From the NCBI GenBank assembly GCA_016806715.1, contig CP060531.1:124001-188000 (forward strand): a stretch of DNA of 64,000 nucleotides, given 5' to 3'. The notes under the pieces were generated by a model, which worked only from the letters and a program-made list of their open reading frames with translations, ran no database searches and was not told the DNA's origin. Below are positions 1 through 64,000 of this stretch, piece after piece; the stretch's first letter is position 1; each line of letters starts with the position of its first letter. The position numbers were made by a program, and so were the translations under genes. This DNA is from Thermoplasmatales archaeon (lineage in GTDB: Archaea > Thermoplasmatota > Thermoplasmata > Thermoplasmatales > Thermoplasmataceae).

Positions 1-1
1 T

Positions 2-463
2 CTGAGTTACAATCACTATTTAAGCATTGAAGATTTTACTTCACTCACTTTGGCATTTATAAGCTATGGTATGAATGTAAAGATCCCTTATGACTATGTG
101 AGACAGCTTCAAGTCTCATCTACATCAACTCCCTTTTCAACTTTCAATACGACCTCAGAGAAATTATACATGACCAGCAATCAAGGAGAAACTGAGGCAG
201 TTAACGGGAATGTCAATTTTACTGCCCCTGATATTATAACTCTTCAGGAATCTGGCTACTACCCAAATATGACGTCTAAATTGGAACTGAGTTACTATAT
301 TCAAGCTAATGAGGCGATGGTATATAACAACGGACACTACGTCTACAATGCGACCCAGTTAAGATACGGGACTGAAGCAAGAAACTGGATGTCACTTGCA
401 GCGGGTGCCTTTATCAGCGTTGGAATGGCAGAGTTTATTGCACTTATTAGAAAGAAAGATTAG
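2..463 (+). CDS. C-terminal part of a surface/secreted membrane-anchored protein (5' end outside window)
   Basis: The reading frame is open from base 2, so this is the tail of a gene that starts before the window; a TTG at 50 is probably internal. The visible ~150 residues are rich in Ser, Thr, Asn and Tyr and have several N-glycosylation sequons (NTT, NFT, NMT, NAT). They end in one hydrophobic helix (SLAAGAFISVGMAEFIALI) and a short RKKD tail. This is the usual design of an archaeal exported protein held by a C-terminal membrane anchor, with the bulk outside the cell. No enzymatic domain is recognisable. It is the leftmost gene of the accessory island. Confidence 0.55.
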   Translation: MSYNHYLSIEDFTSLTLAFISYGMNVKIPYDYVRQLQVSSTSTPFSTFNTTSEKLYMTSNQGETEAVNGNVNFTAPDIITLQESGYYPNMTSKLELSYYIQANEAMVYNNGHYVYNATQLRYGTEARNWMSLAAGAFISVGMAEFIALIRKKD

Positions 464-875
464 CGCCAAGGAAGTAAAAATTCCACGAATAATCTAAGAT
501 CAACCTATTCTTTTTATTTAGAAACGGTTTGAGGATAGGGTTCTAGTACGTTACAGGAAGTGACGGTCCAGATGTAACAATCATGCAATCATCTGATGGT
601 TTTTACACGTTTTAGATGATAAAGATATCTCTGAACAACTGGAAAGCGTGGATGAGTCACCACAAGGTAAAGATATTAAAAGTGGGAAGCTTAGATCAGC
701 ACCCAACAGAAAGGTGAAATCCTAACAATTGGGGAAGAAGACAGGAAAGAGATAAGGTAGCCAATAGAGAGATGGCCTTAAGCGATATGGAATCAAATAG
801 GAACTACCAAGTATACTGATCATAAGACGTAAAACTTATAGACTTCCAAGAAGTGTATATTTGGAGAAGAAAAAT
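464..875. other. 412-base stretch without an intact gene; traces of a decayed reading frame
   Basis: No complete gene is visible. Two short plus-strand frames look protein-like: about 548-614 (ending DGFYTF then TAG) and about 594-725 (VLDDKDISEQLESVDES, ending RKVKS then TAA). They overlap and would join through a single frameshift near 610-616, which suggests a decayed gene directly upstream of the Ubl cassette. The family is not recognised. The last bases carry the GGAG Shine-Dalgarno of the next gene (863-866). Confidence 0.3.
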
Positions 876-1115
876 ATGGTCGAGACTGTGATCGTGTTTA
901 TTGGAAAAAAGAAGATAGAATCAGGGAAGGAAACAACAGTTGGTGCCTTATTGGCACTGGCAGGTTTCTCCCCGAGTGAATATATCCTTGAGCTGAGGGA
1001 GGGTGAAGGTGGCCCTGTCATTAACAAATATACCGAGCCAACAGAAAAGTTGGAATTGAAAGAAGGGGAACATTTCACCACCAAATACATCGGGCCGATA
1101 CAGCCATCTGATTGA
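876..1115 (+). CDS. Ubiquitin-like protein, multiubiquitin-type single domain
   Basis: A 79-residue protein that reads as one beta-grasp domain of the prokaryotic multiubiquitin type (Pfam family Multiubiquitin): IVFIGKKKIESGKETTVGAL, then LALAGFSPSEYIL, then a final strand EGEHFTTKYIG. The start is placed at ATG 876 because GGAG lies 9 bases upstream; a TTG at 861 would add five residues that sit on that Shine-Dalgarno. There is one domain rather than the tandem copies common in this family. It does not end in GlyGly; a single Gly is followed by PIQPSD, so the JAB domain of the downstream fusion could trim the tail (inference). The E2-like gene follows after one base. Confidence 0.7.
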   Translation: MVETVIVFIGKKKIESGKETTVGALLALAGFSPSEYILELREGEGGPVINKYTEPTEKLELKEGEHFTTKYIGPIQPSD

Positions 1116-1116
1116 C

Positions 1117-1482
1117 ATGTCTGATGATAACTCAGCCGAATCCTTCGAAAGTGAGGTAAAACTACGAGAATACAGTTATACAGCTACCACGGTATCTGGT
1201 AACGTCGCTTTTATTATTGAAAATTATCCAATTTTGTACGGCAAGAACTCAGGAAAGCAAATTTCAATAGGTATTGTACTGCCGAAAGATTATCCTTCTG
1301 CGGCCCCTGCTGGTATTCACATAAAGTGGCGACAGGACTTACAAAACAAACCTACAAACATTGTGAAAAGTGAGATGGGAAGTGGGTGGGAACGAATGAG
1401 CCGCGTAGTTCAGAACTGGGTCCCGGGGCGGAGAAGGGCAGAATTGTTTTTCGCTCAGGTGGATAAATGGCTGGAAGCATAG
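1117..1482 (+). CDS. E2-like (UBC-fold) protein, prokaryotic E2 family, no cysteine
   Basis: 121 residues. The central part (IGIVLPKDYPSAAPAGIHIKW) matches the E2/UBC core, where a beta-strand is followed by the P-x-x-YP segment that packs the active-site flap; VQNWVPGRRRAELFFAQVDKWL would be the C-terminal helices. Position between a Ubl and an E1 supports an E2-like role. The protein contains no cysteine at all, so it cannot form the E2-Ubl thioester; it may be a non-catalytic scaffold, or transfer may go directly from the E1. It starts one base after the Ubl stop and its TAG abuts the next ATG, so the three genes must be translated from one mRNA. Confidence 0.65.
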   Translation: MSDDNSAESFESEVKLREYSYTATTVSGNVAFIIENYPILYGKNSGKQISIGIVLPKDYPSAAPAGIHIKWRQDLQNKPTNIVKSEMGSGWERMSRVVQNWVPGRRRAELFFAQVDKWLEA

Positions 1483-2892
1483 ATGTTGGAATTCAGTATA
1501 GCAATTCCAGAAAGCTTGGAGAATCAGCTTCGTACCAAGCTTTTGGCTAATAAGGAAAATGAAGATGGCGTTTTTGCGTTTTGGAGACCAGCAAAGGGCA
1601 AGAGAAGAAAAACTGGTTTAATTGTGGATTGGCTGGCGCCACATGTAAATGAAGTACTGCACCATGGCAATATCACACTGACTACTGAATATTATACAAG
1701 AGCTCGGGAGAAAGCTCTTCAACTTAAAGCTGGCCTTGTGCTAGTACATACGCATCCATTAGGATCTGGATGGCAACTTCCATCCTCTTTCGATAAGAAA
1801 GTTGAGGGAGTTAAAATAGGCCCCGAAATAGAAGATCTCACAGGCCAGCCAATGATAGGAATGATCCTGTCAGGCGACGGAACCTGGAGCGCAAGATTTT
1901 ACTCAACGAATTTAAAAGGAAAGACCACCTTAAATGAATGTGTATCAGTAAGAATAGTGGGAAAATACCTAAAATTACATTTCAATCCATCTCTTAAGCC
2001 ACAACCAGATCAACTCCCACAACAAGTCAGAACGCGTAATGTGTGGGGAGATGCACGGCAAGCTGACATTAGCCGTCTCCGCATTGGAGTGATTGGGTAT
2101 GGCAGTGTTGGGTCTTTGGTATGCGAACAGCTTGTGCGTGTTGGAGTTACAGAGCTCATTGTCATGGACTTTGACAGAGTTGAAATTCACAATTTAGACC
2201 GGTTGTTGGGATCAAATTTAAGAGATGCTAAGAAACATAATAAAAAATTATCAATTGCTAAACGTAATTTACCAAAAGCAGCAACTTCAGATCATTTTCG
2301 CTTAATACTTGAAGAAGGGAGTATAGTCGAACCGGAATCATTTTACTCGGCTTTAGATGCTGATGTTTTATTTTCCTGCGTTGATAGGAATTGGCCTCGT
2401 CAAGTTTTAAATCACATTGCATACACATGTCTAATCCCGGTAGTTGATGGGGGAGTCTCTATCTTTGTACGTAAAAATGGTGAGGTTCAGCACGCAGTTG
2501 TAAGGGCACAAACTGTTGGCCCGGAGAGAGCGTGTCTTAGTTGCCTTGGAATGTATGATGCAGGAAAGATACAACTTGAACGAGATGGGATATTAATAGA
2601 TCCAGAATATATTAGAAATCTGGGTACTGATGAGCGATACAAGCTTGAACAAGAGTCTCAGAACATTATGCCATTTTCAGTACTCTTGTCAGGTATTGAA
2701 ATGGGTCAATTCATAGAATTGGTGACTGGAATTGCAAGCACCGGAGATATTGGTCGACAACAATATGATTACTTAACCGGAGAAATGAGTCCAGATCGGG
2801 AAACCTGTCATCCGGACTGTGAATACGTTCGAAGAATAGGCGATGGGTCAATAAATCTCCCAGTATTGGGCAAAGATCCAGCAATCGATTAA
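1483..2892 (+). CDS. JAB metallopeptidase-E1 (ThiF) fusion protein
   Basis: 469 residues with two domains. Residues ~1-140 form a JAB/JAMM isopeptidase with H89-x-H91 and S101-x-x-D104, expected to bind zinc and trim or remove the Ubl. Residues ~195-450 form an E1/ThiF adenylation domain with nucleotide motif GYGSVG (205-210), the acidic strand MDFDRVEIHNLDR (229-240) and structural zinc pairs C351-x-x-C354 and C442-x3-C446. C299 and C316 are candidates for a thioester cysteine, but none is obvious. It would activate the C terminus of the upstream Ubl with ATP. JAB-E1 fusions next to E2 and multiubiquitin genes are a known bacterial arrangement; an archaeal one with a single Ubl domain is unusual. 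Confidence 0.85.
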   Translation: MLEFSIAIPESLENQLRTKLLANKENEDGVFAFWRPAKGKRRKTGLIVDWLAPHVNEVLHHGNITLTTEYYTRAREKALQLKAGLVLVHTHPLGSGWQLPSSFDKKVEGVKIGPEIEDLTGQPMIGMILSGDGTWSARFYSTNLKGKTTLNECVSVRIVGKYLKLHFNPSLKPQPDQLPQQVRTRNVWGDARQADISRLRIGVIGYGSVGSLVCEQLVRVGVTELIVMDFDRVEIHNLDRLLGSNLRDAKKHNKKLSIAKRNLPKAATSDHFRLILEEGSIVEPESFYSALDADVLFSCVDRNWPRQVLNHIAYTCLIPVVDGGVSIFVRKNGEVQHAVVRAQTVGPERACLSCLGMYDAGKIQLERDGILIDPEYIRNLGTDERYKLEQESQNIMPFSVLLSGIEMGQFIELVTGIASTGDIGRQQYDYLTGEMSPDRETCHPDCEYVRRIGDGSINLPVLGKDPAID

Positions 2893-3245
2893 TTGCTGTG
2901 TTAGTATGATTTTCCAAGAACCTTAGCAAACGAAAAATCAAATTATGCTTGCGTAATGGCAATTTAGCCTCTTTAAACTTGACTTTCGGGATTAATACAT
3001 TGTTCATCTAACTCTCATTTGGGTTCCCAAGGATAGGACACCAAGGAAAGCCTGTTATTAAGATCAGTGAGAATTATCTAATGTCCGACGAGACCAGTCT
3101 TTGAATAATTAATGTGTAAGACTTGATAAATAAAGCTTCACTGCTGTCTATCTTTTTATTTACCCATACAAAAATCCGAAGAGCTCGATTTATATTCATA
3201 TATTGCACTCAGTTACCCTGTGAATAGATCAAATGAAACCTTCCA

Positions 3246-3452
3246 TTAGGGTCCAGTCCTAGTATCCCCCTTAACCTCCATTTTCAATTCCACCAATTTT
3301 TTTATCCAGAACAGGTTCTGGATACCTGAGGGACGCCAATTTGCCTCCTGCCAATGAATATCTCCGGCTGAAGCCGTGATGGGCATCACCACCTTCTTTC
3401 TGTTCTGATCTACCAGCTTAAGAGCGTAAGGAAAAGTATTAGGCAGTCCACT
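3246..3452 (-). pseudogene. Unidentified gene fragment without a clear start
   Basis: The minus strand is open from 3452 to a TAA at 3246 and reads as natural protein sequence (DQNRKKVVMPITASAGDIHW, then RPSGIQNLFWIKKLVE), about 68 residues. The frame begins right after an in-frame TGA. The only starts are internal GTG/ATG codons at VVM, which would give about 50 residues. It looks like the remnant of a larger gene. The family is not recognised. Confidence 0.3.
3305..3389. repeat. Cluster of three short inverted repeats
   Basis: Three hairpins lie within 85 bases: TCCAGAACAGGTTCTGGA (3305-3322, 8-bp arms), CGGC-TGAA-GCCG (3365-3376) and GTGATG-GG-CATCAC (3376-3389 region). They overlap the decayed minus-strand frame. 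They may be remains of a mobile-element end or a convergent terminator; nothing else marks them as an RNA gene. Confidence 0.3.
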
Positions 3453-3499
3453 TCACTTATAGATTTTGTGTACTTACTTCCTCCCTATTATGAAAAAAA

Positions 3500-3994
3500 T
3501 CATTTAAGATACTTTTTATCGTCTTCCTCGTCCTCATCGAGGCCCAATTGCCTAAATGATTCTGGATCAATAGCCTCTCTTGATAATTCTATCCCATTCA
3601 CTATAAATTTGTCTAGCCTTGCATATTTGTCAAACTCAATGAACCTGATTGCCCTCCGTAATGCCAAGAGTTCTTCCTTTTGATTTATCATCTCCGTTTT
3701 CAGTCGTAACAATTGTTCCTCATCCCTTTCACGGTTGTGTCCTTCTCCACGTAAGTGTAAAGCAATATCAACGGCAGTACGTACAGCTGTTACTCCGACT
3801 GAAACCAAAAGGGAAAGGTCGAAAGAATTTCTCCCTTTCTTTACACTGAAAGTTTTGACGTCCGCTATTTTTCCGTGGTCAAAACTCCTCAAAACCGCAC
3901 TTATTATCCAGGTTCCTGCCATGATATTGGAGCCAATCAACTCCAGCTTTAACTCATTAGTGTCGTAATTTCTAACCGGCAAATCTTCACCCAA
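3500..3994 (-). CDS. Helical protein of unknown function, TIR-operon partner
   Basis: 164 residues from a TTG start, supported by a GGAGTGA Shine-Dalgarno about 7 bases upstream. The N-terminal ~70 residues look beta-rich (NIMAGTWIISAVLRSF). One moderately hydrophobic stretch (LSLLVSVGVTAVRTAVDIAL) follows, then a charged coiled-coil-like segment (RERDEEQLLRLKTEMINQK) and an acidic tail (LDEDEEDDKKYLK). No family is recognised. It begins 44 bases after the TIR gene stop and is the last gene of that minus-strand operon, so it may be an effector partner or membrane-targeting subunit (inference). Confidence 0.55.
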   Translation of the reverse strand: MGEDLPVRNYDTNELKLELIGSNIMAGTWIISAVLRSFDHGKIADVKTFSVKKGRNSFDLSLLVSVGVTAVRTAVDIALHLRGEGHNRERDEEQLLRLKTEMINQKEELLALRRAIRFIEFDKYARLDKFIVNGIELSREAIDPESFRQLGLDEDEEDDKKYLK

Positions 3995-4038
3995 TTAAAC
4001 TCACTCCCTTACGCTTCTTGCATTAAATTTGTTAAAAT

Positions 4039-4785
4039 TCACTCATCCACCTCAAAATCCGGCGTACTAGTTCGGTCTTTGCTCATTGCGGGCTGGATGT
4101 TAGATTTTCTCTCTATTATGATTTTTTCCCTAAATTTGCCATTATAATATTCCATTACGCCGCCGCACGAAGGGCAAAGGACAGTGTCTAAGTTATTAAG
4201 TTTGAAGGGGGCGGCAGGAAGCATCACGAATTCTGTCCCACAGTTCTTATAAGGGCAATGGTAAACATATTTCTGGCTTTTAGCATGTGGGTCTTTAAAA
4301 TTTATTTTAGGACTATTCTCGTAAAATTCTATAATACCTTCTACACTTGATTTCAAGGTTGAAGGACTAACATTTGAGTTGACAGGAAGAAATACATCGA
4401 AATCCAATACAGGAAAATTAAACATGGGATCGGTTGTTACGAGCCATATGTCTCTTTTGAATGCTGCCGCAATGCCGATTTCAAAGGACATCCAATTAGT
4501 AGTATGCAGCCAATATTTACGATCATTATTTTTAATGATATTAATTAATCCAGGCCCTACTAGTACAAAAACAACCTTGGAAGTGCAGATATCATTGATT
4601 ATGTCCTTTTCTGGAGGAGAACCCATTTTTTCAAACTCCTTGCGAAATATCCTCACGCCAGTGCCTATCCTTGGAGCGACTTCATCAAAAACATCTGCTA
4701 ATTTTTTATCCTCTTTAGAATGGCAAAGAAAAATCCCATAGTGCTTCGTGTCTTCAGAGCAGCCACAATTTTTGCTCATAATCAT
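4039..4785 (-). CDS. TIR-domain protein with C-terminal zinc ribbon
   Basis: 248 residues. Residues ~14-120 form a TIR-like domain: YGIFLCHSKEDKKLADVF (strand A and helix A), a FRKEF segment, KVVFVLVGPG (strand D) and NWMSFEIGIAAAF, where W98-x3-E102 has the spacing of the W/E catalytic motif in NAD-cleaving TIR domains such as SARM1. Residues 177-207 carry C177-x4-C182 and C204-x2-C207, a zinc ribbon that could sense a ligand or nucleic acid. Its ATG overlaps the upstream regulator's TGA by four bases, so the two are coupled. Prokaryotic TIR proteins often deplete NAD during phage defence; that role is inferred here. Confidence 0.7.
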   Translation of the reverse strand: MIMSKNCGCSEDTKHYGIFLCHSKEDKKLADVFDEVAPRIGTGVRIFRKEFEKMGSPPEKDIINDICTSKVVFVLVGPGLINIIKNNDRKYWLHTTNWMSFEIGIAAAFKRDIWLVTTDPMFNFPVLDFDVFLPVNSNVSPSTLKSSVEGIIEFYENSPKINFKDPHAKSQKYVYHCPYKNCGTEFVMLPAAPFKLNNLDTVLCPSCGGVMEYYNGKFREKIIIERKSNIQPAMSKDRTSTPDFEVDE

Positions 4786-5345
4786 TTCCCTCCTCTCACC
4801 CTCGCGAACATGTCCTGGACAGGTGCAAGTGTCAGGGCATACCCGACATGATAGCAGTCAAAGCTTTCATCCTCCTCGCACCATAGCCTGAGGTGACCCT
4901 GGCCGTTTTCCCGTATGTATATGTTGAATATGCGTTCCCTTCCGGTCCCTTCATGGTTGGTCTCCATGATGGTTACATGATCTTCGTAGACATTCACATG
5001 GAACAGGGCATGAAGATTCTTCCACTTCTCTCGCCATTCCTCCGGGACCTGTACTTCAATTCTGCCTTCATTCTCAAAAACAGTTGCGCCTCTGGCTGCT
5101 TCCTCTGCACGCTTCAGCTGTTCGGCTACGGCATGGCCCTTGGGAGTTAGGGTAATTTCATAAGTTCGACGACCGTACTCAGATAATTTTTTTGTAATAT
5201 ATCCATCCCCTTCGAGTGCATCGAGGAGTTTGTCTAGAGTCTGATTACTTGTTACAACATCAAATAATTCGTGTTTCATGAACGAGTCCTTTTCAGTAAG
5301 CCTGCGAAGGATTGTATTTGCATACTTAAGGTCAAGAGAATTCAT
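4782..5345 (-). CDS. Winged-helix transcriptional regulator, first gene of TIR operon
   Basis: 187 residues. The N-terminal ~80 residues form a winged helix of PadR/MarR type (ILRRLTEKDSFMKHELFDVV, then LDALEGDGYITKKL and the wing RRTYEITLTPKGHAVAE). The C-terminal ~100 residues (VPEEWREKWKNLHALFHVNV and onward) are an unrecognised beta-rich sensor domain. It starts at an ATG with no Shine-Dalgarno, consistent with a leaderless mRNA, and overlaps the TIR gene by ATGA. The divergent upstream spacer contains a palindrome (5389-5404) that would suit autoregulation. Confidence 0.6.
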   Translation of the reverse strand: MNSLDLKYANTILRRLTEKDSFMKHELFDVVTSNQTLDKLLDALEGDGYITKKLSEYGRRTYEITLTPKGHAVAEQLKRAEEAARGATVFENEGRIEVQVPEEWREKWKNLHALFHVNVYEDHVTIMETNHEGTGRERIFNIYIRENGQGHLRLWCEEDESFDCYHVGYALTLAPVQDMFARVRGGK

Positions 5346-5388
5346 TTGCTAAGTGACTAATTACTGCTAACATAAGAACTTCCTTATA

Positions 5389-5404
5389 TTAGTTATTTAA
5401 CTAA
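5389..5404. promoter_or_regulatory. Palindromic operator candidate in the divergent promoter
   Basis: TTAGTT-ATTT-AACTAA is an exact inverted repeat with 6-bp arms, located between the divergent winged-helix gene (start 5345) and the VapB-like gene (start 5452). TATA-like sequences overlap it on both strands (TATAAG-type on minus, CTTTTAAAC near 5411-5420 on plus). Binding by the adjacent regulator is inferred. Confidence 0.35.
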
Positions 5405-5451
5405 TGATTAACCTTTTAAACATCTCTAACTTATTGTTCATCAGTTAACAA

Positions 5452-5673
5452 ATGGTGAATGACATGGTAACAACGAATGGAAAAGTCGTAAAACTAAGCA
5501 TTGAGAACTACGAGAGATTAAAAGATGCAAAATTCGAACTTCGCATGCCATCTTTTGATGGTGTGGTAGCTAGGCTGCTTGATGAAGACAACACAGAGGT
5601 ATACCCTTGTCTCCGACCGGAACCCGGAAAAAGTGGTGATTTTTGGACAGAGAGTATTATTTCGAAAACATGA
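5452..5673 (+). CDS. VapB-like antitoxin, no toxin gene beside it
   Basis: 73 residues. GKVVKLSIENYERLKDAKFE followed by MPSFDGVVARLLDE matches the archaeal VapB antitoxin pattern (K-x-I-x-L-x2-x-x-YERL-K ... SF-x2-V-x-RLL). The C-terminal ~25 residues are atypical and may be replaced sequence. ATG 5452 has no Shine-Dalgarno; a TATA-like CTTTTAAAC lies ~32 bases upstream, so the mRNA may be leaderless. ATG 5464 is an alternative start. No VapC PIN-domain gene follows; a tRNA gene begins ~50 bases downstream, so the pair is broken or the antitoxin acts alone. Confidence 0.5.
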   Translation: MVNDMVTTNGKVVKLSIENYERLKDAKFELRMPSFDGVVARLLDEDNTEVYPCLRPEPGKSGDFWTESIISKT

Positions 5674-5720
5674 CAATGGCCGGAAGGAGGAAGTAAGCAT
5701 GGGTTCTGCTCAGACAGTAA

Positions 5721-5794
5721 TGGGGCTGGCCGGGTTTGAACCGACGGCCACCTGGTTATGAGCCAGGCGCTCTACCTGGCTGAGCTACAGCCCC
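5721..5794 (-). tRNA. tRNA with CAU anticodon (elongator Met, or Ile2)
   Basis: 74-nt cloverleaf on the minus strand: acceptor GGGGCTG pairs with CAGCCCC, discriminator A, anticodon arm CCTGG-CTCATAA-CCAGG, T arm GTCGG-TTCAAAC-CCGGC. No intron and no encoded CCA. The anticodon stem lacks the three G:C pairs of an initiator tRNA, so this is elongator tRNA-Met or an Ile2 tRNA with a modified C34; sequence alone does not decide. Its 3' end faces the accessory island at 1-5720. Confidence 0.9.
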
Positions 5795-6272
5795 AACGCC
5801 GCTGATAGGCGTTCTGATAAATAGTTCGATTGCACATAAAGATATCGCCCCTCTTGATTAAATGGTCGCCTTGGGACATCATCTTGATTCTATCTATGAG
5901 GGCATCATGAAGTTCATAGAGGTTTCTGGATGGAACCGGTAAGTCTTGATAAAACTGAAGATGGAATGCCCAGATATCTGGAAATATCCAAATGACCCTA
6001 ATATTGCAGTAGCTCAAGTTCCAATGGCATCCGGACATCTACGCTTATGCTTCTAATTCATCGGTGTATTTTTTCCTTCCGGGAGAGCTGAGACCTCGTG
6101 AGATATCACGCTCAAGGGCATCCGGGGTCGGGTTATATTTTCCTGACTATTGGGATTCTTACATTGTTTGCGGATGATCCAGAATTTGACGGTTGTAACG
6201 CAGCATTACAACCTGAACTGCAACTCAAAATTCACCGGAAAGTATATAATGTATATATCAGTATCTTAATCT
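5795..6272. other. 478-base gap, no recognisable gene
   Basis: Only short, unconvincing frames occur (5772-6038 minus overlaps the tRNA; 6098-6289 plus overlaps the next gene). No repeat or RNA gene was recognised. The last ~40 bases are AT-rich and include ATAATGTATATATCAG at 6247-6262, which could hold the promoter of the secreted-protein gene. Confidence 0.4.
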
Positions 6273-7052
6273 ATGTTCTTCAAAAATAGGAAAAATACGC
6301 TAGTAACAGCTGTGTCGCTTATCATAGCGGTTGCTTTTGTGATGCTATGGTTTTCTCCGGTTGTCAGCAACACAGGTCAAACAGCAGTCACAGGCAATGA
6401 AAGTGTTATACTGGCAAATGGGGCATTTTCGAGTAACTCCTTTAACGCACATAATGTCAGCCAAACATACTTACAGCTTGGCGGAACAAATATTACCATA
6501 TACCGGGAAAATATCAGCAGAGGCACTACAAGTGGTTTTGCCACAGTCACCAAGATCAACGGCACAATATCGTCGTGGACGATTTACCAGAATAACCTAT
6601 TCAGTGGCATAGTGAGTCTGGAAGCCATGTACTATGGCCATGTATCCAGTTACGTAACCCATACTAACGAATCTAACTCGGCTGGCGTTGAAGTGACCAC
6701 AAACATCACAAACCACACTTTAGCGAGTCAGATAGCGACTGCTACATCTAGTGATGCAAAGTATAGCATCGGTTTGTTTGGCTGGGCTGCCAGTTTTTCA
6801 GAGAGTGAGCTTGGAATCTTAAATGCCTATTTCTTTGATGGTGCTACCCTGACAACGTTCATAGCACTTATAATTGCACTGGCAGGAGTATCAGGAGGAG
6901 TGGGAGCTGCAATAGCTGGCGCCATAATTGCTTTGGGAGCGGTAGTCATATATACATTATATACAGATTGTGGTAATGATGGCGGATATATAGGAACGAC
7001 CTGGCTCGGTTCGTTTGTGGTAGGGTGTAATCCAGTTCCTTGGGGCTATTGA
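6273..7052 (+). CDS. Secreted bacteriocin-like precursor (archaeocin candidate)
   Basis: 259 residues. An N-terminal signal or anchor (TLVTAVSLIIAVAFVMLWF) is followed by a ~150-residue extracellular, Asn/Ser/Thr-rich domain with many sequons. It ends in a ~65-residue hydrophobic, glycine-rich module (GVSGGVGAAIAGAIIALGA) with two cysteines (DCGNDGG and VGCNPVPWGY at the C terminus). A long exported precursor ending in a Gly/Ala-rich hydrophobic cysteine-containing segment resembles bacteriocin and halocin precursors. No processing site is certain. A two-helix membrane ORF follows at once and could be its immunity partner. It could also be a simple surface protein with a C-terminal hairpin anchor. 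Confidence 0.45.
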   Translation: MFFKNRKNTLVTAVSLIIAVAFVMLWFSPVVSNTGQTAVTGNESVILANGAFSSNSFNAHNVSQTYLQLGGTNITIYRENISRGTTSGFATVTKINGTISSWTIYQNNLFSGIVSLEAMYYGHVSSYVTHTNESNSAGVEVTTNITNHTLASQIATATSSDAKYSIGLFGWAASFSESELGILNAYFFDGATLTTFIALIIALAGVSGGVGAAIAGAIIALGAVVIYTLYTDCGNDGGYIGTTWLGSFVVGCNPVPWGY

Positions 7053-7062
7053 GGTGATTTAG

Positions 7063-7287
7063 ATCTCCTCACAGTTCCTAAAATTCCGGAAATATTCAAA
7101 GAAGACAAAGATACTATGGTATGTGGGTATATCATATGCTACAGTTATCCTTTTTTTTGCTATTTATAATACTGTCTATGGACCATTTTCGAATACGCAT
7201 TTGACTGATATGATAATTTTGGTCGTGATACTCGTTACATACGGGGTAATTTTCAATCTCCTTTTATACTGGAAGATTTTAAAATAG
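7063..7287 (+). CDS. Small two-helix membrane protein, possible immunity protein
   Basis: A frame open from 7063 to TAG 7285-7287 encodes two clear membrane helices (YATVILFFAIYNTVYG and MIILVVILVTYGVIFNLLLY) with basic ends (KFRKYSKKTK before helix 1, YWKILK at the end). A strong Shine-Dalgarno, GAGGTGAT, sits at 7051-7058, but the first codon in frame after it is ATC at 7063. The nearest ordinary start is GTG 7123 (54 residues). Either a rare start codon is used or the 5' end is altered. Position directly behind the bacteriocin-like gene suggests an immunity or anchoring partner. Confidence 0.4.
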   Translation: MSSQFLKFRKYSKKTKILWYVGISYATVILFFAIYNTVYGPFSNTHLTDMIILVVILVTYGVIFNLLLYWKILK

Positions 7288-7321
7288 TTCAGGATTTGTC
7301 CTGCATAATTAGGGATGAAAC

Positions 7322-7645
7322 TCGGGACTTCATGGGATCGCACTCCTAGGTATGTGGGCACTGCCAAAGAGTATGGCGGAAAGATACCTGGAGAAATGGA
7401 TCTCATGGACCATGTGATCAGGCATTAGGGAGATAGTGAGATTCGGAAATACAGTTAAGAGGAATTTCAACGCCATAGTCAGTGCAATAAAGCTTGATCT
7501 AAGCAACTCTGCTGCAGAGGGCATAAACAACAAGATCAAGACAGCCTTGAAGCGTTCATGCGGACTCAAGTCAGATGAATATAATGATACGATGATATTC
7601 CTGGTTGCAGGAAAGCTCGAACTTCCAATACTCCCGAGTAAATAA
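7322..7645 (+). pseudogene. ISL3-type transposase, C-terminal remnant with internal stop
   Basis: The frame reads WALPKSMAERYLEKWISWTM, then TGA at 7415-7417, then SGIREIVRFGNTVKRN and AAEGINNKIKTALKRSCGLK, up to TAA at 7645. The EGINNKIK-x-KR-x2-G signature and preceding kW-x2-W region are those of ISL3-family DDE transposases. Everything before ~7322 is missing, so this is a dead fragment. It lies between two tRNA genes together with the bacteriocin-like locus, which supports past mobility of the segment. Confidence 0.65.
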
Positions 7646-7759
7646 AATGGTTGGATTACTTATATACCTCTTCGATGCTGAAGAGAACCAAAAAATTAGA
7701 TGGAAGGAACGTCTCTTCCGCAGGACGCGCATTTGCACCGCCGCGAGCGATGAACAAAA

Positions 7760-7832
7760 CGCCGTTGATCGGATTTGAACCGATGACCGCTCGGTTAACA
7801 GCCGAGTGCTCTACCTACTGAGCTACAACGGC
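7760..7832 (-). tRNA. tRNA-Asn (GTT)
   Basis: 73-nt cloverleaf on the minus strand: acceptor GCCGTTG/CAACGGC, discriminator G, anticodon arm CTCGG-CTGTTAA-CCGAG giving GTT, T loop TTCAAAT. No intron and no encoded CCA. Its 3' end points towards the transposase remnant. Confidence 0.95.
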
Positions 7833-8131
7833 ACTTGGTTATGGTTAAGAGATTGCTTTCTTTTAATCTTTTCGCAGTGTGCTCATCGGCTAATAAGGTT
7901 GCCAGACCTGAATTGTACGTAGCAATCAATTCAATTCCTGTAATGATCAGTTTCCATGCCTCGATGCCAAACACTAAACTCCTGATACGCGTAAATTAAA
8001 TGCAGGCCTTGGAAAATAGAGGAAATTGATCACACTCACCTTATCCGTTCTTGCCATCACAGGCTGCGTGGCTATTTCATGGGAACAGAATTACTCAACG
8101 GCAGCAGGATAGTAGCGTTAGAGACAAAGCA

Positions 8132-9181
<1,050 letters not shown>

Positions 9182-9685
9182 TTATTGGCTTTCAATAAGT
9201 TCTATTTTGAACCCTTTTATCTGTAGTATACTTGATCTCTTTACTATCCCTCTCAGAAGAGTCTGGGATATGCTGAGTTTTTCGGCTACCTCACCGAGGA
9301 AAACGCCTTCTCCGTTTATCATCATTCCTTTGATTTCATTTTCGTACTTATCCAGGTCAACGTCAGAAAAAGTGGTAGCATATATTATGTCTGCAAGTTC
9401 TCCCATTGATCCGAGCAGGTTTATCTGGACGCTCGTGTAATAAGTGTGGTATGCTTTTTCTGGTCCCTTTTCGCTTGTTATCCACTGGCTCTCGATTAGC
9501 TTAATCTTATCCAGGTAGAGCAGGGCTTTCTTTCCAAGTGCGCCATATTTTTCATCTATCTGGGGCATTGTTACCCAGCTTGACGCGAGATCCAGAAGAA
9601 GCCTTCTCTTAACATCTGTGTCGGCAGCATGGAAAATTGATACCAATTCACCTATGTCATTCACAACTTTTATTCTGCTGACCAT
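9182..9685 (-). CDS. Winged-helix (ArsR-like) archaeal regulator
   Basis: 167 residues with two helix-turn-helix-like parts: residues ~20-65 (DVKRRLLLDLASSWVTMPQI, then KKALLYLDKIKLIESQW, an ArsR-type wHTH) and ~125-160 (LGEVAEKLSISQTLLRGIVK). No metal-binding cysteines, so not a metal sensor. It is the promoter-proximal gene of a two-gene operon and its TAA abuts the first possible codon of aTrm56-HD. ATG 9685 follows an AT-rich block near 9710-9730 that could be its promoter. Confidence 0.6.
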   Translation of the reverse strand: MVSRIKVVNDIGELVSIFHAADTDVKRRLLLDLASSWVTMPQIDEKYGALGKKALLYLDKIKLIESQWITSEKGPEKAYHTYYTSVQINLLGSMGELADIIYATTFSDVDLDKYENEIKGMMINGEGVFLGEVAEKLSISQTLLRGIVKRSSILQIKGFKIELIESQ

Positions 9686-9763
9686 ATGGAATCCCTATGG
9701 CAAGATGAGATATAATTATTTCTTAATATTTTTAAATGGATATAATTTTCAGCAGGATAATGG

Positions 9764-10150
9764 TTATTTTCTTTTTTTGCGGATCTCGTAAAGTAGCATC
9801 TTGTCATAGTCAGCAGTTACCTTGATTTTCTTGTTCTTGAGTATTTTCTGCGCTTTCTCCGTAATATCCCTAATATCTTCCGAAGGCACCCCGCGATAGA
9901 TGATCATCTCTTTCATGTTTTGAGGGAAAATCATCCTGTATTTTGAACCCTCTTTGTTGTACCCGATTGGCTTCCTGTTCTTTTCTATCTCCATCATGTT
10001 AAGTTCAAGTGCAACCTGGTCGTATTGCTCCTCCTCAACATTCTGTTTGGTTTCGCTGCTGATCAGTCCCCACAGTTCCGGGAACGCCTTATCAAGGCTT
10101 TTCCATTGAAATTTATCATCGAAGTACAGGTGGCCGCTCCAGTTTTTCAC
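9764..10150 (-). CDS. Hypothetical protein
   Basis: 128 residues, soluble and rich in Lys/Glu, beginning MKNWSGHLYFDDKFQWKSLD and ending in the basic tail LLYEIRKKRK. No cysteines, signal or membrane segment. Not recognised. It is monocistronic, with AT-rich sequence on both sides. Codon use looks like that of its core neighbours, which supports a real gene. Confidence 0.5.
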   Translation of the reverse strand: MKNWSGHLYFDDKFQWKSLDKAFPELWGLISSETKQNVEEEQYDQVALELNMMEIEKNRKPIGYNKEGSKYRMIFPQNMKEMIIYRGVPSEDIRDITEKAQKILKNKKIKVTADYDKMLLYEIRKKRK

Positions 10151-10232
10151 TTTTCTTTATTGGATTTTCCATATTTAAGTTTACTCACGGAAGCGCGTCA
10201 TTGATTTCAAGAGCCAGATATGAATTCAGGGA

Positions 10233-10243
10233 AAAATATTAAA
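10233..10243 (+). promoter_or_regulatory. TATA box of tRNA-Gln
   Basis: AAAATATTAAA, followed by GGAG, lies 27-37 bases upstream of the first tRNA base at 10270, the expected position for an archaeal TATA/BRE with a start at or just before the mature 5' end. Confidence 0.45.
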
Positions 10244-10269
10244 GGAGATTAGCGTTAGCCGGTATGCAT

Positions 10270-10342
10270 AGCTCCGTGGTGTAGTGGCCAAGCATAACGG
10301 GCTCTGGACCCGTCGACGGCAGTTCGAATCTGCCCGGAGCTA
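10270..10342 (+). tRNA. tRNA-Gln (CTG)
   Basis: 73-nt cloverleaf: acceptor AGCTCCG/CGGAGCT, discriminator A, anticodon arm ACGGG-CTCTGGA-CCCGT giving CTG, T loop TTCGAAT. The A1-U72 first pair is the identity element that archaeal GatDE uses to recognise Glu-tRNA-Gln. No intron and no encoded CCA. Confidence 0.95.
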
Positions 10343-10359
10343 CTTGTAAGAGTGATCTG

Positions 10360-10845
10360 ATGGCTGAAGGTGTAGATGAGGGGGAAGATGTGAATGTGTC
10401 ATTCTGTGACCTTATTGAGAAGGATATCCCTCTGAGCCATGAATTTTTCAGGTATCAGACATGCATTAATCTCGCGCAGGCAAATATAGGAATTGCAATA
10501 TCCACAGGATCAAAACTGCAGGAAACGAGGGAGATACTGGACATGCTCGACACAATCTCCAGCGGCATATATGACAGTGATGTCAGGCTCCCAGATGACC
10601 AAAGGAAAAAGATACGGAGATCGGAAGACACCTGGATTGACATGAAAGAAAAAATGAGCAAGGCCGACCTCAGGTCTGCCTACCTGCTCGGCGCCAGCTC
10701 ATACATGCAGGATGCAGTTGGACATCTCGTTGCCGCACGTGCTGATAAAGATTTTTCCGGGCTGATCTCTGATTATACTATAAAGTACCTGCACAAGCTA
10801 AGTCAGTACACATACAGGGAAGCCATGGGACACGTCTTGATGTGA
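10360..10845 (+). CDS. Conserved-looking all-helical protein of unknown function
   Basis: 161 residues, almost entirely helical by eye: FFRYQTCINLAQANIGIAIS, LQETREILDMLDTISSGIYD, LRSAYLLGASSYMQDAVGHL and a final YLHKLSQYTYREAMGHVLM. No membrane helix, zinc site or catalytic motif. ATG 10360 lies 17 bases after the tRNA-Gln gene, so it may be read through from the tRNA promoter. Its TGA is one base from the convergent SDR gene stop. Not recognised. Confidence 0.5.
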   Translation: MAEGVDEGEDVNVSFCDLIEKDIPLSHEFFRYQTCINLAQANIGIAISTGSKLQETREILDMLDTISSGIYDSDVRLPDDQRKKIRRSEDTWIDMKEKMSKADLRSAYLLGASSYMQDAVGHLVAARADKDFSGLISDYTIKYLHKLSQYTYREAMGHVLM

Positions 10846-10846
10846 C

Positions 10847-11692
10847 TCAGTTTCCACCCTTCGCAGCATTTTCAAGGAAAGGAACATAAGATGCGGGCTC
10901 CTTGACGTACCTTTCCAGGAGCATAGTATTGTCCCTGTAATAGTCCAGCAGGAACATTCCTATTTCCTCTGGCGAAAATACGCCTCTTTCCGAGATCTTC
11001 CTGATGGAACTCTTCCTTGATAATCGACCTGCTGGCTTTGCCGGGTGATGTCCCATTGCCGATCTGGCAGTGTTGATTGCATCAAGGAAACTCAACTTTT
11101 TTCGCCCCGATACGTTTATTGCACCCTTGGTTTCCAGAGAATTCTTGATAACATTGATAAGGTCGGCAATGTGTACCGGGCTCAGGTTCCCTTCCTGCGG
11201 AAATTTGCTGAAGCCCTCCCCGGCAAGCTTAACTATCCTGCTGGTAATGTGATCTCCAGTTCCAAACACAAAGGAAGGTCTTACAATAAGATGATTTTTG
11301 ATCAGCTGCACGTTTCCTTCTGCAACCCTCTTCACCCTGAAGTATTCGGTTTTTCCCTTTTCCAGGTTTATGTGGGAGAAGTAAACCAGCTTCTGTTCCT
11401 TGTCAATCTTTTTTATCCCCTTGACTATATTCTTCATTCCGTTTACCTGAACGTCAAAGTGCGTCTCATCCTTTTCGTCATTGGAGCGGGCAGCAACAAC
11501 CACCATGTCGTATCCTCCCACAGCCTCCATGACCTTTGCTTCATCCAGGATATTTCCCTCAATCCATTTTGCTCCGAAATCGTCAAGTTCCTTTGAGCGA
11601 TGGCGGGAATAGTAAGCGTTTTCTTCTGCTCCGAATAGTTTTATGAAGTTGGTTCCAATAAAGCCGGAGCCGCCAAATACAATTATTTTCAC
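10847..11692 (-). CDS. NAD(P)-binding SDR-family protein (NDUFA9/NmrA-like epimerase fold)
   Basis: 281 residues with a Rossmann start MKIIVFGGSGFIGTNFIKLF (GGSGFIG dinucleotide motif), YDMVVVAARS in strand 4 and YFRVKR, a Y-x3-K pair, near residue 118. RPSFVFGTGDHIT and SPVHIADL follow the layout of atypical SDRs related to complex-I subunit NDUFA9 and quinone-binding epimerases. Substrate cannot be told. Single gene, convergent with the helical protein, divergent from the thiolase-like gene. Confidence 0.7.
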   Translation of the reverse strand: MKIIVFGGSGFIGTNFIKLFGAEENAYYSRHRSKELDDFGAKWIEGNILDEAKVMEAVGGYDMVVVAARSNDEKDETHFDVQVNGMKNIVKGIKKIDKEQKLVYFSHINLEKGKTEYFRVKRVAEGNVQLIKNHLIVRPSFVFGTGDHITSRIVKLAGEGFSKFPQEGNLSPVHIADLINVIKNSLETKGAINVSGRKKLSFLDAINTARSAMGHHPAKPAGRLSRKSSIRKISERGVFSPEEIGMFLLDYYRDNTMLLERYVKEPASYVPFLENAAKGGN

Positions 11693-11784
11693 ATAGCTCT
11701 ATCATTCATGCAAATATTAAGGTTTTCAGGATTGTACCCAGATCAACCAAGATATTTTTAACATCAATGCCTTATGGATAACTG

Positions 11785-13047
11785 ATGAAACACGGTGGCA
11801 GAAATGTATACATGGTTTCCGGTGGAGTGACAAAATTTGCCAAAGCCACGCCGGAGATGGATTTCAGGCTGAGGGTCAAGAAGGCGTTTGACTACGCAAT
11901 GAATGACGTCAATCTGACATTGAACGATATTGATGGATCGGTTGCTTCCTATTTTGCGGATCATTTCCAGCGTCAGCTGATGGCTGGCATTATGGTTCAG
12001 GACTACCTTGGCCTTACCCCGAAACCAAGCAAGAGGGTTGAGGGCGGAGGAGCCACCGGCGGACTGGCATTCCAGACGGGATTCGAGGAAATAGCTTCCG
12101 GTAGAATGGACACATGCGCTGTATACGGATTTGAGACAATGTCACACGTAAACACATGGAAGGGTAATGAGTTTATAGCCCTTGCAAGCGACACTAACTT
12201 TGACTATCCCGTTGGGGGCTTCTACACCGGTTATTATGCAATGATGGCGGTCAGGCACATGCACGAGTTCGGCACAACGGTTGAACAACTGGCAAAGGTC
12301 TCGGTAAAGAACCACAAGAATGCATTGCATAACCCGTATGCCCAGAGTCCCATGAATATAACAGTAAGCGATGTACGGAACTCTCCAATGGTGTCATATC
12401 CGCTTACCAGGCTCGATGTATGCACAATGTCGGATGGAGCTGCAGTTGCACTCCTTGCGTCGGAAGAAAAAGCATTCGAGATTACTGACAGACCCGTACT
12501 GATAAAGAGTATAGGAACCGGCACAGATACCATGAGACTTTCCGACAGGCCTATGGGAAAGGTTCCTCTGCTTCCCAATGAAAAGGAATCTGACTACTCC
12601 AATCTGAAATATCCGGGAGTTCACTCCTTCAGGGCTGGCAGAACAGCGGCAAAAGAGGCGTATGAAGGTGCAGGTATTACCGACCCTATTGAGGAGCTTG
12701 ACTTGGTAGAACTTCATGACGCGTATACTTCGTCTGAAATTCAGACATATGAAGACCTTGGGCTGTGCAAATACGGTGATGGAGGAAAGTTCATTGATGA
12801 AGGGAAATCTGAGATAAAGGGAAAAATTCCGGTAAATCCGTCAGGAGGATTGCTTGCTTCCGGACACCCGGTTGGAGCCAGCGGAATAATGCAGTCAGTG
12901 TTTATGTTCTGGCAGCTTCAGAGGACCGTAAAGAAGCACTTCAAGGATGACTTCCTGCAGGTTAACAACCCTAAGAGAGGTCTTATACACAGCCACGCGG
13001 GTACTGGAACATATGTGACAGCAACTATAATGGAGGCGGTTAAATGA
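11785..13047 (+). CDS. Thiolase-fold acyltransferase (archaeal acetoacetyl-CoA thiolase family), usual Cys absent
   Basis: 420 residues of the SCP-x/archaeal thiolase type, which normally condenses two acetyl-CoA at the head of the mevalonate pathway. Seen: HDAYTSSEIQTYEDLG, NPSGGLLASGHPVGASG with the catalytic GHP histidine, and C-terminal HSHAGTGTY. The segment that normally carries the nucleophile, V-E-x-x-C-A-S-G, reads VEGGGATGG, so the cysteine is replaced. Either another residue serves or the protein has a different reaction. It overlaps the DUF35 gene by ATGA; the two proteins normally form a complex. A leaderless start is likely, with TATA-like ATATTTTTAAC ~30 bases upstream. Confidence 0.75.
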   Translation: MKHGGRNVYMVSGGVTKFAKATPEMDFRLRVKKAFDYAMNDVNLTLNDIDGSVASYFADHFQRQLMAGIMVQDYLGLTPKPSKRVEGGGATGGLAFQTGFEEIASGRMDTCAVYGFETMSHVNTWKGNEFIALASDTNFDYPVGGFYTGYYAMMAVRHMHEFGTTVEQLAKVSVKNHKNALHNPYAQSPMNITVSDVRNSPMVSYPLTRLDVCTMSDGAAVALLASEEKAFEITDRPVLIKSIGTGTDTMRLSDRPMGKVPLLPNEKESDYSNLKYPGVHSFRAGRTAAKEAYEGAGITDPIEELDLVELHDAYTSSEIQTYEDLGLCKYGDGGKFIDEGKSEIKGKIPVNPSGGLLASGHPVGASGIMQSVFMFWQLQRTVKKHFKDDFLQVNNPKRGLIHSHAGTGTYVTATIMEAVK

Positions 13048-13556
13048 CCATAAACCCTAATGCTAAGATGGAAGAGACGCAGAACGGTACTGAAGTATAC
13101 AGCATCGATCCACTTGTGGTAAAATCCCACTACGAAATAGACTATATACATAGTTACGCACAGGATTCGGAATTCTTCAGGGCTCTTGGCAAGAAGAAGA
13201 TCATGGGCAGCAAATGCAAGAAATGCGGTTACACCTATGCAACACCCCGGGGACACTGCATGATGTGCGGAGCGGAAACTGAGTGGTACCAACTTCCAAA
13301 TACCGGAAAAGTGCATACTTTCACAACATGCTATTTTGGAAGCGAGGAATTCCTCAAGGAAACTCCATTCAACCTTATAATGGTAGAGTTTGAGAATGTG
13401 GATTCCCTTTTCATGGCCAGGCTCATCGGAGCGGATCTGGAGGATATTTACGTAGGAATGCCAGTTGTGGCTAAATTCAGGAGAAACCAGAAATTCAGCC
13501 CCACGGACGTATATTTTGTTCCCGTAGCCCAGCCGGAAAAAAAGAAAAAAAGGTAA
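13044..13556 (+). CDS. DUF35 zinc-ribbon/OB-fold scaffold protein
   Basis: 170 residues. An N-terminal helix region is followed by a rubredoxin-like zinc ribbon (CKKCGYTYATPRGHCMMCG, two C-x2-C pairs) and an OB fold (GKVHTFTTCYFG to DVYFVPV). In archaea DUF35 proteins hold thiolase and HMG-CoA synthase together and channel acetoacetyl-CoA. It starts inside the thiolase stop (ATGA). No HMG-CoA synthase gene is next to it here. A lysine-rich tail (PEKKKKR) ends the protein. Confidence 0.85.
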   Translation: MTINPNAKMEETQNGTEVYSIDPLVVKSHYEIDYIHSYAQDSEFFRALGKKKIMGSKCKKCGYTYATPRGHCMMCGAETEWYQLPNTGKVHTFTTCYFGSEEFLKETPFNLIMVEFENVDSLFMARLIGADLEDIYVGMPVVAKFRRNQKFSPTDVYFVPVAQPEKKKKR

Positions 13557-13600
13557 ACTTACCTACCAAATTTTTTTTATTTGCCATACAATAACACTTA

Positions 13601-15178
13601 ATGGAAGAGTTTTCCAACACTGACGATGACGTTTTCCTGGTACGTACAAAGAGAATGATAGACAGGGGTGCGCTTCTGTCAAGATACAGCAGGACTGCTT
13701 CCCTTGACATCAGGGACCTCTATGCCCGGGAATTCGCAAACAATGAAAAAAGGGGTACTGAATTTTACAAAAAAGTTTTCATTGAATACGGAGATGAATC
13801 GGTTTCAGAACTTGTAACAGCCCAGATGGCGATCCAGAACGTTTCAAACATAGTTTCAAAAAAAATTGAGGAAATCAGGGTCGGCCTGTCTTTCCTGGAA
13901 AAGTCGTCCAGATACGTGAGGTATGATAAGAAGGTAAACGGCAGGTTCCTGTTTGCAGACCCCGGGAAGATAGGCTTATCAGGAAAAGCGGCTGATGAGT
14001 ATTCCGGTCTGTGTACAAGCTTGTTTGAGACATATTCAGAATTGTACGAACCAATGCTGCACTCATTGAAGAAAATGTATCCCATAGAGGAGATGGATTT
14101 CATGTCTTCAGACGAGGGGAAATACATTCCATATGGAAACCTCAGTGAACAGGATATGGCAATCGCGAAGAAATCCTATGATTCATCTGTGAGGTCTCGC
14201 GGGCTGGATGACCTGAGGTTTCTGCTGCCCGCCTCCACACTGACTAATATTGGAATTTCCGGTAATGGCAGGTCATACATAGAGCTCATAAAGAAACTCA
14301 AATATTCCGGTGACACAGAAGCGGAGATCCTTGCAGAAAAGATTTACAGGGAACTTCTGAATGAGTTCCCCGGACTCATAGAGAATGCAGTCACACAGAG
14401 GAGCCAGGACATTGCTAATTACGAAACGGAAGTAGTGAAAGCAACAATGCTGGAAATTCAGGGGAAGATGCCAGCTCCCACCGTCAGTCTTGTGTCAGGA
14501 GACGACAGGAATGCAGCCCTGGACAGGGTCATAACTCTCCTTTTTTACCACAATGGCCCATCGATATCCACCATAGGGAACAGGGTCGCATCAATGAGCA
14601 TTGCAGACAAGAAAAACCTGATCTCGAGGGTTGCTCAATTGAGAACAAACAGGAAAATGAAACCTCCACGTGCATTTGAAGCCGTGAACTACCTCTTTGA
14701 GGTCAACACAAACTATGGTGCCTTCCGTGATCTGCAAAGACACCGTTTTCTCTCCATAATACGCAGCCAGCTTTCAACCGCTTACGGCTATGACATTCCA
14801 GAGGTTATCGGGCAGATTGAAGAATATCGCAATAAATTTGTAAACGCCATGGAGAAAGCGAAGAGAGCATACAGCCTGATCAAAGAAAAACATGGATCAA
14901 ATATTGCCCAGTACGTCGTGCCATACGCTTTCAGGTATCCTGTCACAGTGGGAGTCAACCTAAGAGAAGTAACATATTTCATAGAATTGAGATCGACGCC
15001 ACAGGCTCACTATGATCTGAGAAACATTTCCGCAGAGATGTTCAAATGCATAAAGACAGTTCATCCGGAACTTTCAGAGATCATAAGGTTTGCTGATACG
15101 GGCCATTACGAACTGGGTAGAATAATGGCAGAACAGAGGAAAGAGAGAAAATTACTTGGTTCCGGCAATTCCTCGTGA
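13601..15178 (+). CDS. Tandem ThyX-like protein (flavin-dependent thymidylate synthase family)
   Basis: 525 residues, twice the length of a normal ThyX. The first half has YGDESVSELVTAQMAIQNVS and FLEKSSRYVRYD, like the E-S-x-R-Y part of ThyX. The second half has FRDLQRHRFLSIIRSQLSTA, with the RHR of the ThyX signature but Gln where the RHR-x7-S serine belongs, then FRYPVTVGVNLREVTYFIEL and STPQAHYDLR. Long two-repeat ThyX homologues are known. Whether this one makes dTMP is uncertain because the motif is split between halves and altered. Start ATG 13601 is leaderless in type, with an AT-rich block at 13567-13580. Confidence 0.75.
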   Translation: MEEFSNTDDDVFLVRTKRMIDRGALLSRYSRTASLDIRDLYAREFANNEKRGTEFYKKVFIEYGDESVSELVTAQMAIQNVSNIVSKKIEEIRVGLSFLEKSSRYVRYDKKVNGRFLFADPGKIGLSGKAADEYSGLCTSLFETYSELYEPMLHSLKKMYPIEEMDFMSSDEGKYIPYGNLSEQDMAIAKKSYDSSVRSRGLDDLRFLLPASTLTNIGISGNGRSYIELIKKLKYSGDTEAEILAEKIYRELLNEFPGLIENAVTQRSQDIANYETEVVKATMLEIQGKMPAPTVSLVSGDDRNAALDRVITLLFYHNGPSISTIGNRVASMSIADKKNLISRVAQLRTNRKMKPPRAFEAVNYLFEVNTNYGAFRDLQRHRFLSIIRSQLSTAYGYDIPEVIGQIEEYRNKFVNAMEKAKRAYSLIKEKHGSNIAQYVVPYAFRYPVTVGVNLREVTYFIELRSTPQAHYDLRNISAEMFKCIKTVHPELSEIIRFADTGHYELGRIMAEQRKERKLLGSGNSS

Positions 15179-15252
15179 GCCCAGCCCATCAAATTATCTA
15201 GGCTTTGCAGGCGATGCACTCATGGGGAAAGGGTTATAGAACCGATGTGGAA

Positions 15253-16218
15253 TCACTTTGACCCGGAACGGACGATTTCCTCGGTAAAGTAACTTATCAC
15301 GATGTTAGCCCCGGCACGGAATATGGACATAAGTGCCTCTCCTATTGCCGATTCGGAGAGCAGGCCAGTTGAAACAGCATTTTTCAGCATCGAATATTCT
15401 CCACTGACGTTATAGGCTGCCAGTGGAACATCAAACCTGTCTCTCGCCATCCCGATAAGGTCGAGGTAGAAGAGTGCAGGCTTGATCATTACAATATCTG
15501 CACCTTCGTAAATATCGAGCTCTATTTCTTTCATGGCCTGACTTGAATTACGGAAGTCCATCTGGTAGGACCTGCGGTCACCAAAACTTGGCGACGACTG
15601 GGCAGCATCGCGGAACGGGCCATACATGCTGGATGCAAACTTAGAACTGTACGCCATTATGATTGTGTTGTTGAATCCGCTGAGGTCAAGTTCGTCCCTA
15701 ATTTCCCCTACCTGGCCATCCATCATTCCGCTGGGAGCTATGACGTCTGCACCGGACTGCGCATAGCTTCTGGCTATCTTTCTGTAGGCTTCCAGCGTAC
15801 TGTCATTGTCCACTTCCTTCCCTTTCAATATCCCACAATGGCCATGATCTGTGTATTCACACATGCAGAGATCGGCCATCGTAACCATGTCTGTATTTGA
15901 CTTGACATATTCTATGGACCTCTGTACTATCCCATTTTCTTCATAAGCGGAGGATCCAGTTGAGTCTTTGTGCGATGGGATACCAAACAGGAGAACGGAT
16001 CTGACTCCAATGCCATCAAGATCCTTTACATAATCCTTGAAAGCATCAAAAGAAAAGCTGTATATTCCAGGCATGCTCCTGATTTCCTTCTTCCCTTCAA
16101 TGGTTTCATCAATGAATATTGGCATCACCATCTTACCAGGATCAATGCTGGTTTCGCTGAAAATATCCCTTATATTCTGGTTCTTCCTTGTACGCCTCAG
16201 TCTTACGGTGGGAAACAT
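15253..16218 (-). CDS. hemB: Porphobilinogen synthase (delta-aminolevulinate dehydratase)
   Basis: 322 residues from ATG 16218. Condenses two 5-aminolevulinate to porphobilinogen in heme synthesis, which fits the heme-copper oxidase genes in this window. Seen: zinc site CMCEYTDHGHCG, first active lysine in AYSSKFASSMYGPFRDA and Schiff-base lysine in VMIKPALFYLD. The frame is open upstream to 16389, but those 57 residues are unlike the family and the usual N terminus begins at MFPTVRLRRTRKN, so ATG 16218 is chosen. A weak AT-rich box (TTTAATTG) lies ~20-27 bases upstream. Single gene. Confidence 0.88.
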   Translation of the reverse strand: MFPTVRLRRTRKNQNIRDIFSETSIDPGKMVMPIFIDETIEGKKEIRSMPGIYSFSFDAFKDYVKDLDGIGVRSVLLFGIPSHKDSTGSSAYEENGIVQRSIEYVKSNTDMVTMADLCMCEYTDHGHCGILKGKEVDNDSTLEAYRKIARSYAQSGADVIAPSGMMDGQVGEIRDELDLSGFNNTIIMAYSSKFASSMYGPFRDAAQSSPSFGDRRSYQMDFRNSSQAMKEIELDIYEGADIVMIKPALFYLDLIGMARDRFDVPLAAYNVSGEYSMLKNAVSTGLLSESAIGEALMSIFRAGANIVISYFTEEIVRSGSK

Positions 16219-16699
16219 GAAAGAGAAATTTCCTTTTGCAATTAAACTTTCCTGAACAGTCGGGCATTGTCTATAGAAAAATTGTGCGGTGTCAGGGAAA
16301 GTAATTGTGCTTTCCTCAGATGCCTGTACGATTGATAGCTCCAGACTAGAAAAGTGCGATGTTAAATGTTCAGATCTGAACCCGGACACTGACTGTTCTC
16401 TCCAGTGGGAAGGTCCGTTGACTGCAACGCGAGTGACTGAAACAAATCCGGATTGTACGCCATCCAGAACATATCATCACAGAAAATCTCGGAATGTGGT
16501 AATATTAACAAATTCAGAAAATCAATATCCAGACGCATAAACAGCAGTCCTGGCCCGCATGCTTACCTCAGTGCTGAAGTAAAAGTCAGGATAAGGGGCA
16601 TATAGGAGTATTTCATGCTGCCATCAACCGTTATGGTATTATGTCTAGAGACAATCATGGTGAGCAACAAGTACCCTAATGCGTGGATGAGTGGTTGAA
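16219..16699. other. ~480-base stretch without a recognised gene
   Basis: Open frames exist on both strands at 16289-16540 but neither resembles a protein family, and the minus-strand one is the unlikely extension of hemB. AT-rich patches at 16495-16530 and 16620-16640 could hold promoters. No RNA gene or repeat was recognised. Confidence 0.35.
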
Positions 16700-17092
16700 A
16701 TGTACAGGATAAGTGCACAGGGAGAGCTTATTATCAACTATGACAGCGCAGAGATCTTGATTTCGATTGACAGGGAGAAGTACGGCATATTCGAGAGCGC
16801 AAGATCTGCGGCAGAGAAGCATTTGAGAGAGGAATATTCAACCATTTTTCACAATCAGCCGGGAATGGAATCTCCAGAAGTTCACTTCATGTCTGACGGC
16901 AACAGGTTGAAGATATCCTCTAAAATAGTCTCTGAAAATCTCCCGGATGGGAAGGTAGCAGCTATGTCGCTGGTAGTTTTCTCCATTATCTCCATTATGA
17001 ATTCAATAAAAGGTGAGGCTTTTATGGTTCATGATGAGGACAAATTCACAAAAATAAAGAACGTGGAAATAACATCCATAGTAAAAATCTAG
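16700..17092 (+). CDS. Small alpha/beta protein, possibly a divergent MoaC relative
   Basis: 130 residues from ATG 16700 (GTG 16691 is an alternative). The order of elements, SARSAAEKHLREEYSTIFHN, then VHFMSDGNRLKISSKI, then GKVAAMSLVVFSIISIMNSI followed by KG, is reminiscent of MoaC (cyclic pyranopterin synthase), where AG-x-AAK, IPLCH and VEMEALTAVS-x4-TIYDM-x-KA occupy the same places. The His and the late Lys are kept, but most catalytic residues are not, including the Asp before it. It may be a non-enzymatic homologue or chance similarity. Convergent with the GvpD-like gene (stops overlap by 4 bases). Confidence 0.35.
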   Translation: MYRISAQGELIINYDSAEILISIDREKYGIFESARSAAEKHLREEYSTIFHNQPGMESPEVHFMSDGNRLKISSKIVSENLPDGKVAAMSLVVFSIISIMNSIKGEAFMVHDEDKFTKIKNVEITSIVKI

Positions 17093-18543
17093 ACTATCTC
17101 CGTAAGCATTACTCCTGGCCACCTGTCCTCATCGTATACCACAGAGGCTGCATAATAGTGGTTAGAATTGGAATTGGCAACAACATATCCCCTGATTTCC
17201 CGCAGGTGAATAGTAAGATTCGCATAGTGGCTCAATTTCTGGTAATCATCCTCATCTGCTATTATCATTATTATTCCTGTTGTCCTGATTGGGTTAAGGA
17301 GGTTTGACAGGCCGCCCAGAAAAGAATCCCCATAGATGAATCTCAGGTAATCAGTTGAAAAGATATAGGTAGCTGGCTTTGCAGACGATGACAGATAAAA
17401 ATCAAGCACCTCGCTCGGGAAGTCATCCTCAACGCTTTTCCCCTCAATATTTATTACGTATGGATTTGACTTCTTTGACTTCTCTGCAGTTATGTAATGG
17501 CTAAGCCATTCCTTATCGGCGGCGCCAAGCATTACCCTTGAAGTTTCATAGTTGCTGGATGATACGTCTATTACTCCCCTGCCGTTTGCGATGGTGTGCA
17601 TGACAAGATTGTTCTTGATTAGTTTAACAATCTCATCTACATTGTTTGTATTGTTGACCCTGTGGATCATGAGGACCGAACCAAGCGGAATTGTTGGTTC
17701 TCCAGTATCATTCAGCATGGCGAGAGAAGGGTTTCCCATAGAGACAGAGAATTGCTTTGTCTCATCCTTTACCACGTGATCTCTCTTGTTTTCAGGATAT
17801 ATTATCGGGATTCTCTGGAATGGAAGGAATATTCCGTTAAGGAGAGTATAAAGATAAAAAGGGCTGGAACCGACAGAAACTCCTCTCAGCTTATCCAGGA
17901 CTACAGATCTGACAAGGAAGTGTTCGTTTAGCGCATAGTCAAGGCTGATCACTCCGTCCGAAAAATATTCGAGCTTAGTGCTCTCCTTCTCTTCCATTAT
18001 GCATATCAGGCCGGCTCCCGACGACTCCACCAGATCCTTCTGCAGGATTGAAAATAACAGTTCCCTGTCGAGCTTGTATGTTTCAGTGAGTGCATCTATT
18101 GAATCAAGTACGATAATCGGATTCATCCCCATGTTTTCATTTACGAAATCATACATAGCCTCAATGTCTGGCATGAGTTCACTTACATTGAAAACCAGTC
18201 CAGAATCATATGAATAGGGATCACTGGTAGTGAGTTTTTCCTCTATGCGCTTTTCCATTTTCTCCAGTGAGGTTCGTACAACAGAATTCAGGTTCGTCTG
18301 GTTCTGGTTTGCATATATCTTCCCAGACTTGATCTCCTTGATCCACGGGAATTTATCTCTCAGCGGCTCGTCGTATGACCTAGCTGGCAAGTAGAATACG
18401 GGAGTATCGTCCCTTATCTGACCTATGAATTCCAGTGCGAATGTGGTTTTTCCAGCGCCAGGTTTACCCTTTATGATAAGGGACTTTCCGGTTCCCTGAT
18501 AAAAAAATTGTTTAAGCAAACTCATTAGATCTTCATAGGGCAC
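17089..18543 (-). CDS. GvpD/KaiC-like P-loop ATPase
   Basis: 484 residues from GTG 18543, chosen because GAGGTGA lies 5 bases upstream; the frame extends to 18591 but would overlap the previous gene and this Shine-Dalgarno. Walker A is GKPGAGKTT, Walker B is IIVLDSID. The N-terminal ~240 residues are a RecA/KaiC-type ATPase like gas-vesicle regulator GvpD; the rest (PLGSVLMIHRVNNTNNVDEI, YIFSTDYLRFIYGD) is an unnamed domain. It starts 14 bases after the DUF835 gene. No gas-vesicle genes are present, so a signalling or regulatory role is more likely. Confidence 0.7.
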   Translation of the reverse strand: MPYEDLMSLLKQFFYQGTGKSLIIKGKPGAGKTTFALEFIGQIRDDTPVFYLPARSYDEPLRDKFPWIKEIKSGKIYANQNQTNLNSVVRTSLEKMEKRIEEKLTTSDPYSYDSGLVFNVSELMPDIEAMYDFVNENMGMNPIIVLDSIDALTETYKLDRELLFSILQKDLVESSGAGLICIMEEKESTKLEYFSDGVISLDYALNEHFLVRSVVLDKLRGVSVGSSPFYLYTLLNGIFLPFQRIPIIYPENKRDHVVKDETKQFSVSMGNPSLAMLNDTGEPTIPLGSVLMIHRVNNTNNVDEIVKLIKNNLVMHTIANGRGVIDVSSSNYETSRVMLGAADKEWLSHYITAEKSKKSNPYVINIEGKSVEDDFPSEVLDFYLSSSAKPATYIFSTDYLRFIYGDSFLGGLSNLLNPIRTTGIIMIIADEDDYQKLSHYANLTIHLREIRGYVVANSNSNHYYAASVVYDEDRWPGVMLTEIV

Positions 18544-18557
18544 TTTTTCACCTCTTT

Positions 18558-19418
18558 TTAAGCATCCACTATTCCTTCGGAGGGCTCCCACAGTTCCCCG
18601 TATCTTGTAATCTGTCCGTATTGAACAGGATCCATGGATGAGTGCCCTATTACTGCAAGTAGATATATATTTTTCTCCAAGCAGATGCTTCTTATCTGCT
18701 CAAGTCCGCGGGCAATCTCGTAAAATGGATGATACAGCATCAGGAAGTCAAAAACATCAAAATAAACTATCTGAGGGCTGATCTCTAATATTTTCTTTAT
18801 TACAGAATCCACGATAAAAGTAAGGTTAACCGGCCTGCTTTTCTGAGGTCCCGGTGAATCTGTAACCCAAATAAAATTTTCCGGGCGGATAACATCCGGA
18901 GCATCAAGGACAAGATTATATCTGGATGCTACAAGTACTTTTTTTGCGTCCACGTACTGAGAAAGCAGCAGATCTATAAAGTGACCGATATTCTTGGGAT
19001 TGGTATAATAACTCTGTCCCGGGTAGAGGTTGTTCCTTGCCATGTAGACTGAAAAATCGTTGATTGCATTCAGGCGTCTCAGGAATTTGTTGGTCAGGGC
19101 ACCTCTGAGTCTTGATCTTGTCAGTGTAATGTTCTTGTCATCATATTTTACCATGGCACAGGTTACAGCAATTCTTTCATCCACTACGATATCGTCACTG
19201 TGAATTATTATTAGAATTGCCACCCTGTTTGGAGCCCCTGCATAAGCCTCGAACGATTTGTCTATTTTGTCGTCCACGAAATAAACAACTGCTGTGGTTC
19301 CTTCAGGAACGGAATTCGCAGATAATTTCGTGATAACAGTATAGGGCAATCCCAGCGGTTTGAATAATTGATCAACGACAGATTCGTGCTTCTTTTCTCT
19401 GTCGTAAACACATATCAT
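18558..19418 (-). CDS. DUF835-family protein with N-terminal receiver-like domain
   Basis: 286 residues. Residues ~130-280 follow the DUF835 pattern: YPGQSYYTNPKNIGHFIDLL, KKVLVASRYN, NFIWVTDSPGP, IVYFDVFDFLMLYHPFYEIA and NIYLLAVIGHSSM. The N-terminal ~110 residues (MICVYDREKKHESVVDQLF, then TAVVYFVDDKIDKS) look alpha/beta. DUF835 resembles a KaiC-like fold without a P-loop and occurs in archaeal signalling proteins. It is translated just upstream of the GvpD-like ATPase, probably as a partner. AT-rich sequence at 19433-19450 may be its promoter. Confidence 0.6.
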   Translation of the reverse strand: MICVYDREKKHESVVDQLFKPLGLPYTVITKLSANSVPEGTTAVVYFVDDKIDKSFEAYAGAPNRVAILIIIHSDDIVVDERIAVTCAMVKYDDKNITLTRSRLRGALTNKFLRRLNAINDFSVYMARNNLYPGQSYYTNPKNIGHFIDLLLSQYVDAKKVLVASRYNLVLDAPDVIRPENFIWVTDSPGPQKSRPVNLTFIVDSVIKKILEISPQIVYFDVFDFLMLYHPFYEIARGLEQIRSICLEKNIYLLAVIGHSSMDPVQYGQITRYGELWEPSEGIVDA

Positions 19419-19574
19419 GCTGTTTTAGTACATTGAAAACCATATTTAAATCTTTGTCGACACTTAATATTATACCTATATGTACACAATCGGGTAATGA
19501 GGAATGAATATACACTTCCTGAAAAGCCCATATGTTTGAAAAAGGTTTAAAACTGTATATTGCCTTGTGTAAGC

Positions 19575-20495
19575 ATGGATTTCCTGGAACAGATAAGGAA
19601 CCTGAAAGAACAGTTCAGGACAGATTACAAATTCAGCCTTCCAGACAGGTATAGCAACATAGTCATATCAGGAATGGGGGGATCCGGAATAGCCGGAAAA
19701 ATCTTCCAGGAGCTTTACAGTGACAAACCGCTTTTCGTGAATGAAGATTATGAAATACCCGCTTGGGTTGGGTCCTCCACGCTGTTCATAGCAATCAGCT
19801 ATTCAGGAAACACTGAGGAAACATTATCCGCAGTTAAGAAGGCACAAGCTGCCGGGGCACACATCGTAAAGATCAGCTCAGGAGGGAAACTTGAGGAAAT
19901 TCCCGGGGTTCAGGTTACTGTACCCGGTGGAATCCAGCCGAGGTCAGCGCTTGGTTACCTACTTGCTACCCTGCTCAATTCATTTGGCATGCTATCAGCG
20001 GCGCGGAATGGAATATACGAACTCCTGGAAAGCATTGATGAAAGTAATGGTTTCCTTAAGGAGATGGCCAGAAATATTGCAGACAACAGACTGATACCGT
20101 TGATACTGACGCTCCCCGGTTTCAGGTCTACCGGAACCCGGTGGAAAACCCAGTTCAACGAAAATGCAAAGCTCCTGGCATTCTCGCTTAACTTCCCCGA
20201 ACTCGACCATAATGATATTATGGCTTTCGAAAGATCATATAACAGGGAGAAATTCTACCCAATAGTAATTGGCGATACCCGGAATAAGCAGATCGCAAAA
20301 AGAGTAAAAGTTACCCCCCTTCTCACAGGATACAGGTTCAATTCACTTGAACCCAGGGGTGAAAGCCTACTGGAAAGAATCCTATACACCATACACTGCG
20401 GGGATTACCTGTCATATTATGTTTCCGCATCATTGAATCTGGATCCGGAGGACGTTGATATCATAGAGAGGCTGAAATCGGAACTGGCAAAATAG
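19575..20495 (+). CDS. Bifunctional phosphoglucose/phosphomannose isomerase
   Basis: 306 residues from ATG 19575; an in-frame TTG at 19560 is rejected because a TATA-like TTTAAAAC at 19546-19553 sits ~25 bases before the ATG, typical of a leaderless mRNA. It interconverts glucose-6-P or mannose-6-P with fructose-6-P. Two SIS domains are visible: VISGMGGSGIAGKIFQELY, SYSGNTEETLSAVKKA (phosphate loop), IQPRSALGYLLATLL, and the catalytic NENAK and ELDHND motifs. The combined PGI/PMI is typical of Thermoplasmatales and Crenarchaeota. Convergent with Rqc2, 25 bases apart. Confidence 0.88.
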   Translation: MDFLEQIRNLKEQFRTDYKFSLPDRYSNIVISGMGGSGIAGKIFQELYSDKPLFVNEDYEIPAWVGSSTLFIAISYSGNTEETLSAVKKAQAAGAHIVKISSGGKLEEIPGVQVTVPGGIQPRSALGYLLATLLNSFGMLSAARNGIYELLESIDESNGFLKEMARNIADNRLIPLILTLPGFRSTGTRWKTQFNENAKLLAFSLNFPELDHNDIMAFERSYNREKFYPIVIGDTRNKQIAKRVKVTPLLTGYRFNSLEPRGESLLERILYTIHCGDYLSYYVSASLNLDPEDVDIIERLKSELAK

Positions 20496-20520
20496 AAACT
20501 ATTGGCAAACTTCAACTTTG

Positions 20521-22356
20521 TTATTGGAGAATCTGTGAATTGCCTGGTGGCAGCACACCCTCAATTTCATCCACTGGAAAACCAAGCTCATCTGCAACAA
20601 TCCTTGCAACCTGGGTTCGTTTCTGGCTTCCAGGAGATAAGCGAATCTTCTTTCCTTCCAGATTCTCAAGGCTTGAAGTCGGGCCGATAAGTGGTATCGG
20701 CACCCCGTTTTCGATGATCTGGCAGACAGCCAGTTCAACGGGAAGATCGAATATGTAATTCCGCTTTCCCCTAATTATCCACGAGCCTTTGGAAACATAT
20801 TCCCCAGATTCCGGGGTCTTGCTAACCTGTGATGGCAGTACCCAGTATGCAGTACCTGAACGGATTCCGGCAGACCACGCCCTGGAGAAAGACACTGCAA
20901 ATGTTCCCGCCTCTTTAAGCGTCGAGTCACCCGGCTTTTCGTCCCCGTCAACCTTTATTATGGTGCTTGGTGCTCCGTGAATATCTGCATGTACGTAGAT
21001 ATCACGATCGGAAAGATGCTTTTTTACAATTTTTTCATTGCTCTTGGCATCCCTTCCGGCTATGACAAGAAAGCCTTCAGATGATCTGAACCAGTGATAA
21101 ACCTCGAACCAGAATTTCGACCTCTTCCTTGCGGTAACGGATTTCTTGGTTGATTCCAGCATCTCTTTCTTTGTATCCTCAATCGCAGCTTCTGCTCCCT
21201 TAATCTTAGCCCTGTAGCTCTTTGCCTCCCCAAATACAATGTTTGCGTTCTCTCCGGGCGAAACGGTGTAGTCAAGGAGAATTTCTTTTTCACCCATCGT
21301 GATCCTGAATGTCTTCCTGACGGGGTCTATGCCAGATACGGGATATCCCATGATTTCCTTTATTGAGTTCAATCCGTTCCTTTCAGCTGCTTTATTGAAT
21401 TCCTTGATTATGGATGAGATTGTCCCGAAATTCGACATGATCGATTTGCCCATTTCCTGGTACCTGTCCATCATTGCTGTGAATTCCTCTATGCTCTTCT
21501 TCTGCGACTCAATCCTTCTTTCCAGTGGGGATTCCTTCCTCACCTCATCAGGATAGTTGTCGAGGTAGTATCGGTAACCTTCAGAAAGATCCTGGAATTC
21601 CTTGTCAGGCTGCCTTGTAATGTGGTTTAGAATGATGGGTGAGATTATCTGCTCTTCCTCGTAATAAAATCCCCTGTTATGCTCGCTTTCCCTTACTATG
21701 CCAATTATGGTTTCCAGTATGCTATCCGCTCTGGTTTCCAGTGCTTTTGAAGGTGTGTCTTTCTCTATCCCGATCCTGTATGCAACCTCTTCTGCAATAT
21801 CCCCTCCGAGATTCATCCTGGTGGCAAGTGTCTGTACTATTGACCCCTTGCTTTCGATCAATACTTTCCTCATCTCTTCCTGGGTATAGGTGAGTGGGTC
21901 ATTGAGGCCCGGCGGGATATATTTCTCACCCTTGATCAACTTCCTGTTCTTCCACTCGCGAGGATTGAAAACAAAGTCCATAATCCCGTCATTCGTGACA
22001 ATCAGGTTTCCCTCACGGAACAGTTCCAGTATGATCTCCTGCCCGGTGCTGAGTTCTATCCTTACAACCCTGTCAAAATTTACCTGCTCAATCTTCACGA
22101 TCCTGCGCTCAGAGAGGCTCTTTCTGAGTATCATCGAGACTGTTGAAGCCTCATCAGGCGTTCTCGGGTCATAGAAAAAGATACCCTTGGAGAGGGATAC
22201 CATGATGTTCCTCTTCTTCATGTCAGAACGATAAACCTGGAAAACAAATTCATTCGAGGATATCTGGTATATTTTTTTTATAAACGAACTTCCAATCTGA
22301 TCCCCATATATCGATATGAAGGCGTGAAAATCCAGCGAGGACTGTTTTAGCTTCAT
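20521..22356 (-). CDS. rqcH: Rqc2/NEMF-type ribosome-rescue protein (RqcH, NFACT family)
   Basis: 611 residues. The N-terminal NFACT-N region (IYQISSNEFVFQVYRSDMKK, then NLIVTNDG and PREWKNRKLIKGEKYIPP) is followed by an HhH-like and coiled-coil middle and the NFACT-R domain KFWFEVYHWFRSSEGFLVIA, then DIYVHADIHGAPSTIIK and SRAWSAGIRSG. Family members bind obstructed large ribosomal subunits and recruit Ala-tRNA to add C-terminal tails that mark stalled chains for decay. Length is normal for archaea. Single gene; ATG 22356. Confidence 0.88.
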   Translation of the reverse strand: MKLKQSSLDFHAFISIYGDQIGSSFIKKIYQISSNEFVFQVYRSDMKKRNIMVSLSKGIFFYDPRTPDEASTVSMILRKSLSERRIVKIEQVNFDRVVRIELSTGQEIILELFREGNLIVTNDGIMDFVFNPREWKNRKLIKGEKYIPPGLNDPLTYTQEEMRKVLIESKGSIVQTLATRMNLGGDIAEEVAYRIGIEKDTPSKALETRADSILETIIGIVRESEHNRGFYYEEEQIISPIILNHITRQPDKEFQDLSEGYRYYLDNYPDEVRKESPLERRIESQKKSIEEFTAMMDRYQEMGKSIMSNFGTISSIIKEFNKAAERNGLNSIKEIMGYPVSGIDPVRKTFRITMGEKEILLDYTVSPGENANIVFGEAKSYRAKIKGAEAAIEDTKKEMLESTKKSVTARKRSKFWFEVYHWFRSSEGFLVIAGRDAKSNEKIVKKHLSDRDIYVHADIHGAPSTIIKVDGDEKPGDSTLKEAGTFAVSFSRAWSAGIRSGTAYWVLPSQVSKTPESGEYVSKGSWIIRGKRNYIFDLPVELAVCQIIENGVPIPLIGPTSSLENLEGKKIRLSPGSQKRTQVARIVADELGFPVDEIEGVLPPGNSQILQ

Positions 22357-22597
22357 TACAGTTGGGTCATTATGAGATCACTTAACTATTTTCTGTGGTT
22401 TTCGGATGATGGGGACGGCTTTATCTGCGGCCTTAACTAAGGGATTGCTTGCCAGATGTCAATAATTTTAACTGCCCTTGCAATTCACTCCGGGCGGAAG
22501 TGAAGGATAGATCATTAAATTATGGGGATCTCACGGTGAATTACAAGGAATCTAGCAAGAAAGCTCCGACCTTCAGGGAGGAGATGAATTGCATATG
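22357..22597. other. Spacer with a possible solo IS200/IS605 right end
   Basis: No gene. At 22551-22592 the sequence AGCAAGAAAGCTCCGACC, TTCAGGGAGGAG and GAATTGC resembles the right end of IS200/IS605 elements (a CTCC...GGAG hairpin just before the cleavage site), and resembles the end downstream of tnpB at 26213-26240. It may be a leftover or non-autonomous copy, split from its element before the DDE insertion sequence landed next to it. Confidence 0.35.
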
Positions 22598-22611
22598 GCG
22601 TCAAAATAGTC

Positions 22612-24222
22612 TTAGATTTTGATCGATTTAATCCATGCTTTCACTTCTTTGGTCGGCAGATCCTCATGCGTTTCAAGTATCTTCACCAGGGCATCAAGAA
22701 CCGGCTTCCTCTCCCTGTCTTTTCTTACTATTGGTTCACATGGGTTCGGCCTTATTAGTTTCCTTGCATTATCCATCTCCTCGGGGGTGATGGATACAAA
22801 CTCATTCAGGAAATCTATCCTTGAGAGGACTTTCTCAATGTAATTCTTATTCTCAATGTTGGAGAGTATCGCTGTCAGGGCACCATACATGCCCATCTCC
22901 TTTGCAGTCTGTGATCTTCCGGTGCGTCTGCGGATGTGCATCCTGCTCCACCTGTGACCGATCTCCTCTATTCCGTTGTGCCTTTTGACGTTGATTGTTT
23001 TGCCATCAACAGTCACAGGGGATAGGAGCTCATCCCTGTGATCCTCTATCCGATTCTTTATTGTTCTTGATATTCTTTCCAGTTCACCGCCTGCGAACTC
23101 CCCCTCCTTTGTTATTGATCTCAGCGAAGCGTTGAGATCATTCCCTATTGCAGCTATATCGGCAGGTTCCCTGGCAGATTCGCCGGAATTCATCTCCCTT
23201 GAAACCCTCAGCGACTTCCTTATGGACTCGAACCATGACCATACTCGTGACAGTATGCGGTATCTTTCCATCACAGCAGGATCCATGCTGATCTCCTTTA
23301 CAGCAGAGTGGAATGCCATGACAGGTTTCACGACCTTCATGTGGGAGGCATTCCACCCTATGATGGATTTCATCATGTTCCTGATCTCGATGCATCTCTC
23401 GAGCACCTGTAGATATGGTAAAACGAATGGAAACTTGCTCGGTATGGTTCTTGGATAGAGGATGTATTCAGCGGCTACTGCGATCCATATCTTCTCTGCA
23501 TACAGTATTCCATCATTCCCGTTTTTTTCCGGTAATGTCATGCGCGAGATCAGTGCAAGCGCCTCTGTCGATACCATGGAGTCTCTCAGTTCCTGATAGG
23601 AGGAGAATACATCCTTCCCCAGCGCCTTTGTGAAATGGTAATGACAGATAAGCTGCAGTATGCCAGGAAAAACAGCAGTTGCAGATCCCTTTATTGCAAT
23701 CCCCATGTCCCTGAGGATTGCAACCGGAATTCCGAAAACATCCTTTATGCCCTCAAGGAAGGGTGTGACGTACTCACTGCTCTCCGATGGCATTATCACC
23801 GCATCCATCGTTATATTAGTGAGACCGTCCTTGGCCATGAACACGATCTCGCCGCCGGATTCGCCTGTACCGTCAAGGTGAAGTATGTATACTATCAGGC
23901 CAAGATCCTTCATGTGCCTCCTGTGGATGCAGTAAAACCTGAGCAGGAATTCCCTGGAGAGAAAGGATATCTCTCCCGTGGATATCCTTATGCCACGGGA
24001 TTCCAGGAGTATCTGTATCTCCGATCGCTGGTAGTCCATGATCCATCTCAGGATACCGACAGCCATGGTTATGCCGGGATCGAAACCGGAATCTTTTAGC
24101 ACGGAGTGAATGGCATTCCTGTTCGTCTTCCTGTGATCGGGGCACCTTCTCGCATGAACCTTCAGATCGACGGATCCGGAAAGGGTCATGATAGTTCTCC
24201 TGTAACTGTACAGTTCATTCAT
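22612..24222 (-). CDS. Transposase, main frame (DDE domain), reached by -1 frameshift
   Basis: 536 residues if started at ATG 24222, but the frame is open upstream and reads ...LPPEEKIIRSAEKCEICGKR before this ATG, so translation probably enters from the 24584 frame at the A8 run. The zinc pair CEIC and the following CPDHR are split by the ATG. Catalytic candidates are D in HLDGTGESGG, D in ILRDMGIAIKG and the late RHNGIEEIGHRWSR region with Glu. ICHYHFTKALGKDVFSSY is the C/H-x2-H-F segment seen in many DDE transposases. The TAA lies inside the left terminal repeat. Confidence 0.7.
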   Translation of the reverse strand: MNELYSYRRTIMTLSGSVDLKVHARRCPDHRKTNRNAIHSVLKDSGFDPGITMAVGILRWIMDYQRSEIQILLESRGIRISTGEISFLSREFLLRFYCIHRRHMKDLGLIVYILHLDGTGESGGEIVFMAKDGLTNITMDAVIMPSESSEYVTPFLEGIKDVFGIPVAILRDMGIAIKGSATAVFPGILQLICHYHFTKALGKDVFSSYQELRDSMVSTEALALISRMTLPEKNGNDGILYAEKIWIAVAAEYILYPRTIPSKFPFVLPYLQVLERCIEIRNMMKSIIGWNASHMKVVKPVMAFHSAVKEISMDPAVMERYRILSRVWSWFESIRKSLRVSREMNSGESAREPADIAAIGNDLNASLRSITKEGEFAGGELERISRTIKNRIEDHRDELLSPVTVDGKTINVKRHNGIEEIGHRWSRMHIRRRTGRSQTAKEMGMYGALTAILSNIENKNYIEKVLSRIDFLNEFVSITPEEMDNARKLIRPNPCEPIVRKDRERKPVLDALVKILETHEDLPTKEVKAWIKSIKI

Positions 24223-24584
24223 TCTTTTTCCGCAGATCTCGCATTTCTCTGCTGACCTGATGATCTTCTCCTCTGGAGGGAGAGGGAAAAGGAGTTTTTT
24301 TTAAAATCATAGAAGAGGCCGATCCTTTCCAGGTTCTCCCTGCCTATGCGATGACCCATGCTCTCTATCATGTTGAAGAGTTCATCCGGGGTGAGATCAC
24401 CCTGCATCAGCCTTGTTGCTATGTAACCGAAATGTACCTTTTCAAGCGGAATGTGATCAGGACTGTCCTTGTCCCTGCCTATGTATCTCAGGTGTCTCTG
24501 CACAACCTTTCCGTTTACCCTAACATTCTCAACCTCTGAATAATAGATTTTACCACCAACCTTCTTGGCACGTATAAACGACAT
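24219..24584 (-). CDS. Transposase, upstream frame (N-terminal domain)
   Basis: 121 residues: MSFIRAKKVGGKIYYSEVEN, then NGKVVQRHLRYIGRD, the beta-rich N-terminal domain common in front of several transposase families, then EKVHFGYIATRLMQGDLTPD. After RIGLFYDF the mRNA has eight A residues; the zero frame continues with a Ser/Arg-rich tail (SFSLSLQRRRSSGQQ) that looks non-native, whereas the -1 frame gives KLLFPLPPEEKII and joins the downstream transposase. Standard termination would yield a short DNA-binding or regulatory product. Confidence 0.65.
   Translation of the reverse strand: MSFIRAKKVGGKIYYSEVENVRVNGKVVQRHLRYIGRDKDSPDHIPLEKVHFGYIATRLMQGDLTPDELFNMIESMGHRIGRENLERIGLFYDFKKNSFSLSLQRRRSSGQQRNARSAEKE
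24295..24302 (-). promoter_or_regulatory. A8 slippery run for -1 frameshifting
   Basis: Eight T on the plus strand (AAAAAAAA in the transposase mRNA, after GAT TTT). Reading AAA AAA AAC and slipping back one base at AAA gives ...AAA CTC CTT TTC, which continues without a stop into the main transposase frame. A-run slippery sites of this kind serve IS elements in bacteria. Transcript slippage or a simple disabling mutation are alternatives. Confidence 0.5.
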
Positions 24585-24609
24585 TAGTAGTGCATAGTGG
24601 ACACTACTA
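24585..24609 (-). promoter_or_regulatory. Inverted repeat directly before the transposase start
   Basis: TAGTAGTG (24585-24592) and CACTACTA (24602-24609) are exact 8-bp arms 9 bases apart, ending next to the ATG at 24582-24584. GGTTAAATAG overlapping the distal arm could be the TATA box. In RNA this would form a hairpin at the very 5' end; in DNA it could be an operator. Either would hold down transposase production. Confidence 0.4.
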
Positions 24610-24767
24610 TTTAACCACTACGAACGTTCGAAAAAACACTCAGAAATTATGGTGGATTAAGGAAAATTAGAAATATTTATGACCCAAGGATCTAAGAGGA
24701 TTTTGACGCTATATTGAATTGCGGAGAAAATAATATATAATTAAACATTATATACGGAAATAGAAAC

Positions 24768-25181
24768 ATGGAGATAAGAAACAGTGAAAAAGAATATCAT
24801 CGCATACCACATTTAGTATATAGTTGCCAGTATCATGTGATATTCTGCCCTAAATACAGGAGACGTGTGCTGAAAGATGGAATAGATGCACGCTTGAAGG
24901 AGTTGATCATGGAAAAACAGGATGAATATGAGTACAGGGTGCTTGAGATAGAGATCATGCCGGATCATGTGCATCTTCTCATGGATGTAAACCCAAAACT
25001 CGGCGTGTATTATGTTGTCAACCGGATCAAGGGCTACAGTTCTTCTGTCCTCAGGAATGAGTTCCCCTCGTTAAAACGGAAGCTCCCTACGCTGTGGACG
25101 CACTCAAAGTTCATATCCTCTGTGGGTGCTGTAACCCTTGAGGTTGTCAAGAAGTACATAGAGGATCAGAAGGGCGTATGA
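24768..25181 (+). CDS. tnpA: IS200-type Y1 transposase
   Basis: 137 residues. The HUH motif is H67-V-H69 in IMPDHVHLLMDV and the nucleophilic tyrosine is Y130 in VVKKYIEDQKG. HLVYSCQYHVIFCPKYRRRV is the family N terminus. It excises and inserts single-stranded transposon DNA at a short target. It appears intact, with full family length. TATATACGG near 24751-24759 may be part of the promoter. It overlaps tnpB by ATGA. Confidence 0.92.
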   Translation: MEIRNSEKEYHRIPHLVYSCQYHVIFCPKYRRRVLKDGIDARLKELIMEKQDEYEYRVLEIEIMPDHVHLLMDVNPKLGVYYVVNRIKGYSSSVLRNEFPSLKRKLPTLWTHSKFISSVGAVTLEVVKKYIEDQKGV

Positions 25182-26194
25182 TACTCACCTATAAGATCAG
25201 GCACAACAGTGACTTTCTGGAAGAATTAAAAAAGGCTGAGCGAATTGCAGTGTTTGCCATAAAAACTAAAACCATTTCATCTAAAGACGTCAAGCAATTT
25301 GGACTTAAATCAGCTATTTCAAACCAGATACTCAGGAAATATTCCAGAAGCCAGAGAGCAAAGGATGTTCATAATGTAAAATTAACCATACCTGCCCAGG
25401 GGATACATTTTAACCATGAGTACAGGACCATAACCATACCTTCTTTGAAACTCACCTTAAGCTACTATTTCAGGAATGATTTTGAGAAAATAAACCAGAT
25501 TGAACTGGATAATAAATTTGCATACATATCTGTGACCGTACCTGAAAACGCATTGATTGAACCGAAGGGATATATCGGAGTGGACAGAAACACAACAGGC
25601 CACATTGCTGTTACAGGCAATCCGGAAACCGGAAAGGTCATGAAGCTCGGGAAGAAGGCGGAACACACCCACAGGAAATACAAGAATATCAGGAAAAATC
25701 TCCAGAAAAAGGGGAAATACAGGAAGGTGAAAGAAACAAAGGATCGTGAGAGGAAAATCGAGAGGGACATAAACCACAAAGTATCGAAGAAGATAGTGCA
25801 GGAAGCGAAGAATAATGGGATGGGAATCAAGCTCGAATATCTAAAAGGAATAAGGAATGCAAAGTCGAGCAGAAATTTCAGGTACTCCCTGAATAGCTGG
25901 TCATTCCATCGTCTTGAACAGATGATAGAATACAAGGCCAGACTACTTGGAGTGCCTGTGGAACATGTTGATCCGCACAACACTTCAAAGGAGTGTTCAA
26001 GATGCGGACTCGTAGGCCACCGTTCAGGAAAGAGTTTTAAGTGCCCTGATTGCGGGCACGTTGATCATGCCGATGCCAATGCTTCGTTCAACATAGCATT
26101 GCGTCCGGTATTTGAGGAAGGCATGGATCGATTGCATGCAGACAGGGATGCATGCAAGGGGAGCACTGATACCCACAGAGAGGCAACGTTATGA
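25178..26194 (+). CDS. tnpB: TnpB RNA-guided nuclease of IS605 type
   Basis: 338 residues, a compact TnpB. RuvC residues are D136 (GYIGVDRNTTG), E220 (KLEYLKG) and D299 (HADANASFNIA); the zinc finger is C273-x2-C276 ... C289-x2-C292. TnpB proteins cut DNA guided by an omega RNA made from the transposon right end, keeping the element in the genome. All key residues are present, so it may be active. Its guide would read the sequence just after 26240, i.e. the 5' end of the hydrolase-like gene. Confidence 0.9.
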   Translation: MILTYKIRHNSDFLEELKKAERIAVFAIKTKTISSKDVKQFGLKSAISNQILRKYSRSQRAKDVHNVKLTIPAQGIHFNHEYRTITIPSLKLTLSYYFRNDFEKINQIELDNKFAYISVTVPENALIEPKGYIGVDRNTTGHIAVTGNPETGKVMKLGKKAEHTHRKYKNIRKNLQKKGKYRKVKETKDRERKIERDINHKVSKKIVQEAKNNGMGIKLEYLKGIRNAKSSRNFRYSLNSWSFHRLEQMIEYKARLLGVPVEHVDPHNTSKECSRCGLVGHRSGKSFKCPDCGHVDHADANASFNIALRPVFEEGMDRLHADRDACKGSTDTHREATL

Positions 26195-26793
26195 GCGATA
26201 GCGACCTTAGAACCTCCGAAGCTTCAGCGAGGAGAGTATGTCAGATCGCACCTTTGCAGTCTGGAAAGGGTGGAGACGTACTTATCCTGCACGACAGTGC
26301 TAACAATCCCGTTGACCCAGGAAGTCTAGATGTCCTTCGGAAGTTTGACCAGGCCGGCATAAACCTTGTTATTGCAACGTACACTTATGGCAGTCAGGGC
26401 GTGGCACAGCTAAAAGAGATAGCCGGAGCAATATTGGAGATATGCACTAAAGAAGGTCTTGAAAAGACGGTTCTTGCGGGTTATGGAAGATCTGCTACAG
26501 CCATAATATATTCGCTAACAGGCAATGTCAGGGGAATCCTGGGAGCTATTGCCATTCAACCCGATCCTGATGAGGAAGTCTTCTCTAGGCTCTATAGCGT
26601 TGCTGAACCAATCTGGTTTCTCTATTCCCAGGCATCCGGGACTGAAGTGGAACGGGCAATGTTCCGGTATCACGACCTTACGGCAGGGTCACGGCTTTTA
26701 AAGGTAAAAGGCAATGCGAACGATATCTACATAAAGCGTCCATCGCAATTCTTTAGCCTAGTTGAGGATTACATTAATCATGCCGGAACATAA
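26191..26793 (+). CDS. Alpha/beta-hydrolase-like protein, 5' end altered by the IS605 insertion
   Basis: The frame runs from an ATG inside the tnpB stop, but its first ~20 codons cover the transposon right end, so the native start is later; TTG 26254 (LQSGKGGDVLILHDS) is a candidate. The body has a short alpha/beta-hydrolase look: GDVLILHDS, GLEKTVLAGYGRSATAIIYS (G-x-S-x-T instead of G-x-S-x-G), AEPIWFLYS and late KGNANDIYI. Substrate unknown. It overlaps the hotdog thioesterase gene, which suggests one operon that may now be driven by transposon transcription. Confidence 0.55.
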   Translation: MSDSDLRTSEASARRVCQIAPLQSGKGGDVLILHDSANNPVDPGSLDVLRKFDQAGINLVIATYTYGSQGVAQLKEIAGAILEICTKEGLEKTVLAGYGRSATAIIYSLTGNVRGILGAIAIQPDPDEEVFSRLYSVAEPIWFLYSQASGTEVERAMFRYHDLTAGSRLLKVKGNANDIYIKRPSQFFSLVEDYINHAGT

Positions 26794-27190
26794 ATCCACG
26801 GTTGAACTGCAACTCAGGTACGGGGACATGGACACTCTTGGGCATGTCAACAACGCCGTATACCTGACTTACTTCGAACTTGGGAGGATCGATCTCCTGA
26901 AAAAGCACGATCTCCTGAATAACCTGGACGAGATCAATTTTGTCATAGCCAGAGCTGAGATAGATTACAGGAAGGCTATAACACTCTTCTCCAACCCGGT
27001 TCTGGAGACTTACATTGGCAAAACAGGAAATACCAGCGTATCATTTGAACACGTCATTTACGAGAAGGGTTCAGGCGACATTTACTGCGAAGGCAGGACC
27101 GTAGCCGTGTTTCTCCGGAATGGTAAAAAAGAGAACGTTCCGGATGCCATCAGGGCGATATCTAATGGTCACGCCGGAGCCATGCTGTAA
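26780..27190 (+). CDS. Hotdog-fold acyl-CoA thioesterase (YbgC/4HBT type)
   Basis: 136 residues from ATG 26780; an upstream in-frame TTG (26762) adds six residues inside the previous gene and is not needed. LRYGDMDTLGHVNNAVYLTY with the catalytic Asp and the HVNN turn, and the strands FVIARAEIDYRKAITLF, are typical of 4-hydroxybenzoyl-CoA thioesterase-like enzymes, which hydrolyse acyl-CoA. GAGGATT, 11 bases before the ATG, may be the ribosome site. Translationally coupled to the hydrolase-like gene; its end overlaps the convergent CPBP gene by 22 bases. Confidence 0.85.
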   Translation: MPEHKSTVELQLRYGDMDTLGHVNNAVYLTYFELGRIDLLKKHDLLNNLDEINFVIARAEIDYRKAITLFSNPVLETYIGKTGNTSVSFEHVIYEKGSGDIYCEGRTVAVFLRNGKKENVPDAIRAISNGHAGAML

Positions 27191-27807
27191 GGAAGCCATA
27201 TCAGCCATGCCGGGGTAAACGGAATCATGGCCCATAAACTGAAATGAATGGCCATGTCTATGTAGATATTCTTTCTCAGGAAATATATGGATCCGTAAAT
27301 CAGGCCGATGGAAAACATGTCCATGAGGAAGAATTCACTCAAAATTCCCGGGTATCCGGCTGGGTATGTAATCAGGACAATGGAGTAGAAAGCAACGTAC
27401 AAGACTGCCTGAATAATCACGGCCATCCCGCCCCTGAAAATAGGGGCAAGGTAGGTTATGATGACATACCTGAAATTCAGTTCCTCCAGGAGTACCGGAA
27501 CGTACAGTACTACTGCAAGATATGACAGGCTGTCCCGGTAAACTGCGTACAGGTAGAACCACGCAGTTATAACCACAAGGAGAATTATCAGGTCTCTGGA
27601 CAGGATCAATCTGCTCAGATTTTTTTTCAGGTCACCTCTCAGGTATATCAATATCAGGAGGAAAAATGGGGTTAAGCCGAGGTAAAGATAGTAAAGAAAT
27701 TCCTGTCCAATGAGGTAACTGCCGAAGAAGAGGGCGAAAATAATTATCTCAAAGGCTATGAATAATGCGTATCTAAGCCTCACTGCCTGGAACATTACTA
27801 ACTCCAT
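27169..27807 (-). CDS. CPBP-family intramembrane metalloprotease (CAAX-type)
   Basis: 212 residues, about seven membrane helices. The EE-x3-R motif is E108-E109-L-N-F-R113 and a conserved His occurs in IYIDMAIHFSLW. CPBP enzymes are Rce1-related membrane glutamic proteases. It is the last gene of the respiratory cluster and overlaps the CQC membrane protein by ~35 bases, so it may be expressed with oxidase genes. Substrate unknown. Confidence 0.75.
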   Translation of the reverse strand: MELVMFQAVRLRYALFIAFEIIIFALFFGSYLIGQEFLYYLYLGLTPFFLLILIYLRGDLKKNLSRLILSRDLIILLVVITAWFYLYAVYRDSLSYLAVVLYVPVLLEELNFRYVIITYLAPIFRGGMAVIIQAVLYVAFYSIVLITYPAGYPGILSEFFLMDMFSIGLIYGSIYFLRKNIYIDMAIHFSLWAMIPFTPAWLIWLPYSMAPA

Positions 27808-29233
27808 ATGAATTAAGGCTTACATTTGTTGCGATCCACATCAGGGGGAGAGCAACAACCCAGATTGCGATGCTAAGGGTAGTCTGCCCGGATATTCCGG
27901 AAAGTCCCCTCCAGATTACTATGTTGCTCTCCACAGAAAGGTAGAAAAGTACTATTGCAAACATGCTGAACATCATCGTTACGAATTCCAGATAAACCTG
28001 CCTTCCTTTGCTGTTAAGGCTTCCGTATACATATCCTGTGATTATGCCCGATACCACTGAGGAAAGGGTCATGACGGCAAACCAGAAAGAATAACTGTAG
28101 GCGTAAACAGTGATGACGGGAATGAACCAGACAAACATCATCCCGAATGATAGCAGGGTCAGGCCATATAACAGTGCTCTATGCATTTCGGAAAAGTGCC
28201 CAATTCTTGAGATTATCAATGCAAGAACCAATCCCTCAACGAACATAACCATGTCAATTGCGACAAAGAAGAAGATATTTCTTACAAGCCCAAGATAGAT
28301 TCCAAGTGTTTCTATGAATGGTACCGAGACAAGGAACAAAGCTGAAATGGCATAAATTAACCGGTCTCTTCTGAGTATCTCTCCAAGGCGCACCAACCTT
28401 ATTCTCCTTCCGCGAATGTAAAAAAAGAAGAGGAACACATTTGTCAATGCCAGTAGCGTTATACTCTCAAGTATAAGGGGAATTATAGCTATTGACAGTA
28501 GGAGCGTGACCGCAGTGGGAAATGCTGCCGCTATCCCTTCACACTGGCAACTGAGAACGGAAAGCGCACCTGAGAGTGAGCTGCTTACCGCACTTCCAGA
28601 GGCATTTTTCTTTACATGCCTGAATATGAGTGTGTAATTCTCCGTGAGGATTGCGGCCAGTCCTGTGAAAAGGAGAAGAGCCTGGAAACTGAGCGTAAAG
28701 ACAAACAGGCGGGTATACGCAACAATAGCACCAGAGAAAAATGCGGGAACCCCAGCAGGGCTCTCATCATCATATATTGAGCCAATATAAACGGGCGTTG
28801 GCAGGCCGGGGGAGTAGGTGATTCTTATTAGCCCGGAAAGATAGAACATGAGGAAAGTGACTGAATAGAAGACTGCAAGTTTGTAGATTGAAATTCTTCC
28901 CGAGTAGAAATGTCGGGAAAAAATGTATATATTCAGGATCAGTGAAATTAGCAGGAATATGTCAACATCAGGGGCCCAGATAAGAGAAATGGAAAAAAGT
29001 GCGTAATAAGAAATTGTTATGAGTGAAAGATAGAACTGCAGGGATGATAGCTTAGGATTGTATATGGATAGTATGAACGGGAATATTATTGCCGGAATAA
29101 AAATAATCCCTGATTCAGTGAGCACAATGTTTTCATAGATAACAGACTTTGTCAGCAGGCCGAATGCCAGAAATGTAACTGTAGAACCCGCAGAAAGGAG
29201 GGAAAGTACCAGTATGTCGATTCTGACTTTCAT
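27773..29233 (-). CDS. Polytopic membrane protein with CQC motif, next to heme O synthase
   Basis: 486 residues and about 14 predicted membrane helices. A short polar segment contains SVLSCQCEGIAAAFPTAVT, with a Cys-Gln-Cys pair that could bind copper or heme. No transporter signature is recognised. It overlaps ctaB by four bases (ATGA) and precedes the CPBP gene, so it is part of the oxidase cluster. A role in oxidase assembly or copper delivery is inferred from position and the CQC pair only. Confidence 0.6.
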   Translation of the reverse strand: MKVRIDILVLSLLSAGSTVTFLAFGLLTKSVIYENIVLTESGIIFIPAIIFPFILSIYNPKLSSLQFYLSLITISYYALFSISLIWAPDVDIFLLISLILNIYIFSRHFYSGRISIYKLAVFYSVTFLMFYLSGLIRITYSPGLPTPVYIGSIYDDESPAGVPAFFSGAIVAYTRLFVFTLSFQALLLFTGLAAILTENYTLIFRHVKKNASGSAVSSSLSGALSVLSCQCEGIAAAFPTAVTLLLSIAIIPLILESITLLALTNVFLFFFYIRGRRIRLVRLGEILRRDRLIYAISALFLVSVPFIETLGIYLGLVRNIFFFVAIDMVMFVEGLVLALIISRIGHFSEMHRALLYGLTLLSFGMMFVWFIPVITVYAYSYSFWFAVMTLSSVVSGIITGYVYGSLNSKGRQVYLEFVTMMFSMFAIVLFYLSVESNIVIWRGLSGISGQTTLSIAIWVVALPLMWIATNVSLNSYGVSNVPGSEA

Positions 29234-30090
29234 ATGAATGCCATCCAGATGGCTATCAAGAGTGCCAGAAGATAGAAATTTGAAGCGTGAAATGCCTTTT
29301 TGAAACCATCAACTGAATAGTTCCTGGTTATTGGAGAGATGACAAAATAGAGCATTATTACATCCATTACAACAGCTATGGGAATATAAAAGCCCCCCAG
29401 GTGAATTGATGTGAAAAACAGGGGGAGCATCGAGTAGACCACCAGTATGATTGTATTTGCCAGTATCCAGTTACCTCCCTTCCTTACGCCTAAAACGGCA
29501 GGGAGCATTGGAACTCCGGCCGCTTTATAATCTTCCGTGTTACCGGTTGCAAGGCTCCAAAAGTGCGTAGGCGTCCACATAAACACAAGCAGCGCCACAA
29601 ATATTGAACTGAGCGACACCGATCCCGTGACCGCCGACCAGCCGGCAAGTGCAGGAAAACTTCCCGCAATGCCGCCTATAACTATATTCCACGTTGTTCT
29701 TCTCTTCAGGAGAATTGTGTAAAGGAAAACATAGCTCAGGAAACCTCCAAGGATGAAGACCATGGTGATTAAGTTCAGGGAAAAGAAAGCAACAGGCATT
29801 GATACAGCAAGCATTACTACTGCAACAGCTGCATACATTCTCCTGTTACTGATGTTTATTATTCTGTTTCGAGAGGATGTCCTCCTCATCTTTGTGTCAA
29901 TGTCAATGTCATAAAGGTTGTTGAAGAGAGACGCTGACATGGACGCGAGGGTCCCTGCAACAAGAAGGGGTATCAGCAGCAGGATATGGGTTCTGGCAAG
30001 AGGGGCAATCAGGAAACCCGTGACCGCAACAATATCGATCAATATTGTTATCTCGGCCTTCGTGATTTTCATGAAGTTATTTATACTCAT
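29230..30090 (-). CDS. ctaB: Protoheme IX farnesyltransferase (heme O synthase)
   Basis: 286 residues, UbiA prenyltransferase fold with ~8 helices. The prenyl-PP site is NNLYDIDIDTKMRRTSSRNR and the second Asp-containing loop is around TGNTEDYKAAGVPMLP. It makes heme O for the heme-copper oxidase encoded upstream. Starts at ATG 30090 directly after GGGTGAAGG; an internal ATG seven codons later is an alternative. The gap to the cupredoxin gene (~130 bases) includes an AT-rich part near 30140-30200 that may be its own promoter. Confidence 0.88.
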   Translation of the reverse strand: MSINNFMKITKAEITILIDIVAVTGFLIAPLARTHILLLIPLLVAGTLASMSASLFNNLYDIDIDTKMRRTSSRNRIINISNRRMYAAVAVVMLAVSMPVAFFSLNLITMVFILGGFLSYVFLYTILLKRRTTWNIVIGGIAGSFPALAGWSAVTGSVSLSSIFVALLVFMWTPTHFWSLATGNTEDYKAAGVPMLPAVLGVRKGGNWILANTIILVVYSMLPLFFTSIHLGGFYIPIAVVMDVIMLYFVISPITRNYSVDGFKKAFHASNFYLLALLIAIWMAFI

Positions 30091-30221
30091 CCTTCACCCA
30101 CTCATCCTTAATTTCTGTCGTGAATTTAACCTTGCTGAATTAGAACACTTATTATATTATCCCTGCCCTATTCGAGTTGATAAAATTTGTGTTTTTACCA
30201 GGTTTTGCATTCTAGTTAGCT

Positions 30222-30929
30222 TCAAAATCTCATCCCTGTAACGGCCTGTACTGCGCCTGAACCTACTATGGAAAGAGCAGGGGTGAGGCAAAGACATGGG
30301 CACAGGTTCAGCAGGGGCAATTTGTCCGTTATTCCTGAAGCTGAGTGTTCTAGATTGCCATAAAGATTTGAGCTCACTCCACTCACTGCCTGGTGTGGAC
30401 TAATTGATACAATTGAGGGATCCTGGTTGATATTGCTGATCACAGACGATGAATTCGCTGCAACTACGTTTATTGTACCTACCATGGTGGTTGGATGAAC
30501 CTGGCACCAGTATGTGTACGTGCCCGGAGTCTGGGCATACCATTCTCCGGTATACTTTGACCCGGGTATCGGGTTTATGGCTCCAATCACAGAATAATAA
30601 GCCGCGAGGTTTTCGCTGGTTCCTTTGGCTATATACAGGTCATGAGGGAGAGTATCCGTCTCTATAACTGTGAACGTAACGACCGTCCCTACAGTATAAT
30701 TCAGCGTGGGATTAACAGGAATTGCGCCATTCGAATTCCCGTAACTTGTGGGGGCGTCCCATCCAGCAGCGTTAGCATATAGCGTGGTGCTATTGGTAAA
30801 AGCCGGATTAGGAGGAATAACCTGCGAAAGCACAGACGTAGGCTGGGGGCTGATTACAAAACCTACGGCTACTGCTATAGCCAGTACAACTATCACTGCA
30901 AATGCAACTCCTCCCTTGTTTCCGCTCAC
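30222..30929 (-). CDS. Type-1 copper protein (cupredoxin), membrane-anchored
   Basis: 235 residues from GTG 30929, supported by GGAGGTAGGT 5 bases upstream. N-terminal signal-anchor VAFAVIVVLAIAVAVGFVIS, then a cupredoxin domain (residues ~60-155) with ligand His in DTLPHDLYIA and the loop WCQVHPTTMVG (C-x2-H-x3-M). Likely carries electrons to the oxidase outside the membrane, like sulfocyanin or rusticyanin. An ~80-residue C-terminal extension ends with NLCPCLCLTPALS, four more cysteines within a hydrophobic patch. It is separated from coxI only by an IS630 insertion. Confidence 0.8.
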   Translation of the reverse strand: MSGNKGGVAFAVIVVLAIAVAVGFVISPQPTSVLSQVIPPNPAFTNSTTLYANAAGWDAPTSYGNSNGAIPVNPTLNYTVGTVVTFTVIETDTLPHDLYIAKGTSENLAAYYSVIGAINPIPGSKYTGEWYAQTPGTYTYWCQVHPTTMVGTINVVAANSSSVISNINQDPSIVSISPHQAVSGVSSNLYGNLEHSASGITDKLPLLNLCPCLCLTPALSIVGSGAVQAVTGMRF

Positions 30930-30987
30930 GGTTACCTACCTCCGGATACAGCGCCGCCAACGGGTTCTGGAAAATCAGGCTCTAGAT

Positions 30988-32194
30988 TAGCGTTCGCTTA
31001 ATTCCTATGCTATTGTGATATCATCCATTTTATACTTCCATCTAAAGATGACAGGAGACTTGTTAATTTCCTGGAAGTACTGATCAATCCTGTCCTTCAG
31101 TTCATCCATGCTTTTTACCCTGATCTCACGGAGCATGGTCCTGGCCAGTTTGCTGAAAAGTGTCTCCACTATGTTGAGCCATGATCCATGCTTTGGAGTG
31201 AAAACAAAGTCAAACCTGTTTGGCACTGTCAGCAGGAATTCCCTTGTTTTCGCCGATGTGTGCACCCTTAGATTATCCAGAATAACCCTTATCCTCTTAT
31301 CTTTGGGATACGACGAATCCAGTTTCTTCAGGAATGCTATGAAATCATTGCTGTTATGTGTTCTGCTCACAGTTTCCGTAACAATACCGGAATGCAGGTC
31401 TATGCCTGCCAGAAGGGACAGGGTGCCCAGCCTCTTATACTCATAATCCCTCGTGGCAGATGGATACTTTCCGGGAACGGGAGGGAGCTCCTCTGATGTC
31501 ATTGATATTGCCTGCATTCCCGGCTTCTCATCGAATGATACGGTTATTGTGTCCTTCAGCTCGGGTATTATGAAACCATTGTTGATCATGTCCACCTCCT
31601 TGTATACGTGCAGTACCGTGGCCATTTTTCCCTCAAAGTCAGGATCCCTCTTTTCCACATAGTACCTGATTTTGTGAGGTTTTATCTCCGCCTCATTGAG
31701 TATTTCGAAGACTGTGGATCTGCTTATATTCTTAAGGGATGACCTGTTCTTCCTTATGTGTCCGGTCAAGAGGGTATAGGGCCAGAGCTCGTCCGGGTAT
31801 CCATGTTCCGCTGGTTTTGTGCATGCAAGGTTAAGGATCCATGACTTATCATCATCTGTAATCGTTCTGGGCTTTCCAGGTCTTGGAAGATCGTTCAGTG
31901 CAGCCTCCATGCCAAATTCCCTCAGCTTTGACAGGCATTTCTTCACCGTATTCTTGTTCATGCCGTTCCTTGCTGCAATCCTGTCGTCGCTGTAATCCTC
32001 AAGATAATCGAGGATTATGGATGCCCTTGTTACTCTCCTCTTTTCCTCCTTCATCGATGACCTGATTCTCCTGAGCTTGTTCAGATCCTCTTCTGAAAGG
32101 TCTGGCTTTGGATATTTTCTCTTAAAAACCATTTATATCGCAAGTATAACGTAAATGAAGATATAAAGATAGACTAGTAATTAAGCGAACGATA
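30988..32194 (-). mobile_element. IS630-family insertion sequence
   Basis: Ends GCGTTCGCTTAATT (30990-31003) and AATTAAGCGAACGA (32179-32192) are inverted repeats with one mismatch. They are flanked by TA on both sides, the usual IS630/Tc1 target duplication. The flanks extend the symmetry: CTAGATTA on the left and TAATCTAG on the right, so the empty site would be the palindrome CTAGATTAATCTAG. The element is 1203 bp with one transposase gene and appears complete. Confidence 0.85.
31005..32132 (-). CDS. IS630-family transposase
   Basis: 375 residues. N-terminal helix-turn-helix (SIILDYLEDYSDDRIAARNG, NTVKKCLSKLREFG) and a Tc1/mariner-like DDE domain with D in VSFDEKPGMQA, D in RIRVILDNLRVH and E in HGSWLNIVETLFSKLAR. 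All three acidic residues are present and the frame is uninterrupted, so it may be active. Promoter and start lie just inside the right terminal repeat. Confidence 0.92.
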   Translation of the reverse strand: MVFKRKYPKPDLSEEDLNKLRRIRSSMKEEKRRVTRASIILDYLEDYSDDRIAARNGMNKNTVKKCLSKLREFGMEAALNDLPRPGKPRTITDDDKSWILNLACTKPAEHGYPDELWPYTLLTGHIRKNRSSLKNISRSTVFEILNEAEIKPHKIRYYVEKRDPDFEGKMATVLHVYKEVDMINNGFIIPELKDTITVSFDEKPGMQAISMTSEELPPVPGKYPSATRDYEYKRLGTLSLLAGIDLHSGIVTETVSRTHNSNDFIAFLKKLDSSYPKDKRIRVILDNLRVHTSAKTREFLLTVPNRFDFVFTPKHGSWLNIVETLFSKLARTMLREIRVKSMDELKDRIDQYFQEINKSPVIFRWKYKMDDITIA

Positions 32195-33826
32195 ATCTAG
32201 TATATTGGAAGTGTCCGTTGACGGAGTTTTCAACCAGCTGCTTGCAATATTATATAAGAATATCAATTGGCCCACCCCTATTATCAGGCCTCCGAGGATA
32301 GCCGTATCCTGAAACGGCTGGAAGAATGGAAAGTAACCGTCAACAGCCCTGGGCATGCCCAGAAAGCCGCCGGTTGTCCAGGCAACTGACATTATAAATG
32401 AGCCTATGGCAGTAAGGGCAAAGTGCCAGCCGGCAAGTCTTTCATTATATTTCCTGCCTCTTGTGAAGGTCGGGAAGAGGACGTAAAAGGCCGCGAACGC
32501 TATGCCGGTTGTTATCCCAAGGAAGATGAAATGGAAGTGTCCGGTAACCCAGTAAGTTCCATGGACAATTTCGTTGACGCCTACGTTGCTCTGCATGACT
32601 CCTGTTATGCCACCTATGATGAAGTCAATTATCCCGTTAATAATGAAAAGCATAGGAGTCGTCATTCTTATGCGAGGGGCTGTCCACATTGTTGCTATGT
32701 AATTGAACACTGTTATCGCCGATGGAATTACTATAAAGAATGATGCAGTGCTGAAGAACAGGTCCCATGCAACTCCTAAGCCGGAATTCATAAGGTGGTG
32801 ACCCCATACCAGCATGCTCAATACCAGCAGGAGTCCAAGCCCGAATACTGCAGAGCTATAGCTGTAAACCTTGTTACCTGTGAATGTTGGGAGCATTTCA
32901 TAAATCAGGCCGAAGAACGGAATCACAGGTATATAGACTATAGGGTGACCCCAGAACCAGAATAGAATTGTAAACAGCAGGACATTGCCCGAAGAGGCTG
33001 TGAAGAAAATCGGGTTGAAGAAGTCGTAGAACAGCATCCCAAGAGCTATCATTACTGGTCCTGCTGAAAGCACTGCAAGGATCATGGTGAAGAGGACTGA
33101 CCATGCATATATCGACATGTTCCCCAATTTCACGGATTCGGATCTATCCATAAGGATCATGCGGATTACAACGATACAGATGATCATTATTGCAACAAAT
33201 ATCATCTCAAGACCTATGATCGCGAGCCAGTTGTCTGCGCCGGCACCGCTTAGTGTTCCCTGCAACGCAAGTGGCGGGTAGAAATACCAGCGTGTTGATG
33301 ACCTTGATAACACTATGAATATACCGCCAAGCAACCAGATCCAGTAAGCAAACGACGAATAGCTGCCCATGTTATCGCGCCTGACCTTTATTGCGGTTGG
33401 CAGCAGGTAATAAGCAAGCCCCACTGTGATTCCCATGGCCCACATATAGAGCATCAGTGTGGCGTGCTGGGTCAGAACGATGTCATACTGATCCGGGCTC
33501 AGTACTGATGGGGTAGGGACTGTCAGACTCACCCTGAGGAGAATTCCAAAAGCTCCAGCTATGAAGAAAAATAGCAGGCTTGTAAATATGAACCTTAGCC
33601 CGATACTTTTTGAGTCATTATACAGGAATATGGACCAGTCCGCAAATCGCTGCTTAGTCTTCAGTTGGTCTCTTGCATATGATGCCGGATCAATGTAATC
33701 GTGGCTCTCGGCATCTTCCGCAAGTGCATCTCTTCTGGAACTATATAAATAATAGATAAAAAAGGCAACTACCCCTACCAGGGACATTGCGATGGAGTAT
33801 TCCAGCAGTGTAACGTAAAGCGCCAT
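32174..33826 (-). CDS. Heme-copper oxidase subunit I, B-type (SoxB-like)
   Basis: 550 residues, ~13 helices. Heme and copper ligands are visible: H in LTQHATLMLYMW, GHPIVY with the cross-linked His-Tyr pair, GHHLMNSG, and VTGHFHFIFLG. GHPIVY instead of GHPEVY marks the B family (ba3/SoxB). It reduces O2 at the membrane and pumps protons. The last six codons (YRSLNY) come from the IS630 end; the empty site restores a TAA directly after ILD. It starts in the coxII stop (TAATG overlap), so the two are coupled. Confidence 0.9.
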   Translation of the reverse strand: MALYVTLLEYSIAMSLVGVVAFFIYYLYSSRRDALAEDAESHDYIDPASYARDQLKTKQRFADWSIFLYNDSKSIGLRFIFTSLLFFFIAGAFGILLRVSLTVPTPSVLSPDQYDIVLTQHATLMLYMWAMGITVGLAYYLLPTAIKVRRDNMGSYSSFAYWIWLLGGIFIVLSRSSTRWYFYPPLALQGTLSGAGADNWLAIIGLEMIFVAIMIICIVVIRMILMDRSESVKLGNMSIYAWSVLFTMILAVLSAGPVMIALGMLFYDFFNPIFFTASSGNVLLFTILFWFWGHPIVYIPVIPFFGLIYEMLPTFTGNKVYSYSSAVFGLGLLLVLSMLVWGHHLMNSGLGVAWDLFFSTASFFIVIPSAITVFNYIATMWTAPRIRMTTPMLFIINGIIDFIIGGITGVMQSNVGVNEIVHGTYWVTGHFHFIFLGITTGIAFAAFYVLFPTFTRGRKYNERLAGWHFALTAIGSFIMSVAWTTGGFLGMPRAVDGYFPFFQPFQDTAILGGLIIGVGQLIFLYNIASSWLKTPSTDTSNILDYRSLNY

Positions 33827-34290
33827 TAGCTCACCACCGTCATGTAACCACGCATAGTATAGTGGTATTCACCGCAGTATTCAACACATACGAAATAGTA
33901 TGACCCGGTGTGTGTTGGAGTAAACTGGATAACGTTTGTCTGGCCCGGGACGGCATATACCTGCAGCCCCATCTGCGGAATGAGTAGCGAATGTATCACT
34001 GCTGTCGATCCAGGGTCGGGTTCAGACGTAACGACCAGGGTATAGGTATGGTTTACCACTACGGTGAAAGCATCGTAAGTTGTGTTTCCACTGTAATTTG
34101 TGAATGACCAATCCCATTGTCTCCCTACAACATCTATCACATATGATCCTGATGGTATTTTTCCAGTATCAGCCTGTGCTATTTCAGCCGACTGGTTATC
34201 AACCAGCATTATATTCCAGGCCATGGATACTGCAAGGACGGCGATTACGCCTATTATCCACACAAATTCTACCTTTGTCTTTTTATTCAT
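33826..34290 (-). CDS. Heme-copper oxidase subunit II (CuA)
   Basis: 154 residues from ATG 34290, chosen because GGGAGGATT lies 5 bases upstream and the ATG overlaps the preceding TGA (ATGA). One N-terminal membrane helix (FVWIIGVIAVLAVSMAWNIM) precedes a cupredoxin domain with the CuA site: H in AVIHSLLIPQMG and CVEYCGEYHYTM (C-x3-C-x3-H-x2-M). It receives electrons from the blue copper protein and passes them to subunit I. The first ~50 residues are shorter than in A-type enzymes, as usual for the B family. Confidence 0.9.
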   Translation of the reverse strand: MNKKTKVEFVWIIGVIAVLAVSMAWNIMLVDNQSAEIAQADTGKIPSGSYVIDVVGRQWDWSFTNYSGNTTYDAFTVVVNHTYTLVVTSEPDPGSTAVIHSLLIPQMGLQVYAVPGQTNVIQFTPTHTGSYYFVCVEYCGEYHYTMRGYMTVVS

Positions 34291-34550
34291 CTGAAATCCT
34301 CCCAATCGTGTGAGCGGTCTGCCTTCTTGAAGACCGGATACAGCAGCAAAAGTATTGTGAAGGCACCGCTCGCTATCCCAGTAGCCATGTAGGGGGCAGC
34401 AATGGTTGCGGTCTGCGAACCAGGGTTACCACCAAAAAACGACGAAAAGGCATAAGCTAGCAAAAGATCACTGATTATCCCTATAACAACGGAAACGGCA
34501 AAGAAAATGAGAATTATAGACGCTTTCCCATCCATGAAATTGGAATACAC
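34287..34550 (-). CDS. Small two-helix membrane subunit of the oxidase cluster
   Basis: 87 residues with two membrane helices (IILIFFAVSVVIGIISDLLL and ATGIASGAFTILLLLYPVF) and a charged C-terminal tail (KKADRSHDWEDFR). First gene of the oxidase operon, coupled to coxII by ATGA. Probably a small accessory oxidase subunit; no sequence family was recognised. TATTTAAG-type sequence upstream near 34556-34565 suits a leaderless start. Confidence 0.6.
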   Translation of the reverse strand: MYSNFMDGKASIILIFFAVSVVIGIISDLLLAYAFSSFFGGNPGSQTATIAAPYMATGIASGAFTILLLLYPVFKKADRSHDWEDFR

Positions 34551-34772
34551 CCACTTTATTTAAGTTTTTTCGAATTGACTGATACAAGATCACTCGCGGA
34601 GACTGATTTTAACCGTATGCACATATAATAAACGTAGAATATAATCAAAATCAACGGCTCTGCAATATCAATATATTCTCGCTTTTACCTTATGATTGTT
34701 TCTCAACAAGTATGCGAAGTTTGCAAAGAGCTGTTCCAATTAATTTAATCTACTATAAATGACTCCTGATTT

Positions 34773-36755
34773 GTGCAGAACATCATTGCAGTCGTTTCTA
34801 CCGCAGCAATCATGACTGTTATTATTTCATACTTTATTGTTCATATAGCAGTAAATAAAGAGAAATTTTCTTTCAAGAACGTCGTTGTTGCTGTATTAAT
34901 ACTTACAATGATGGCAAGCATGCTCAATTCCCTGACTTTCCTGATCGACACACCTCCGGGATTCGTGAATACTATAATTGCAGTCAATTTCTCCATGGTT
35001 GCAATGACAGTAGCGATTATTTCCGTATTCTGGAATGCGGTTTTTGGCAAATACAGTGGGGTAACTTTTAAAATTTCCATTTTGTTTTCCCTATTACTGG
35101 TCTGGAATGAAGTTTCCATGGGTGTGCTCCTTTACTCGCTGGGGTACCCTGGATTCCTCAACAAGCTAGACGGAAATTTCCTGCAAAACATGGTCAGTTT
35201 ATTCGGGTTGAGCCTGAATTATTATCTTTTCATCATACCAATGCTTATGGAAATGATTTCCGTTGCACTACTGGTCAGGCACTCCAGATTTATAAACTCC
35301 ATTCTGCTCGCTATTTTTGCCATGTCCCTGTTTTCGCCGACAATGCTTGGAAATTCTATTTTTATCAGCATAGGATCAATACTCTCTGTAGGCGTAATGA
35401 TATTTTTTATGACACTATTTTACGAACTTCTTGCAAAACGGAGAACTTCGATTAAATCTGCAGAAATGAAAGCTCTTTCATGGCTTTTCCTGGTATTCCT
35501 GCTCATGATGGCTGGAGAGTTTTTAGGGAGCATGGGGTTCACACCATTCGGCCTGGGGTGGGTTGTGTATGGGATTGCGATGGTTGCCGCCATGCTCCTC
35601 TATTTAAATATGACATTCAATTATAATGATGCCGGTGAAAAGAGGGTAGGCTGGATAAAATATCCGGGGCGTATGTTCTGGATCCTTGCATCATCATTCA
35701 TATCAGAAATTCTAGCCGCTGGAGCGATAATAGCTCTTTTCTTCGTCACTCATACAGTAAACACGCCTCCACTGGTTGCGTTTTCAAACTATCTCGGTGG
35801 CGTAAATACTTTCACGCCACTATCTGAGTTCGTTGACGGTATTTACCTGATTGGAGCGATTGCTAACAATCCGATTTTTCTAATAATCATGGGTATCGAG
35901 ATGGGCACGCTGGTAATCATCAGAATTAGAAAAATATCGTGGAAGGAGAAAAGAGTAAATCTTTCACTTGCCCTTGTAGCTTTCGCCCTTTATACAATCA
36001 TCGGGCCAAATTTCGTGAATTCCGGTCTTTACGATCATCTTCCTTTATGGGCAAATGTCGGTGCATTATCGCCCTTATATCCATATTTTGTGATACCCCT
36101 TGTGGCAAGTTATGCCCTATACGCTATTCTTGCCCTGCTTTTCGGTCGAAGAAGTTACTGCAGCACCCTTTGCCCATCAGCGGTTATGTACGGGGGCACG
36201 CTGGGCCAGGAAATGATTAATTACAACTATGAGGCGAAGATAAGCCGGAACAACCTGGGAAGCAGGTTCAAGAAAGCACTGTTTCCCCTGATCTCCGGTT
36301 CGTGGGTATTACTTATCATAGTTTCAGTGGTATCATTCTACTATACACGGGGGGGTCCATCCCTGTCCATATATGGTATAGATGCGTCGGTATTCTTCTC
36401 ATACTTCACATGGAATTTCCTGTGGTATCTGTTCTTCATCTCAATCCCTTTTGTGGGAATGAGCCCATGCCGTAGATACGGTTGGTGCACAACCGGCACA
36501 TTTGTCGGTTTTTTTGGGAAAATAGGTCTATTCAAGCTTAAGGTAAACGACCCGCAGACCTGTATCACCTGCAAAACAAAGGATTGCGTGAAAGCATGTG
36601 AAGTAGGCCTCGCCGACCTTCCCGGGCAATTCATCTCAAAAGGCTTTTTCAAGAGCTCAAAATGCGTTGGGTCAGGTTCGTGCCTTCAGGCCTGCCCATA
36701 CAATAACATATTTTTCTATGACATCAGAAATTATTTAAAAGAGAAAATAAAGTGA
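34773..36755 (+). CDS. Polytopic membrane iron-sulfur protein (NapH/CcoG-like polyferredoxin)
   Basis: 660 residues from GTG 34773. About 14-16 membrane helices carry cytoplasmic cysteine clusters: YCSTLCPSAVMYGG, PCRRYGWC, TCITCKTKDCVKACEVG and KCVGSGSCLQACPYNN. The last two fit 4Fe-4S sites of 8Fe ferredoxins. NapH/CcoG-type proteins move electrons across or along the membrane, or reduce copper during oxidase assembly. It is divergent from the oxidase operon and may feed or mature it (inference). CTACTATAAATG upstream is the likely TATA region. Confidence 0.7.
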   Translation: MQNIIAVVSTAAIMTVIISYFIVHIAVNKEKFSFKNVVVAVLILTMMASMLNSLTFLIDTPPGFVNTIIAVNFSMVAMTVAIISVFWNAVFGKYSGVTFKISILFSLLLVWNEVSMGVLLYSLGYPGFLNKLDGNFLQNMVSLFGLSLNYYLFIIPMLMEMISVALLVRHSRFINSILLAIFAMSLFSPTMLGNSIFISIGSILSVGVMIFFMTLFYELLAKRRTSIKSAEMKALSWLFLVFLLMMAGEFLGSMGFTPFGLGWVVYGIAMVAAMLLYLNMTFNYNDAGEKRVGWIKYPGRMFWILASSFISEILAAGAIIALFFVTHTVNTPPLVAFSNYLGGVNTFTPLSEFVDGIYLIGAIANNPIFLIIMGIEMGTLVIIRIRKISWKEKRVNLSLALVAFALYTIIGPNFVNSGLYDHLPLWANVGALSPLYPYFVIPLVASYALYAILALLFGRRSYCSTLCPSAVMYGGTLGQEMINYNYEAKISRNNLGSRFKKALFPLISGSWVLLIIVSVVSFYYTRGGPSLSIYGIDASVFFSYFTWNFLWYLFFISIPFVGMSPCRRYGWCTTGTFVGFFGKIGLFKLKVNDPQTCITCKTKDCVKACEVGLADLPGQFISKGFFKSSKCVGSGSCLQACPYNNIFFYDIRNYLKEKIK

Positions 36756-36760
36756 ACGGT

Positions 36761-37918
36761 TCAGTCCATGTCTCTTGTTGCCACCTTCAATTTCTCTTTC
36801 CTTTTAGGTTGATCAATGTCCTCAAAGTTTCCCTGCATTTTTTCGAGAATCTTGGGGAGGGTTGTGTATTCCATGTCCTCATCTGGGAGCCGGTGAGGCT
36901 CGAATGGCCCCATCCTTCTCATATAGTCAACAATGTTTATTGCAGTTTTTCTGGCTCCGTCGAATGCAAGATCGTCGAACATGTCAACCGGACCAGCCAG
37001 ATGACCATCCTTGAGTACAAATCCCAGCGCGACTACCCTGGGAGGACCGTCAAATCTCGTCATTTTTGCGTCTTTCATTCCAACCGGCATCAGTGGGCCA
37101 TTGAATGAGCCTCTCATCCAGCCGGACACCAGGAACGGATATGAAAATGCCTCGAGCGATTCCCCGGCAGCAGGCAAGCCGGATTGCAGCCTGACTATTC
37201 CGGCAGGATCATCCTTCCCAACATACTCGCCAGCAATGAACGAGAGCTTGTCCGTGGAAATAACGGCAACGTTCTCATCTGGAAGTTTTTCGTGAGACGG
37301 TTTCGTATAAACCCTCTTTATGACATACTTGCTCTTTGATCCAATCATTGCAAGCAGATCATACACATCCTCCGGGGTTGAAAGGAAAAGACGCTTTGCC
37401 CTCATTATGTCCCATACTTCAAACGTGAAGCCTTCGTGCATGTTAGGATCAATGACCAGTCCCGGGGTGTTGAACGGGTCTGCAAACATTTTGTAAATCG
37501 GGAAGTTGAAAGCTCCCGGCTCTGTCTTGTCCATCATGTATACAATAAAAGGTTCGGATTTCCTGGGTGTGATCTCCATTTCTGCGACACCGGGGCCCAT
37601 TCCTTTAATGTTGCCGGAAAATGCATCCTTCAAGAGGTCCTGTCCTGCACCATACAGACCAACCTGTTTTGCAACTGCCGTACCGGCCTTGAAAGCCTCC
37701 CACGCAATGCCGTGAACCTGTGAGTTATCTATGCCGAGAGTGTGTATCATTGTAATTTGTATATCATCCCCAACATGGGAAATCCTGTAGTCTGAGAGTA
37801 TACCCTTACTGTGATCCTTTACATAATTCTCAACTGTTTCCACTACCGGTCCGTAGACGCTGGAATGTCCGGGCAAGCTTCCTATATCCGCCTTGATGTG
37901 AGAAATTGTCGTTTTCAT
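36761..37918 (-). CDS. fbp: Fructose-1,6-bisphosphate aldolase/phosphatase
   Basis: 385 residues of the archaeal bifunctional FBP enzyme. It condenses triose phosphates and dephosphorylates FBP to fructose-6-P, making gluconeogenesis one-way. Seen: N-terminal ISHIKADIGSLPGHSSVY, metal site VGDDIQITMIH, GAGQDLLKDAFSGN, PGAFNFPIYKMFADPFN, the catalytic Lys/Tyr region SGWMRGSFNGPLMPV and FDGPPRVVALGF. Normal length. Divergent from the M50 protease gene across 118 bases with AT-rich promoter sequence. Confidence 0.95.
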   Translation of the reverse strand: MKTTISHIKADIGSLPGHSSVYGPVVETVENYVKDHSKGILSDYRISHVGDDIQITMIHTLGIDNSQVHGIAWEAFKAGTAVAKQVGLYGAGQDLLKDAFSGNIKGMGPGVAEMEITPRKSEPFIVYMMDKTEPGAFNFPIYKMFADPFNTPGLVIDPNMHEGFTFEVWDIMRAKRLFLSTPEDVYDLLAMIGSKSKYVIKRVYTKPSHEKLPDENVAVISTDKLSFIAGEYVGKDDPAGIVRLQSGLPAAGESLEAFSYPFLVSGWMRGSFNGPLMPVGMKDAKMTRFDGPPRVVALGFVLKDGHLAGPVDMFDDLAFDGARKTAINIVDYMRRMGPFEPHRLPDEDMEYTTLPKILEKMQGNFEDIDQPKRKEKLKVATRDMD

Positions 37919-38036
37919 TATATCAATTAAATATGGAAATGTCTGTTAAAAACTTTACCTATACATTTCAAATACAAACTTTCAACTTTTGCACTGTTCC
38001 CAAAACCTATAATAGTATTGTTTAAATGAACTTGAA

Positions 38037-39602
38037 ATGATTTCCGGGATCGAGATCGCAATTTTCCTTATATTTGCATGGATAGTGATTATCCTCTATC
38101 TCAGGGATAGAATAGGGAAAACAAAGCATTTTTCGACCCTTGGCCCGGCACTGATGATAAAGACCACAAGAAACAGGGGGATTCTTGACAGGGTTTCAAG
38201 GAGGTTCCCAGGAATTATTTTTGGTAAAATATCTGTCGTGCTTTCCTTTGTTACGCTTATTTTTGCACTGTTCTTTATTGTTTATGAGACGATTCTTATC
38301 TCTTCTGTGAGGATAGTTTCTGCTCCCTCTCCTGCCCTTTATCTTGCTCTTCCAGGCATTAATCCTGCGATACCAATAGTGTATGGTGGAATCGCACTGA
38401 TTGTATCCGTTGTGGTGCACGAGTTCATGCATGGTGTAGTTGCCAGGAGGCAGAAAATGAAGGTCAATTCAGTCGGCGCCCTTGTTTTCATAGTCCCTCT
38501 TGGTGCCTTCGTTGAGCCGGACGAACAGGAGATGATAAATGCTGACCCTGTGGTGAGGAGACGAATTGTTGCAGCAGGACCTGGAATCAATATATTCATA
38601 GCAATAGCCTGTATACTCATTCTGCTCTTTCTCCTCATGCCCTCCGTGCATGTCACCAGCGACGGAATGTACATTGAACAGGTATCCCCTATCAATATTG
38701 TGCAGAATTCTCACATTCCAACGGGAAGCTTGCTGACTTCATACGGCAACTACACCGGCAACTCTGTCAACAACCTTGCTACATCATCTACGATAACTCC
38801 CGGAACGCTGCAGAATGCAACATATATCTACAACGGTCAAACTGGGAGTTTGCGAATGATGGCAGGAGTTGACATAGTCGCAACTATACCCGGTTATCCT
38901 GCTGCAAACTATTCTGAACTGACTGGATCTGTAGTACTTAGAATTAACAATGAGTCTATACGCAATGAGAATGCGCTTTCCGCTGCGCTTGACAACATAA
39001 CTCCGGGCAACAAGGTTGCTCTCTCAGTTATGTATTTCAACAAGACTACAAATACTGACGTAACCGGGACATTCAACATGACCACTGTCACCAAGTATTC
39101 ATACTACCAGAGCTACGATCCCTCAGCAAACAGCAATTCATACAAAAACCAGGGTTTTGTGGGTATTGAAACAACCTACCTTGGGATATCAGGAGCACCA
39201 ATCAAACAGGTTGCTCCAGCAATATTTGGCGGGACCATCTTGACTGGCGGCCTCACAGGATTCGTATATGCCATCGCGCTTCCCTTCCTAGGTCTATCCC
39301 CGGTTCCACAATATCTACAGTCACTGTTTGTTACGCCATTTATGCCAGCGTTATTCTGGGGCACCGTAAACATGATTTACTGGTTTTTCTGGATAAATTT
39401 CCTCCTTGGGCTCTCAAACATACTTCCAATTTCAGTATTTGACGGAAGCCAATTCCTCAGGGATACACTTACAATATGGGGAAGAAGGAAGAGGCTAAGT
39501 TTTCTCAGGAATGAGCGGAATGTCAGGATGATAATCAATACTTTAGGGTTCCTCATTGTAATGATCCTGATCTACGAGATCATCCTGCCATACATCAGGT
39601 AA
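38037..39602 (+). CDS. Site-2 protease family membrane metalloprotease (M50)
   Basis: 521 residues. Zinc site H128-E-F-M-H132 in a membrane helix and the second motif NILPISVFDGSQFLRD (N-x2-P-x4-DG) near the C terminus; a PDZ-like extracellular domain lies between (residues ~220-380). Cuts membrane-bound substrates within the bilayer, usually for regulated signalling. ATG 38037. Single gene. Confidence 0.88.
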   Translation: MISGIEIAIFLIFAWIVIILYLRDRIGKTKHFSTLGPALMIKTTRNRGILDRVSRRFPGIIFGKISVVLSFVTLIFALFFIVYETILISSVRIVSAPSPALYLALPGINPAIPIVYGGIALIVSVVVHEFMHGVVARRQKMKVNSVGALVFIVPLGAFVEPDEQEMINADPVVRRRIVAAGPGINIFIAIACILILLFLLMPSVHVTSDGMYIEQVSPINIVQNSHIPTGSLLTSYGNYTGNSVNNLATSSTITPGTLQNATYIYNGQTGSLRMMAGVDIVATIPGYPAANYSELTGSVVLRINNESIRNENALSAALDNITPGNKVALSVMYFNKTTNTDVTGTFNMTTVTKYSYYQSYDPSANSNSYKNQGFVGIETTYLGISGAPIKQVAPAIFGGTILTGGLTGFVYAIALPFLGLSPVPQYLQSLFVTPFMPALFWGTVNMIYWFFWINFLLGLSNILPISVFDGSQFLRDTLTIWGRRKRLSFLRNERNVRMIINTLGFLIVMILIYEIILPYIR

Positions 39603-39800
39603 CTCTCTAACCAATTTTTTTTCACAAAAATGGTTTGATAACTAGTTGCTGGCATTTTCTCCTAGAGCATCGGGCTTCTCCCATCCTATGTTACATCGCA
39701 GAACAACCAGAATTGTGATAAATATGGATTTGGAACCCAAGGGTAGTCAAATGCGACATTAACAGGTACCCTTTTAAGGCGAATTTGCAAGGTGAACAGT
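39603..39800. other. Spacer between M50 gene and structured RNA
   Basis: No gene visible. A T-rich patch at 39617-39624 just after the protease stop may terminate it. A TATA-like CTTTTAAGG at 39771-39779 lies ~25 bases upstream of the RNA candidate. No protein frame or repeat was recognised. Confidence 0.35.
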
Positions 39801-39889
39801 GGGTTATGGAGCTAACCGTGAGGTTAAAAAGCCATAAGACCTGACGGGAAAGCTGAACATGCCAGCTACTCGAAATAGTCAGAGTCAGG
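39801..39889 (+). ncRNA. Candidate structured non-coding RNA with GNRA tetraloop
   Basis: Helix 1 pairs TTATGG (39804-39809) with CCATAA (39832-39837) and encloses TAACC-GTGA-GGTTA (39813-39826), a 5-bp stem capped by a GTGA (GNRA) loop. Helix 2 pairs CCTGAC (39840-39845) with GTCAGG (39884-39889) and contains AGCTG/CAGCT (39851-39855 with 39863-39867). A TATA-like box lies ~25 bases upstream and T6 at 39918-39923 could terminate. It is not a tRNA, RNase P or SRP RNA by eye. It might instead be a leader of the MscL gene, but that gene has its own TATA box. Confidence 0.5.
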
Positions 39890-39917
39890 AATTATTGCTT
39901 GAATAATAATGAAATAG

Positions 39918-39923
39918 TTTTTT
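39918..39923 (+). terminator. T-run after the RNA candidate
   Basis: TTTTTT, 28 bases after the last helix of the RNA candidate and ahead of the MscL promoter. Archaeal termination at oligo-T is well known; use here is inferred. Confidence 0.3.
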
Positions 39924-39963
39924 AAGCATCCTAATTTAAATCTCGGTTAGAGATATATAAATC

Positions 39964-40335
39964 ATGACTGATGATAATGCCGTACTGGAGGAACTTAAAA
40001 AAATAACTGCCCTTCTGACACCAAAACCGCCCCTGCCTGCAGAGCACAAGAATTTCTTGGGGCAGTTCAAAGACTTCTTCTCGCAGTACAAGGTTATGGG
40101 TATGGCAGTAGCTTTTATCCTTGGTCTTTATCTTGGAACGCTCGTACAGGCCCTGGTAACGGATCTACTAATGCCGATTATTCAGTTTGCGACTCCTCCC
40201 GGGGTCGTATGGCAGGATATTTCATTTGGTCCTTTCCTTGTTGGCCAGTTCATGGGAGCTCTTGTTACTTTTCTCCTGGTGGTTCTTGTTGTTTTCCTGA
40301 TCGTCAAGGTCTCAGAAAAAGCAAAAATCAAGTAA
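39964..40335 (+). CDS. mscL: MscL-family mechanosensitive channel
   Basis: 123 residues. Two membrane helices: YKVMGMAVAFILGLYLGTLV (with the preceding FLGQFKDFFSQ amphipathic N-terminal part) and GALVTFLLVVLVVFLIVKVS, separated by a short loop and DLLMPII, the arrangement of MscL, an emergency osmotic release channel. The ~35-residue N-terminal extension before the channel is longer than in bacteria. ATG 39964 with TTTAAATC ~25 bases upstream suggests a leaderless mRNA. Confidence 0.75.
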   Translation: MTDDNAVLEELKKITALLTPKPPLPAEHKNFLGQFKDFFSQYKVMGMAVAFILGLYLGTLVQALVTDLLMPIIQFATPPGVVWQDISFGPFLVGQFMGALVTFLLVVLVVFLIVKVSEKAKIK

Positions 40336-40857
40336 CCCGCTTCTTTTGAATGTGCATTTAACGCGTTAAAAGACTACGCACCAAGGGAATGTCAGGACAG
40401 ATTATATTTAGTTATTATTCAACTAACGAGAGTGTGACGCATTCATGTACAGGGCGCTGCATCTCAAATGCGTCGTAAACAAAATTATTATCAGAACATG
40501 CTTGATTAAATCATATCGCCGTATAAGACAGATCTGTCCTCTGTCATAAGTTAATACAAACGTGTTTGCCAAACACTGCATCACCAATTTCTCATCATAT
40601 TGTCAGTTAAAATTATGGTATTCACAGCTATATCTCCCGTCTTTCAACTTGAATGTAAAGGACAATGGGCGTTTCAATATTCGGGTGAGTTATCAATGTT
40701 AGGCTTGAATATGCTACATGCTAGACTGAAGCCCATTACTTTCCTATCTTGCATAAGAGTTAAAGCTCTCTAGGAACCAATAAAAAAATCCTTATACAGT
40801 TTCACAATTGTCGTTCGCTACATTTATTGTGGAGATAGTAATAACGGGTCGAAAGAA
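40336..40857. other. 522-base non-coding stretch with inverted repeats
   Basis: No protein gene. TATA-like ATTATATTTA (40401-40410) is followed at 40436-40474 by an 8-bp inverted repeat GACGCATT...AATGCGTC, and a perfect palindrome GACAGATCTGTC sits at 40527-40538. These could belong to an RNA of ~100 nt starting near 40433. The remainder (40560-40800) shows nothing recognised. ACATTTATTG near 40820-40830 is the probable promoter of the eL40 gene. Confidence 0.35.
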
Positions 40858-41007
40858 ATGGCGTTTCCTGAAGCGGTTGAGAGAAGACTTAACAAGAAAA
40901 TATGCATGAGATGCAATGCAAGAAATTCACCAAGAGCGTTAAAATGCAGAAAGTGTGGTTACACTGGTTTGAGGATGAAAGCGAAGGAGAGGAGAGGTGG
41001 ACAGTGA
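40858..41007 (+). CDS. rpl40e: Ribosomal protein eL40 (L40e)
   Basis: 49 residues, a complete archaeal L40e: [20 protein letters not shown], then [20 protein letters not shown] and the tail ERRGGQ. The zinc finger is C-x2-C ... C-x2-C. Length is normal. Its end overlaps the GTG start of purQ by 11 bases, so the two genes are coupled. Confidence 0.93.
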
Positions 41008-41806
41008 GTCCATTTTGCCGGAATTAGATTCACCTAGAATTGCCGTCCTTAGAATGGAGGGCACTAACAACGAGGAAGAAGCTTTCCAGTCTTTTCGGAG
41101 GAGTGGAGCATCCCCGGAATTCGTTCACATTAACGAGATTACGCGAGGGCATGTTGATTTAGAGAATTTTTCAACAATATTCATCCCGGGAGGATTTTCG
41201 GCCGGGGATTATGTGAGAGCCGGCGCTATATTTGCAGCCAGGCTGAGATTTTCCGCCATGGATAAGCTTTTAAGGTTCATACAAAGCGAAAAACCCGTTA
41301 TAGGGGTCTGTAACGGATTCCAGGTTCTAGCTGAACTCGGTCTCATTCCAGACATCGACGGGAAGCGAGAGCGGGTAGTGACACTTGCGCAGAATGCTTC
41401 CAGCAGATTTGAATGCAGATATGTATACATGAAGATGACGTCGAAAAATGCAATTTTTAATACTAGGTTCTCCAATGGAAAGCCCAGGCAGGTACCTGTC
41501 GCTCATGCAGAGGGCAGGGTAATGGCTGCTAACCGGAAGCTGATGGAACAGATCGATGAAAACGGGCAGATCCTGTTCCGCTATTCAAATCCAGAGGGTA
41601 CAGGCTGTGGCTATCCATGGAATCCAAACGGTTCGGACCTGGATATAGCCGCAATAACGAACCCGGCAGGTAATGTAATAGGACTTATGCCACATCCAGA
41701 GAGAGTATACTATAATTTTCAAATGATGGGGAATGAAAAGAGTAACAGCAACGGAACCGGGAAGGATTTCTTTGATTCTATTGTCGACTTTATAAGGAAA
41801 AAATAG
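40997..41806 (+). CDS. purQ: Phosphoribosylformylglycinamidine synthase, glutaminase subunit
   Basis: 269 residues. Class I glutamine amidotransferase with nucleophile C in [18 protein letters not shown] and the His-Glu pair in GLMPHPERV. Supplies ammonia to PurL in purine synthesis. The N terminus is ~10 residues longer than usual and has GTNNEEEAF in place of the common GTNCD. GTG 40997 is preceded by GGAGAGGAGAG inside eL40. No PurS or PurL lies next to it. Confidence 0.9.
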
Positions 41807-41815
41807 AGGGACCGC

Positions 41816-42349
41816 TTACTTTAGCATATGCGTTTTCATGAATTCAGAAGTCCTGTCCTTGAAAACTTCAAGGGTTGAATCATTGACCAGCATGTAATCG
41901 GCCAGGACTATCAGATTTCCGAGCCCCCAGGACAGCTCACGGTTATCCCGGTCGAGAAGCTCTTCTTCGGACTTAACGTCATCTGGGCGGTTTCGCTTCA
42001 TTATCCTGCTTAGGCGATCTTTCCGGTTCGCGAAGATTGCAACAACAGACAGTGTCGAGAACCTCTTCTGAAAATACTCAAGTTCCTCATAGTTTCTCAG
42101 CCCGTCTATGATTGTATTCTCGTTGTCTTCGACATATAAGCATGTCCGCTGGGCCCATATGTGCATTCCATGCTTTTCCCTTTCCCGTGATGCAAATGCA
42201 CCAACTTCGTGATCTCTTAACTCTATACCGTTCTCAACAGCATATTTCCTTACCGTGTTTCCCATGTGAAAATCCTTGAAACCTAAGTTATTGGCTACAT
42301 GGATGAATTCATCCTTTCCTGCCCCAGGCATTCCCGTTACCAAAATCAT
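41816..42349 (-). CDS. UPF0200-family P-loop nucleotide kinase-like protein
   Basis: 177 residues from ATG 42349, four bases after the upstream TGA and preceded by GTGAT; an in-frame TTG at 42364 lies inside the previous gene. MILVTGMPGAGKDEFIHVAN is the Walker A start, IIDGLRNYEEL the lid/Walker B-like part and RKDRLSRIMKRNRPDD the arginine-rich segment of UPF0200/dephospho-CoA-kinase-like proteins. Substrate not established. Confidence 0.75.
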   Translation of the reverse strand: MILVTGMPGAGKDEFIHVANNLGFKDFHMGNTVRKYAVENGIELRDHEVGAFASREREKHGMHIWAQRTCLYVEDNENTIIDGLRNYEELEYFQKRFSTLSVVAIFANRKDRLSRIMKRNRPDDVKSEEELLDRDNRELSWGLGNLIVLADYMLVNDSTLEVFKDRTSEFMKTHMLK

Positions 42350-42353
42350 AAAA

Positions 42354-42665
42354 TCACTGCCCAAACATGAAGCCCATTCCGCCTTCCGCCTTGTCTTCTT
42401 CTGCCTTAATTTGCTTGTATATTACTTCTGGAGTTTTAATTTCCACAAGCCCTTCCAATTTCATCTCTGCTATTCTTGAAAAAATCTCAGCTGACCCCTC
42501 TATTAGGACATAAAGATCTTCACCTGTTCCGCCATAATTTTCCGAGTCTTTGTATATTATAGTCTGTCTTCCGACAATGTCATCAGCAAGAAGAGTGTCA
42601 AGAGTCTTCCGCTTTTCCTTCTTAAGTGAATATACCTTGTACATCTCAGGGAGTAATACCAACAT
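42354..42665 (-). CDS. Hypothetical protein upstream of the UPF0200 kinase
   Basis: 103 residues: LVLLPEMYKVYSLKKEKRKT, TLLADDIVGRQTIIYKDSEN, DLYVLIEGSAEIFSRIAEMK and a Gly/Met-rich tail (GGMGFMFGQ). No recognised family. Two-gene operon with the kinase. AT-rich sequence at 42670-42700 suits a promoter. Confidence 0.5.
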   Translation of the reverse strand: MLVLLPEMYKVYSLKKEKRKTLDTLLADDIVGRQTIIYKDSENYGGTGEDLYVLIEGSAEIFSRIAEMKLEGLVEIKTPEVIYKQIKAEEDKAEGGMGFMFGQ

Positions 42666-43223
42666 TTAATTAAAATATTGCAAATTTTGTACATTATAAA
42701 TGTAAAAGGCAGGCATACGGCGTTAATTCCTAGGGGTCAGAAACTACCTTCAGGGACAGAGAATTGAAGTGAGTCAGGCAGACTAAATATGAAACCATTA
42801 AGCATAAGTTCCTGTTCAGGTCTTAGAGATTGTCTTTGTTTCCAGATTAAAAGCAGAAATTTCCAATAGGATTGCATTCAGGGTCCTGTACCTTCGCCAG
42901 AAATCATTATTTCGACCCGTGAACACGACATGTCCCGAAAAAGAGCTAAGTTACCGTGATAAACTGTCTCTTCTGCTATCTTCGGGATTATGTCACGGGC
43001 TGTGGGATTTAACAGCATTAATCTGTCACGTTCGGATGTGGTTTCCAACAGGCAGCGTGAAATTAATCCCGGTAGGATGTGGGACGGCAGGATTTCTGGC
43101 ACGCGGAGGCAGCAGATGCCACCCGTTTTAACTACGAGTATATCTTCTGGAGGATGATAGGTGAACGGGCACTCTGCAATATTTTCAGTTTCCCTTTGAG
43201 GTAGCTAAGAAAGATATTAGAAT
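42666..43223. other. 558-base stretch, no convincing gene
   Basis: A minus-strand frame at 42878-43102 (74 residues, RDRLMLLNPTARDIIPKIAE in the middle) reads fairly like protein but has no Shine-Dalgarno, promoter or recognised family, and its 5' part has rare codons. It could be a decayed gene. AT-rich 42668-42705 is the kinase operon promoter. Nothing else was recognised. Confidence 0.3.
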
Positions 43224-45143
43224 GTGAATGAAATCCCTGTAGCAATGTCAAACATAGACCTAAACCTCTCAATTGGTGGACCCCAAGGCGGAGGTATAGA
43301 CACATCTTCAAACTTGATAAGCCGTGCTTTTGCATCTTCAGGATATAATGTTCTGGGCGTAAGGGAGTTCCACTCAAACATTAAGGGAAGACACAGTTAT
43401 GTGCATCTGAGAATTAGAGAAGAGCGTCCGAGATCTCTGAAGTATCCGCTCGATTTTCTAGTAGCACTCGATCCGGATACGATATTCGAGCATCTTGACG
43501 ATGTATCCACTGGTACAATAGTTCTGTACGATACAAATGACGAGAACGCTGAACTTGCACAGGCAAGAATGATCATGCGGGACACTGCAAAGAGGATAAA
43601 CGGCGTACTGCAGGAAAACAAACTGGATCTTAATGTTAAGGGCGCACTGGCGCTGATGAAGAAGAATGGTGCCAAGATAATGGGGATACCGTTCTCCAAA
43701 GTTCTGGAGGGCGTTGAGCTCGATGGACCAGCTACAAGGTACTACAATGTGCTGGGAGCTTCCCTCACACTTTCCATAATAGGACTGGACCAAAAGTTCA
43801 CAAGGGATTCATTGAAGCACATATTCGGGAACAAGGAAAAGGTTATTGCACTCAACGTAAAGGTTGTTGATGCAGCCTACAAGTATTGCAGAGATAATGG
43901 CCTGCAGGGAAAGACTCTACCTGACATGGATGCCCCGCCACGCATGCTGCTAACGGGAAATGATGGTGCAGCTCTCGGAAAGATAATGGGTGGACTGAGA
44001 TTCCAGACATACTATCCAATAACCCCTGCTAGTGATGAAAGCTCAATTCTCGAGGAACACGAAGACATCAAATGGCTATCAAATGAGAACAAGAAACTGG
44101 CCAGCGGAGGCATTACTGTTGTACAGACAGAGGACGAATTATCTGCCATAACCATGGCTGAAGGTGCTGCAATTACTGGGGCCAGAAGTGCAACTGCTAC
44201 GAGCGGGCCTGGTTTCTCACTTATGGCTGAGGCGATTTCCTTCGCCGGAATAGATGAGATTCCTGTGGTGATTACTTTTTATCAGAGAGGAGGACCAAGC
44301 ACTGGACTGCCTACGAGGAATGGGCAGGGAGACCTTATGTTTGCAATGAACACCGGGCACGGTGAATTCCCGAAAATGGTTATATCCTCCGGAGACGTTG
44401 AAGAGTGCATATACGATTCAATGAAGGCACTCAATTACGCCCAGAGATACCAGCTTCCCGTGATACACCTTATTGACAAGAACCTTGCAAACACCTCAGA
44501 CTTCGTCCCGGTAATAGAAACGAAGAAAATCAAGGTAGAGCAATCTCTGAAAACTAAAGACAAGTCAGACTTCAAGAGATACACCCTGGACACAAAGAAC
44601 GGTGTTTCGCCAATGGGAGTCTTTGGAAAGGATATTTTCTGGATGACCGGGGATGAACATGATGAACTCGGTCACGTCACAGAAGACCCATTAATAAGGG
44701 ACAGAATGATGGAAAAGAGGTTTACAAAACTCAAAGTTGCAGACGATGAGATACCCGATGAAGACAAGGCTCAGGTTTTTGGAAGCGATCACGCTAAGGT
44801 GACATTCATAACCTGGGGAAGCCAGAAAGGCGTCATCTTGGACGCAATTGACGGCCTAAAGGCAAAGGGAATAGAGGCAAACATGCTCTACCTGAAGATG
44901 TTCGAGCCTTTTCCGTCAAAATTTGTGGACAAAATCCTTAAAAAAGCAGGTACAGTCATAGATGTGGAAAGCAATATGACCGGGCAGGCTGCAAAGGTAA
45001 TCAGGATGAATACTGGTTTTGAAGTGACAAACTTTATTTTGAAATACAATGGAAGGCATATTACAGAGGACGAGCTGATATCTGCTACGTCAGATATTGT
45101 CAGCAAGAAGAAAAAAATAGTGGTGTTGGAAAATGGCGCATAA
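43224..45143 (+). CDS. korA: 2-oxoacid:ferredoxin oxidoreductase, alpha subunit (gamma-alpha fusion)
   Basis: 639 residues. N-terminal gamma-like domain with GGPQGGGIDTSSNL, then the alpha domain with the YPITP motif (YYPITPASDESSILEEHED) and ATATSGPGFSLMAEAISFAG. With the beta subunit it oxidatively decarboxylates 2-oxoacids to acyl-CoA and reduces ferredoxin. The two-subunit form is that of Sulfolobus and Thermoplasmatales. GTG 43224 and ATG 43245 are both possible starts; ATG gives MSNIDLNLSIGGPQGGG, closer to the family. Overlaps korB by 11 bases. Confidence 0.92.
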   Translation: MNEIPVAMSNIDLNLSIGGPQGGGIDTSSNLISRAFASSGYNVLGVREFHSNIKGRHSYVHLRIREERPRSLKYPLDFLVALDPDTIFEHLDDVSTGTIVLYDTNDENAELAQARMIMRDTAKRINGVLQENKLDLNVKGALALMKKNGAKIMGIPFSKVLEGVELDGPATRYYNVLGASLTLSIIGLDQKFTRDSLKHIFGNKEKVIALNVKVVDAAYKYCRDNGLQGKTLPDMDAPPRMLLTGNDGAALGKIMGGLRFQTYYPITPASDESSILEEHEDIKWLSNENKKLASGGITVVQTEDELSAITMAEGAAITGARSATATSGPGFSLMAEAISFAGIDEIPVVITFYQRGGPSTGLPTRNGQGDLMFAMNTGHGEFPKMVISSGDVEECIYDSMKALNYAQRYQLPVIHLIDKNLANTSDFVPVIETKKIKVEQSLKTKDKSDFKRYTLDTKNGVSPMGVFGKDIFWMTGDEHDELGHVTEDPLIRDRMMEKRFTKLKVADDEIPDEDKAQVFGSDHAKVTFITWGSQKGVILDAIDGLKAKGIEANMLYLKMFEPFPSKFVDKILKKAGTVIDVESNMTGQAAKVIRMNTGFEVTNFILKYNGRHITEDELISATSDIVSKKKKIVVLENGA

Positions 45144-46059
45144 TTTTAGATCGGATGTTGCAATAGATTGGTGTCCCGGATGCGGTGATTTTGGTATCGT
45201 TACGGGACTTACTCAGGCACTCACGGAACTGAATTACGGACCCAATGATGTGGTTGCAGTTTCAGGTATTGGATGTTCAGGAAAGACCCCGCACTACCTC
45301 AACATGGCAGGTATTCACACACTTCATGGCAGATCCATACCCTACGCCACTGGAGTAAAGCTGGCCAACCCAAGGCTGAAGGTAATAGTTACAAGTGGTG
45401 ACGGAGACATGCTTAGTATAGGGGCAGGACACTTTGTTGCGGAAGGGAGGAGAAATACCGGCCTGACGATAATATTATACGATAATGAGGTCTATGGCCT
45501 TACCAAGGGACAGGCCGCACCCACCATGGCGCTCGGTGAGAAGACAAAAGGGCTCGCCAGACCGAACGTTTTCGGGAAAGTCAACCCAATTACCATGGCG
45601 CTATCTTCAGGATATTCCTTTGTAGCCAGGGGATTCTCATTTGATACCAAACACCTCAAGGAACTCATAAAGAAGGCAATGATCCACGAGGGTTCATCTT
45701 TCATCGATGTACTCCAGCCTTGCCCAACTTACAACAACATAAACACCATGGAATGGTACAGAGGGAAGGTCTACAAGATGGATGATGAAAAGTCATGGGA
45801 TCCTGTTGTACTGCCAGATACCTCCGCGGAAAGTGTAAGTGAAAAGTTCAACAACGCATATAAGAGAGGTTTGGAGTGGGATGACAAGATTCCGATTGGT
45901 GTGTTCTACGACAACAGAGCTATCCCAAGTTTCGTCAAGAGAATTGCGGAATACTTGCCGGACTACCTGAACAACCCACCAGCTGAGCAGATCGTGGCTG
46001 GCACAGACGGATATACTAATGTGGATCCGTTCAAGACGTTTGCTGACAGAGTGATATAG
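45133..46059 (+). CDS. korB: 2-oxoacid:ferredoxin oxidoreductase, beta subunit
   Basis: 308 residues. Thiamine-diphosphate site GDGDMLSIGAGH, and cysteines for the single 4Fe-4S cluster: WCPGCGDFG, GIGCSGKT and LQPCPTYNN. EVYGLTKGQAAPTM is the family's Mg/TPP loop. Carries electrons to ferredoxin. Translated from within the end of korA. The 3' region contains a strong inverted repeat. Confidence 0.93.
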   Translation: MAHNFRSDVAIDWCPGCGDFGIVTGLTQALTELNYGPNDVVAVSGIGCSGKTPHYLNMAGIHTLHGRSIPYATGVKLANPRLKVIVTSGDGDMLSIGAGHFVAEGRRNTGLTIILYDNEVYGLTKGQAAPTMALGEKTKGLARPNVFGKVNPITMALSSGYSFVARGFSFDTKHLKELIKKAMIHEGSSFIDVLQPCPTYNNINTMEWYRGKVYKMDDEKSWDPVVLPDTSAESVSEKFNNAYKRGLEWDDKIPIGVFYDNRAIPSFVKRIAEYLPDYLNNPPAEQIVAGTDGYTNVDPFKTFADRVI

Positions 46060-46087
46060 GCTTTAGGAAATCCTAGCAGAAAGCCAG

Positions 46088-46162
46088 CAGCTTAGATTGC
46101 GGGATTAACCCGGATACGCATATGCGCTGAAAGGATCATTGATCCAGTCCCGCAATTAGCTG
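46088..46162. repeat. 75-base inverted repeat, possible three-way-junction RNA or bidirectional terminator
   Basis: The ends pair as CAGCT (46088-46092) with AGCTG (46158-46162) and ATTGCGGGA (46096-46104) with TCCCGCAAT (46148-46156), 14 pairs with a small bulge. Inside are the palindrome CGCATATGCG (46117-46126) and hairpin GGATC-ATT-GATCC (46133-46145). It lies between the convergent korB and LysE-type genes. No T-run follows on either side, so it is not a plain terminator. Confidence 0.45.
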
Positions 46163-46205
46163 TCAGTGAATCCGGAACTTCACGCACTAAAGTAGTGTGA
46201 TTAAG

Positions 46206-46781
46206 CTAGAGAACAAGCAAAATAAAGTATATTCCAAAAGCTATCAGGGATATTGTGCTGAAACCCCTGGTTATCTTCTTAACTCTTTTTCCAAATTTTA
46301 TAACCGAGAACCTAATGAGGAATCCGAGGACAAACACCCAAAGCGTTGTCCCTATGAAAAGGAAAATAAAGGGGTAATAACTGAATATCTCATAGAATCC
46401 AAGTCCGGCAGTAAACCACCAGATTATCTGGAACGGATTTACAATTCCTATCAGCAGTCCAGATAGGTAACCGGAGGAATGTTGCCTGATCGTTGTAGGG
46501 TCGCTTTTAGCCCTGGAAATCATGTATGCCATGAGAAAGAAAATCAATGCTCCGGCAAGATATATTATTTTGTCATACCTAGCCAAAGCCACTGAGTAAC
46601 CAAATGTGAGGACGACAATCATCATGACAAGATCTGCTGTCATTGCTCCAAAACCCACAGACACCCCGCCAAGAGCCGAATGTGAAGATTTTTCAACGAT
46701 CAACGCAGTTACAGGACCTGGAGGAGCTGCTAGCGAAACTCCAAGCAATATACCCAAAGCCGCAGTTGAGATAAGGTCCAC
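46206..46781 (-). CDS. LysE-family amino-acid exporter
   Basis: 191 residues, six membrane helices. AALGILLGVSLAAPPGPVTA at the N terminus is the LysE/RhtB signature (PPGP), and GIVNPFQIIWWFTAGLGFY is the conserved N-P loop of helix 4. Probably exports amino acids or related solutes. Divergent from the metallo-hydrolase gene. Confidence 0.8.
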   Translation of the reverse strand: MDLISTAALGILLGVSLAAPPGPVTALIVEKSSHSALGGVSVGFGAMTADLVMMIVVLTFGYSVALARYDKIIYLAGALIFFLMAYMISRAKSDPTTIRQHSSGYLSGLLIGIVNPFQIIWWFTAGLGFYEIFSYYPFIFLFIGTTLWVFVLGFLIRFSVIKFGKRVKKITRGFSTISLIAFGIYFILLVL

Positions 46782-46865
46782 GTCGTGGAAATGGAACGCG
46801 ATATAACAATTTTCCCGTCCCGCGACCTAAGGAAAATAATTTATCTTGAGAGATCATTTCAAATC

Positions 46866-47567
46866 ATGACAGACAAGGTATTAGTAAAATGGCATGGTCA
46901 CGCCTGCTTCACCCTGGATTTTGGTAAAAAAGTTGTTGTCGATCCGTTTATTACCGGAAATCCATCTGCAAAAATAAAAAAAGAGGATATAAAGGCTGAT
47001 CTTGTTGTGGTTACTCATGGGCACTCCGATCACGTCGGGGACTCAGTTTATATAGCAAAGAAGAACGGCGTCCCTCTTGTAACAATGGTTGAACTTGCCT
47101 GGATACTCGAGGAGGAGAACAAGGATCTCAATGCCATCGGAATAAACTACAGCGGAAATACAAAGGTTGATGGTATAAAGGTTAGCGCAGTTCTCGCCAC
47201 GCACTCTTCCGGGTATAATGGAAAGTATGCAGGAGGACCCACAGGAATGATCATTGAGAACGGGGTCAGCGTCTATCATGCCGGCGACACGGGAGTATTC
47301 AAGGATATGGAGCTCATAGGCGAGATGTACCACCCTGACGTTGCACTGCTCCCAATTGGAGGACATTATACCATGTCTCCACACGAGGCCGCCATTGCAG
47401 CAGGCATGATAAAGGCACCTGCCGTGGTTCCAATGCACTATAACACTTTTGACCTGATCAAGCAGGATCCTGCAGAGTTCAAGAAAGAAGCTGAAGAAAA
47501 CCATAAGGTTAAGGTCAGCATAATGAAAGTTGAAGAGGAGTTATCTTTTGATAAAGCTAGACACTGA
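46866..47567 (+). CDS. UPF0173 metal-dependent hydrolase (metallo-beta-lactamase fold)
   Basis: 233 residues from ATG 46866; upstream in-frame codons to 46785 overlap the divergent promoter, and TAATTTATC ~25 bases before this ATG indicates a leaderless mRNA. MBL motifs: VVVTHGHSDHVGD (H-x-H-x-DH), ATHSSGYNG, YHAGDTGVF and PMHYNTF. UPF0173 proteins are related to ascorbate-6-phosphate lactonase; the substrate here is unknown. Overlaps the methyltransferase gene. Confidence 0.85.
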   Translation: MTDKVLVKWHGHACFTLDFGKKVVVDPFITGNPSAKIKKEDIKADLVVVTHGHSDHVGDSVYIAKKNGVPLVTMVELAWILEEENKDLNAIGINYSGNTKVDGIKVSAVLATHSSGYNGKYAGGPTGMIIENGVSVYHAGDTGVFKDMELIGEMYHPDVALLPIGGHYTMSPHEAAIAAGMIKAPAVVPMHYNTFDLIKQDPAEFKKEAEENHKVKVSIMKVEEELSFDKARH

Positions 47568-48183
47568 TGGAAAACTGCTCTATGATTTTCTCGGAACTGA
47601 TAAGGGTGTGTTCGAGAAGACCATGGATGAAGCGGGCGTCATCGTCGATTACGTAGATGCGAAGATAGGCGGGAAGGACTACTGGCAGGTTTCGTACGAT
47701 GAACTGCAGATCATATACGCCGTGGTTAAACTCAAACGTCCAAAACTGGTAGTGGAAACTGGAGTCGGTCCGGGCACAACCACAACTGCAATATTGAGCG
47801 CAATGCGTGGAACAAAAGGGATGCTGGTTAGTTTCGACCTTGGAGTGAAATACGGCGAGGAAAAGGATACGATTCCGGTTGGCTGGGTCATCCCGGAAGA
47901 CCTCAAATCCAGATGGAAACTGGTTATTGGGGATTCCAGGGTCACGCTGGAAAAGACCATAAGGGATTACGGAGAAATAAACATATTTTTTCATGACTCC
48001 GAGCATGAATACGATCACGTAATGTTTGAGCTAAACACCGCAAAAAAGTATGCCGGAAAGAAACCGCTCTTCATCGTGGACAATTATGACTGGACAGATG
48101 CCCCTGCCCGCTTTGCACAAAATAATTCATATAAACTGGTAAATGCAGCTGACGACCTCTGTCTTATCTTCCCTCAGGCCTGA
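47548..48183 (+). CDS. Class I SAM-dependent methyltransferase (Methyltransf_24-like)
   Basis: 211 residues from TTG 47548, chosen because GAGGAG lies 7 bases upstream; TTG 47530 would overlap that site. SAM-binding motif I is LVVETGVGPGTTTTAILSAM, the acidic motif II is MLVSFDLG, and NIFFHDSEHEYDHVMFEL is motif IV. Similar proteins include O-methyltransferases and cephalosporin-hydroxylase-like enzymes. Substrate unknown. Coupled to the MBL hydrolase (20-base overlap) and convergent with cdc6 (10-base overlap). Confidence 0.7.
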   Translation: MIKLDTDGKLLYDFLGTDKGVFEKTMDEAGVIVDYVDAKIGGKDYWQVSYDELQIIYAVVKLKRPKLVVETGVGPGTTTTAILSAMRGTKGMLVSFDLGVKYGEEKDTIPVGWVIPEDLKSRWKLVIGDSRVTLEKTIRDYGEINIFFHDSEHEYDHVMFELNTAKKYAGKKPLFIVDNYDWTDAPARFAQNNSYKLVNAADDLCLIFPQA

Positions 48184-49493
48184 CCGTCATCTGGCACTGA
48201 TTCCTTCATATCATCAAGTTTCTTTATCAGGTCGTCAGGCTTTAGTTTTTGCTGGTCCTTGAGGTCAGTGTCAAACCTGTACTGTTTCGTTACTTTTACA
48301 CCCCTGAACATTGAGAGGTCTTCATCCTCTAGCAGGTATTTCTTTACAGATTCAAGGATACCCATCACCTGAATGATCTTAGTCCTCCCATATCTCCCCA
48401 TGCTCTTGACAGAAGACGAGATAAGCCCGAAGTCCTCAAGTTCCGACGTAATGTCGCTTATCCTCCTTGGTGTAAGGGCCTGGAAACCAAGTTCAACACA
48501 GATGTTCCTGTAGTTTTCATATAATTCTCCCGTCACCATAAGTGATGAGTCTATCTCTTGAGTGACAACAGCGGATAGCAGCACGAGTTTTGATTGCAGC
48601 GGGAGTGTGGTTACAGCTTCCTTCAGGACATCCATTTCAAATTTATCCCTAGCGCTGTATACCTCGGTGTCAGTAACTATATTTTTCTTGTTCCGGATTG
48701 CAACTTCTATTGATATTCTCAGAAGGTCTATCGCCTTTCTTGCATCGCCATGTTCCTGTGCACCTATGGCTGCACAGAGGTTTATGGCTGAATCCTCGAT
48801 CGCGCTGTCCTTTACAATCCCCTGAGTTCTATACTTCAGTATATCTTTCAATTCTGATGCATTGTAAGGAGGGAAGAGGATGCTTTCCTGGTTCAGCCTG
48901 CTCTTCACCCTTGCATCAAGTGATTCTTGAAATCCAGTATCATTGGTGATCCCTATTATGGATGTCTTTCCGCCATATGTGTCATCCGTTGTCTTGAGGA
49001 TTGCATACAGTGCATCCCCTCCATTTTTCAGAACGAGTTTGTCAATCTCATCAAGGACGACCAGTAAGAATTTGTTGTTTGTGTTTACCCGCCTCATCAA
49101 CTCATTGTATATGCGGTCAAGTGGTAGTCCAAGCTCGGGTATGTTGTCCTCATCCAATTTTGAGAGCGAATTGGCCATTTCAACAAGGATAGAATATGGG
49201 GAATCGAAAATCTGACAGTTGACATAAACGACCTGAACGTTGGAGTTAGCTGCCTCTGCGAGCATTTTTGAAACATACCTTGTGGTTGAGGTCTTTCCAC
49301 TCCCTGTTTTTCCGTAAATAATTATGTTTGATGGCCTTGTATTTCTCATTATGCTGCCGAGTATTGATACTATTTTTTCTATCTGTATCTCCCTGTGTGG
49401 AAAATTATCCGGGATGAAAGAACCTCCCAGCGACGCAAGATCTCCGGTCAGAATCTCGCTCTTGCCTGAAACTTCAAAAAATGGATTTGGCAT
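48174..49493 (-). CDS. cdc6: Orc1/Cdc6 replication initiator
   Basis: 439 residues. AAA+ domain with Walker A GKTGSGKTSTTRYVSKML, Walker B LLVVLDEIDKL, sensor 1 IIGITND and the arginine finger LDARVKSRL; the C-terminal winged helix (~res 300-400, ISDITSELEDFGLISSSVKS) binds origin DNA. Loads MCM at origins. Archaeal cdc6 genes commonly lie beside the origin they serve, and here a ~560-base non-coding region lies directly upstream. Confidence 0.95.
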   Translation of the reverse strand: MPNPFFEVSGKSEILTGDLASLGGSFIPDNFPHREIQIEKIVSILGSIMRNTRPSNIIIYGKTGSGKTSTTRYVSKMLAEAANSNVQVVYVNCQIFDSPYSILVEMANSLSKLDEDNIPELGLPLDRIYNELMRRVNTNNKFLLVVLDEIDKLVLKNGGDALYAILKTTDDTYGGKTSIIGITNDTGFQESLDARVKSRLNQESILFPPYNASELKDILKYRTQGIVKDSAIEDSAINLCAAIGAQEHGDARKAIDLLRISIEVAIRNKKNIVTDTEVYSARDKFEMDVLKEAVTTLPLQSKLVLLSAVVTQEIDSSLMVTGELYENYRNICVELGFQALTPRRISDITSELEDFGLISSSVKSMGRYGRTKIIQVMGILESVKKYLLEDEDLSMFRGVKVTKQYRFDTDLKDQQKLKPDDLIKKLDDMKESVPDDGQA

Positions 49494-50053
49494 AATCTAT
49501 CAGTAAAGAAAGAATAGAAGAGTTAACTACTATAAACTTTGCTCATAAAATTTTACCATTAATATTTCAATAGGGGATTAATTTCACAGACACAGTCAGG
49601 TTACGGTTTCCGTTAATCATATTAACTTCGACCTTTGGAAGTTCTCATCCGACTGATGCTTAAACTTCGTGGATATAACCCAATACCCTCTATCCCGTTC
49701 CCTTTCGGTTCAGGGATTGCGTTTTTGACGCTTAGCCTGACCTATTTTGCCTGTGTTTTACGGTAGGTCACCAACCCCCATACACATCCATCTTCTCTTG
49801 CGCAGAAGACTTCATTATGTTCATCGCTTTCCGGCACCTTTGTCCAAATTCAAAGGAATTGGACTAATGCAGTTATGCAGAAAAGCTCACGGAAAACAAA
49901 TCTCTGCATGATTTTAAAAAAAAAATTGCGTATGCTGACGTTGTTTTTAGATCCTCCATAATGTTCTTTTTCGCTTTCAATGTTAATTCCATACATACTA
50001 TGAATACGTATGGTTATCATTTTACTTGACCATACTCCCTGAAAGTTTGCTGA
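49494..50053. other. Likely replication origin (oriC) region upstream of cdc6
   Basis: 560 bases without a gene. AT-rich block at 49520-49580 next to the initiator gene and an A-run at ~49915-49925 could unwind. Possible initiator sites are related TTCCG-type words: GGTTTCCGTT (~49597), GCTTTCCGG and, inverted, CACGGAAAAC (~49888). Inverted repeats include TGACCTA/TAGGTCA (49738-49770) and GTCCAAATTC/GAATTGGAC (49842-49864). No copy of the well-known archaeal ORB consensus was recognised, so binding sites are unproven. Confidence 0.45.
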
Positions 50054-51370
50054 TCAGATAATGGCTTTGACTTCCGGATTTGCCACATTTCTGTCGAAGG
50101 GCATTATACTTGAGTTTTCAAGCATCTTTATATACCCTACAAGGTACATTGATCCTGCTATCAGTACATAATCGGAGTTGTCTATTGCATATTTGTAAGC
50201 CTCAGAAGGATCCGGGATAACCTTCACTTTATCAAACACCTGGCCGGCAACTTTCCCAAGGTCATCGGCTGCCATTGCCCGCGGTGTATCCTGAGGGGTC
50301 GTAATTATAATATCGTCGGAGAGTTCGCGGATTATCCGTAAGTACGAGAAGAAATCCTTGTCTTCAAGCATGCCGATCACGAGCCTTGGTTTAACGTTTA
50401 TGAATCTCTTGAAAGATGAGACCAGTGCATGGGCGGCTGGTGGATTATGTGCACAATCAACCATGACGGTCGGATCATTCCTTATTATCTCCATTCTTGC
50501 AGGCCAGCGCGCCTGAGAGATTCCTCGCTCAATAGTGCTTTTATCTGCTGATACAGTATTTCCGTTCTCTATGGCGAGAATTGCTGCCGCTATATTTCTG
50601 ACCTGAAAATCTCCTATTGTGGAAGTATTCAGTTCATATGTGTTTGCCGGAGTTTTCAGGACAAACGACATTCCATTTCCGGTTATTCTCAGGTTTTTCA
50701 CCGAAGATGCCTTTGATACTCTTATGAGCCTGCTTGTCTTCAAATCTGCAACCCTGGAAACAGTTCTGACAACCTCTTCCTTGTCATCGAGCAGGATCGT
50801 TGGAATCCCGTCTTTTATTATCCCGGCTTTTTCATATGCAATAGAGGTGAGGGAGCAACCAAGCTTATCAGAATGGTCATACCCTATGTTTGCGATAATA
50901 CTGACTTCAGGATTGACTATATTCGTTGAGTCCAGCCTTCCTCCGAGCCCGACCTCTATCGATGCCACCTTCACATTCCTGTCGGAAAAATACCTGAATG
51001 CCATTGCGGTGGTCACCTCGAAAAATGTCGGGTTCCTGTCGGAAAGCTTCAGATACTCTATTTCCGCCATGTGTTTCTGGATAAAATTGGAGATGTAAGA
51101 ATCTTCTATAAATGTGTCATCTGCCATTATTCTCTCATTGAATTTAACAAGATGCGGAGAAATATAAATTCCGGCTGGCGTGTGCTGTTGCAGAACATTG
51201 TAAACGAAGGAGGTGATGGAACCTTTTCCATTGGTTCCAGCCACATGAAAAGCGCTGAAATCCTTCTCTGGATTGCCGATCATTGATGAGAATTCTCTTG
51301 TAACACTGAGATCTAGCTTTATCCCTTCCCTGTTCAGGGCATATAGATATTCCAGATTGGGATTGAGCAC
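50054..51370 (-). CDS. folC: Folylpolyglutamate/dihydrofolate synthase (Mur ligase family)
   Basis: 438 residues. ATP site HVAGTNGKGSITSFVYNVL, then YISPHLVKFNERI, IEVGLGGRLDSTNI, IANIGYDHSDKLG and VMVDCAHNPPAA, the classical FolC order. Adds glutamate to folate or a related C1 carrier. ATG 51370. Single gene. Confidence 0.9.
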   Translation of the reverse strand: MLNPNLEYLYALNREGIKLDLSVTREFSSMIGNPEKDFSAFHVAGTNGKGSITSFVYNVLQQHTPAGIYISPHLVKFNERIMADDTFIEDSYISNFIQKHMAEIEYLKLSDRNPTFFEVTTAMAFRYFSDRNVKVASIEVGLGGRLDSTNIVNPEVSIIANIGYDHSDKLGCSLTSIAYEKAGIIKDGIPTILLDDKEEVVRTVSRVADLKTSRLIRVSKASSVKNLRITGNGMSFVLKTPANTYELNTSTIGDFQVRNIAAAILAIENGNTVSADKSTIERGISQARWPARMEIIRNDPTVMVDCAHNPPAAHALVSSFKRFINVKPRLVIGMLEDKDFFSYLRIIRELSDDIIITTPQDTPRAMAADDLGKVAGQVFDKVKVIPDPSEAYKYAIDNSDYVLIAGSMYLVGYIKMLENSSIMPFDRNVANPEVKAII

Positions 51371-51482
51371 GGCAGAGGCATATCCAGGAGATTAAAATAC
51401 TTACCTGATTCAATATTGCAGATATTCTCCGGATCGCATGTCTGGAACCAGGAGTTGCCTGTCTATTTGCATTATGAAGAAA

Positions 51483-52103
51483 TCAGTCAGAATGGCTGTT
51501 CCTGATTTCCTTCAATGCCTCCTGGTCCCTGCAATACAGGTATGGGGCAAGATCAAGGGAAGGTGGCGACTTCCCTAGTTTTCTACTGTACACATTCCTC
51601 AGGTTCTTGTCTACCTCATCGCAGTAGTCCTTCCACGTGACGCCAAGGCTTTCAACATACTTTTTCTCTATGCCGGTTGCAACCTCGTGGGCATAGGGAT
51701 ATTCATATCCATCATCCGAAAGCCATTTCTCGGGAAGTTCGTGATGTAAACCTATGCTCTCCCGGGCATCGACATCCTTCCCCTTTATGTGCATGATCTT
51801 TGGAAAGTGTTCATCCAGGTATACTGTACTGCCATCAAGTGAGTATCCTCCAGTGTACTTTATGTCATAACTTGTGCTTACCCTTACGCTCCCTCCATCT
51901 TTCTTCTCTATGGCCTTACCAATCTGGTTGCCGTTCATACGGACAGCGACTCCATCGACATCCAGGAATTGACCCTTCTCTACGTCTACGCTGGCTATAA
52001 TTTTTACATATTCCGGGTCGAGGAAATTTATGCCAATTATCCTGTATTCGCCGAGCTTTTCGTTTCTATCCTTCTGGTGCTCAATAACCTCAAACCTTGC
52101 CAT
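51483..52103 (-). CDS. Unknown protein with HHE-x2-E / AHE-x-AT-x2-E motif
   Basis: 206 residues. The N-terminal ~90 residues look beta-rich (GVAVRMNGNQIGKAIE, SYDIKYTGGYSLDGSTVYLD). The C-terminal half has FPKIMHIKGKDVDARESIGL, HHELPEKWL, AHEVATGIEKKYVESLGVTW and KDYCDEVDK. This His/Glu pattern resembles a domain seen in phage and bacterial hypothetical proteins (HE-x2-E ... AH-x2-A-x2-E), which may be a metal site. No firm family. Single gene, ATG 52103. Confidence 0.45.
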   Translation of the reverse strand: MARFEVIEHQKDRNEKLGEYRIIGINFLDPEYVKIIASVDVEKGQFLDVDGVAVRMNGNQIGKAIEKKDGGSVRVSTSYDIKYTGGYSLDGSTVYLDEHFPKIMHIKGKDVDARESIGLHHELPEKWLSDDGYEYPYAHEVATGIEKKYVESLGVTWKDYCDEVDKNLRNVYSRKLGKSPPSLDLAPYLYCRDQEALKEIRNSHSD

Positions 52104-52366
52104 GAATATTCAGCGCATGATCAGTAAAAAGGATTTGCAATTTGATTATTCTTGCCCATTTTTTTTTAGATTTACTGCATGAACAGCTTCCAGATAGGGC
52201 CAGAAAATGGGCAGTTTTCATGCCCTACTTTGGTATATCTGCGAACACTAAATTAATCGTAGACCCGGGGGGATAACACAATGTAACATAGGGTGAAACA
52301 ATCATTTGCTATCCGTTAATACAAGTCGTGAAAAACATATATAACGTTTAAACCTTAACCTGAGCA

Positions 52367-53083
52367 ATGAAAACTGAATTACTCTTCCAGGCTGATCCAT
52401 TCAGAAAGGAATGTGACAGCAAGGTAATATTTGTGGAATTCACTGATCTCGTTGTAGATTCAACAGTTCTTTATCCGACAGGCGATGGACAACCAAACGA
52501 CAAGGGTTCAGTAACTATTGACGGAAAAGACTTTGAAATTGTCGATACTTGGCAGGACGGCACCTGGGTTCACCTGATTTCCCTGGACACTTACCCGCAA
52601 AACATTGTTGGGAATGTTGTGCACCAGACCGTGAACTGGGATGTAAGGTACATCCACATGAGATTCAGGACTGCATTGTTTATAATAGGAGGACTGGCGT
52701 ACAAACAACTTGGTGCAACAGTCAGGATAAACCAGACTTACGATGACCAGGCCTGGATCGATATTAACTTTGACGGCGACCTCACTGAGGAACAGCTTAA
52801 AAAAATCGAAGCAGATTCCAATGCGATTGTTCAGGGCAAGTATGAGGTAAAATATTCATATGTTTCAAAGGAACAGTTTTCATCGGACAGTGAGATGATG
52901 AAGATAAACAGGGATAAATTACCAGATTACGAAAAAATAAGAATGGTAAAGATCGACGACCTTCCACTTCAGCACGACATAGGCACCCAGGTCTCAAACA
53001 CTGGAGATGTGGGTAAGATAGTCTTCAAGACCACCATGGTAAAGGGCAAGCTAAGCAAAAGAGTGACGATTACTCTCGAGTGA
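52367..53083 (+). CDS. AlaX-type alanyl-tRNA editing protein homologue without zinc ligands
   Basis: 238 residues. LYPTGDGQPNDKGSV corresponds to the F-YPEGGGQPxDxG segment of AlaRS/AlaX, followed by the editing-domain helix VRYIHMRFRTALFIIGGLAY and the late NTGDVGKIVF. AlaX removes Ser or Gly from tRNA-Ala using zinc held by H-x3-H and C-x3-H. Here those positions read R-T-A-L-F and D-I-G-T-Q, so all four ligands are lost. It may edit without zinc or have another RNA role. TATATAACG at ~52340-52348, about 25 bases upstream, indicates a leaderless mRNA. Confidence 0.7.
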   Translation: MKTELLFQADPFRKECDSKVIFVEFTDLVVDSTVLYPTGDGQPNDKGSVTIDGKDFEIVDTWQDGTWVHLISLDTYPQNIVGNVVHQTVNWDVRYIHMRFRTALFIIGGLAYKQLGATVRINQTYDDQAWIDINFDGDLTEEQLKKIEADSNAIVQGKYEVKYSYVSKEQFSSDSEMMKINRDKLPDYEKIRMVKIDDLPLQHDIGTQVSNTGDVGKIVFKTTMVKGKLSKRVTITLE

Positions 53084-53122
53084 GTGGGCAATAAATATAT
53101 TCAATGAGATACTCATCTTCCA

Positions 53123-54196
53123 TTGACTGAAGGAAGGGATATCTCCTCATTATTTACTGTTTATATCGGAATTGCGGCGGTCATTGCTTGTGCCGTACTT
53201 TTTTTTGTGCTCGTCCCGTCAATGATCAGCAACTTTCAGTCAATACTGGGTATGCAGAGTTCAAATTACATTATTTTCAATTTATCCGTGAGTACTTCAT
53301 TCCTGGCCATATTGTTAATGCTGACTGCTCTAGCATTGGTGGCATCCCTTTATCTCTTTGTTGCAAAACCTATTGTCGGCATGAAGTCACAAAACCTCAA
53401 TGAAGTTGATTTTTTTAGGTACTTCTCCGTATTCATACTCCTGGAATTTTTTATTTCTATCCTTACTGAATTTATTCCGGGATACTCCATACCTTCAATT
53501 TACTCCACGCCCCTTGGCGTTCAGGCATTTGTGCTTGGAGTTTCGTCCCTATCTGAACTGGTGTTACTGCAGTTTATCCCGCTTTTCGTGATGATAGCTG
53601 CTTACCTTGCTTTGACCCGAAGGCTGTCATTATCCAATCTCCTGCACCCCCATGTGATAATGAAAAGGGACATTATTGTGCCTGCCATTATCGCCTCGGT
53701 ACTGACATCTGCACTTTTTTCCCAAACAGTCAGCGGAGCCTTCTTCAACCTTCTAACTTTCCTTATGCTTGATTATATTTACCTGAGATTTGGCATTCTC
53801 CATTCTTTCGTTGCTGGCTTCACGGTTTCCATGCTCGGAGTCCTTACTGCCTTTTCTGCATCTCCAGATCTAGCCCTTGCTGCTCTGGCTTTTCTGACAC
53901 TGTGGTCTTTTGTGGGAATATTCAACATGGGGAAACTTGTACCTGCCAGAACTGCCGCAGCAAATGAAAATATCTCTGACAATCTCTATGAACCCGTCCA
54001 AAAAAAGGCTGCACCGGTATTACAAAACAGTGAGATCCTGTGGATAAGAAGCTCCTGCCCGAACTGTGGGACCGCCAACTTCTACATCCGGGATGGAATG
54101 AGGCTTGAATGCATGAGCTGCCATCACATCATTGAAAGGGACGCTGTTGGCCCTGCAAACATAGTTCTCGAACAGCGAAGACCCTTCAGGATATGA
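53123..54196 (+). CDS. Membrane protein with C-terminal zinc ribbon
   Basis: 357 residues from TTG 53123. About seven membrane helices (residues ~10-275), then a linker and a cytoplasmic zinc ribbon: SCPNCGTANF and CMSCHHIIE (C-x2-C ... C-x2-C). No transporter or protease signature is recognised. AATAAATATATTC ~27 bases before the TTG looks like its TATA box. Its end overlaps the convergent MFS gene by 11 bases. Confidence 0.55.
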   Translation: MTEGRDISSLFTVYIGIAAVIACAVLFFVLVPSMISNFQSILGMQSSNYIIFNLSVSTSFLAILLMLTALALVASLYLFVAKPIVGMKSQNLNEVDFFRYFSVFILLEFFISILTEFIPGYSIPSIYSTPLGVQAFVLGVSSLSELVLLQFIPLFVMIAAYLALTRRLSLSNLLHPHVIMKRDIIVPAIIASVLTSALFSQTVSGAFFNLLTFLMLDYIYLRFGILHSFVAGFTVSMLGVLTAFSASPDLALAALAFLTLWSFVGIFNMGKLVPARTAAANENISDNLYEPVQKKAAPVLQNSEILWIRSSCPNCGTANFYIRDGMRLECMSCHHIIERDAVGPANIVLEQRRPFRI

Positions 54197-55265
54197 AGGA
54201 TTGTTTTGTAAGTAACAGGTAAATGGCATATCCAGCAGGAATCGCGAAAGCAATTATGAAGGAAATTTTTCCAAAAGCCTGGAAAGCGGATCCGAGAGCA
54301 AGGGACCCAAGTACAAAACCCATGGCAAAAAACCCTTCATAGGTCAGTACGCCTTTACGTGCTGAGGATCGATCCGAGATATAGGCAAGAATTTTGGAAA
54401 ATGCAATTGAGCTTCCAATGCCGGTTCCAACAAGGACAAGCAGTATTGGTATGAGGTTTCCAGTCAGTCCCACAAATAATGGGAGGGCAAGCAGAAGGCA
54501 AGAAATTGACGAAATGCTGTTAATCCTAATTTTCCCGGTGAAGTTCATAATTACAAAGCCGACTGCGGAGGATACGCCAAGAATGGTAACTGCCAATCCG
54601 ATCAGGACGTAGCTGACCCCCTGTATTCTCAAAATTGGAACAAGCACATAAGACACAAAACCAGCCGCTACCCCGTTGAAGATCATAGGTACTATGAATC
54701 TGAAGTCAAAGTCGTTTCTTTTTGATTCCTTGAAGATTGTCTTATACTTTGGCCTGAAAAATGATCCCGCCAGCAGGAAAATAAATGATACAAAAAACAG
54801 TATTCTGAAACCCAGGGACTGGATTATGATGCCTGCTGCCAGGGGCATAATTGCACTCGGAACTCCCCAGGCTGTCGAGTATTTTTCCGCTTCGAGGTTC
54901 TCTCCGCCTGACCCAAGCAGCATTTCCATGGACACCCAGTAAAATGCCTCAAGAAGGTCTGTAACAGCTATCAGGATCACGATGAATCCCAGGGATTGAA
55001 ATATGAACACTATTGCCAACAGAGACATGATGAAGGGTATGAGGATTATCTGGAGATTCATTGTCCTGTCCTTTACATAAACATTAATCAGGGCAGCAAT
55101 AACAAACGGGTAGGCAACTAGGAATCCCAGGAATCCGGTCATGGTATAATCAAAATTATAGCGAATTGCCAGAAGCGGGAATGAAAAACTAAGGCTGAAC
55201 CACCCCAGGGCAAAAAAGGCACTTGAAAATACCATTTTCCTGGTATTAAGATTCATGCCGGGCAC
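54186..55265 (-). CDS. Major facilitator superfamily transporter
   Basis: 359 residues, 11-12 helices in two halves. Loops between helices 2-3 (VYVKDRTMNLQ) and 8-9 (MNFTGKIRINS) occupy the MFS motif-A positions, though the motif is degenerate. Small for an MFS protein. Substrate unknown. Preceded by ~260 bases without a convincing gene. Confidence 0.65.
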   Translation of the reverse strand: MPGMNLNTRKMVFSSAFFALGWFSLSFSFPLLAIRYNFDYTMTGFLGFLVAYPFVIAALINVYVKDRTMNLQIILIPFIMSLLAIVFIFQSLGFIVILIAVTDLLEAFYWVSMEMLLGSGGENLEAEKYSTAWGVPSAIMPLAAGIIIQSLGFRILFFVSFIFLLAGSFFRPKYKTIFKESKRNDFDFRFIVPMIFNGVAAGFVSYVLVPILRIQGVSYVLIGLAVTILGVSSAVGFVIMNFTGKIRINSISSISCLLLALPLFVGLTGNLIPILLVLVGTGIGSSIAFSKILAYISDRSSARKGVLTYEGFFAMGFVLGSLALGSAFQAFGKISFIIAFAIPAGYAIYLLLTKQSFIS

Positions 55266-55528
55266 ATCGCAATGATAAATTTAACTGTGTGCTCTACAGA
55301 CAATGCATTTTCCTGATCTATTTATAATTGCGTTATTTCCTTTATCTACATGTGCTCTTGCAGCAGAGTTAGATCCTGTATCCACTGGTATAAGGGGACT
55401 TTGAGAGAAATTGGTCTCAGCTAGTCTTTGAGCAACCCCTTTGATGTGGAAAATCAATAGATCTTTCAAACATTTGATGAAGCCACTGTTACTTTGCATA
55501 GGCTCGAAAGCTCATAAATTTAATGATT

Positions 55529-55690
55529 TCATTGAATTTTGTCGATTTTCACGCCGTCGTCATCAAAGAATGCCAGTATGTCTCCATCGTTAAGCCCCAA
55601 TCTTTTGGCTACTTTTCGCGGTATAGTTATCCTGTACGACGTCCCTCTTGCAGATACATGGGTTACATCAATTATTGGCTTTTTGTCCAT
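55529..55690 (-). CDS. AbrB/SpoVT-type swapped-hairpin DNA-binding protein
   Basis: 53 residues: MDKKPIIDVTHVSARGTSYR, then ITIPRKVAKRLGLNDGDILA and FFDDDGVKIDKIQ. SYRITIPRKVAKRLGL-x-x-GD is the AbrB beta-hairpin signature. A TATA-like AATATATTAAAT lies ~10-25 bases before the ATG. It may be a transcription factor or an antitoxin; no toxin is adjacent. Divergent from the uL16 gene. Confidence 0.8.
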   Translation of the reverse strand: MDKKPIIDVTHVSARGTSYRITIPRKVAKRLGLNDGDILAFFDDDGVKIDKIQ

Positions 55691-55886
55691 GATGGTATAA
55701 TTTAATATATTATATTAAGTGTTATTAATTCCACTTGTGCCACTATGATCCTTTTAGCACTCGGTTGTTCTACCTTATCAAGATTTGAATATTAACGCCA
55801 TAATTTCCAGCCGACCTCTCTCTGCATAGAAATCAGCTAACTCAATCGCCTAATTTTTATATCCGAGAAACCTATCCCATGATAAT

Positions 55887-56417
55887 ATGTCAAGAAAACC
55901 AGCGCGAATGTATACGCACATTTCAGGTCCAGCCTACACAAGAAGGCAGTTCATGGGCGGGGTACCATACCCAAAGATCACTACATTTGTCCAGGGAAAC
56001 CAGAAGGCAGATTTTGATATCGAGATGCAGCTGGTTGCTGAAGAGGCTTGCCAGATCAGGCACACTGCACTTGAAGCTGCCAGGATTTCCATAAACAGAA
56101 AGTTGCTGGAAAGTTTCGGTGCTGAGGGATATTTCCTCCAGATACGACCGTACCCGCATCAGGTGCTCAGGGAGCATAAGATGGCTACTGGCGCGGGAGC
56201 GGACAGGATTTCCAGTGGAATGAAGTTGTCCTTCGGTAGACCAGTTGGGACCGCTGCCCGGGTATATGAAAATGAGATAATAATGGTTGCAAGAATTAAT
56301 TCAGCAGGAGCAAAGCAGCTCAAGGACGCTCTGCACAAAGCTTCTTTCAAGCTTCCAACACCCTGCAAGATAAAGATAACAAAGGGCAACGAAATCGCTG
56401 GAAAGATTGGACTGTAG
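55887..56417 (+). CDS. rpl10e: Ribosomal protein uL16 (archaeal L10e)
   Basis: 176 residues, complete: MSRKPARMYTHISGPAYTRR, YPKITTFVQGN, QIRHTALEAARISINRKL, IRPYPHQVLREHKMATGAGA and RISSGMKLSFGRPVG. Binds 23S rRNA near the A-site tRNA. ATG 55887 with TTTTTATATCC ~30 bases upstream, typical leaderless. Confidence 0.96.
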   Translation: MSRKPARMYTHISGPAYTRRQFMGGVPYPKITTFVQGNQKADFDIEMQLVAEEACQIRHTALEAARISINRKLLESFGAEGYFLQIRPYPHQVLREHKMATGAGADRISSGMKLSFGRPVGTAARVYENEIIMVARINSAGAKQLKDALHKASFKLPTPCKIKITKGNEIAGKIGL

Positions 56418-56686
56418 GTCATTTTTAGTCCATATCAGTTTCTTTTTTGTTTCATATAATTGTACTGTGTCTGATGATTGGAGATCATATTATACATGAT
56501 TTATCTGTGAATCTAATCCAGTACAGGCCTCTATAAGGCACGGTTTGGTAAAACCAATTCTTTCCATTATTTGTATCAGCGTGTTTGCAATGGCCTTATC
56601 AACTCACGCTGAATTCGTTTAAGCAATGGAGATAAGGTTTCGCTCGTGCGCCAGATGGGCTTTCCATACGCGCTCTAAAGCAGAAG

Positions 56687-57619
56687 TTAGCGTATTTGTT
56701 TATTCCAGAAATCAGCGTTTGTTCCCTTGCTTTCCCTGCTACCTATGAAATCCTGTATCAATTTAGCTGCAAGCATTGAGGTATTCCCATTATCGTAAAC
56801 CGGGGTGAACTCCAGTACATCAAAACCCGGGGCGTCCTTCGCAAATGCATTGATCACGGACTTCACGTCGGTATCAGAGAGTCCGTATGGTTCGGGAGTG
56901 CCAACGCCGGGTGCGTATGCAGGGTCTATGCCGTCCATGTCAATAGAAATATAGACCTTCCCCTTTATTGAGTTCCTGATTTCCCTTATAACACTTGAAA
57001 TTCCTCTCTCCCTGACCATGGATGCACTGTAAAATCTAACCTTGTGGAATTCTGGAGATTCGTATTCCTCCATGGATATCGACCTGGTTCCAATTGAAAA
57101 TATCCTGCCCTCTCCTAGAATTTCCAGTGCCCTCCTGGTAACGCATGCGTGGTTGTTCCTGTTTCCCATATACGATTCCCTGAAATCCGAGTGGGCATCA
57201 ATTATGATCATTGAAGCCTCTCTGAGGTTTCTTATCACGCCTGTTGTGATTGAATGCTCGCCTCCAATCATTATGGGTATCTTGCCGTCAGAAAGTATTC
57301 TTGACGTGGCCTCCTGAACAGAATCTACGACCTCACCGGCATCCTCGCCCACTTCAAGGTCACCCATATCTGCTATCGGCACGTCGAGAAAATTTACGCC
57401 ATAGTATGGATCGAAGGATTCCAGGTTGTCATACGCATACCGTACGCTCGCTGGACCTAGTCTCGAACCTCTCCGGAAACTGGACGTTCCATCAAAAGGC
57501 ACGCCAAAAACAACGTATTTGGATTCAGAATAAGAGGAATGGGCATCCGGGAGTCTTGGACCCTTGAACAGGTAGCTCAGTTCTGGAACATTATCTTTTT
57601 CTTGCCCATGGTCTCCCAA
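56687..57619 (-). CDS. speB: Agmatinase (ureohydrolase)
   Basis: 310 residues. Binuclear Mn motifs: [19 protein letters not shown] and [20 protein letters not shown]. Converts agmatine to putrescine and urea for polyamine synthesis. The TTG at 57619 lies inside the aIF5A gene (43-base overlap); no start after the aIF5A stop fits better before [16 protein letters not shown]. The operon with aIF5A is meaningful: the putrescine/spermidine pathway supplies the aminobutyl group for hypusine on aIF5A. Confidence 0.92.
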
Positions 57620-57966
57620 TATGATACCTCCATTCCTGCCTTTACTCTGTCCGCATCCTCCGGTGAGATCGGGATTAGGAACGTTTCGAAGGTCTCTGAG
57701 TCCATCAACTGGGCTTCCTTGTTTGCAACAGACAGTACCTGGGCATTCTTCTTCTCTATGATCGGTACCTTCACCTTATGCTTTACCGGATAGACTACGC
57801 TGTGTTTCTGGTCATCAAAGATTCCGATTGCAACTATTCTGCCCTTGGCTTCCCCGTGCTTTCCAGGTTTTGACATGGTAATTTCCATAATCTTGCACGG
57901 AGAATCGTCTACAAGCATGTATCTTCCAACTTTTAATTCTCTTACTTCGGCTTCCTGCCAGCTCAT
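57577..57966 (-). CDS. Translation factor aIF5A
   Basis: 129 residues. The hypusination loop is [10 protein letters not shown] with K36, between an N-terminal SH3-like barrel and a C-terminal OB fold. Rescues ribosomes at difficult sequences such as polyproline. Complete length. ATG 57966; the AT-rich TACTTTATGAGATA at ~58000-58013 is the probable promoter. Followed by overlapping agmatinase. Confidence 0.95.
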
Positions 57967-58038
57967 TATAATTCCAAGAGCGATCGTCTCGGTGCTTAAA
58001 TACTTTATGAGATATATTGAACCTGCAGAATATTAGAA

Positions 58039-59304
58039 TCAGTAATATTCATCCTCAGATTCTGTTGCAGGTGCAGGATGCAAAAGCCTGCCATCGTCCT
58101 TAAGTATCTCCCCATTAACAATGACATATTTGACGTTGGACGGATTTGCCGAATAAACTAAGTTACTGACGGCGTTATCCGGGGTTGTTGGAATCATGTT
58201 CGGGGAGGAGGTATCAATAAGCACTATATCAGCAAGCTTTCCCTGTTCTATTGATCCAATTTTCCTGGAATTCACTGCTGCTGCACCATTCAACGTTGCC
58301 ATGTCCAGGATCGCCTGTGCTTTTATGATTGCAGGATTCCATCGATCATTCTTCATCCAGAGGGAGGAGAATTTCATTTCCTCAAACATGTTCAGTGAAT
58401 TGTTGCTGCCGCTGCTGTCTGTTCCCATAGAAACGGTAATGCCATTTTCCTGCATCTCCGGGACGGGAGCCACTCCACCCACACCGAGTTTTCCGTTGCT
58501 TACTGAGTTCCACGATACCTTTACCTGATTTTTTGCCAGGGACCTGATCTCGCTGAGGGTAACCCATACTGAATGCGCTGCAAGGAGCCGTGGATTCAGG
58601 AATCCTATTTCATTGAGATGTTCTGTTGGCCTCTTTCCTCCACTCTTCTTCACAAAATCATATACCTCCTTGCGTGTCTCAGCGAGGTGTGTGTGTATTA
58701 TTGTATCAAGCCTGTTGGCAACTTCAAGCGCCTGCTGGTAATTCTCGTCACTGCTCACATAGATTCCCTGCACCCCTATTGAGGGCGTGACGAGATCATC
58801 GCCCTTATTCCCCTGGATAAAGTTCTCTGCATTCTTTACAGGGTTACCGCTCTGGGTCGTGAACTCCTCATCCAGGGTATTCCACGAAAGGAACCCCCTG
58901 ATTCCTGAATCCCTGACGGCATTTGCAACTATGTCTTCTGAGTAGTAAAGATCGGTAAATGAGGTTATACCGTTGTAAATCATCTCGTCGATGCCGAGCC
59001 TGGCTGAATTGTAGATACCTTTTTCGGTTCTCTTGCCGTCGAGGTCAAAAGTTTTTTCCAGAAACTTGTCAAGGGACATATCATCAAGCCTCCCCTTGAG
59101 ATGGGACATTGCCACATGTGCGTGAGTGTTAATGAATCCGGGAGTGGCTATCATCATAGATGCATCTATGATTCTATCCGCATCATCAGTAATCTTTCCC
59201 ACACGTTTAATCGTGTTTCTCTCTATGAGGATATCACCTTTATGGACCGATCTTTCCCTGTCCTGTGACACTATAAGCGCATTTTTAATGAGAATTGTTT
59301 TCAC
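58039..59304 (-). CDS. Amidohydrolase: SAH/MTA deaminase-type
   Basis: 421 residues. TIM-barrel metal site: GFINTHAHVAMSHLKG, IIHTHLAETRKEV, LLAAHSVWVT and MGTDSSGSNNSLNMFEEM. This pattern is of MTA/S-adenosylhomocysteine deaminases and related ATZ/TRZ enzymes. Deamination of SAH or MTA is likely but not certain. It lies 24 bases after the stop of the MoxR-operon membrane gene and may be read with it. ATG 59304. Confidence 0.85.
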   Translation of the reverse strand: MKTILIKNALIVSQDRERSVHKGDILIERNTIKRVGKITDDADRIIDASMMIATPGFINTHAHVAMSHLKGRLDDMSLDKFLEKTFDLDGKRTEKGIYNSARLGIDEMIYNGITSFTDLYYSEDIVANAVRDSGIRGFLSWNTLDEEFTTQSGNPVKNAENFIQGNKGDDLVTPSIGVQGIYVSSDENYQQALEVANRLDTIIHTHLAETRKEVYDFVKKSGGKRPTEHLNEIGFLNPRLLAAHSVWVTLSEIRSLAKNQVKVSWNSVSNGKLGVGGVAPVPEMQENGITVSMGTDSSGSNNSLNMFEEMKFSSLWMKNDRWNPAIIKAQAILDMATLNGAAAVNSRKIGSIEQGKLADIVLIDTSSPNMIPTTPDNAVSNLVYSANPSNVKYVIVNGEILKDDGRLLHPAPATESEDEYY

Positions 59305-59328
59305 GTTACAATATTATGTTTCACGATA

Positions 59329-60165
59329 TCATCTTATCTTAGGCTTCCTGTTCTTCTCCTTCCTTGAAGTTCTTGATATGGCAATAAATGTTGCAAGTAT
59401 GGCAAAGCCGATGATCGAAAGCTGGTACTGTGTATAACTGAAGTAATCATATATGGCAAACAGGAGTGTGCCTACCACAGATCCGGTAAAGAGGGAATAA
59501 CCCAGGTCACCAAGCCTCTCTCTCCGGTGACCATTTTCCCTGAAATATACTGAGAATATGATGGCAACGGTGGAAATTATAAAGAGCACAAGAAGTTCAG
59601 GATTGATCTGGATCTGGAAATTGGCCATGGGCAAAAATTTCTGGTATCCATAGATGAACAGTTCATAATATGAAAGAATCTCGAGAGAGAAAACCAGGGA
59701 CAACGCGTTCATGAATGTAAGGTTGAACTCGTGCATGGCCGCTATTATGGAAAGCTCATATAGCATTGTACCGAGAGAGAGGAAGAGATAACCGATCATT
59801 CTGCTCGACCTTTTCGAAAGCAGGCCCTCAAGTATGAATATGAAAGCAAATGCAAAGTCAATTGCAAAGAATGTGGAAAGCGCAAGCGGTATGGTAAATA
59901 TCTGCAGATAGTAATATCTAGATGGGTTTATGAGATAGAAGAGCGTTGCAAGTAGCAGCAGCAGGGCTATAATCAGTGCAACGGGGTATACGCTAGATGT
60001 GTATCGTTTTGGGACAGCAAACTTCACGAGAGGAACGATTGCTATTAATACCATGACCGTGAGGTTAATGTTATCGTAAAAATACGGGAAAGCATAGATA
60101 AAAATGAAAATTGCCGGTGAAAAAGAAAGAAGGTTTAGTACTGTTCCAATGGGTCGGGATGCCAT
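59329..60165 (-). CDS. Polytopic membrane protein of the MoxR/DUF58 operon
   Basis: 278 residues, about eight membrane helices (e.g. LTVMVLIAIVPLVKFAV, VYPVALIIALLLLLATLFYL, PELLVLFIISTVAIIFSVYF) and a basic tail (SRTSRKEKNRKPKIR). No family recognised. It begins directly after the DUF58 gene stop (no spacer). Probably a membrane component of the same complex. Confidence 0.55.
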   Translation of the reverse strand: MASRPIGTVLNLLSFSPAIFIFIYAFPYFYDNINLTVMVLIAIVPLVKFAVPKRYTSSVYPVALIIALLLLLATLFYLINPSRYYYLQIFTIPLALSTFFAIDFAFAFIFILEGLLSKRSSRMIGYLFLSLGTMLYELSIIAAMHEFNLTFMNALSLVFSLEILSYYELFIYGYQKFLPMANFQIQINPELLVLFIISTVAIIFSVYFRENGHRRERLGDLGYSLFTGSVVGTLLFAIYDYFSYTQYQLSIIGFAILATFIAISRTSRKEKNRKPKIR

Positions 60166-61479
60166 TTACGCCCCCTCGTTCGTGAGCTTCCCGTAACGGT
60201 ATGCCGCCATTATCCTGTAAAGCAGGTCTTTTTCACGGGACACTGACGATTTGATGCCTATTGAGTTGAAAAACCTCGATAGCGCATTGAGGTAACGGTA
60301 ATGTTTCAGTCCAGAATTTTTCATAAGGGCACTGTAAACTTCGTCCTTTCTCTTTTCCATGAAATCGTAGGGATCAAGGATGAAGAGCGATACCTTCTTG
60401 TTGGTCTCAAATTCTTTCCTTGTCCCCTTACGGAAACTCTCCGGGAACGAGAACGGTGTTACAATGAAGACAAGCGCATTCTTCTTGACGTCCCTCTTGA
60501 TCCTGTTGAATGACTGGAAAATAGAAAAATCTCCATTTGGCCGGATTTCAGAGATTGTCTGCTCAAATTTCCTTATGGGTTCCTGGGACTTCTTTGCAGG
60601 TATGAAGTAATCGTACTTGGAAGAGTTAATAATATAACCGACGCCATCGTGGTTCTTGACTATACTGTATGAGGCGTTCATTATTGTTGAAATGACAAAA
60701 TCGTACATTCTCTTCTGCCTGGTGCCCTGGTTCATTCCTATACCATAGTCAACAACGAATATCACGTCAATCTGGCGTTCCTCCTCCATCTGCTTTATGT
60801 AGAGGTCTTCGCCATTCAGGATGCCGTACCTGCTCCATGCTATGTATTTTGTGTCATCTGATTCATTGTAGGGCCTTATGCCATAGAAGTTGTATCCCTG
60901 CCCTATTTTCTGGGAATAATGTATCCCGTAAGTGAATTTCATGTTGCTCAGCCTTTCGCTTCTCTGCGTGTATATATCGGCGAGCGCTGGAGAAACGATC
61001 ATTTCATCGATTACCGGTGCGGTGTATGAGGAAATGCAAAGTTTCATTGGATCCTCTGCGTAAATTATAACCGGACCGACTTTGTATTTGCCAATGGCGA
61101 TGGAGGATATGGAATAAACCATCTGCTTCTGCTCGCCTGGCTTGAGGATGATATATCCCTGAAAATCCCCTTCTGTGTTGAACACGTCTGACAGGGTATC
61201 GTAATAATGAAAATACAAGGTCTTCCTGGTCCTGTTTGTGAAATATACCTTTATAGGGCGCATCTGGAATTTCCTGGCAGAGTTCGATTCAATCTCTCTC
61301 CTGACTTCTATGCTCCTTATGCTTCTGGCCAACCCCGTGTTGAAGGAAATCACGTCGCTGGCAACTACAAAAAACAGGATCATCAGGGCTACAATGTAGT
61401 AATCATATCCAATGAACAGGGCCTCGAGAAGCCCTCCCACAATAATGCCAAGTACTATGTAGCCTGTCTTCCTGATCAT
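60166..61479 (-). CDS. DUF58-domain protein (VWA-like)
   Basis: 437 residues. Two N-terminal helices (GYIVLGIIVGGLLEALF and YYIVALMILFFVVASDVIS), a beta-rich part (FYGIRPYNESDDTKYIAWSR is the DUF58 signature) and a VWA-like fold with DVIFVVDYGIGMNQGT (D-x-G-x-x-x approximating MIDAS). Partner of MoxR ATPases in assembly or activation of surface or metal proteins. Coupled to MoxR by ATGA. Confidence 0.85.
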   Translation of the reverse strand: MIRKTGYIVLGIIVGGLLEALFIGYDYYIVALMILFFVVASDVISFNTGLARSIRSIEVRREIESNSARKFQMRPIKVYFTNRTRKTLYFHYYDTLSDVFNTEGDFQGYIILKPGEQKQMVYSISSIAIGKYKVGPVIIYAEDPMKLCISSYTAPVIDEMIVSPALADIYTQRSERLSNMKFTYGIHYSQKIGQGYNFYGIRPYNESDDTKYIAWSRYGILNGEDLYIKQMEEERQIDVIFVVDYGIGMNQGTRQKRMYDFVISTIMNASYSIVKNHDGVGYIINSSKYDYFIPAKKSQEPIRKFEQTISEIRPNGDFSIFQSFNRIKRDVKKNALVFIVTPFSFPESFRKGTRKEFETNKKVSLFILDPYDFMEKRKDEVYSALMKNSGLKHYRYLNALSRFFNSIGIKSSVSREKDLLYRIMAAYRYGKLTNEGA

Positions 61480-62444
61480 GTTGGTATCTCGACTTCACTC
61501 ACTATCCTGTCTATTATGCTGTTCACGGTGCCTACGGGGTCGGATGAGCCATCAATCATTGCCTCGGGCTTAAGAATTATCCTGTGGTTAAGGAGTTCCC
61601 TGGAAATAGACACAATGTCTTCAGGAATTACGTAGTTCCTGCCATTGATAAGGGCATTTGCCCTGACTGCCTTCAGGTATTTCGCAGTAGTTCTGGGACT
61701 CGCACCAAGGTATACTAGGTCACTATCCCTTGTCCGCCTGATCAGGTCAACGATGTATATCTTGACGTCCTGGGAAATATATACATTATCTACTGCGGAC
61801 CTCAGTTTAAGTATCTGGTCAGAATTCATCAGGTTCTCCTTGATCTGTGCCCGGTTTGTTATTGAATTCAGGATGTTGATCTCCTCCTCGCGGGAGGGAT
61901 ACGTGAGGTTGTATCGAAACAGGAACCGGTCCATGAGGGCTTCTGCAAGCGGAAATGTCCCCTCCTGCTCCACGGGATTCTGCGTTGCAATGACAAGGTA
62001 TGGCTCCGGAAGAATGTGGTCTTCTCCCCCGACTGAAACCCGGTGTTCTTCCATGGCTTCAAGAAGCGCAGACTGGACCTTGGCAGGAGTCCTGTTTATC
62101 TCATCAGCAAGGATGAGATTGGAGAAAATCGGTCCCTGCCGGAATTCCATCTTCCTTGATTCAAGATTGAAGACGATGCTTCCAGTAATGTCTGAAGGGA
62201 GCATGTCAGGAGTGAACTGTATCCTGTTGAAGTTGATTCCGATCTCCTTGGCAAACTGGCTTGCCAGCATAGTTTTTGCCAACCCTGGCACTCCTTCGAG
62301 CAGGATGTGATTTCCACTCATCAGGGCAATGAACATGAATCGCACAATGCGCTCCGAACCAACGACAACTTTTCCCATATCGGTCTGTATCTGCTTTACT
62401 GTATTCCTGAGTTCCATCAAGTCACTGCTGTTTATTTCCGTCAT
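61476..62444 (-). CDS. MoxR-family AAA+ ATPase
   Basis: 322 residues. Walker A LLEGVPGLAKTMLASQFAKE, Walker B SNLILADEINRTPAKVQSAL, sensor 1 VIATQNPVEQEGTFPLAEAL and arginine RFLFRYNLTYPSREEE. Chaperone-like ATPase that acts with DUF58/VWA proteins. Starts inside the upstream gene's stop (ATGA). Confidence 0.93.
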   Translation of the reverse strand: MTEINSSDLMELRNTVKQIQTDMGKVVVGSERIVRFMFIALMSGNHILLEGVPGLAKTMLASQFAKEIGINFNRIQFTPDMLPSDITGSIVFNLESRKMEFRQGPIFSNLILADEINRTPAKVQSALLEAMEEHRVSVGGEDHILPEPYLVIATQNPVEQEGTFPLAEALMDRFLFRYNLTYPSREEEINILNSITNRAQIKENLMNSDQILKLRSAVDNVYISQDVKIYIVDLIRRTRDSDLVYLGASPRTTAKYLKAVRANALINGRNYVIPEDIVSISRELLNHRIILKPEAMIDGSSDPVGTVNSIIDRIVSEVEIPT

Positions 62445-62947
62445 TTTGTATCAATTCCTTCCTTAACACTGGCGAGCTCGAAATGATCCATTTTCATCTT
62501 CCTGACGCTCGCATAGAGATCTAGTATTCTCCTGAACGTCTCGAGTTTAAGCTCTTCGCCTCTTTTTTTCCTTTTTTTGTAGGTAGACTTGCTCATAGCA
62601 TCGTATCTTCTGTAAGCCTTTAAAAGCCTCTTAAAATCTAGGGAATTCTGCATAAGTGCCTCAAAGTCGCTTCCCATGTTTGTCAGGTATTTTTCATAGT
62701 TATTGCTCTGAATAATTTTCACCTCTTTGTTGAACCTATCTGCTGGAAGATCAAATGGCTCCTTCATCTGGGCCAGCGTTGGCGGAGCGTCAATATATGC
62801 CTTCTTTGATAATCTTGAGTATGAGAACGAGACCACGAAAACCAGTAAAATAGGGATTATGAATCGGAACAGGAATTGTGGAGACCCGGTTATATTTGAT
62901 TCCAGTGCAGAAATTCCCGAGGTCAGCATACTCAATGTGCTAGTCAT
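62441..62947 (-). CDS. Membrane-anchored helical protein of the MoxR operon
   Basis: 168 residues. One N-terminal membrane helix (FLFRFIIPILLVFVVSFSYS), then a cytoplasmic helical domain (MGSDFEALMQNSLDFKRLLK, TYKKRKKRGEELKLETFRRI). Such a small gene between a surface protein and MoxR is common in MoxR-DUF58 loci, but no named family was recognised. Separated from the surface-protein gene by 52 bases. Confidence 0.5.
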   Translation of the reverse strand: MTSTLSMLTSGISALESNITGSPQFLFRFIIPILLVFVVSFSYSRLSKKAYIDAPPTLAQMKEPFDLPADRFNKEVKIIQSNNYEKYLTNMGSDFEALMQNSLDFKRLLKAYRRYDAMSKSTYKKRKKRGEELKLETFRRILDLYASVRKMKMDHFELASVKEGIDTK

Positions 62948-62999
62948 ATATGCCTCCGGTCTTCACGCGCATTCACTAAAAGGCCGCCAATAAAATAAA

Positions 63000-64000
63000 T
63001 CATGATATCCTCACGTTGCTCCCAGAAAGCGAAGTATCATAGTAGTAAACTACTGCTGTATTGGCTAAATTCCTAAAATTAGTGCTTCCAGAAACTTTGA
63101 ACATTATCGTGGTTCCCGGAACATATTTGTAAAATGAGTGGAGTGAAAAATTAGTGTACGACGCGGAAGTCTGGTTGGCATTTTGCCAGATTGAACCATT
63201 TATGCTTAGATTCAGGGAGCCTGAAAACCAGATTCGGCTCACTCCAAACTTGTATATCGATATATTCCCATTTGTGTTTATAGTAACATTTGTATAAATA
63301 ATGGTATCTAAAGGATTGTTGGTATAGTTAAACGACTGATTATGCTTAGTGGCGTTGAACTCAAGAACCTCCTCCGGATAGCTCAAATTCAGGGCGAATG
63401 TTTTTTGTGCATAAACTGTGCCGTTAATTGATGCCTCAAACGTATAAGTTCCCAAGGTTAGATTGACCCATGCGTATTTCAAAGCAACGTGATTCTGATA
63501 TGGCAATGGTGCCTTAGGAGTTATAGAATAGTTCCAGCTCAAATTGGAGTTGTTTACTATTTTGAGTATGTAGTTTACCAGCGTCTGGTTCTTGAGCACA
63601 CCGGAGCCTGATATATTGCTGTAGAATGATACGGGAACATAGCTGATATTGGTGAATGCGAATTCATATGTTCCATTCTGAACATGATACGTGTAATTTG
63701 TTCCGTTTAATTCGTTTTTTGGTGTATTGTTCATTGAGAATAACGAATTTGTTATTGACAGGTTATCCGGTATCTGCCACGTTTTATTGTATGTGCTGTT
63801 CAGATGTATTGTATTACTGTACATCTTGGCTGCGGTCAGATTCACTGTAATTTCCGTGTGCTTCGGGAAATTGAAAATTCCGCTTGTTTTCGCGGAATAG
63901 TTCAGCGTGGATACCAGGAGATCCATGCTCCCTGAAAGGTTGAGCTTTAAATCATAATATCCTGTGCTGTCTGTGTAGTTGATAAATCTGTAAATTGCAC
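63000..64000 (-). CDS. Surface/secreted protein, 3' part (start beyond the window)
   Basis: The minus-strand frame is open to the right window edge, so the ATG at 63926 is internal; the visible ~333 residues include FINYTDSTGYYDLKLNLSG before it. It is rich in Asn/Ser/Thr/Tyr with many sequons (NLT, NST, NLS, NGT, NVT) and repeated beta-strand blocks, as in archaeal surface domains. It ends SGSNVRIS without a membrane anchor. Likely the first or early gene of the MoxR operon and its client (inference). Confidence 0.55.
   Translation of the reverse strand, partial: AIYRFINYTDSTGYYDLKLNLSGSMDLLVSTLNYSAKTSGIFNFPKHTEITVNLTAAKMYSNTIHLNSTYNKTWQIPDNLSITNSLFSMNNTPKNELNGTNYTYHVQNGTYEFAFTNISYVPVSFYSNISGSGVLKNQTLVNYILKIVNNSNLSWNYSITPKAPLPYQNHVALKYAWVNLTLGTYTFEASINGTVYAQKTFALNLSYPEEVLEFNATKHNQSFNYTNNPLDTIIYTNVTINTNGNISIYKFGVSRIWFSGSLNLSINGSIWQNANQTSASYTNFSLHSFYKYVPGTTIMFKVSGSTNFRNLANTAVVYYYDTSLSGSNVRIS

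What the first reader, a model, noticed from the sequence alone, without database searches (positions are those of the whole stretch)
876..2892. Compact ubiquitin-like conjugation cassette (Ubl, E2-like, JAB-E1) in an archaeon
Three genes with spacings of 1 and 0 bases encode a single multiubiquitin-type Ubl, an E2-fold protein and a JAB isopeptidase fused to an E1 adenylation domain. Related bacterial operons protect against phage (Bil and Bub type systems). The gene set here is minimal, sits in an accessory island of a probable Thermoplasmatales archaeon and has no RING-like gene. It could be a distinct archaeal antiviral conjugation system. The E1 and JAB motifs are seen; the defence role is inferred.
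Basis: partly seen in the sequence, partly recalled or inferred. Interest (0 to 1): 0.85.

Follow-up and report, generated by a model that had tools for sequence, protein, structure and literature searches.

The report
Bub-type ubiquitin-like cassette in an archaeon
An archaeon of the Thermoplasmata carries, in a genome island that its close relatives lack, a complete three-gene ubiquitin-like tagging kit of the recently described bacterial 'Bub' type, so this kit has crossed from bacteria into archaea; what it tags, and whether it fights viruses, is not known.

Summary
In detail: three abutting + strand genes encode a beta-grasp Ubl (876-1115), an E2-fold protein (1117-1482) and a JAB-E1 fusion (1483-2892). 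Each matches the bacterial Bub pathway best (PDB BubCD, BubB, multi-ubiquitin proteins). About 70 bacterial loci share the gene order, and the archaeal copy nests among them: a horizontally acquired Bub-type operon, not a distinct archaeal system. It lies in an island of ~17 kb beside tRNA-Met that sibling genomes lack. The E2 has no cysteine but a serine invariant in 75/75 relatives; the E1 has no conserved catalytic cysteine; JAMM and adenylation residues are intact. Ubls of this clade end in Ser/Ala (53/60), not Gly-Gly. Likely mechanism: JAB trims the Ubl, E1 adenylates it, E2 Ser95 passes it on as an oxyester, JAB removes it (residues shown, chemistry inferred). Bacterial relatives often sit beside ImmA/IrrE-type regulators (42/65 loci), suggesting stress or phage induction, but the archaeal copy has none, and Bub is reported as not shown to protect against phage. 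New member of a known kind.

The parts
876..1115 (+). Ubl (BubA-like), 79 aa, single beta-grasp domain, C-terminus ...YIGPIQPSD
   Evidence: ORF; AF2 model pLDDT 89.5; Foldseek top hits 8u38, 9d5b and, lower, 9ea8_B: bacterial multi-ubiquitin/BubA; iterated profile links it to Ubls of ~70 loci
1107..1112 (+). Ubl C-terminal Ser78-Asp79: conserved terminal Ser plus one extra residue
   Evidence: 53 of 60 standalone Ubls of the clade end in S or A; need for trimming of the extra Asp is inferred
1117..1482 (+). E2-fold protein (BubB-like), 121 aa, no cysteine
   Evidence: Pfam Prok-E2_E 33.6 bits; AF2 model pLDDT 88.4; Foldseek top hit 9eae_C Citrobacter BubB; family profile vs PDB BubB E 3e-9
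1399..1401 (+). codon of E2 Ser95, candidate Ubl-accepting residue
   Evidence: only residue invariant in 75/75 relatives; motif W-x-Y-W-S
1483..2892 (+). JAB isopeptidase-E1 adenylating enzyme fusion (BubCD-like), 469 aa
   Evidence: ThiF 82.7 bits; best PDB match Citrobacter BubCD E 3.5e-19
1561..1794 (+). JAMM metal site: E27 (1561-1563), H89 (1747-1749), H91 (1753-1755), S101, D104 (1792-1794)
   Evidence: E27, H91, D104 in 79/79 and H89 in 78/79 aligned relatives; D104 aligns with D104 of Citrobacter BubCD, the residue changed to Ala in PDB entries
2020..2832 (+). E1 adenylation domain with D231, N237, R240, K255, D301 and Cys4 zinc-type site C351/C354/C442/C446; no conserved catalytic Cys
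   Evidence: alignment of 79 relatives
1..5719 (.). right-hand part of the strain-specific island (left end near G000:112,233), ending at the 3' end of tRNA-Met (5720-5795, -)
   Evidence: synteny with G044 and G046, which lack it and keep tRNA-Asn and tRNA-Met adjacent

Best explanation
A horizontally acquired, complete Bub-type (operon 'type 6e' of 2006) ubiquitin-like conjugation operon. The JAB domain matures the Ubl (here by removing one Asp after the conserved Ser) and removes it from targets; the E1 domain adenylates the Ubl C-terminus; because neither E1 nor E2 has a conserved catalytic Cys, the Ubl is carried on the invariant E2 Ser95 as an oxyester and then transferred to a target protein. 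It most likely acts as an inducible stress or antiviral response kept on a mobile island. Shown: three-gene architecture, folds, intact catalytic residues, Cys-less E2 with invariant Ser, non-Gly tail, bacterial relatives, island. Inferred: every chemical step, the targets, the biological role.
For: All three proteins match Bub components best among solved structures. Same order Ubl, E2, JAB-E1 in about 75 loci of many phyla. JAMM and adenylation residues invariant. Ser95 in 75/75 and no conserved Cys column in E2. Ubl ends in Ser/Ala at the stop codon in 53/60 standalone cases, and in fused forms the same motif marks the Ubl-E2 junction. Thermoplasmata pair (100/100) nested among bacteria (sister group 90/88); all archaeal copies as one clade rejected, p-AU 0.019. 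Island absent from siblings. In the related MAG the cassette lies between a resolvase and an integrase gene, the resolvase having 76-87% relatives in the same archaeal family. Bacterial relatives: Peptidase_M78 in 21 and HTH_3 in 24 of 93 upstream neighbours; HExxH-type ORF upstream in 42/65 loci, like CapH+CapP beside Bub in PMC13373217.
Against: No biochemical data for this clade. Equivalence of Ser95 with the E2 active-site Cys is not proven: a global profile alignment to human UBE2D2 leaves a gap there. The characterised Citrobacter Bub is distant (branch 3.56 in the E1 tree), has three Ubl domains, a fused E2, a BubA construct that ends in Gly, and a DUF6527 gene. No CapH/P, CapW or CapK/S-like regulator was seen beside the archaeal copy. 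Iyer et al. 2006 judged these E2s inactive. The deep joins of the tree involve long branches.
Confidence: 0.68

Rival explanations
1. The E2-like protein is a non-catalytic scaffold (RWD-like): it docks the Ubl or target while the E1 passes the Ubl directly from the adenylate to a target.
For: No cysteine in the E2 and weak RWD similarity (E 0.013); Iyer et al. 2006 called this E2 family inactive; no E1 catalytic Cys either.
Against: Ser95 is the single invariant residue, unexpected for a mere scaffold; the E2 gene is present in nearly every locus.
Confidence: 0.22
2. Sulfur-carrier or cofactor locus (thiamin, MoCo, tRNA thiolation) rather than conjugation.
For: ThiF/MoeB-type adenylating domain; zinc-type Cys4 site retained.
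Against: No metabolic neighbours; patchy distribution (3 full-length copies in 117 genomes of the order); a separate housekeeping ThiF gene at 1335394; Ubl tail is not GG; E2 and JAB accompany it throughout the clade.
Confidence: 0.03
3. Decaying passenger on a mobile island with no present function.
For: The island carries an IS element that probably split a neighbouring gene; GC3 of the E1 gene is low (0.315).
Against: All three frames are intact with all catalytic residues, and a 50%-identical intact copy exists in another genus.
Confidence: 0.06

Closest known systems
Bub (bacterial ubiquitination-like) operon, Citrobacter (PDB 9ea4, 9ea8, 9eae, 9eav; plasmid operons L105, L106)
   Same: Ubl, Cys-less active-site region of E2 with W-S-R motif, JAB-E1 fusion with JAMM D104; same order
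   Different: Citrobacter: three beta-grasp domains fused to E2, Ubl construct ending in Gly, no Cys4 site in E1, extra DUF6527 gene, ATP-binding protein plus winged-helix regulator genes upstream (CapK/CapS-like)
Operon type 6e of Iyer, Burroughs and Aravind 2006 (PMC1779556)
   Same: one to three Ubls, E2/RWD-like domain without Cys between Ubl and JAB-E1, patchy distribution; a solo Ubl already seen in one species
   Different: reported from bacteria only; usually with a zinc-finger protein (Y), absent here
About 70 bacterial loci of this study (Acidobacteriota, Actinomycetota, Bacteroidota, Chloroflexota, Myxococcota and others)
   Same: three-gene order, Ser/Ala Ubl tail, invariant E2 Ser, Cys4-site E1
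   Different: often with HTH + ImmA/IrrE genes upstream; the archaeal copy has none and its Ubl has one residue after the Ser
Haloarchaeal plasmid versions (L107-L109) and Thermoplasmata L102/L005
   Same: Ubl, E2-like, JAB-E1
   Different: about 27% identity, separate branches; some haloarchaeal Ubls have long N-terminal extensions; L005 has a TIR gene overlapping the E1 gene
CBASS Cap2/Cap3, Bil, and the Caldiarchaeum E1/E2/RING cassette
   Same: same general E1/E2/JAB logic (own knowledge, PMC5654768 for Caldiarchaeum)
   Different: sequence is nearer to Bub than to Cap2 (PDB E 3.5e-19 against 3e-5 or weaker); no RING gene; no nucleotidyltransferase; E2 without Cys

Membership tests
Bub / operon type 6e | JAB fused N-terminal to an E1 adenylation domain | tested here: met
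   PDB BubCD E 3.5e-19; JAMM and ATP-site residues intact
Bub / operon type 6e | E2/RWD-fold protein lacking the E2 cysteine | tested here: met
   no Cys in 121 aa; model and profile match BubB
Bub / operon type 6e | Ubl of one to three beta-grasp domains (multiubiquitin type) | tested here: met
   one domain; structure matches multi-ubiquitin proteins; no Pfam Multi_ubiq hit for this copy itself
Bub / operon type 6e | genes adjacent in one operon | tested here: met
   gaps of 1 and 0 bases
Bub / operon type 6e | accompanying DUF6527 / zinc-finger protein (usual, not universal) | tested here: not met
   none beside the cassette; also only 2 of 92 downstream neighbours in the wider clade
Bub / operon type 6e | Ubl-protein conjugation activity | not testable with these tools
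   needs biochemistry
Bil | separate E1 and JAB genes and a cysteine E2 (definition from own knowledge) | tested here: not met
   JAB and E1 fused, E2 has no Cys
Anti-phage defence system | protects the host from virus | not testable with these tools
   Bub not shown to protect (PMC13373217)

The most novel reading that the evidence does not exclude
This clade is a thiol-free ubiquitin-like pathway: the Ubl matures to a C-terminal Ser/Ala instead of Gly and travels on an E2 serine ester with no cysteine step, and this chemistry has entered archaea at least twice as an inducible immune module.
Probability: 0.3. Interest if true: 0.75.

Novelty: new member of a known kind. Interest (0 to 1): 0.5.

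Why it matters
A 2010 survey found no archaeal E2-like proteins (PMC2948915), and the main text of a 2026 survey of 7747 archaeal genomes does not contain the word ubiquitin, Bub or Bil (PMC12988326). A complete Bub-type cassette in an archaeon shows that full E1/E2/JAB ubiquitin-like operons move between domains of life, which bears on how eukaryotes came by theirs. The family-wide invariant E2 serine and non-Gly Ubl tail give sharp, testable predictions about ester-based conjugation.

Tried and rejected
Viral-contig scan: no relatives; phage records: only two weak E1-like hits. PADLOC: only E1-E2 and E2 models hit, at partial length, and none is named Bub. That the TIR gene at 4039-4785 belongs to the system was not supported: it is on the other strand in its own gene group, and TIR is not among the recurrent neighbour families of the clade, although L005/L102 has a TIR gene overlapping E1. 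Mapping E2 Ser95 onto the eukaryotic Cys by profile alignment was inconclusive. Duplicated tRNA ends (att sites) for the island were not found. The primary Bub papers (Ye et al. 2026; Gong et al. 2025) are not held; my recollection that Ye et al. report a non-thioester, oxyester mechanism could not be checked. Worry that the L025 contig is misbinned was lessened by close archaeal relatives of its resolvase.

Full report
What is there. Window 876-2892 (+) holds three abutting genes: a 79-aa Ubl, a 121-aa E2-fold protein and a 469-aa JAB-E1 fusion. Pfam names the second Prok-E2_E (33.6 bits over a cut-off of 25) and the third ThiF (82.7 bits). The first has no Pfam hit, but AlphaFold2 gives a confident beta-grasp fold (pLDDT 89.5) whose best PDB matches are bacterial multi-ubiquitin proteins, with Citrobacter BubA also listed. 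The E2 model (pLDDT 88.4) matches Citrobacter BubB best, and a family profile finds BubB in the PDB at E 3e-9. The JAB-E1 protein's best PDB match is Citrobacter BubCD, E 3.5e-19. Three separate best hits therefore name one system, Bub.

Relatives. A scan of the one-genome-per-species collection with a three-sequence JAB-E1 profile returned 80 loci. Iterated profiles found the order Ubl, E2, JAB-E1 in about 75 of them, from about a dozen bacterial phyla, with one or two Ubl domains and sometimes a Ubl-E2 fusion. So a minimal single-Ubl set is usual in this clade. Plasmids add 146 records, among them haloarchaeal ones at 26-29% identity (L107-L109). In the order of the window's genome, 3 of 117 genomes carry a full-length copy; the other hits there are short, E1-only matches in ORFs of ~250 aa, read as housekeeping ThiF/MoeB genes, and the window's genome has its own at 1335394.

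Origin. In an IQ-TREE tree the window protein pairs with Thermoplasmata L025 (100/100) and the pair lies among bacterial rows, next to Chloroflexota/Peptococcaceae proteins (90/88, not starred). Forcing all archaeal copies together is rejected at p-AU 0.019; the pair plus haloarchaea alone is not rejected (p 0.28). I read this as transfer from bacteria into archaea, with at least two separate archaeal lineages and the exact donor open. L025 is flanked by a resolvase and a tyrosine integrase, and its resolvase has 76-87% relatives in the same archaeal family.

Island. Genes G000:111258-112232 and 132132-133181 are ~20 kb apart in this genome but 5.8 and 4.4 kb apart in congeners G044 and G046, which lack the cassette. 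In those two, tRNA-Asn and tRNA-Met are adjacent; here they are 2 kb apart and the island (about 17 kb) runs up to the 3' end of tRNA-Met. No att repeat was found. The island also holds an ISL3 transposase and a kinase-HD protein similar to kinases of defence systems.

Mechanism. In 79 aligned JAB-E1 proteins E27, H91 and D104 (JAMM) and D231, N237, R240, K255, D301 (adenylation) are invariant; H89 in 78. The strongly conserved cysteines are C299 and a neighbouring column (Ala in the window) beside the ATP-site Asp, and the Cys4 zinc-type set, so no catalytic cysteine is evident. The E2 has no cysteine here and no conserved Cys column in 75 relatives; Ser95 is the one residue present in all 75. 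Of 60 standalone Ubls 53 end in Ser or Ala, typically ...PTPVS, and in Ubl-E2 fusions the same motif marks the junction, which suggests that Ser/Ala is the mature end and that JAB cuts after it. Citrobacter BubA by contrast was solved as a construct ending at a Gly. Proposed cycle: JAB trims, E1 adenylates, Ser95 accepts as an ester, transfer to target, JAB reverses. Residues are shown; the chemistry is inferred. Iyer et al. 2006 (PMC1779556) considered this E2 family inactive; the invariant Ser is my main reason to differ.

Role. Upstream of bacterial relatives, Peptidase_M78 (ImmA/IrrE) is the commonest non-HTH family (21 of 93 proteins; HTH_3 24), and a motif count finds such an ORF in 42 of 65 loci, 37 of them on the opposite strand (a motif count, so some may be unrelated). 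PMC13373217 reports that 219 of 544 Bub operons are associated with CapW or CapH+CapP, which respond to DNA damage, and says that Bub has not been shown to protect against phage. An induced stress or antiviral role is thus plausible for the family, but no such regulator was seen beside the archaeal copy, so the role here is inference.

Verdict. The finding is real and well described, but it is a member of the Bub family acquired from bacteria rather than a new archaeal system. Its value lies in the domain crossing and in the family-level hints of ester chemistry.

Noticed in passing
window 4039-4785 (-), with 4782-5345 (-) and 3500-3994 (-): TIR-like protein with a C-terminal zinc ribbon overlapping a winged-helix gene by 4 bases; weak ThsB similarity. 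A possible separate defence operon in the same island.
   Followed up: partly
L005:178-1158 (-) / L102:9277-10257: In another Thermoplasmata MAG a TIR-domain gene (Pfam TIR_2) overlaps the end of the JAB-E1 gene of a distant Bub-like cassette.
   Followed up: partly
L110:11905-14517 (-) (G000:115905-118517): 870-aa Ser/Thr kinase plus HD-domain protein, similar to Mads6 and PD-T4-6 kinases of PADLOC.
   Followed up: partly
L110:17952-18662, 18687-19889 and window 50-463: An ISL3 transposase gene lies between what look like the two halves of one membrane or surface protein gene.
   Followed up: no
window 5720-7833: tRNA-Met and tRNA-Asn, adjacent in congeners, are split here by a 2-kb insert carrying a 259-aa membrane-protein-like gene (6273-7052).
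   Followed up: partly
window 22612-24222 (-), 25178-26194 (+), 31005-32132 (-): Further transposase/TnpB-like ORFs, judged by eye from the translations.
   Followed up: no
Staphylococcus phage SA 1306 Kay, OR844994.1 56258-56863: E1-like stretch at 28% identity in a phage record without annotation.
   Followed up: no
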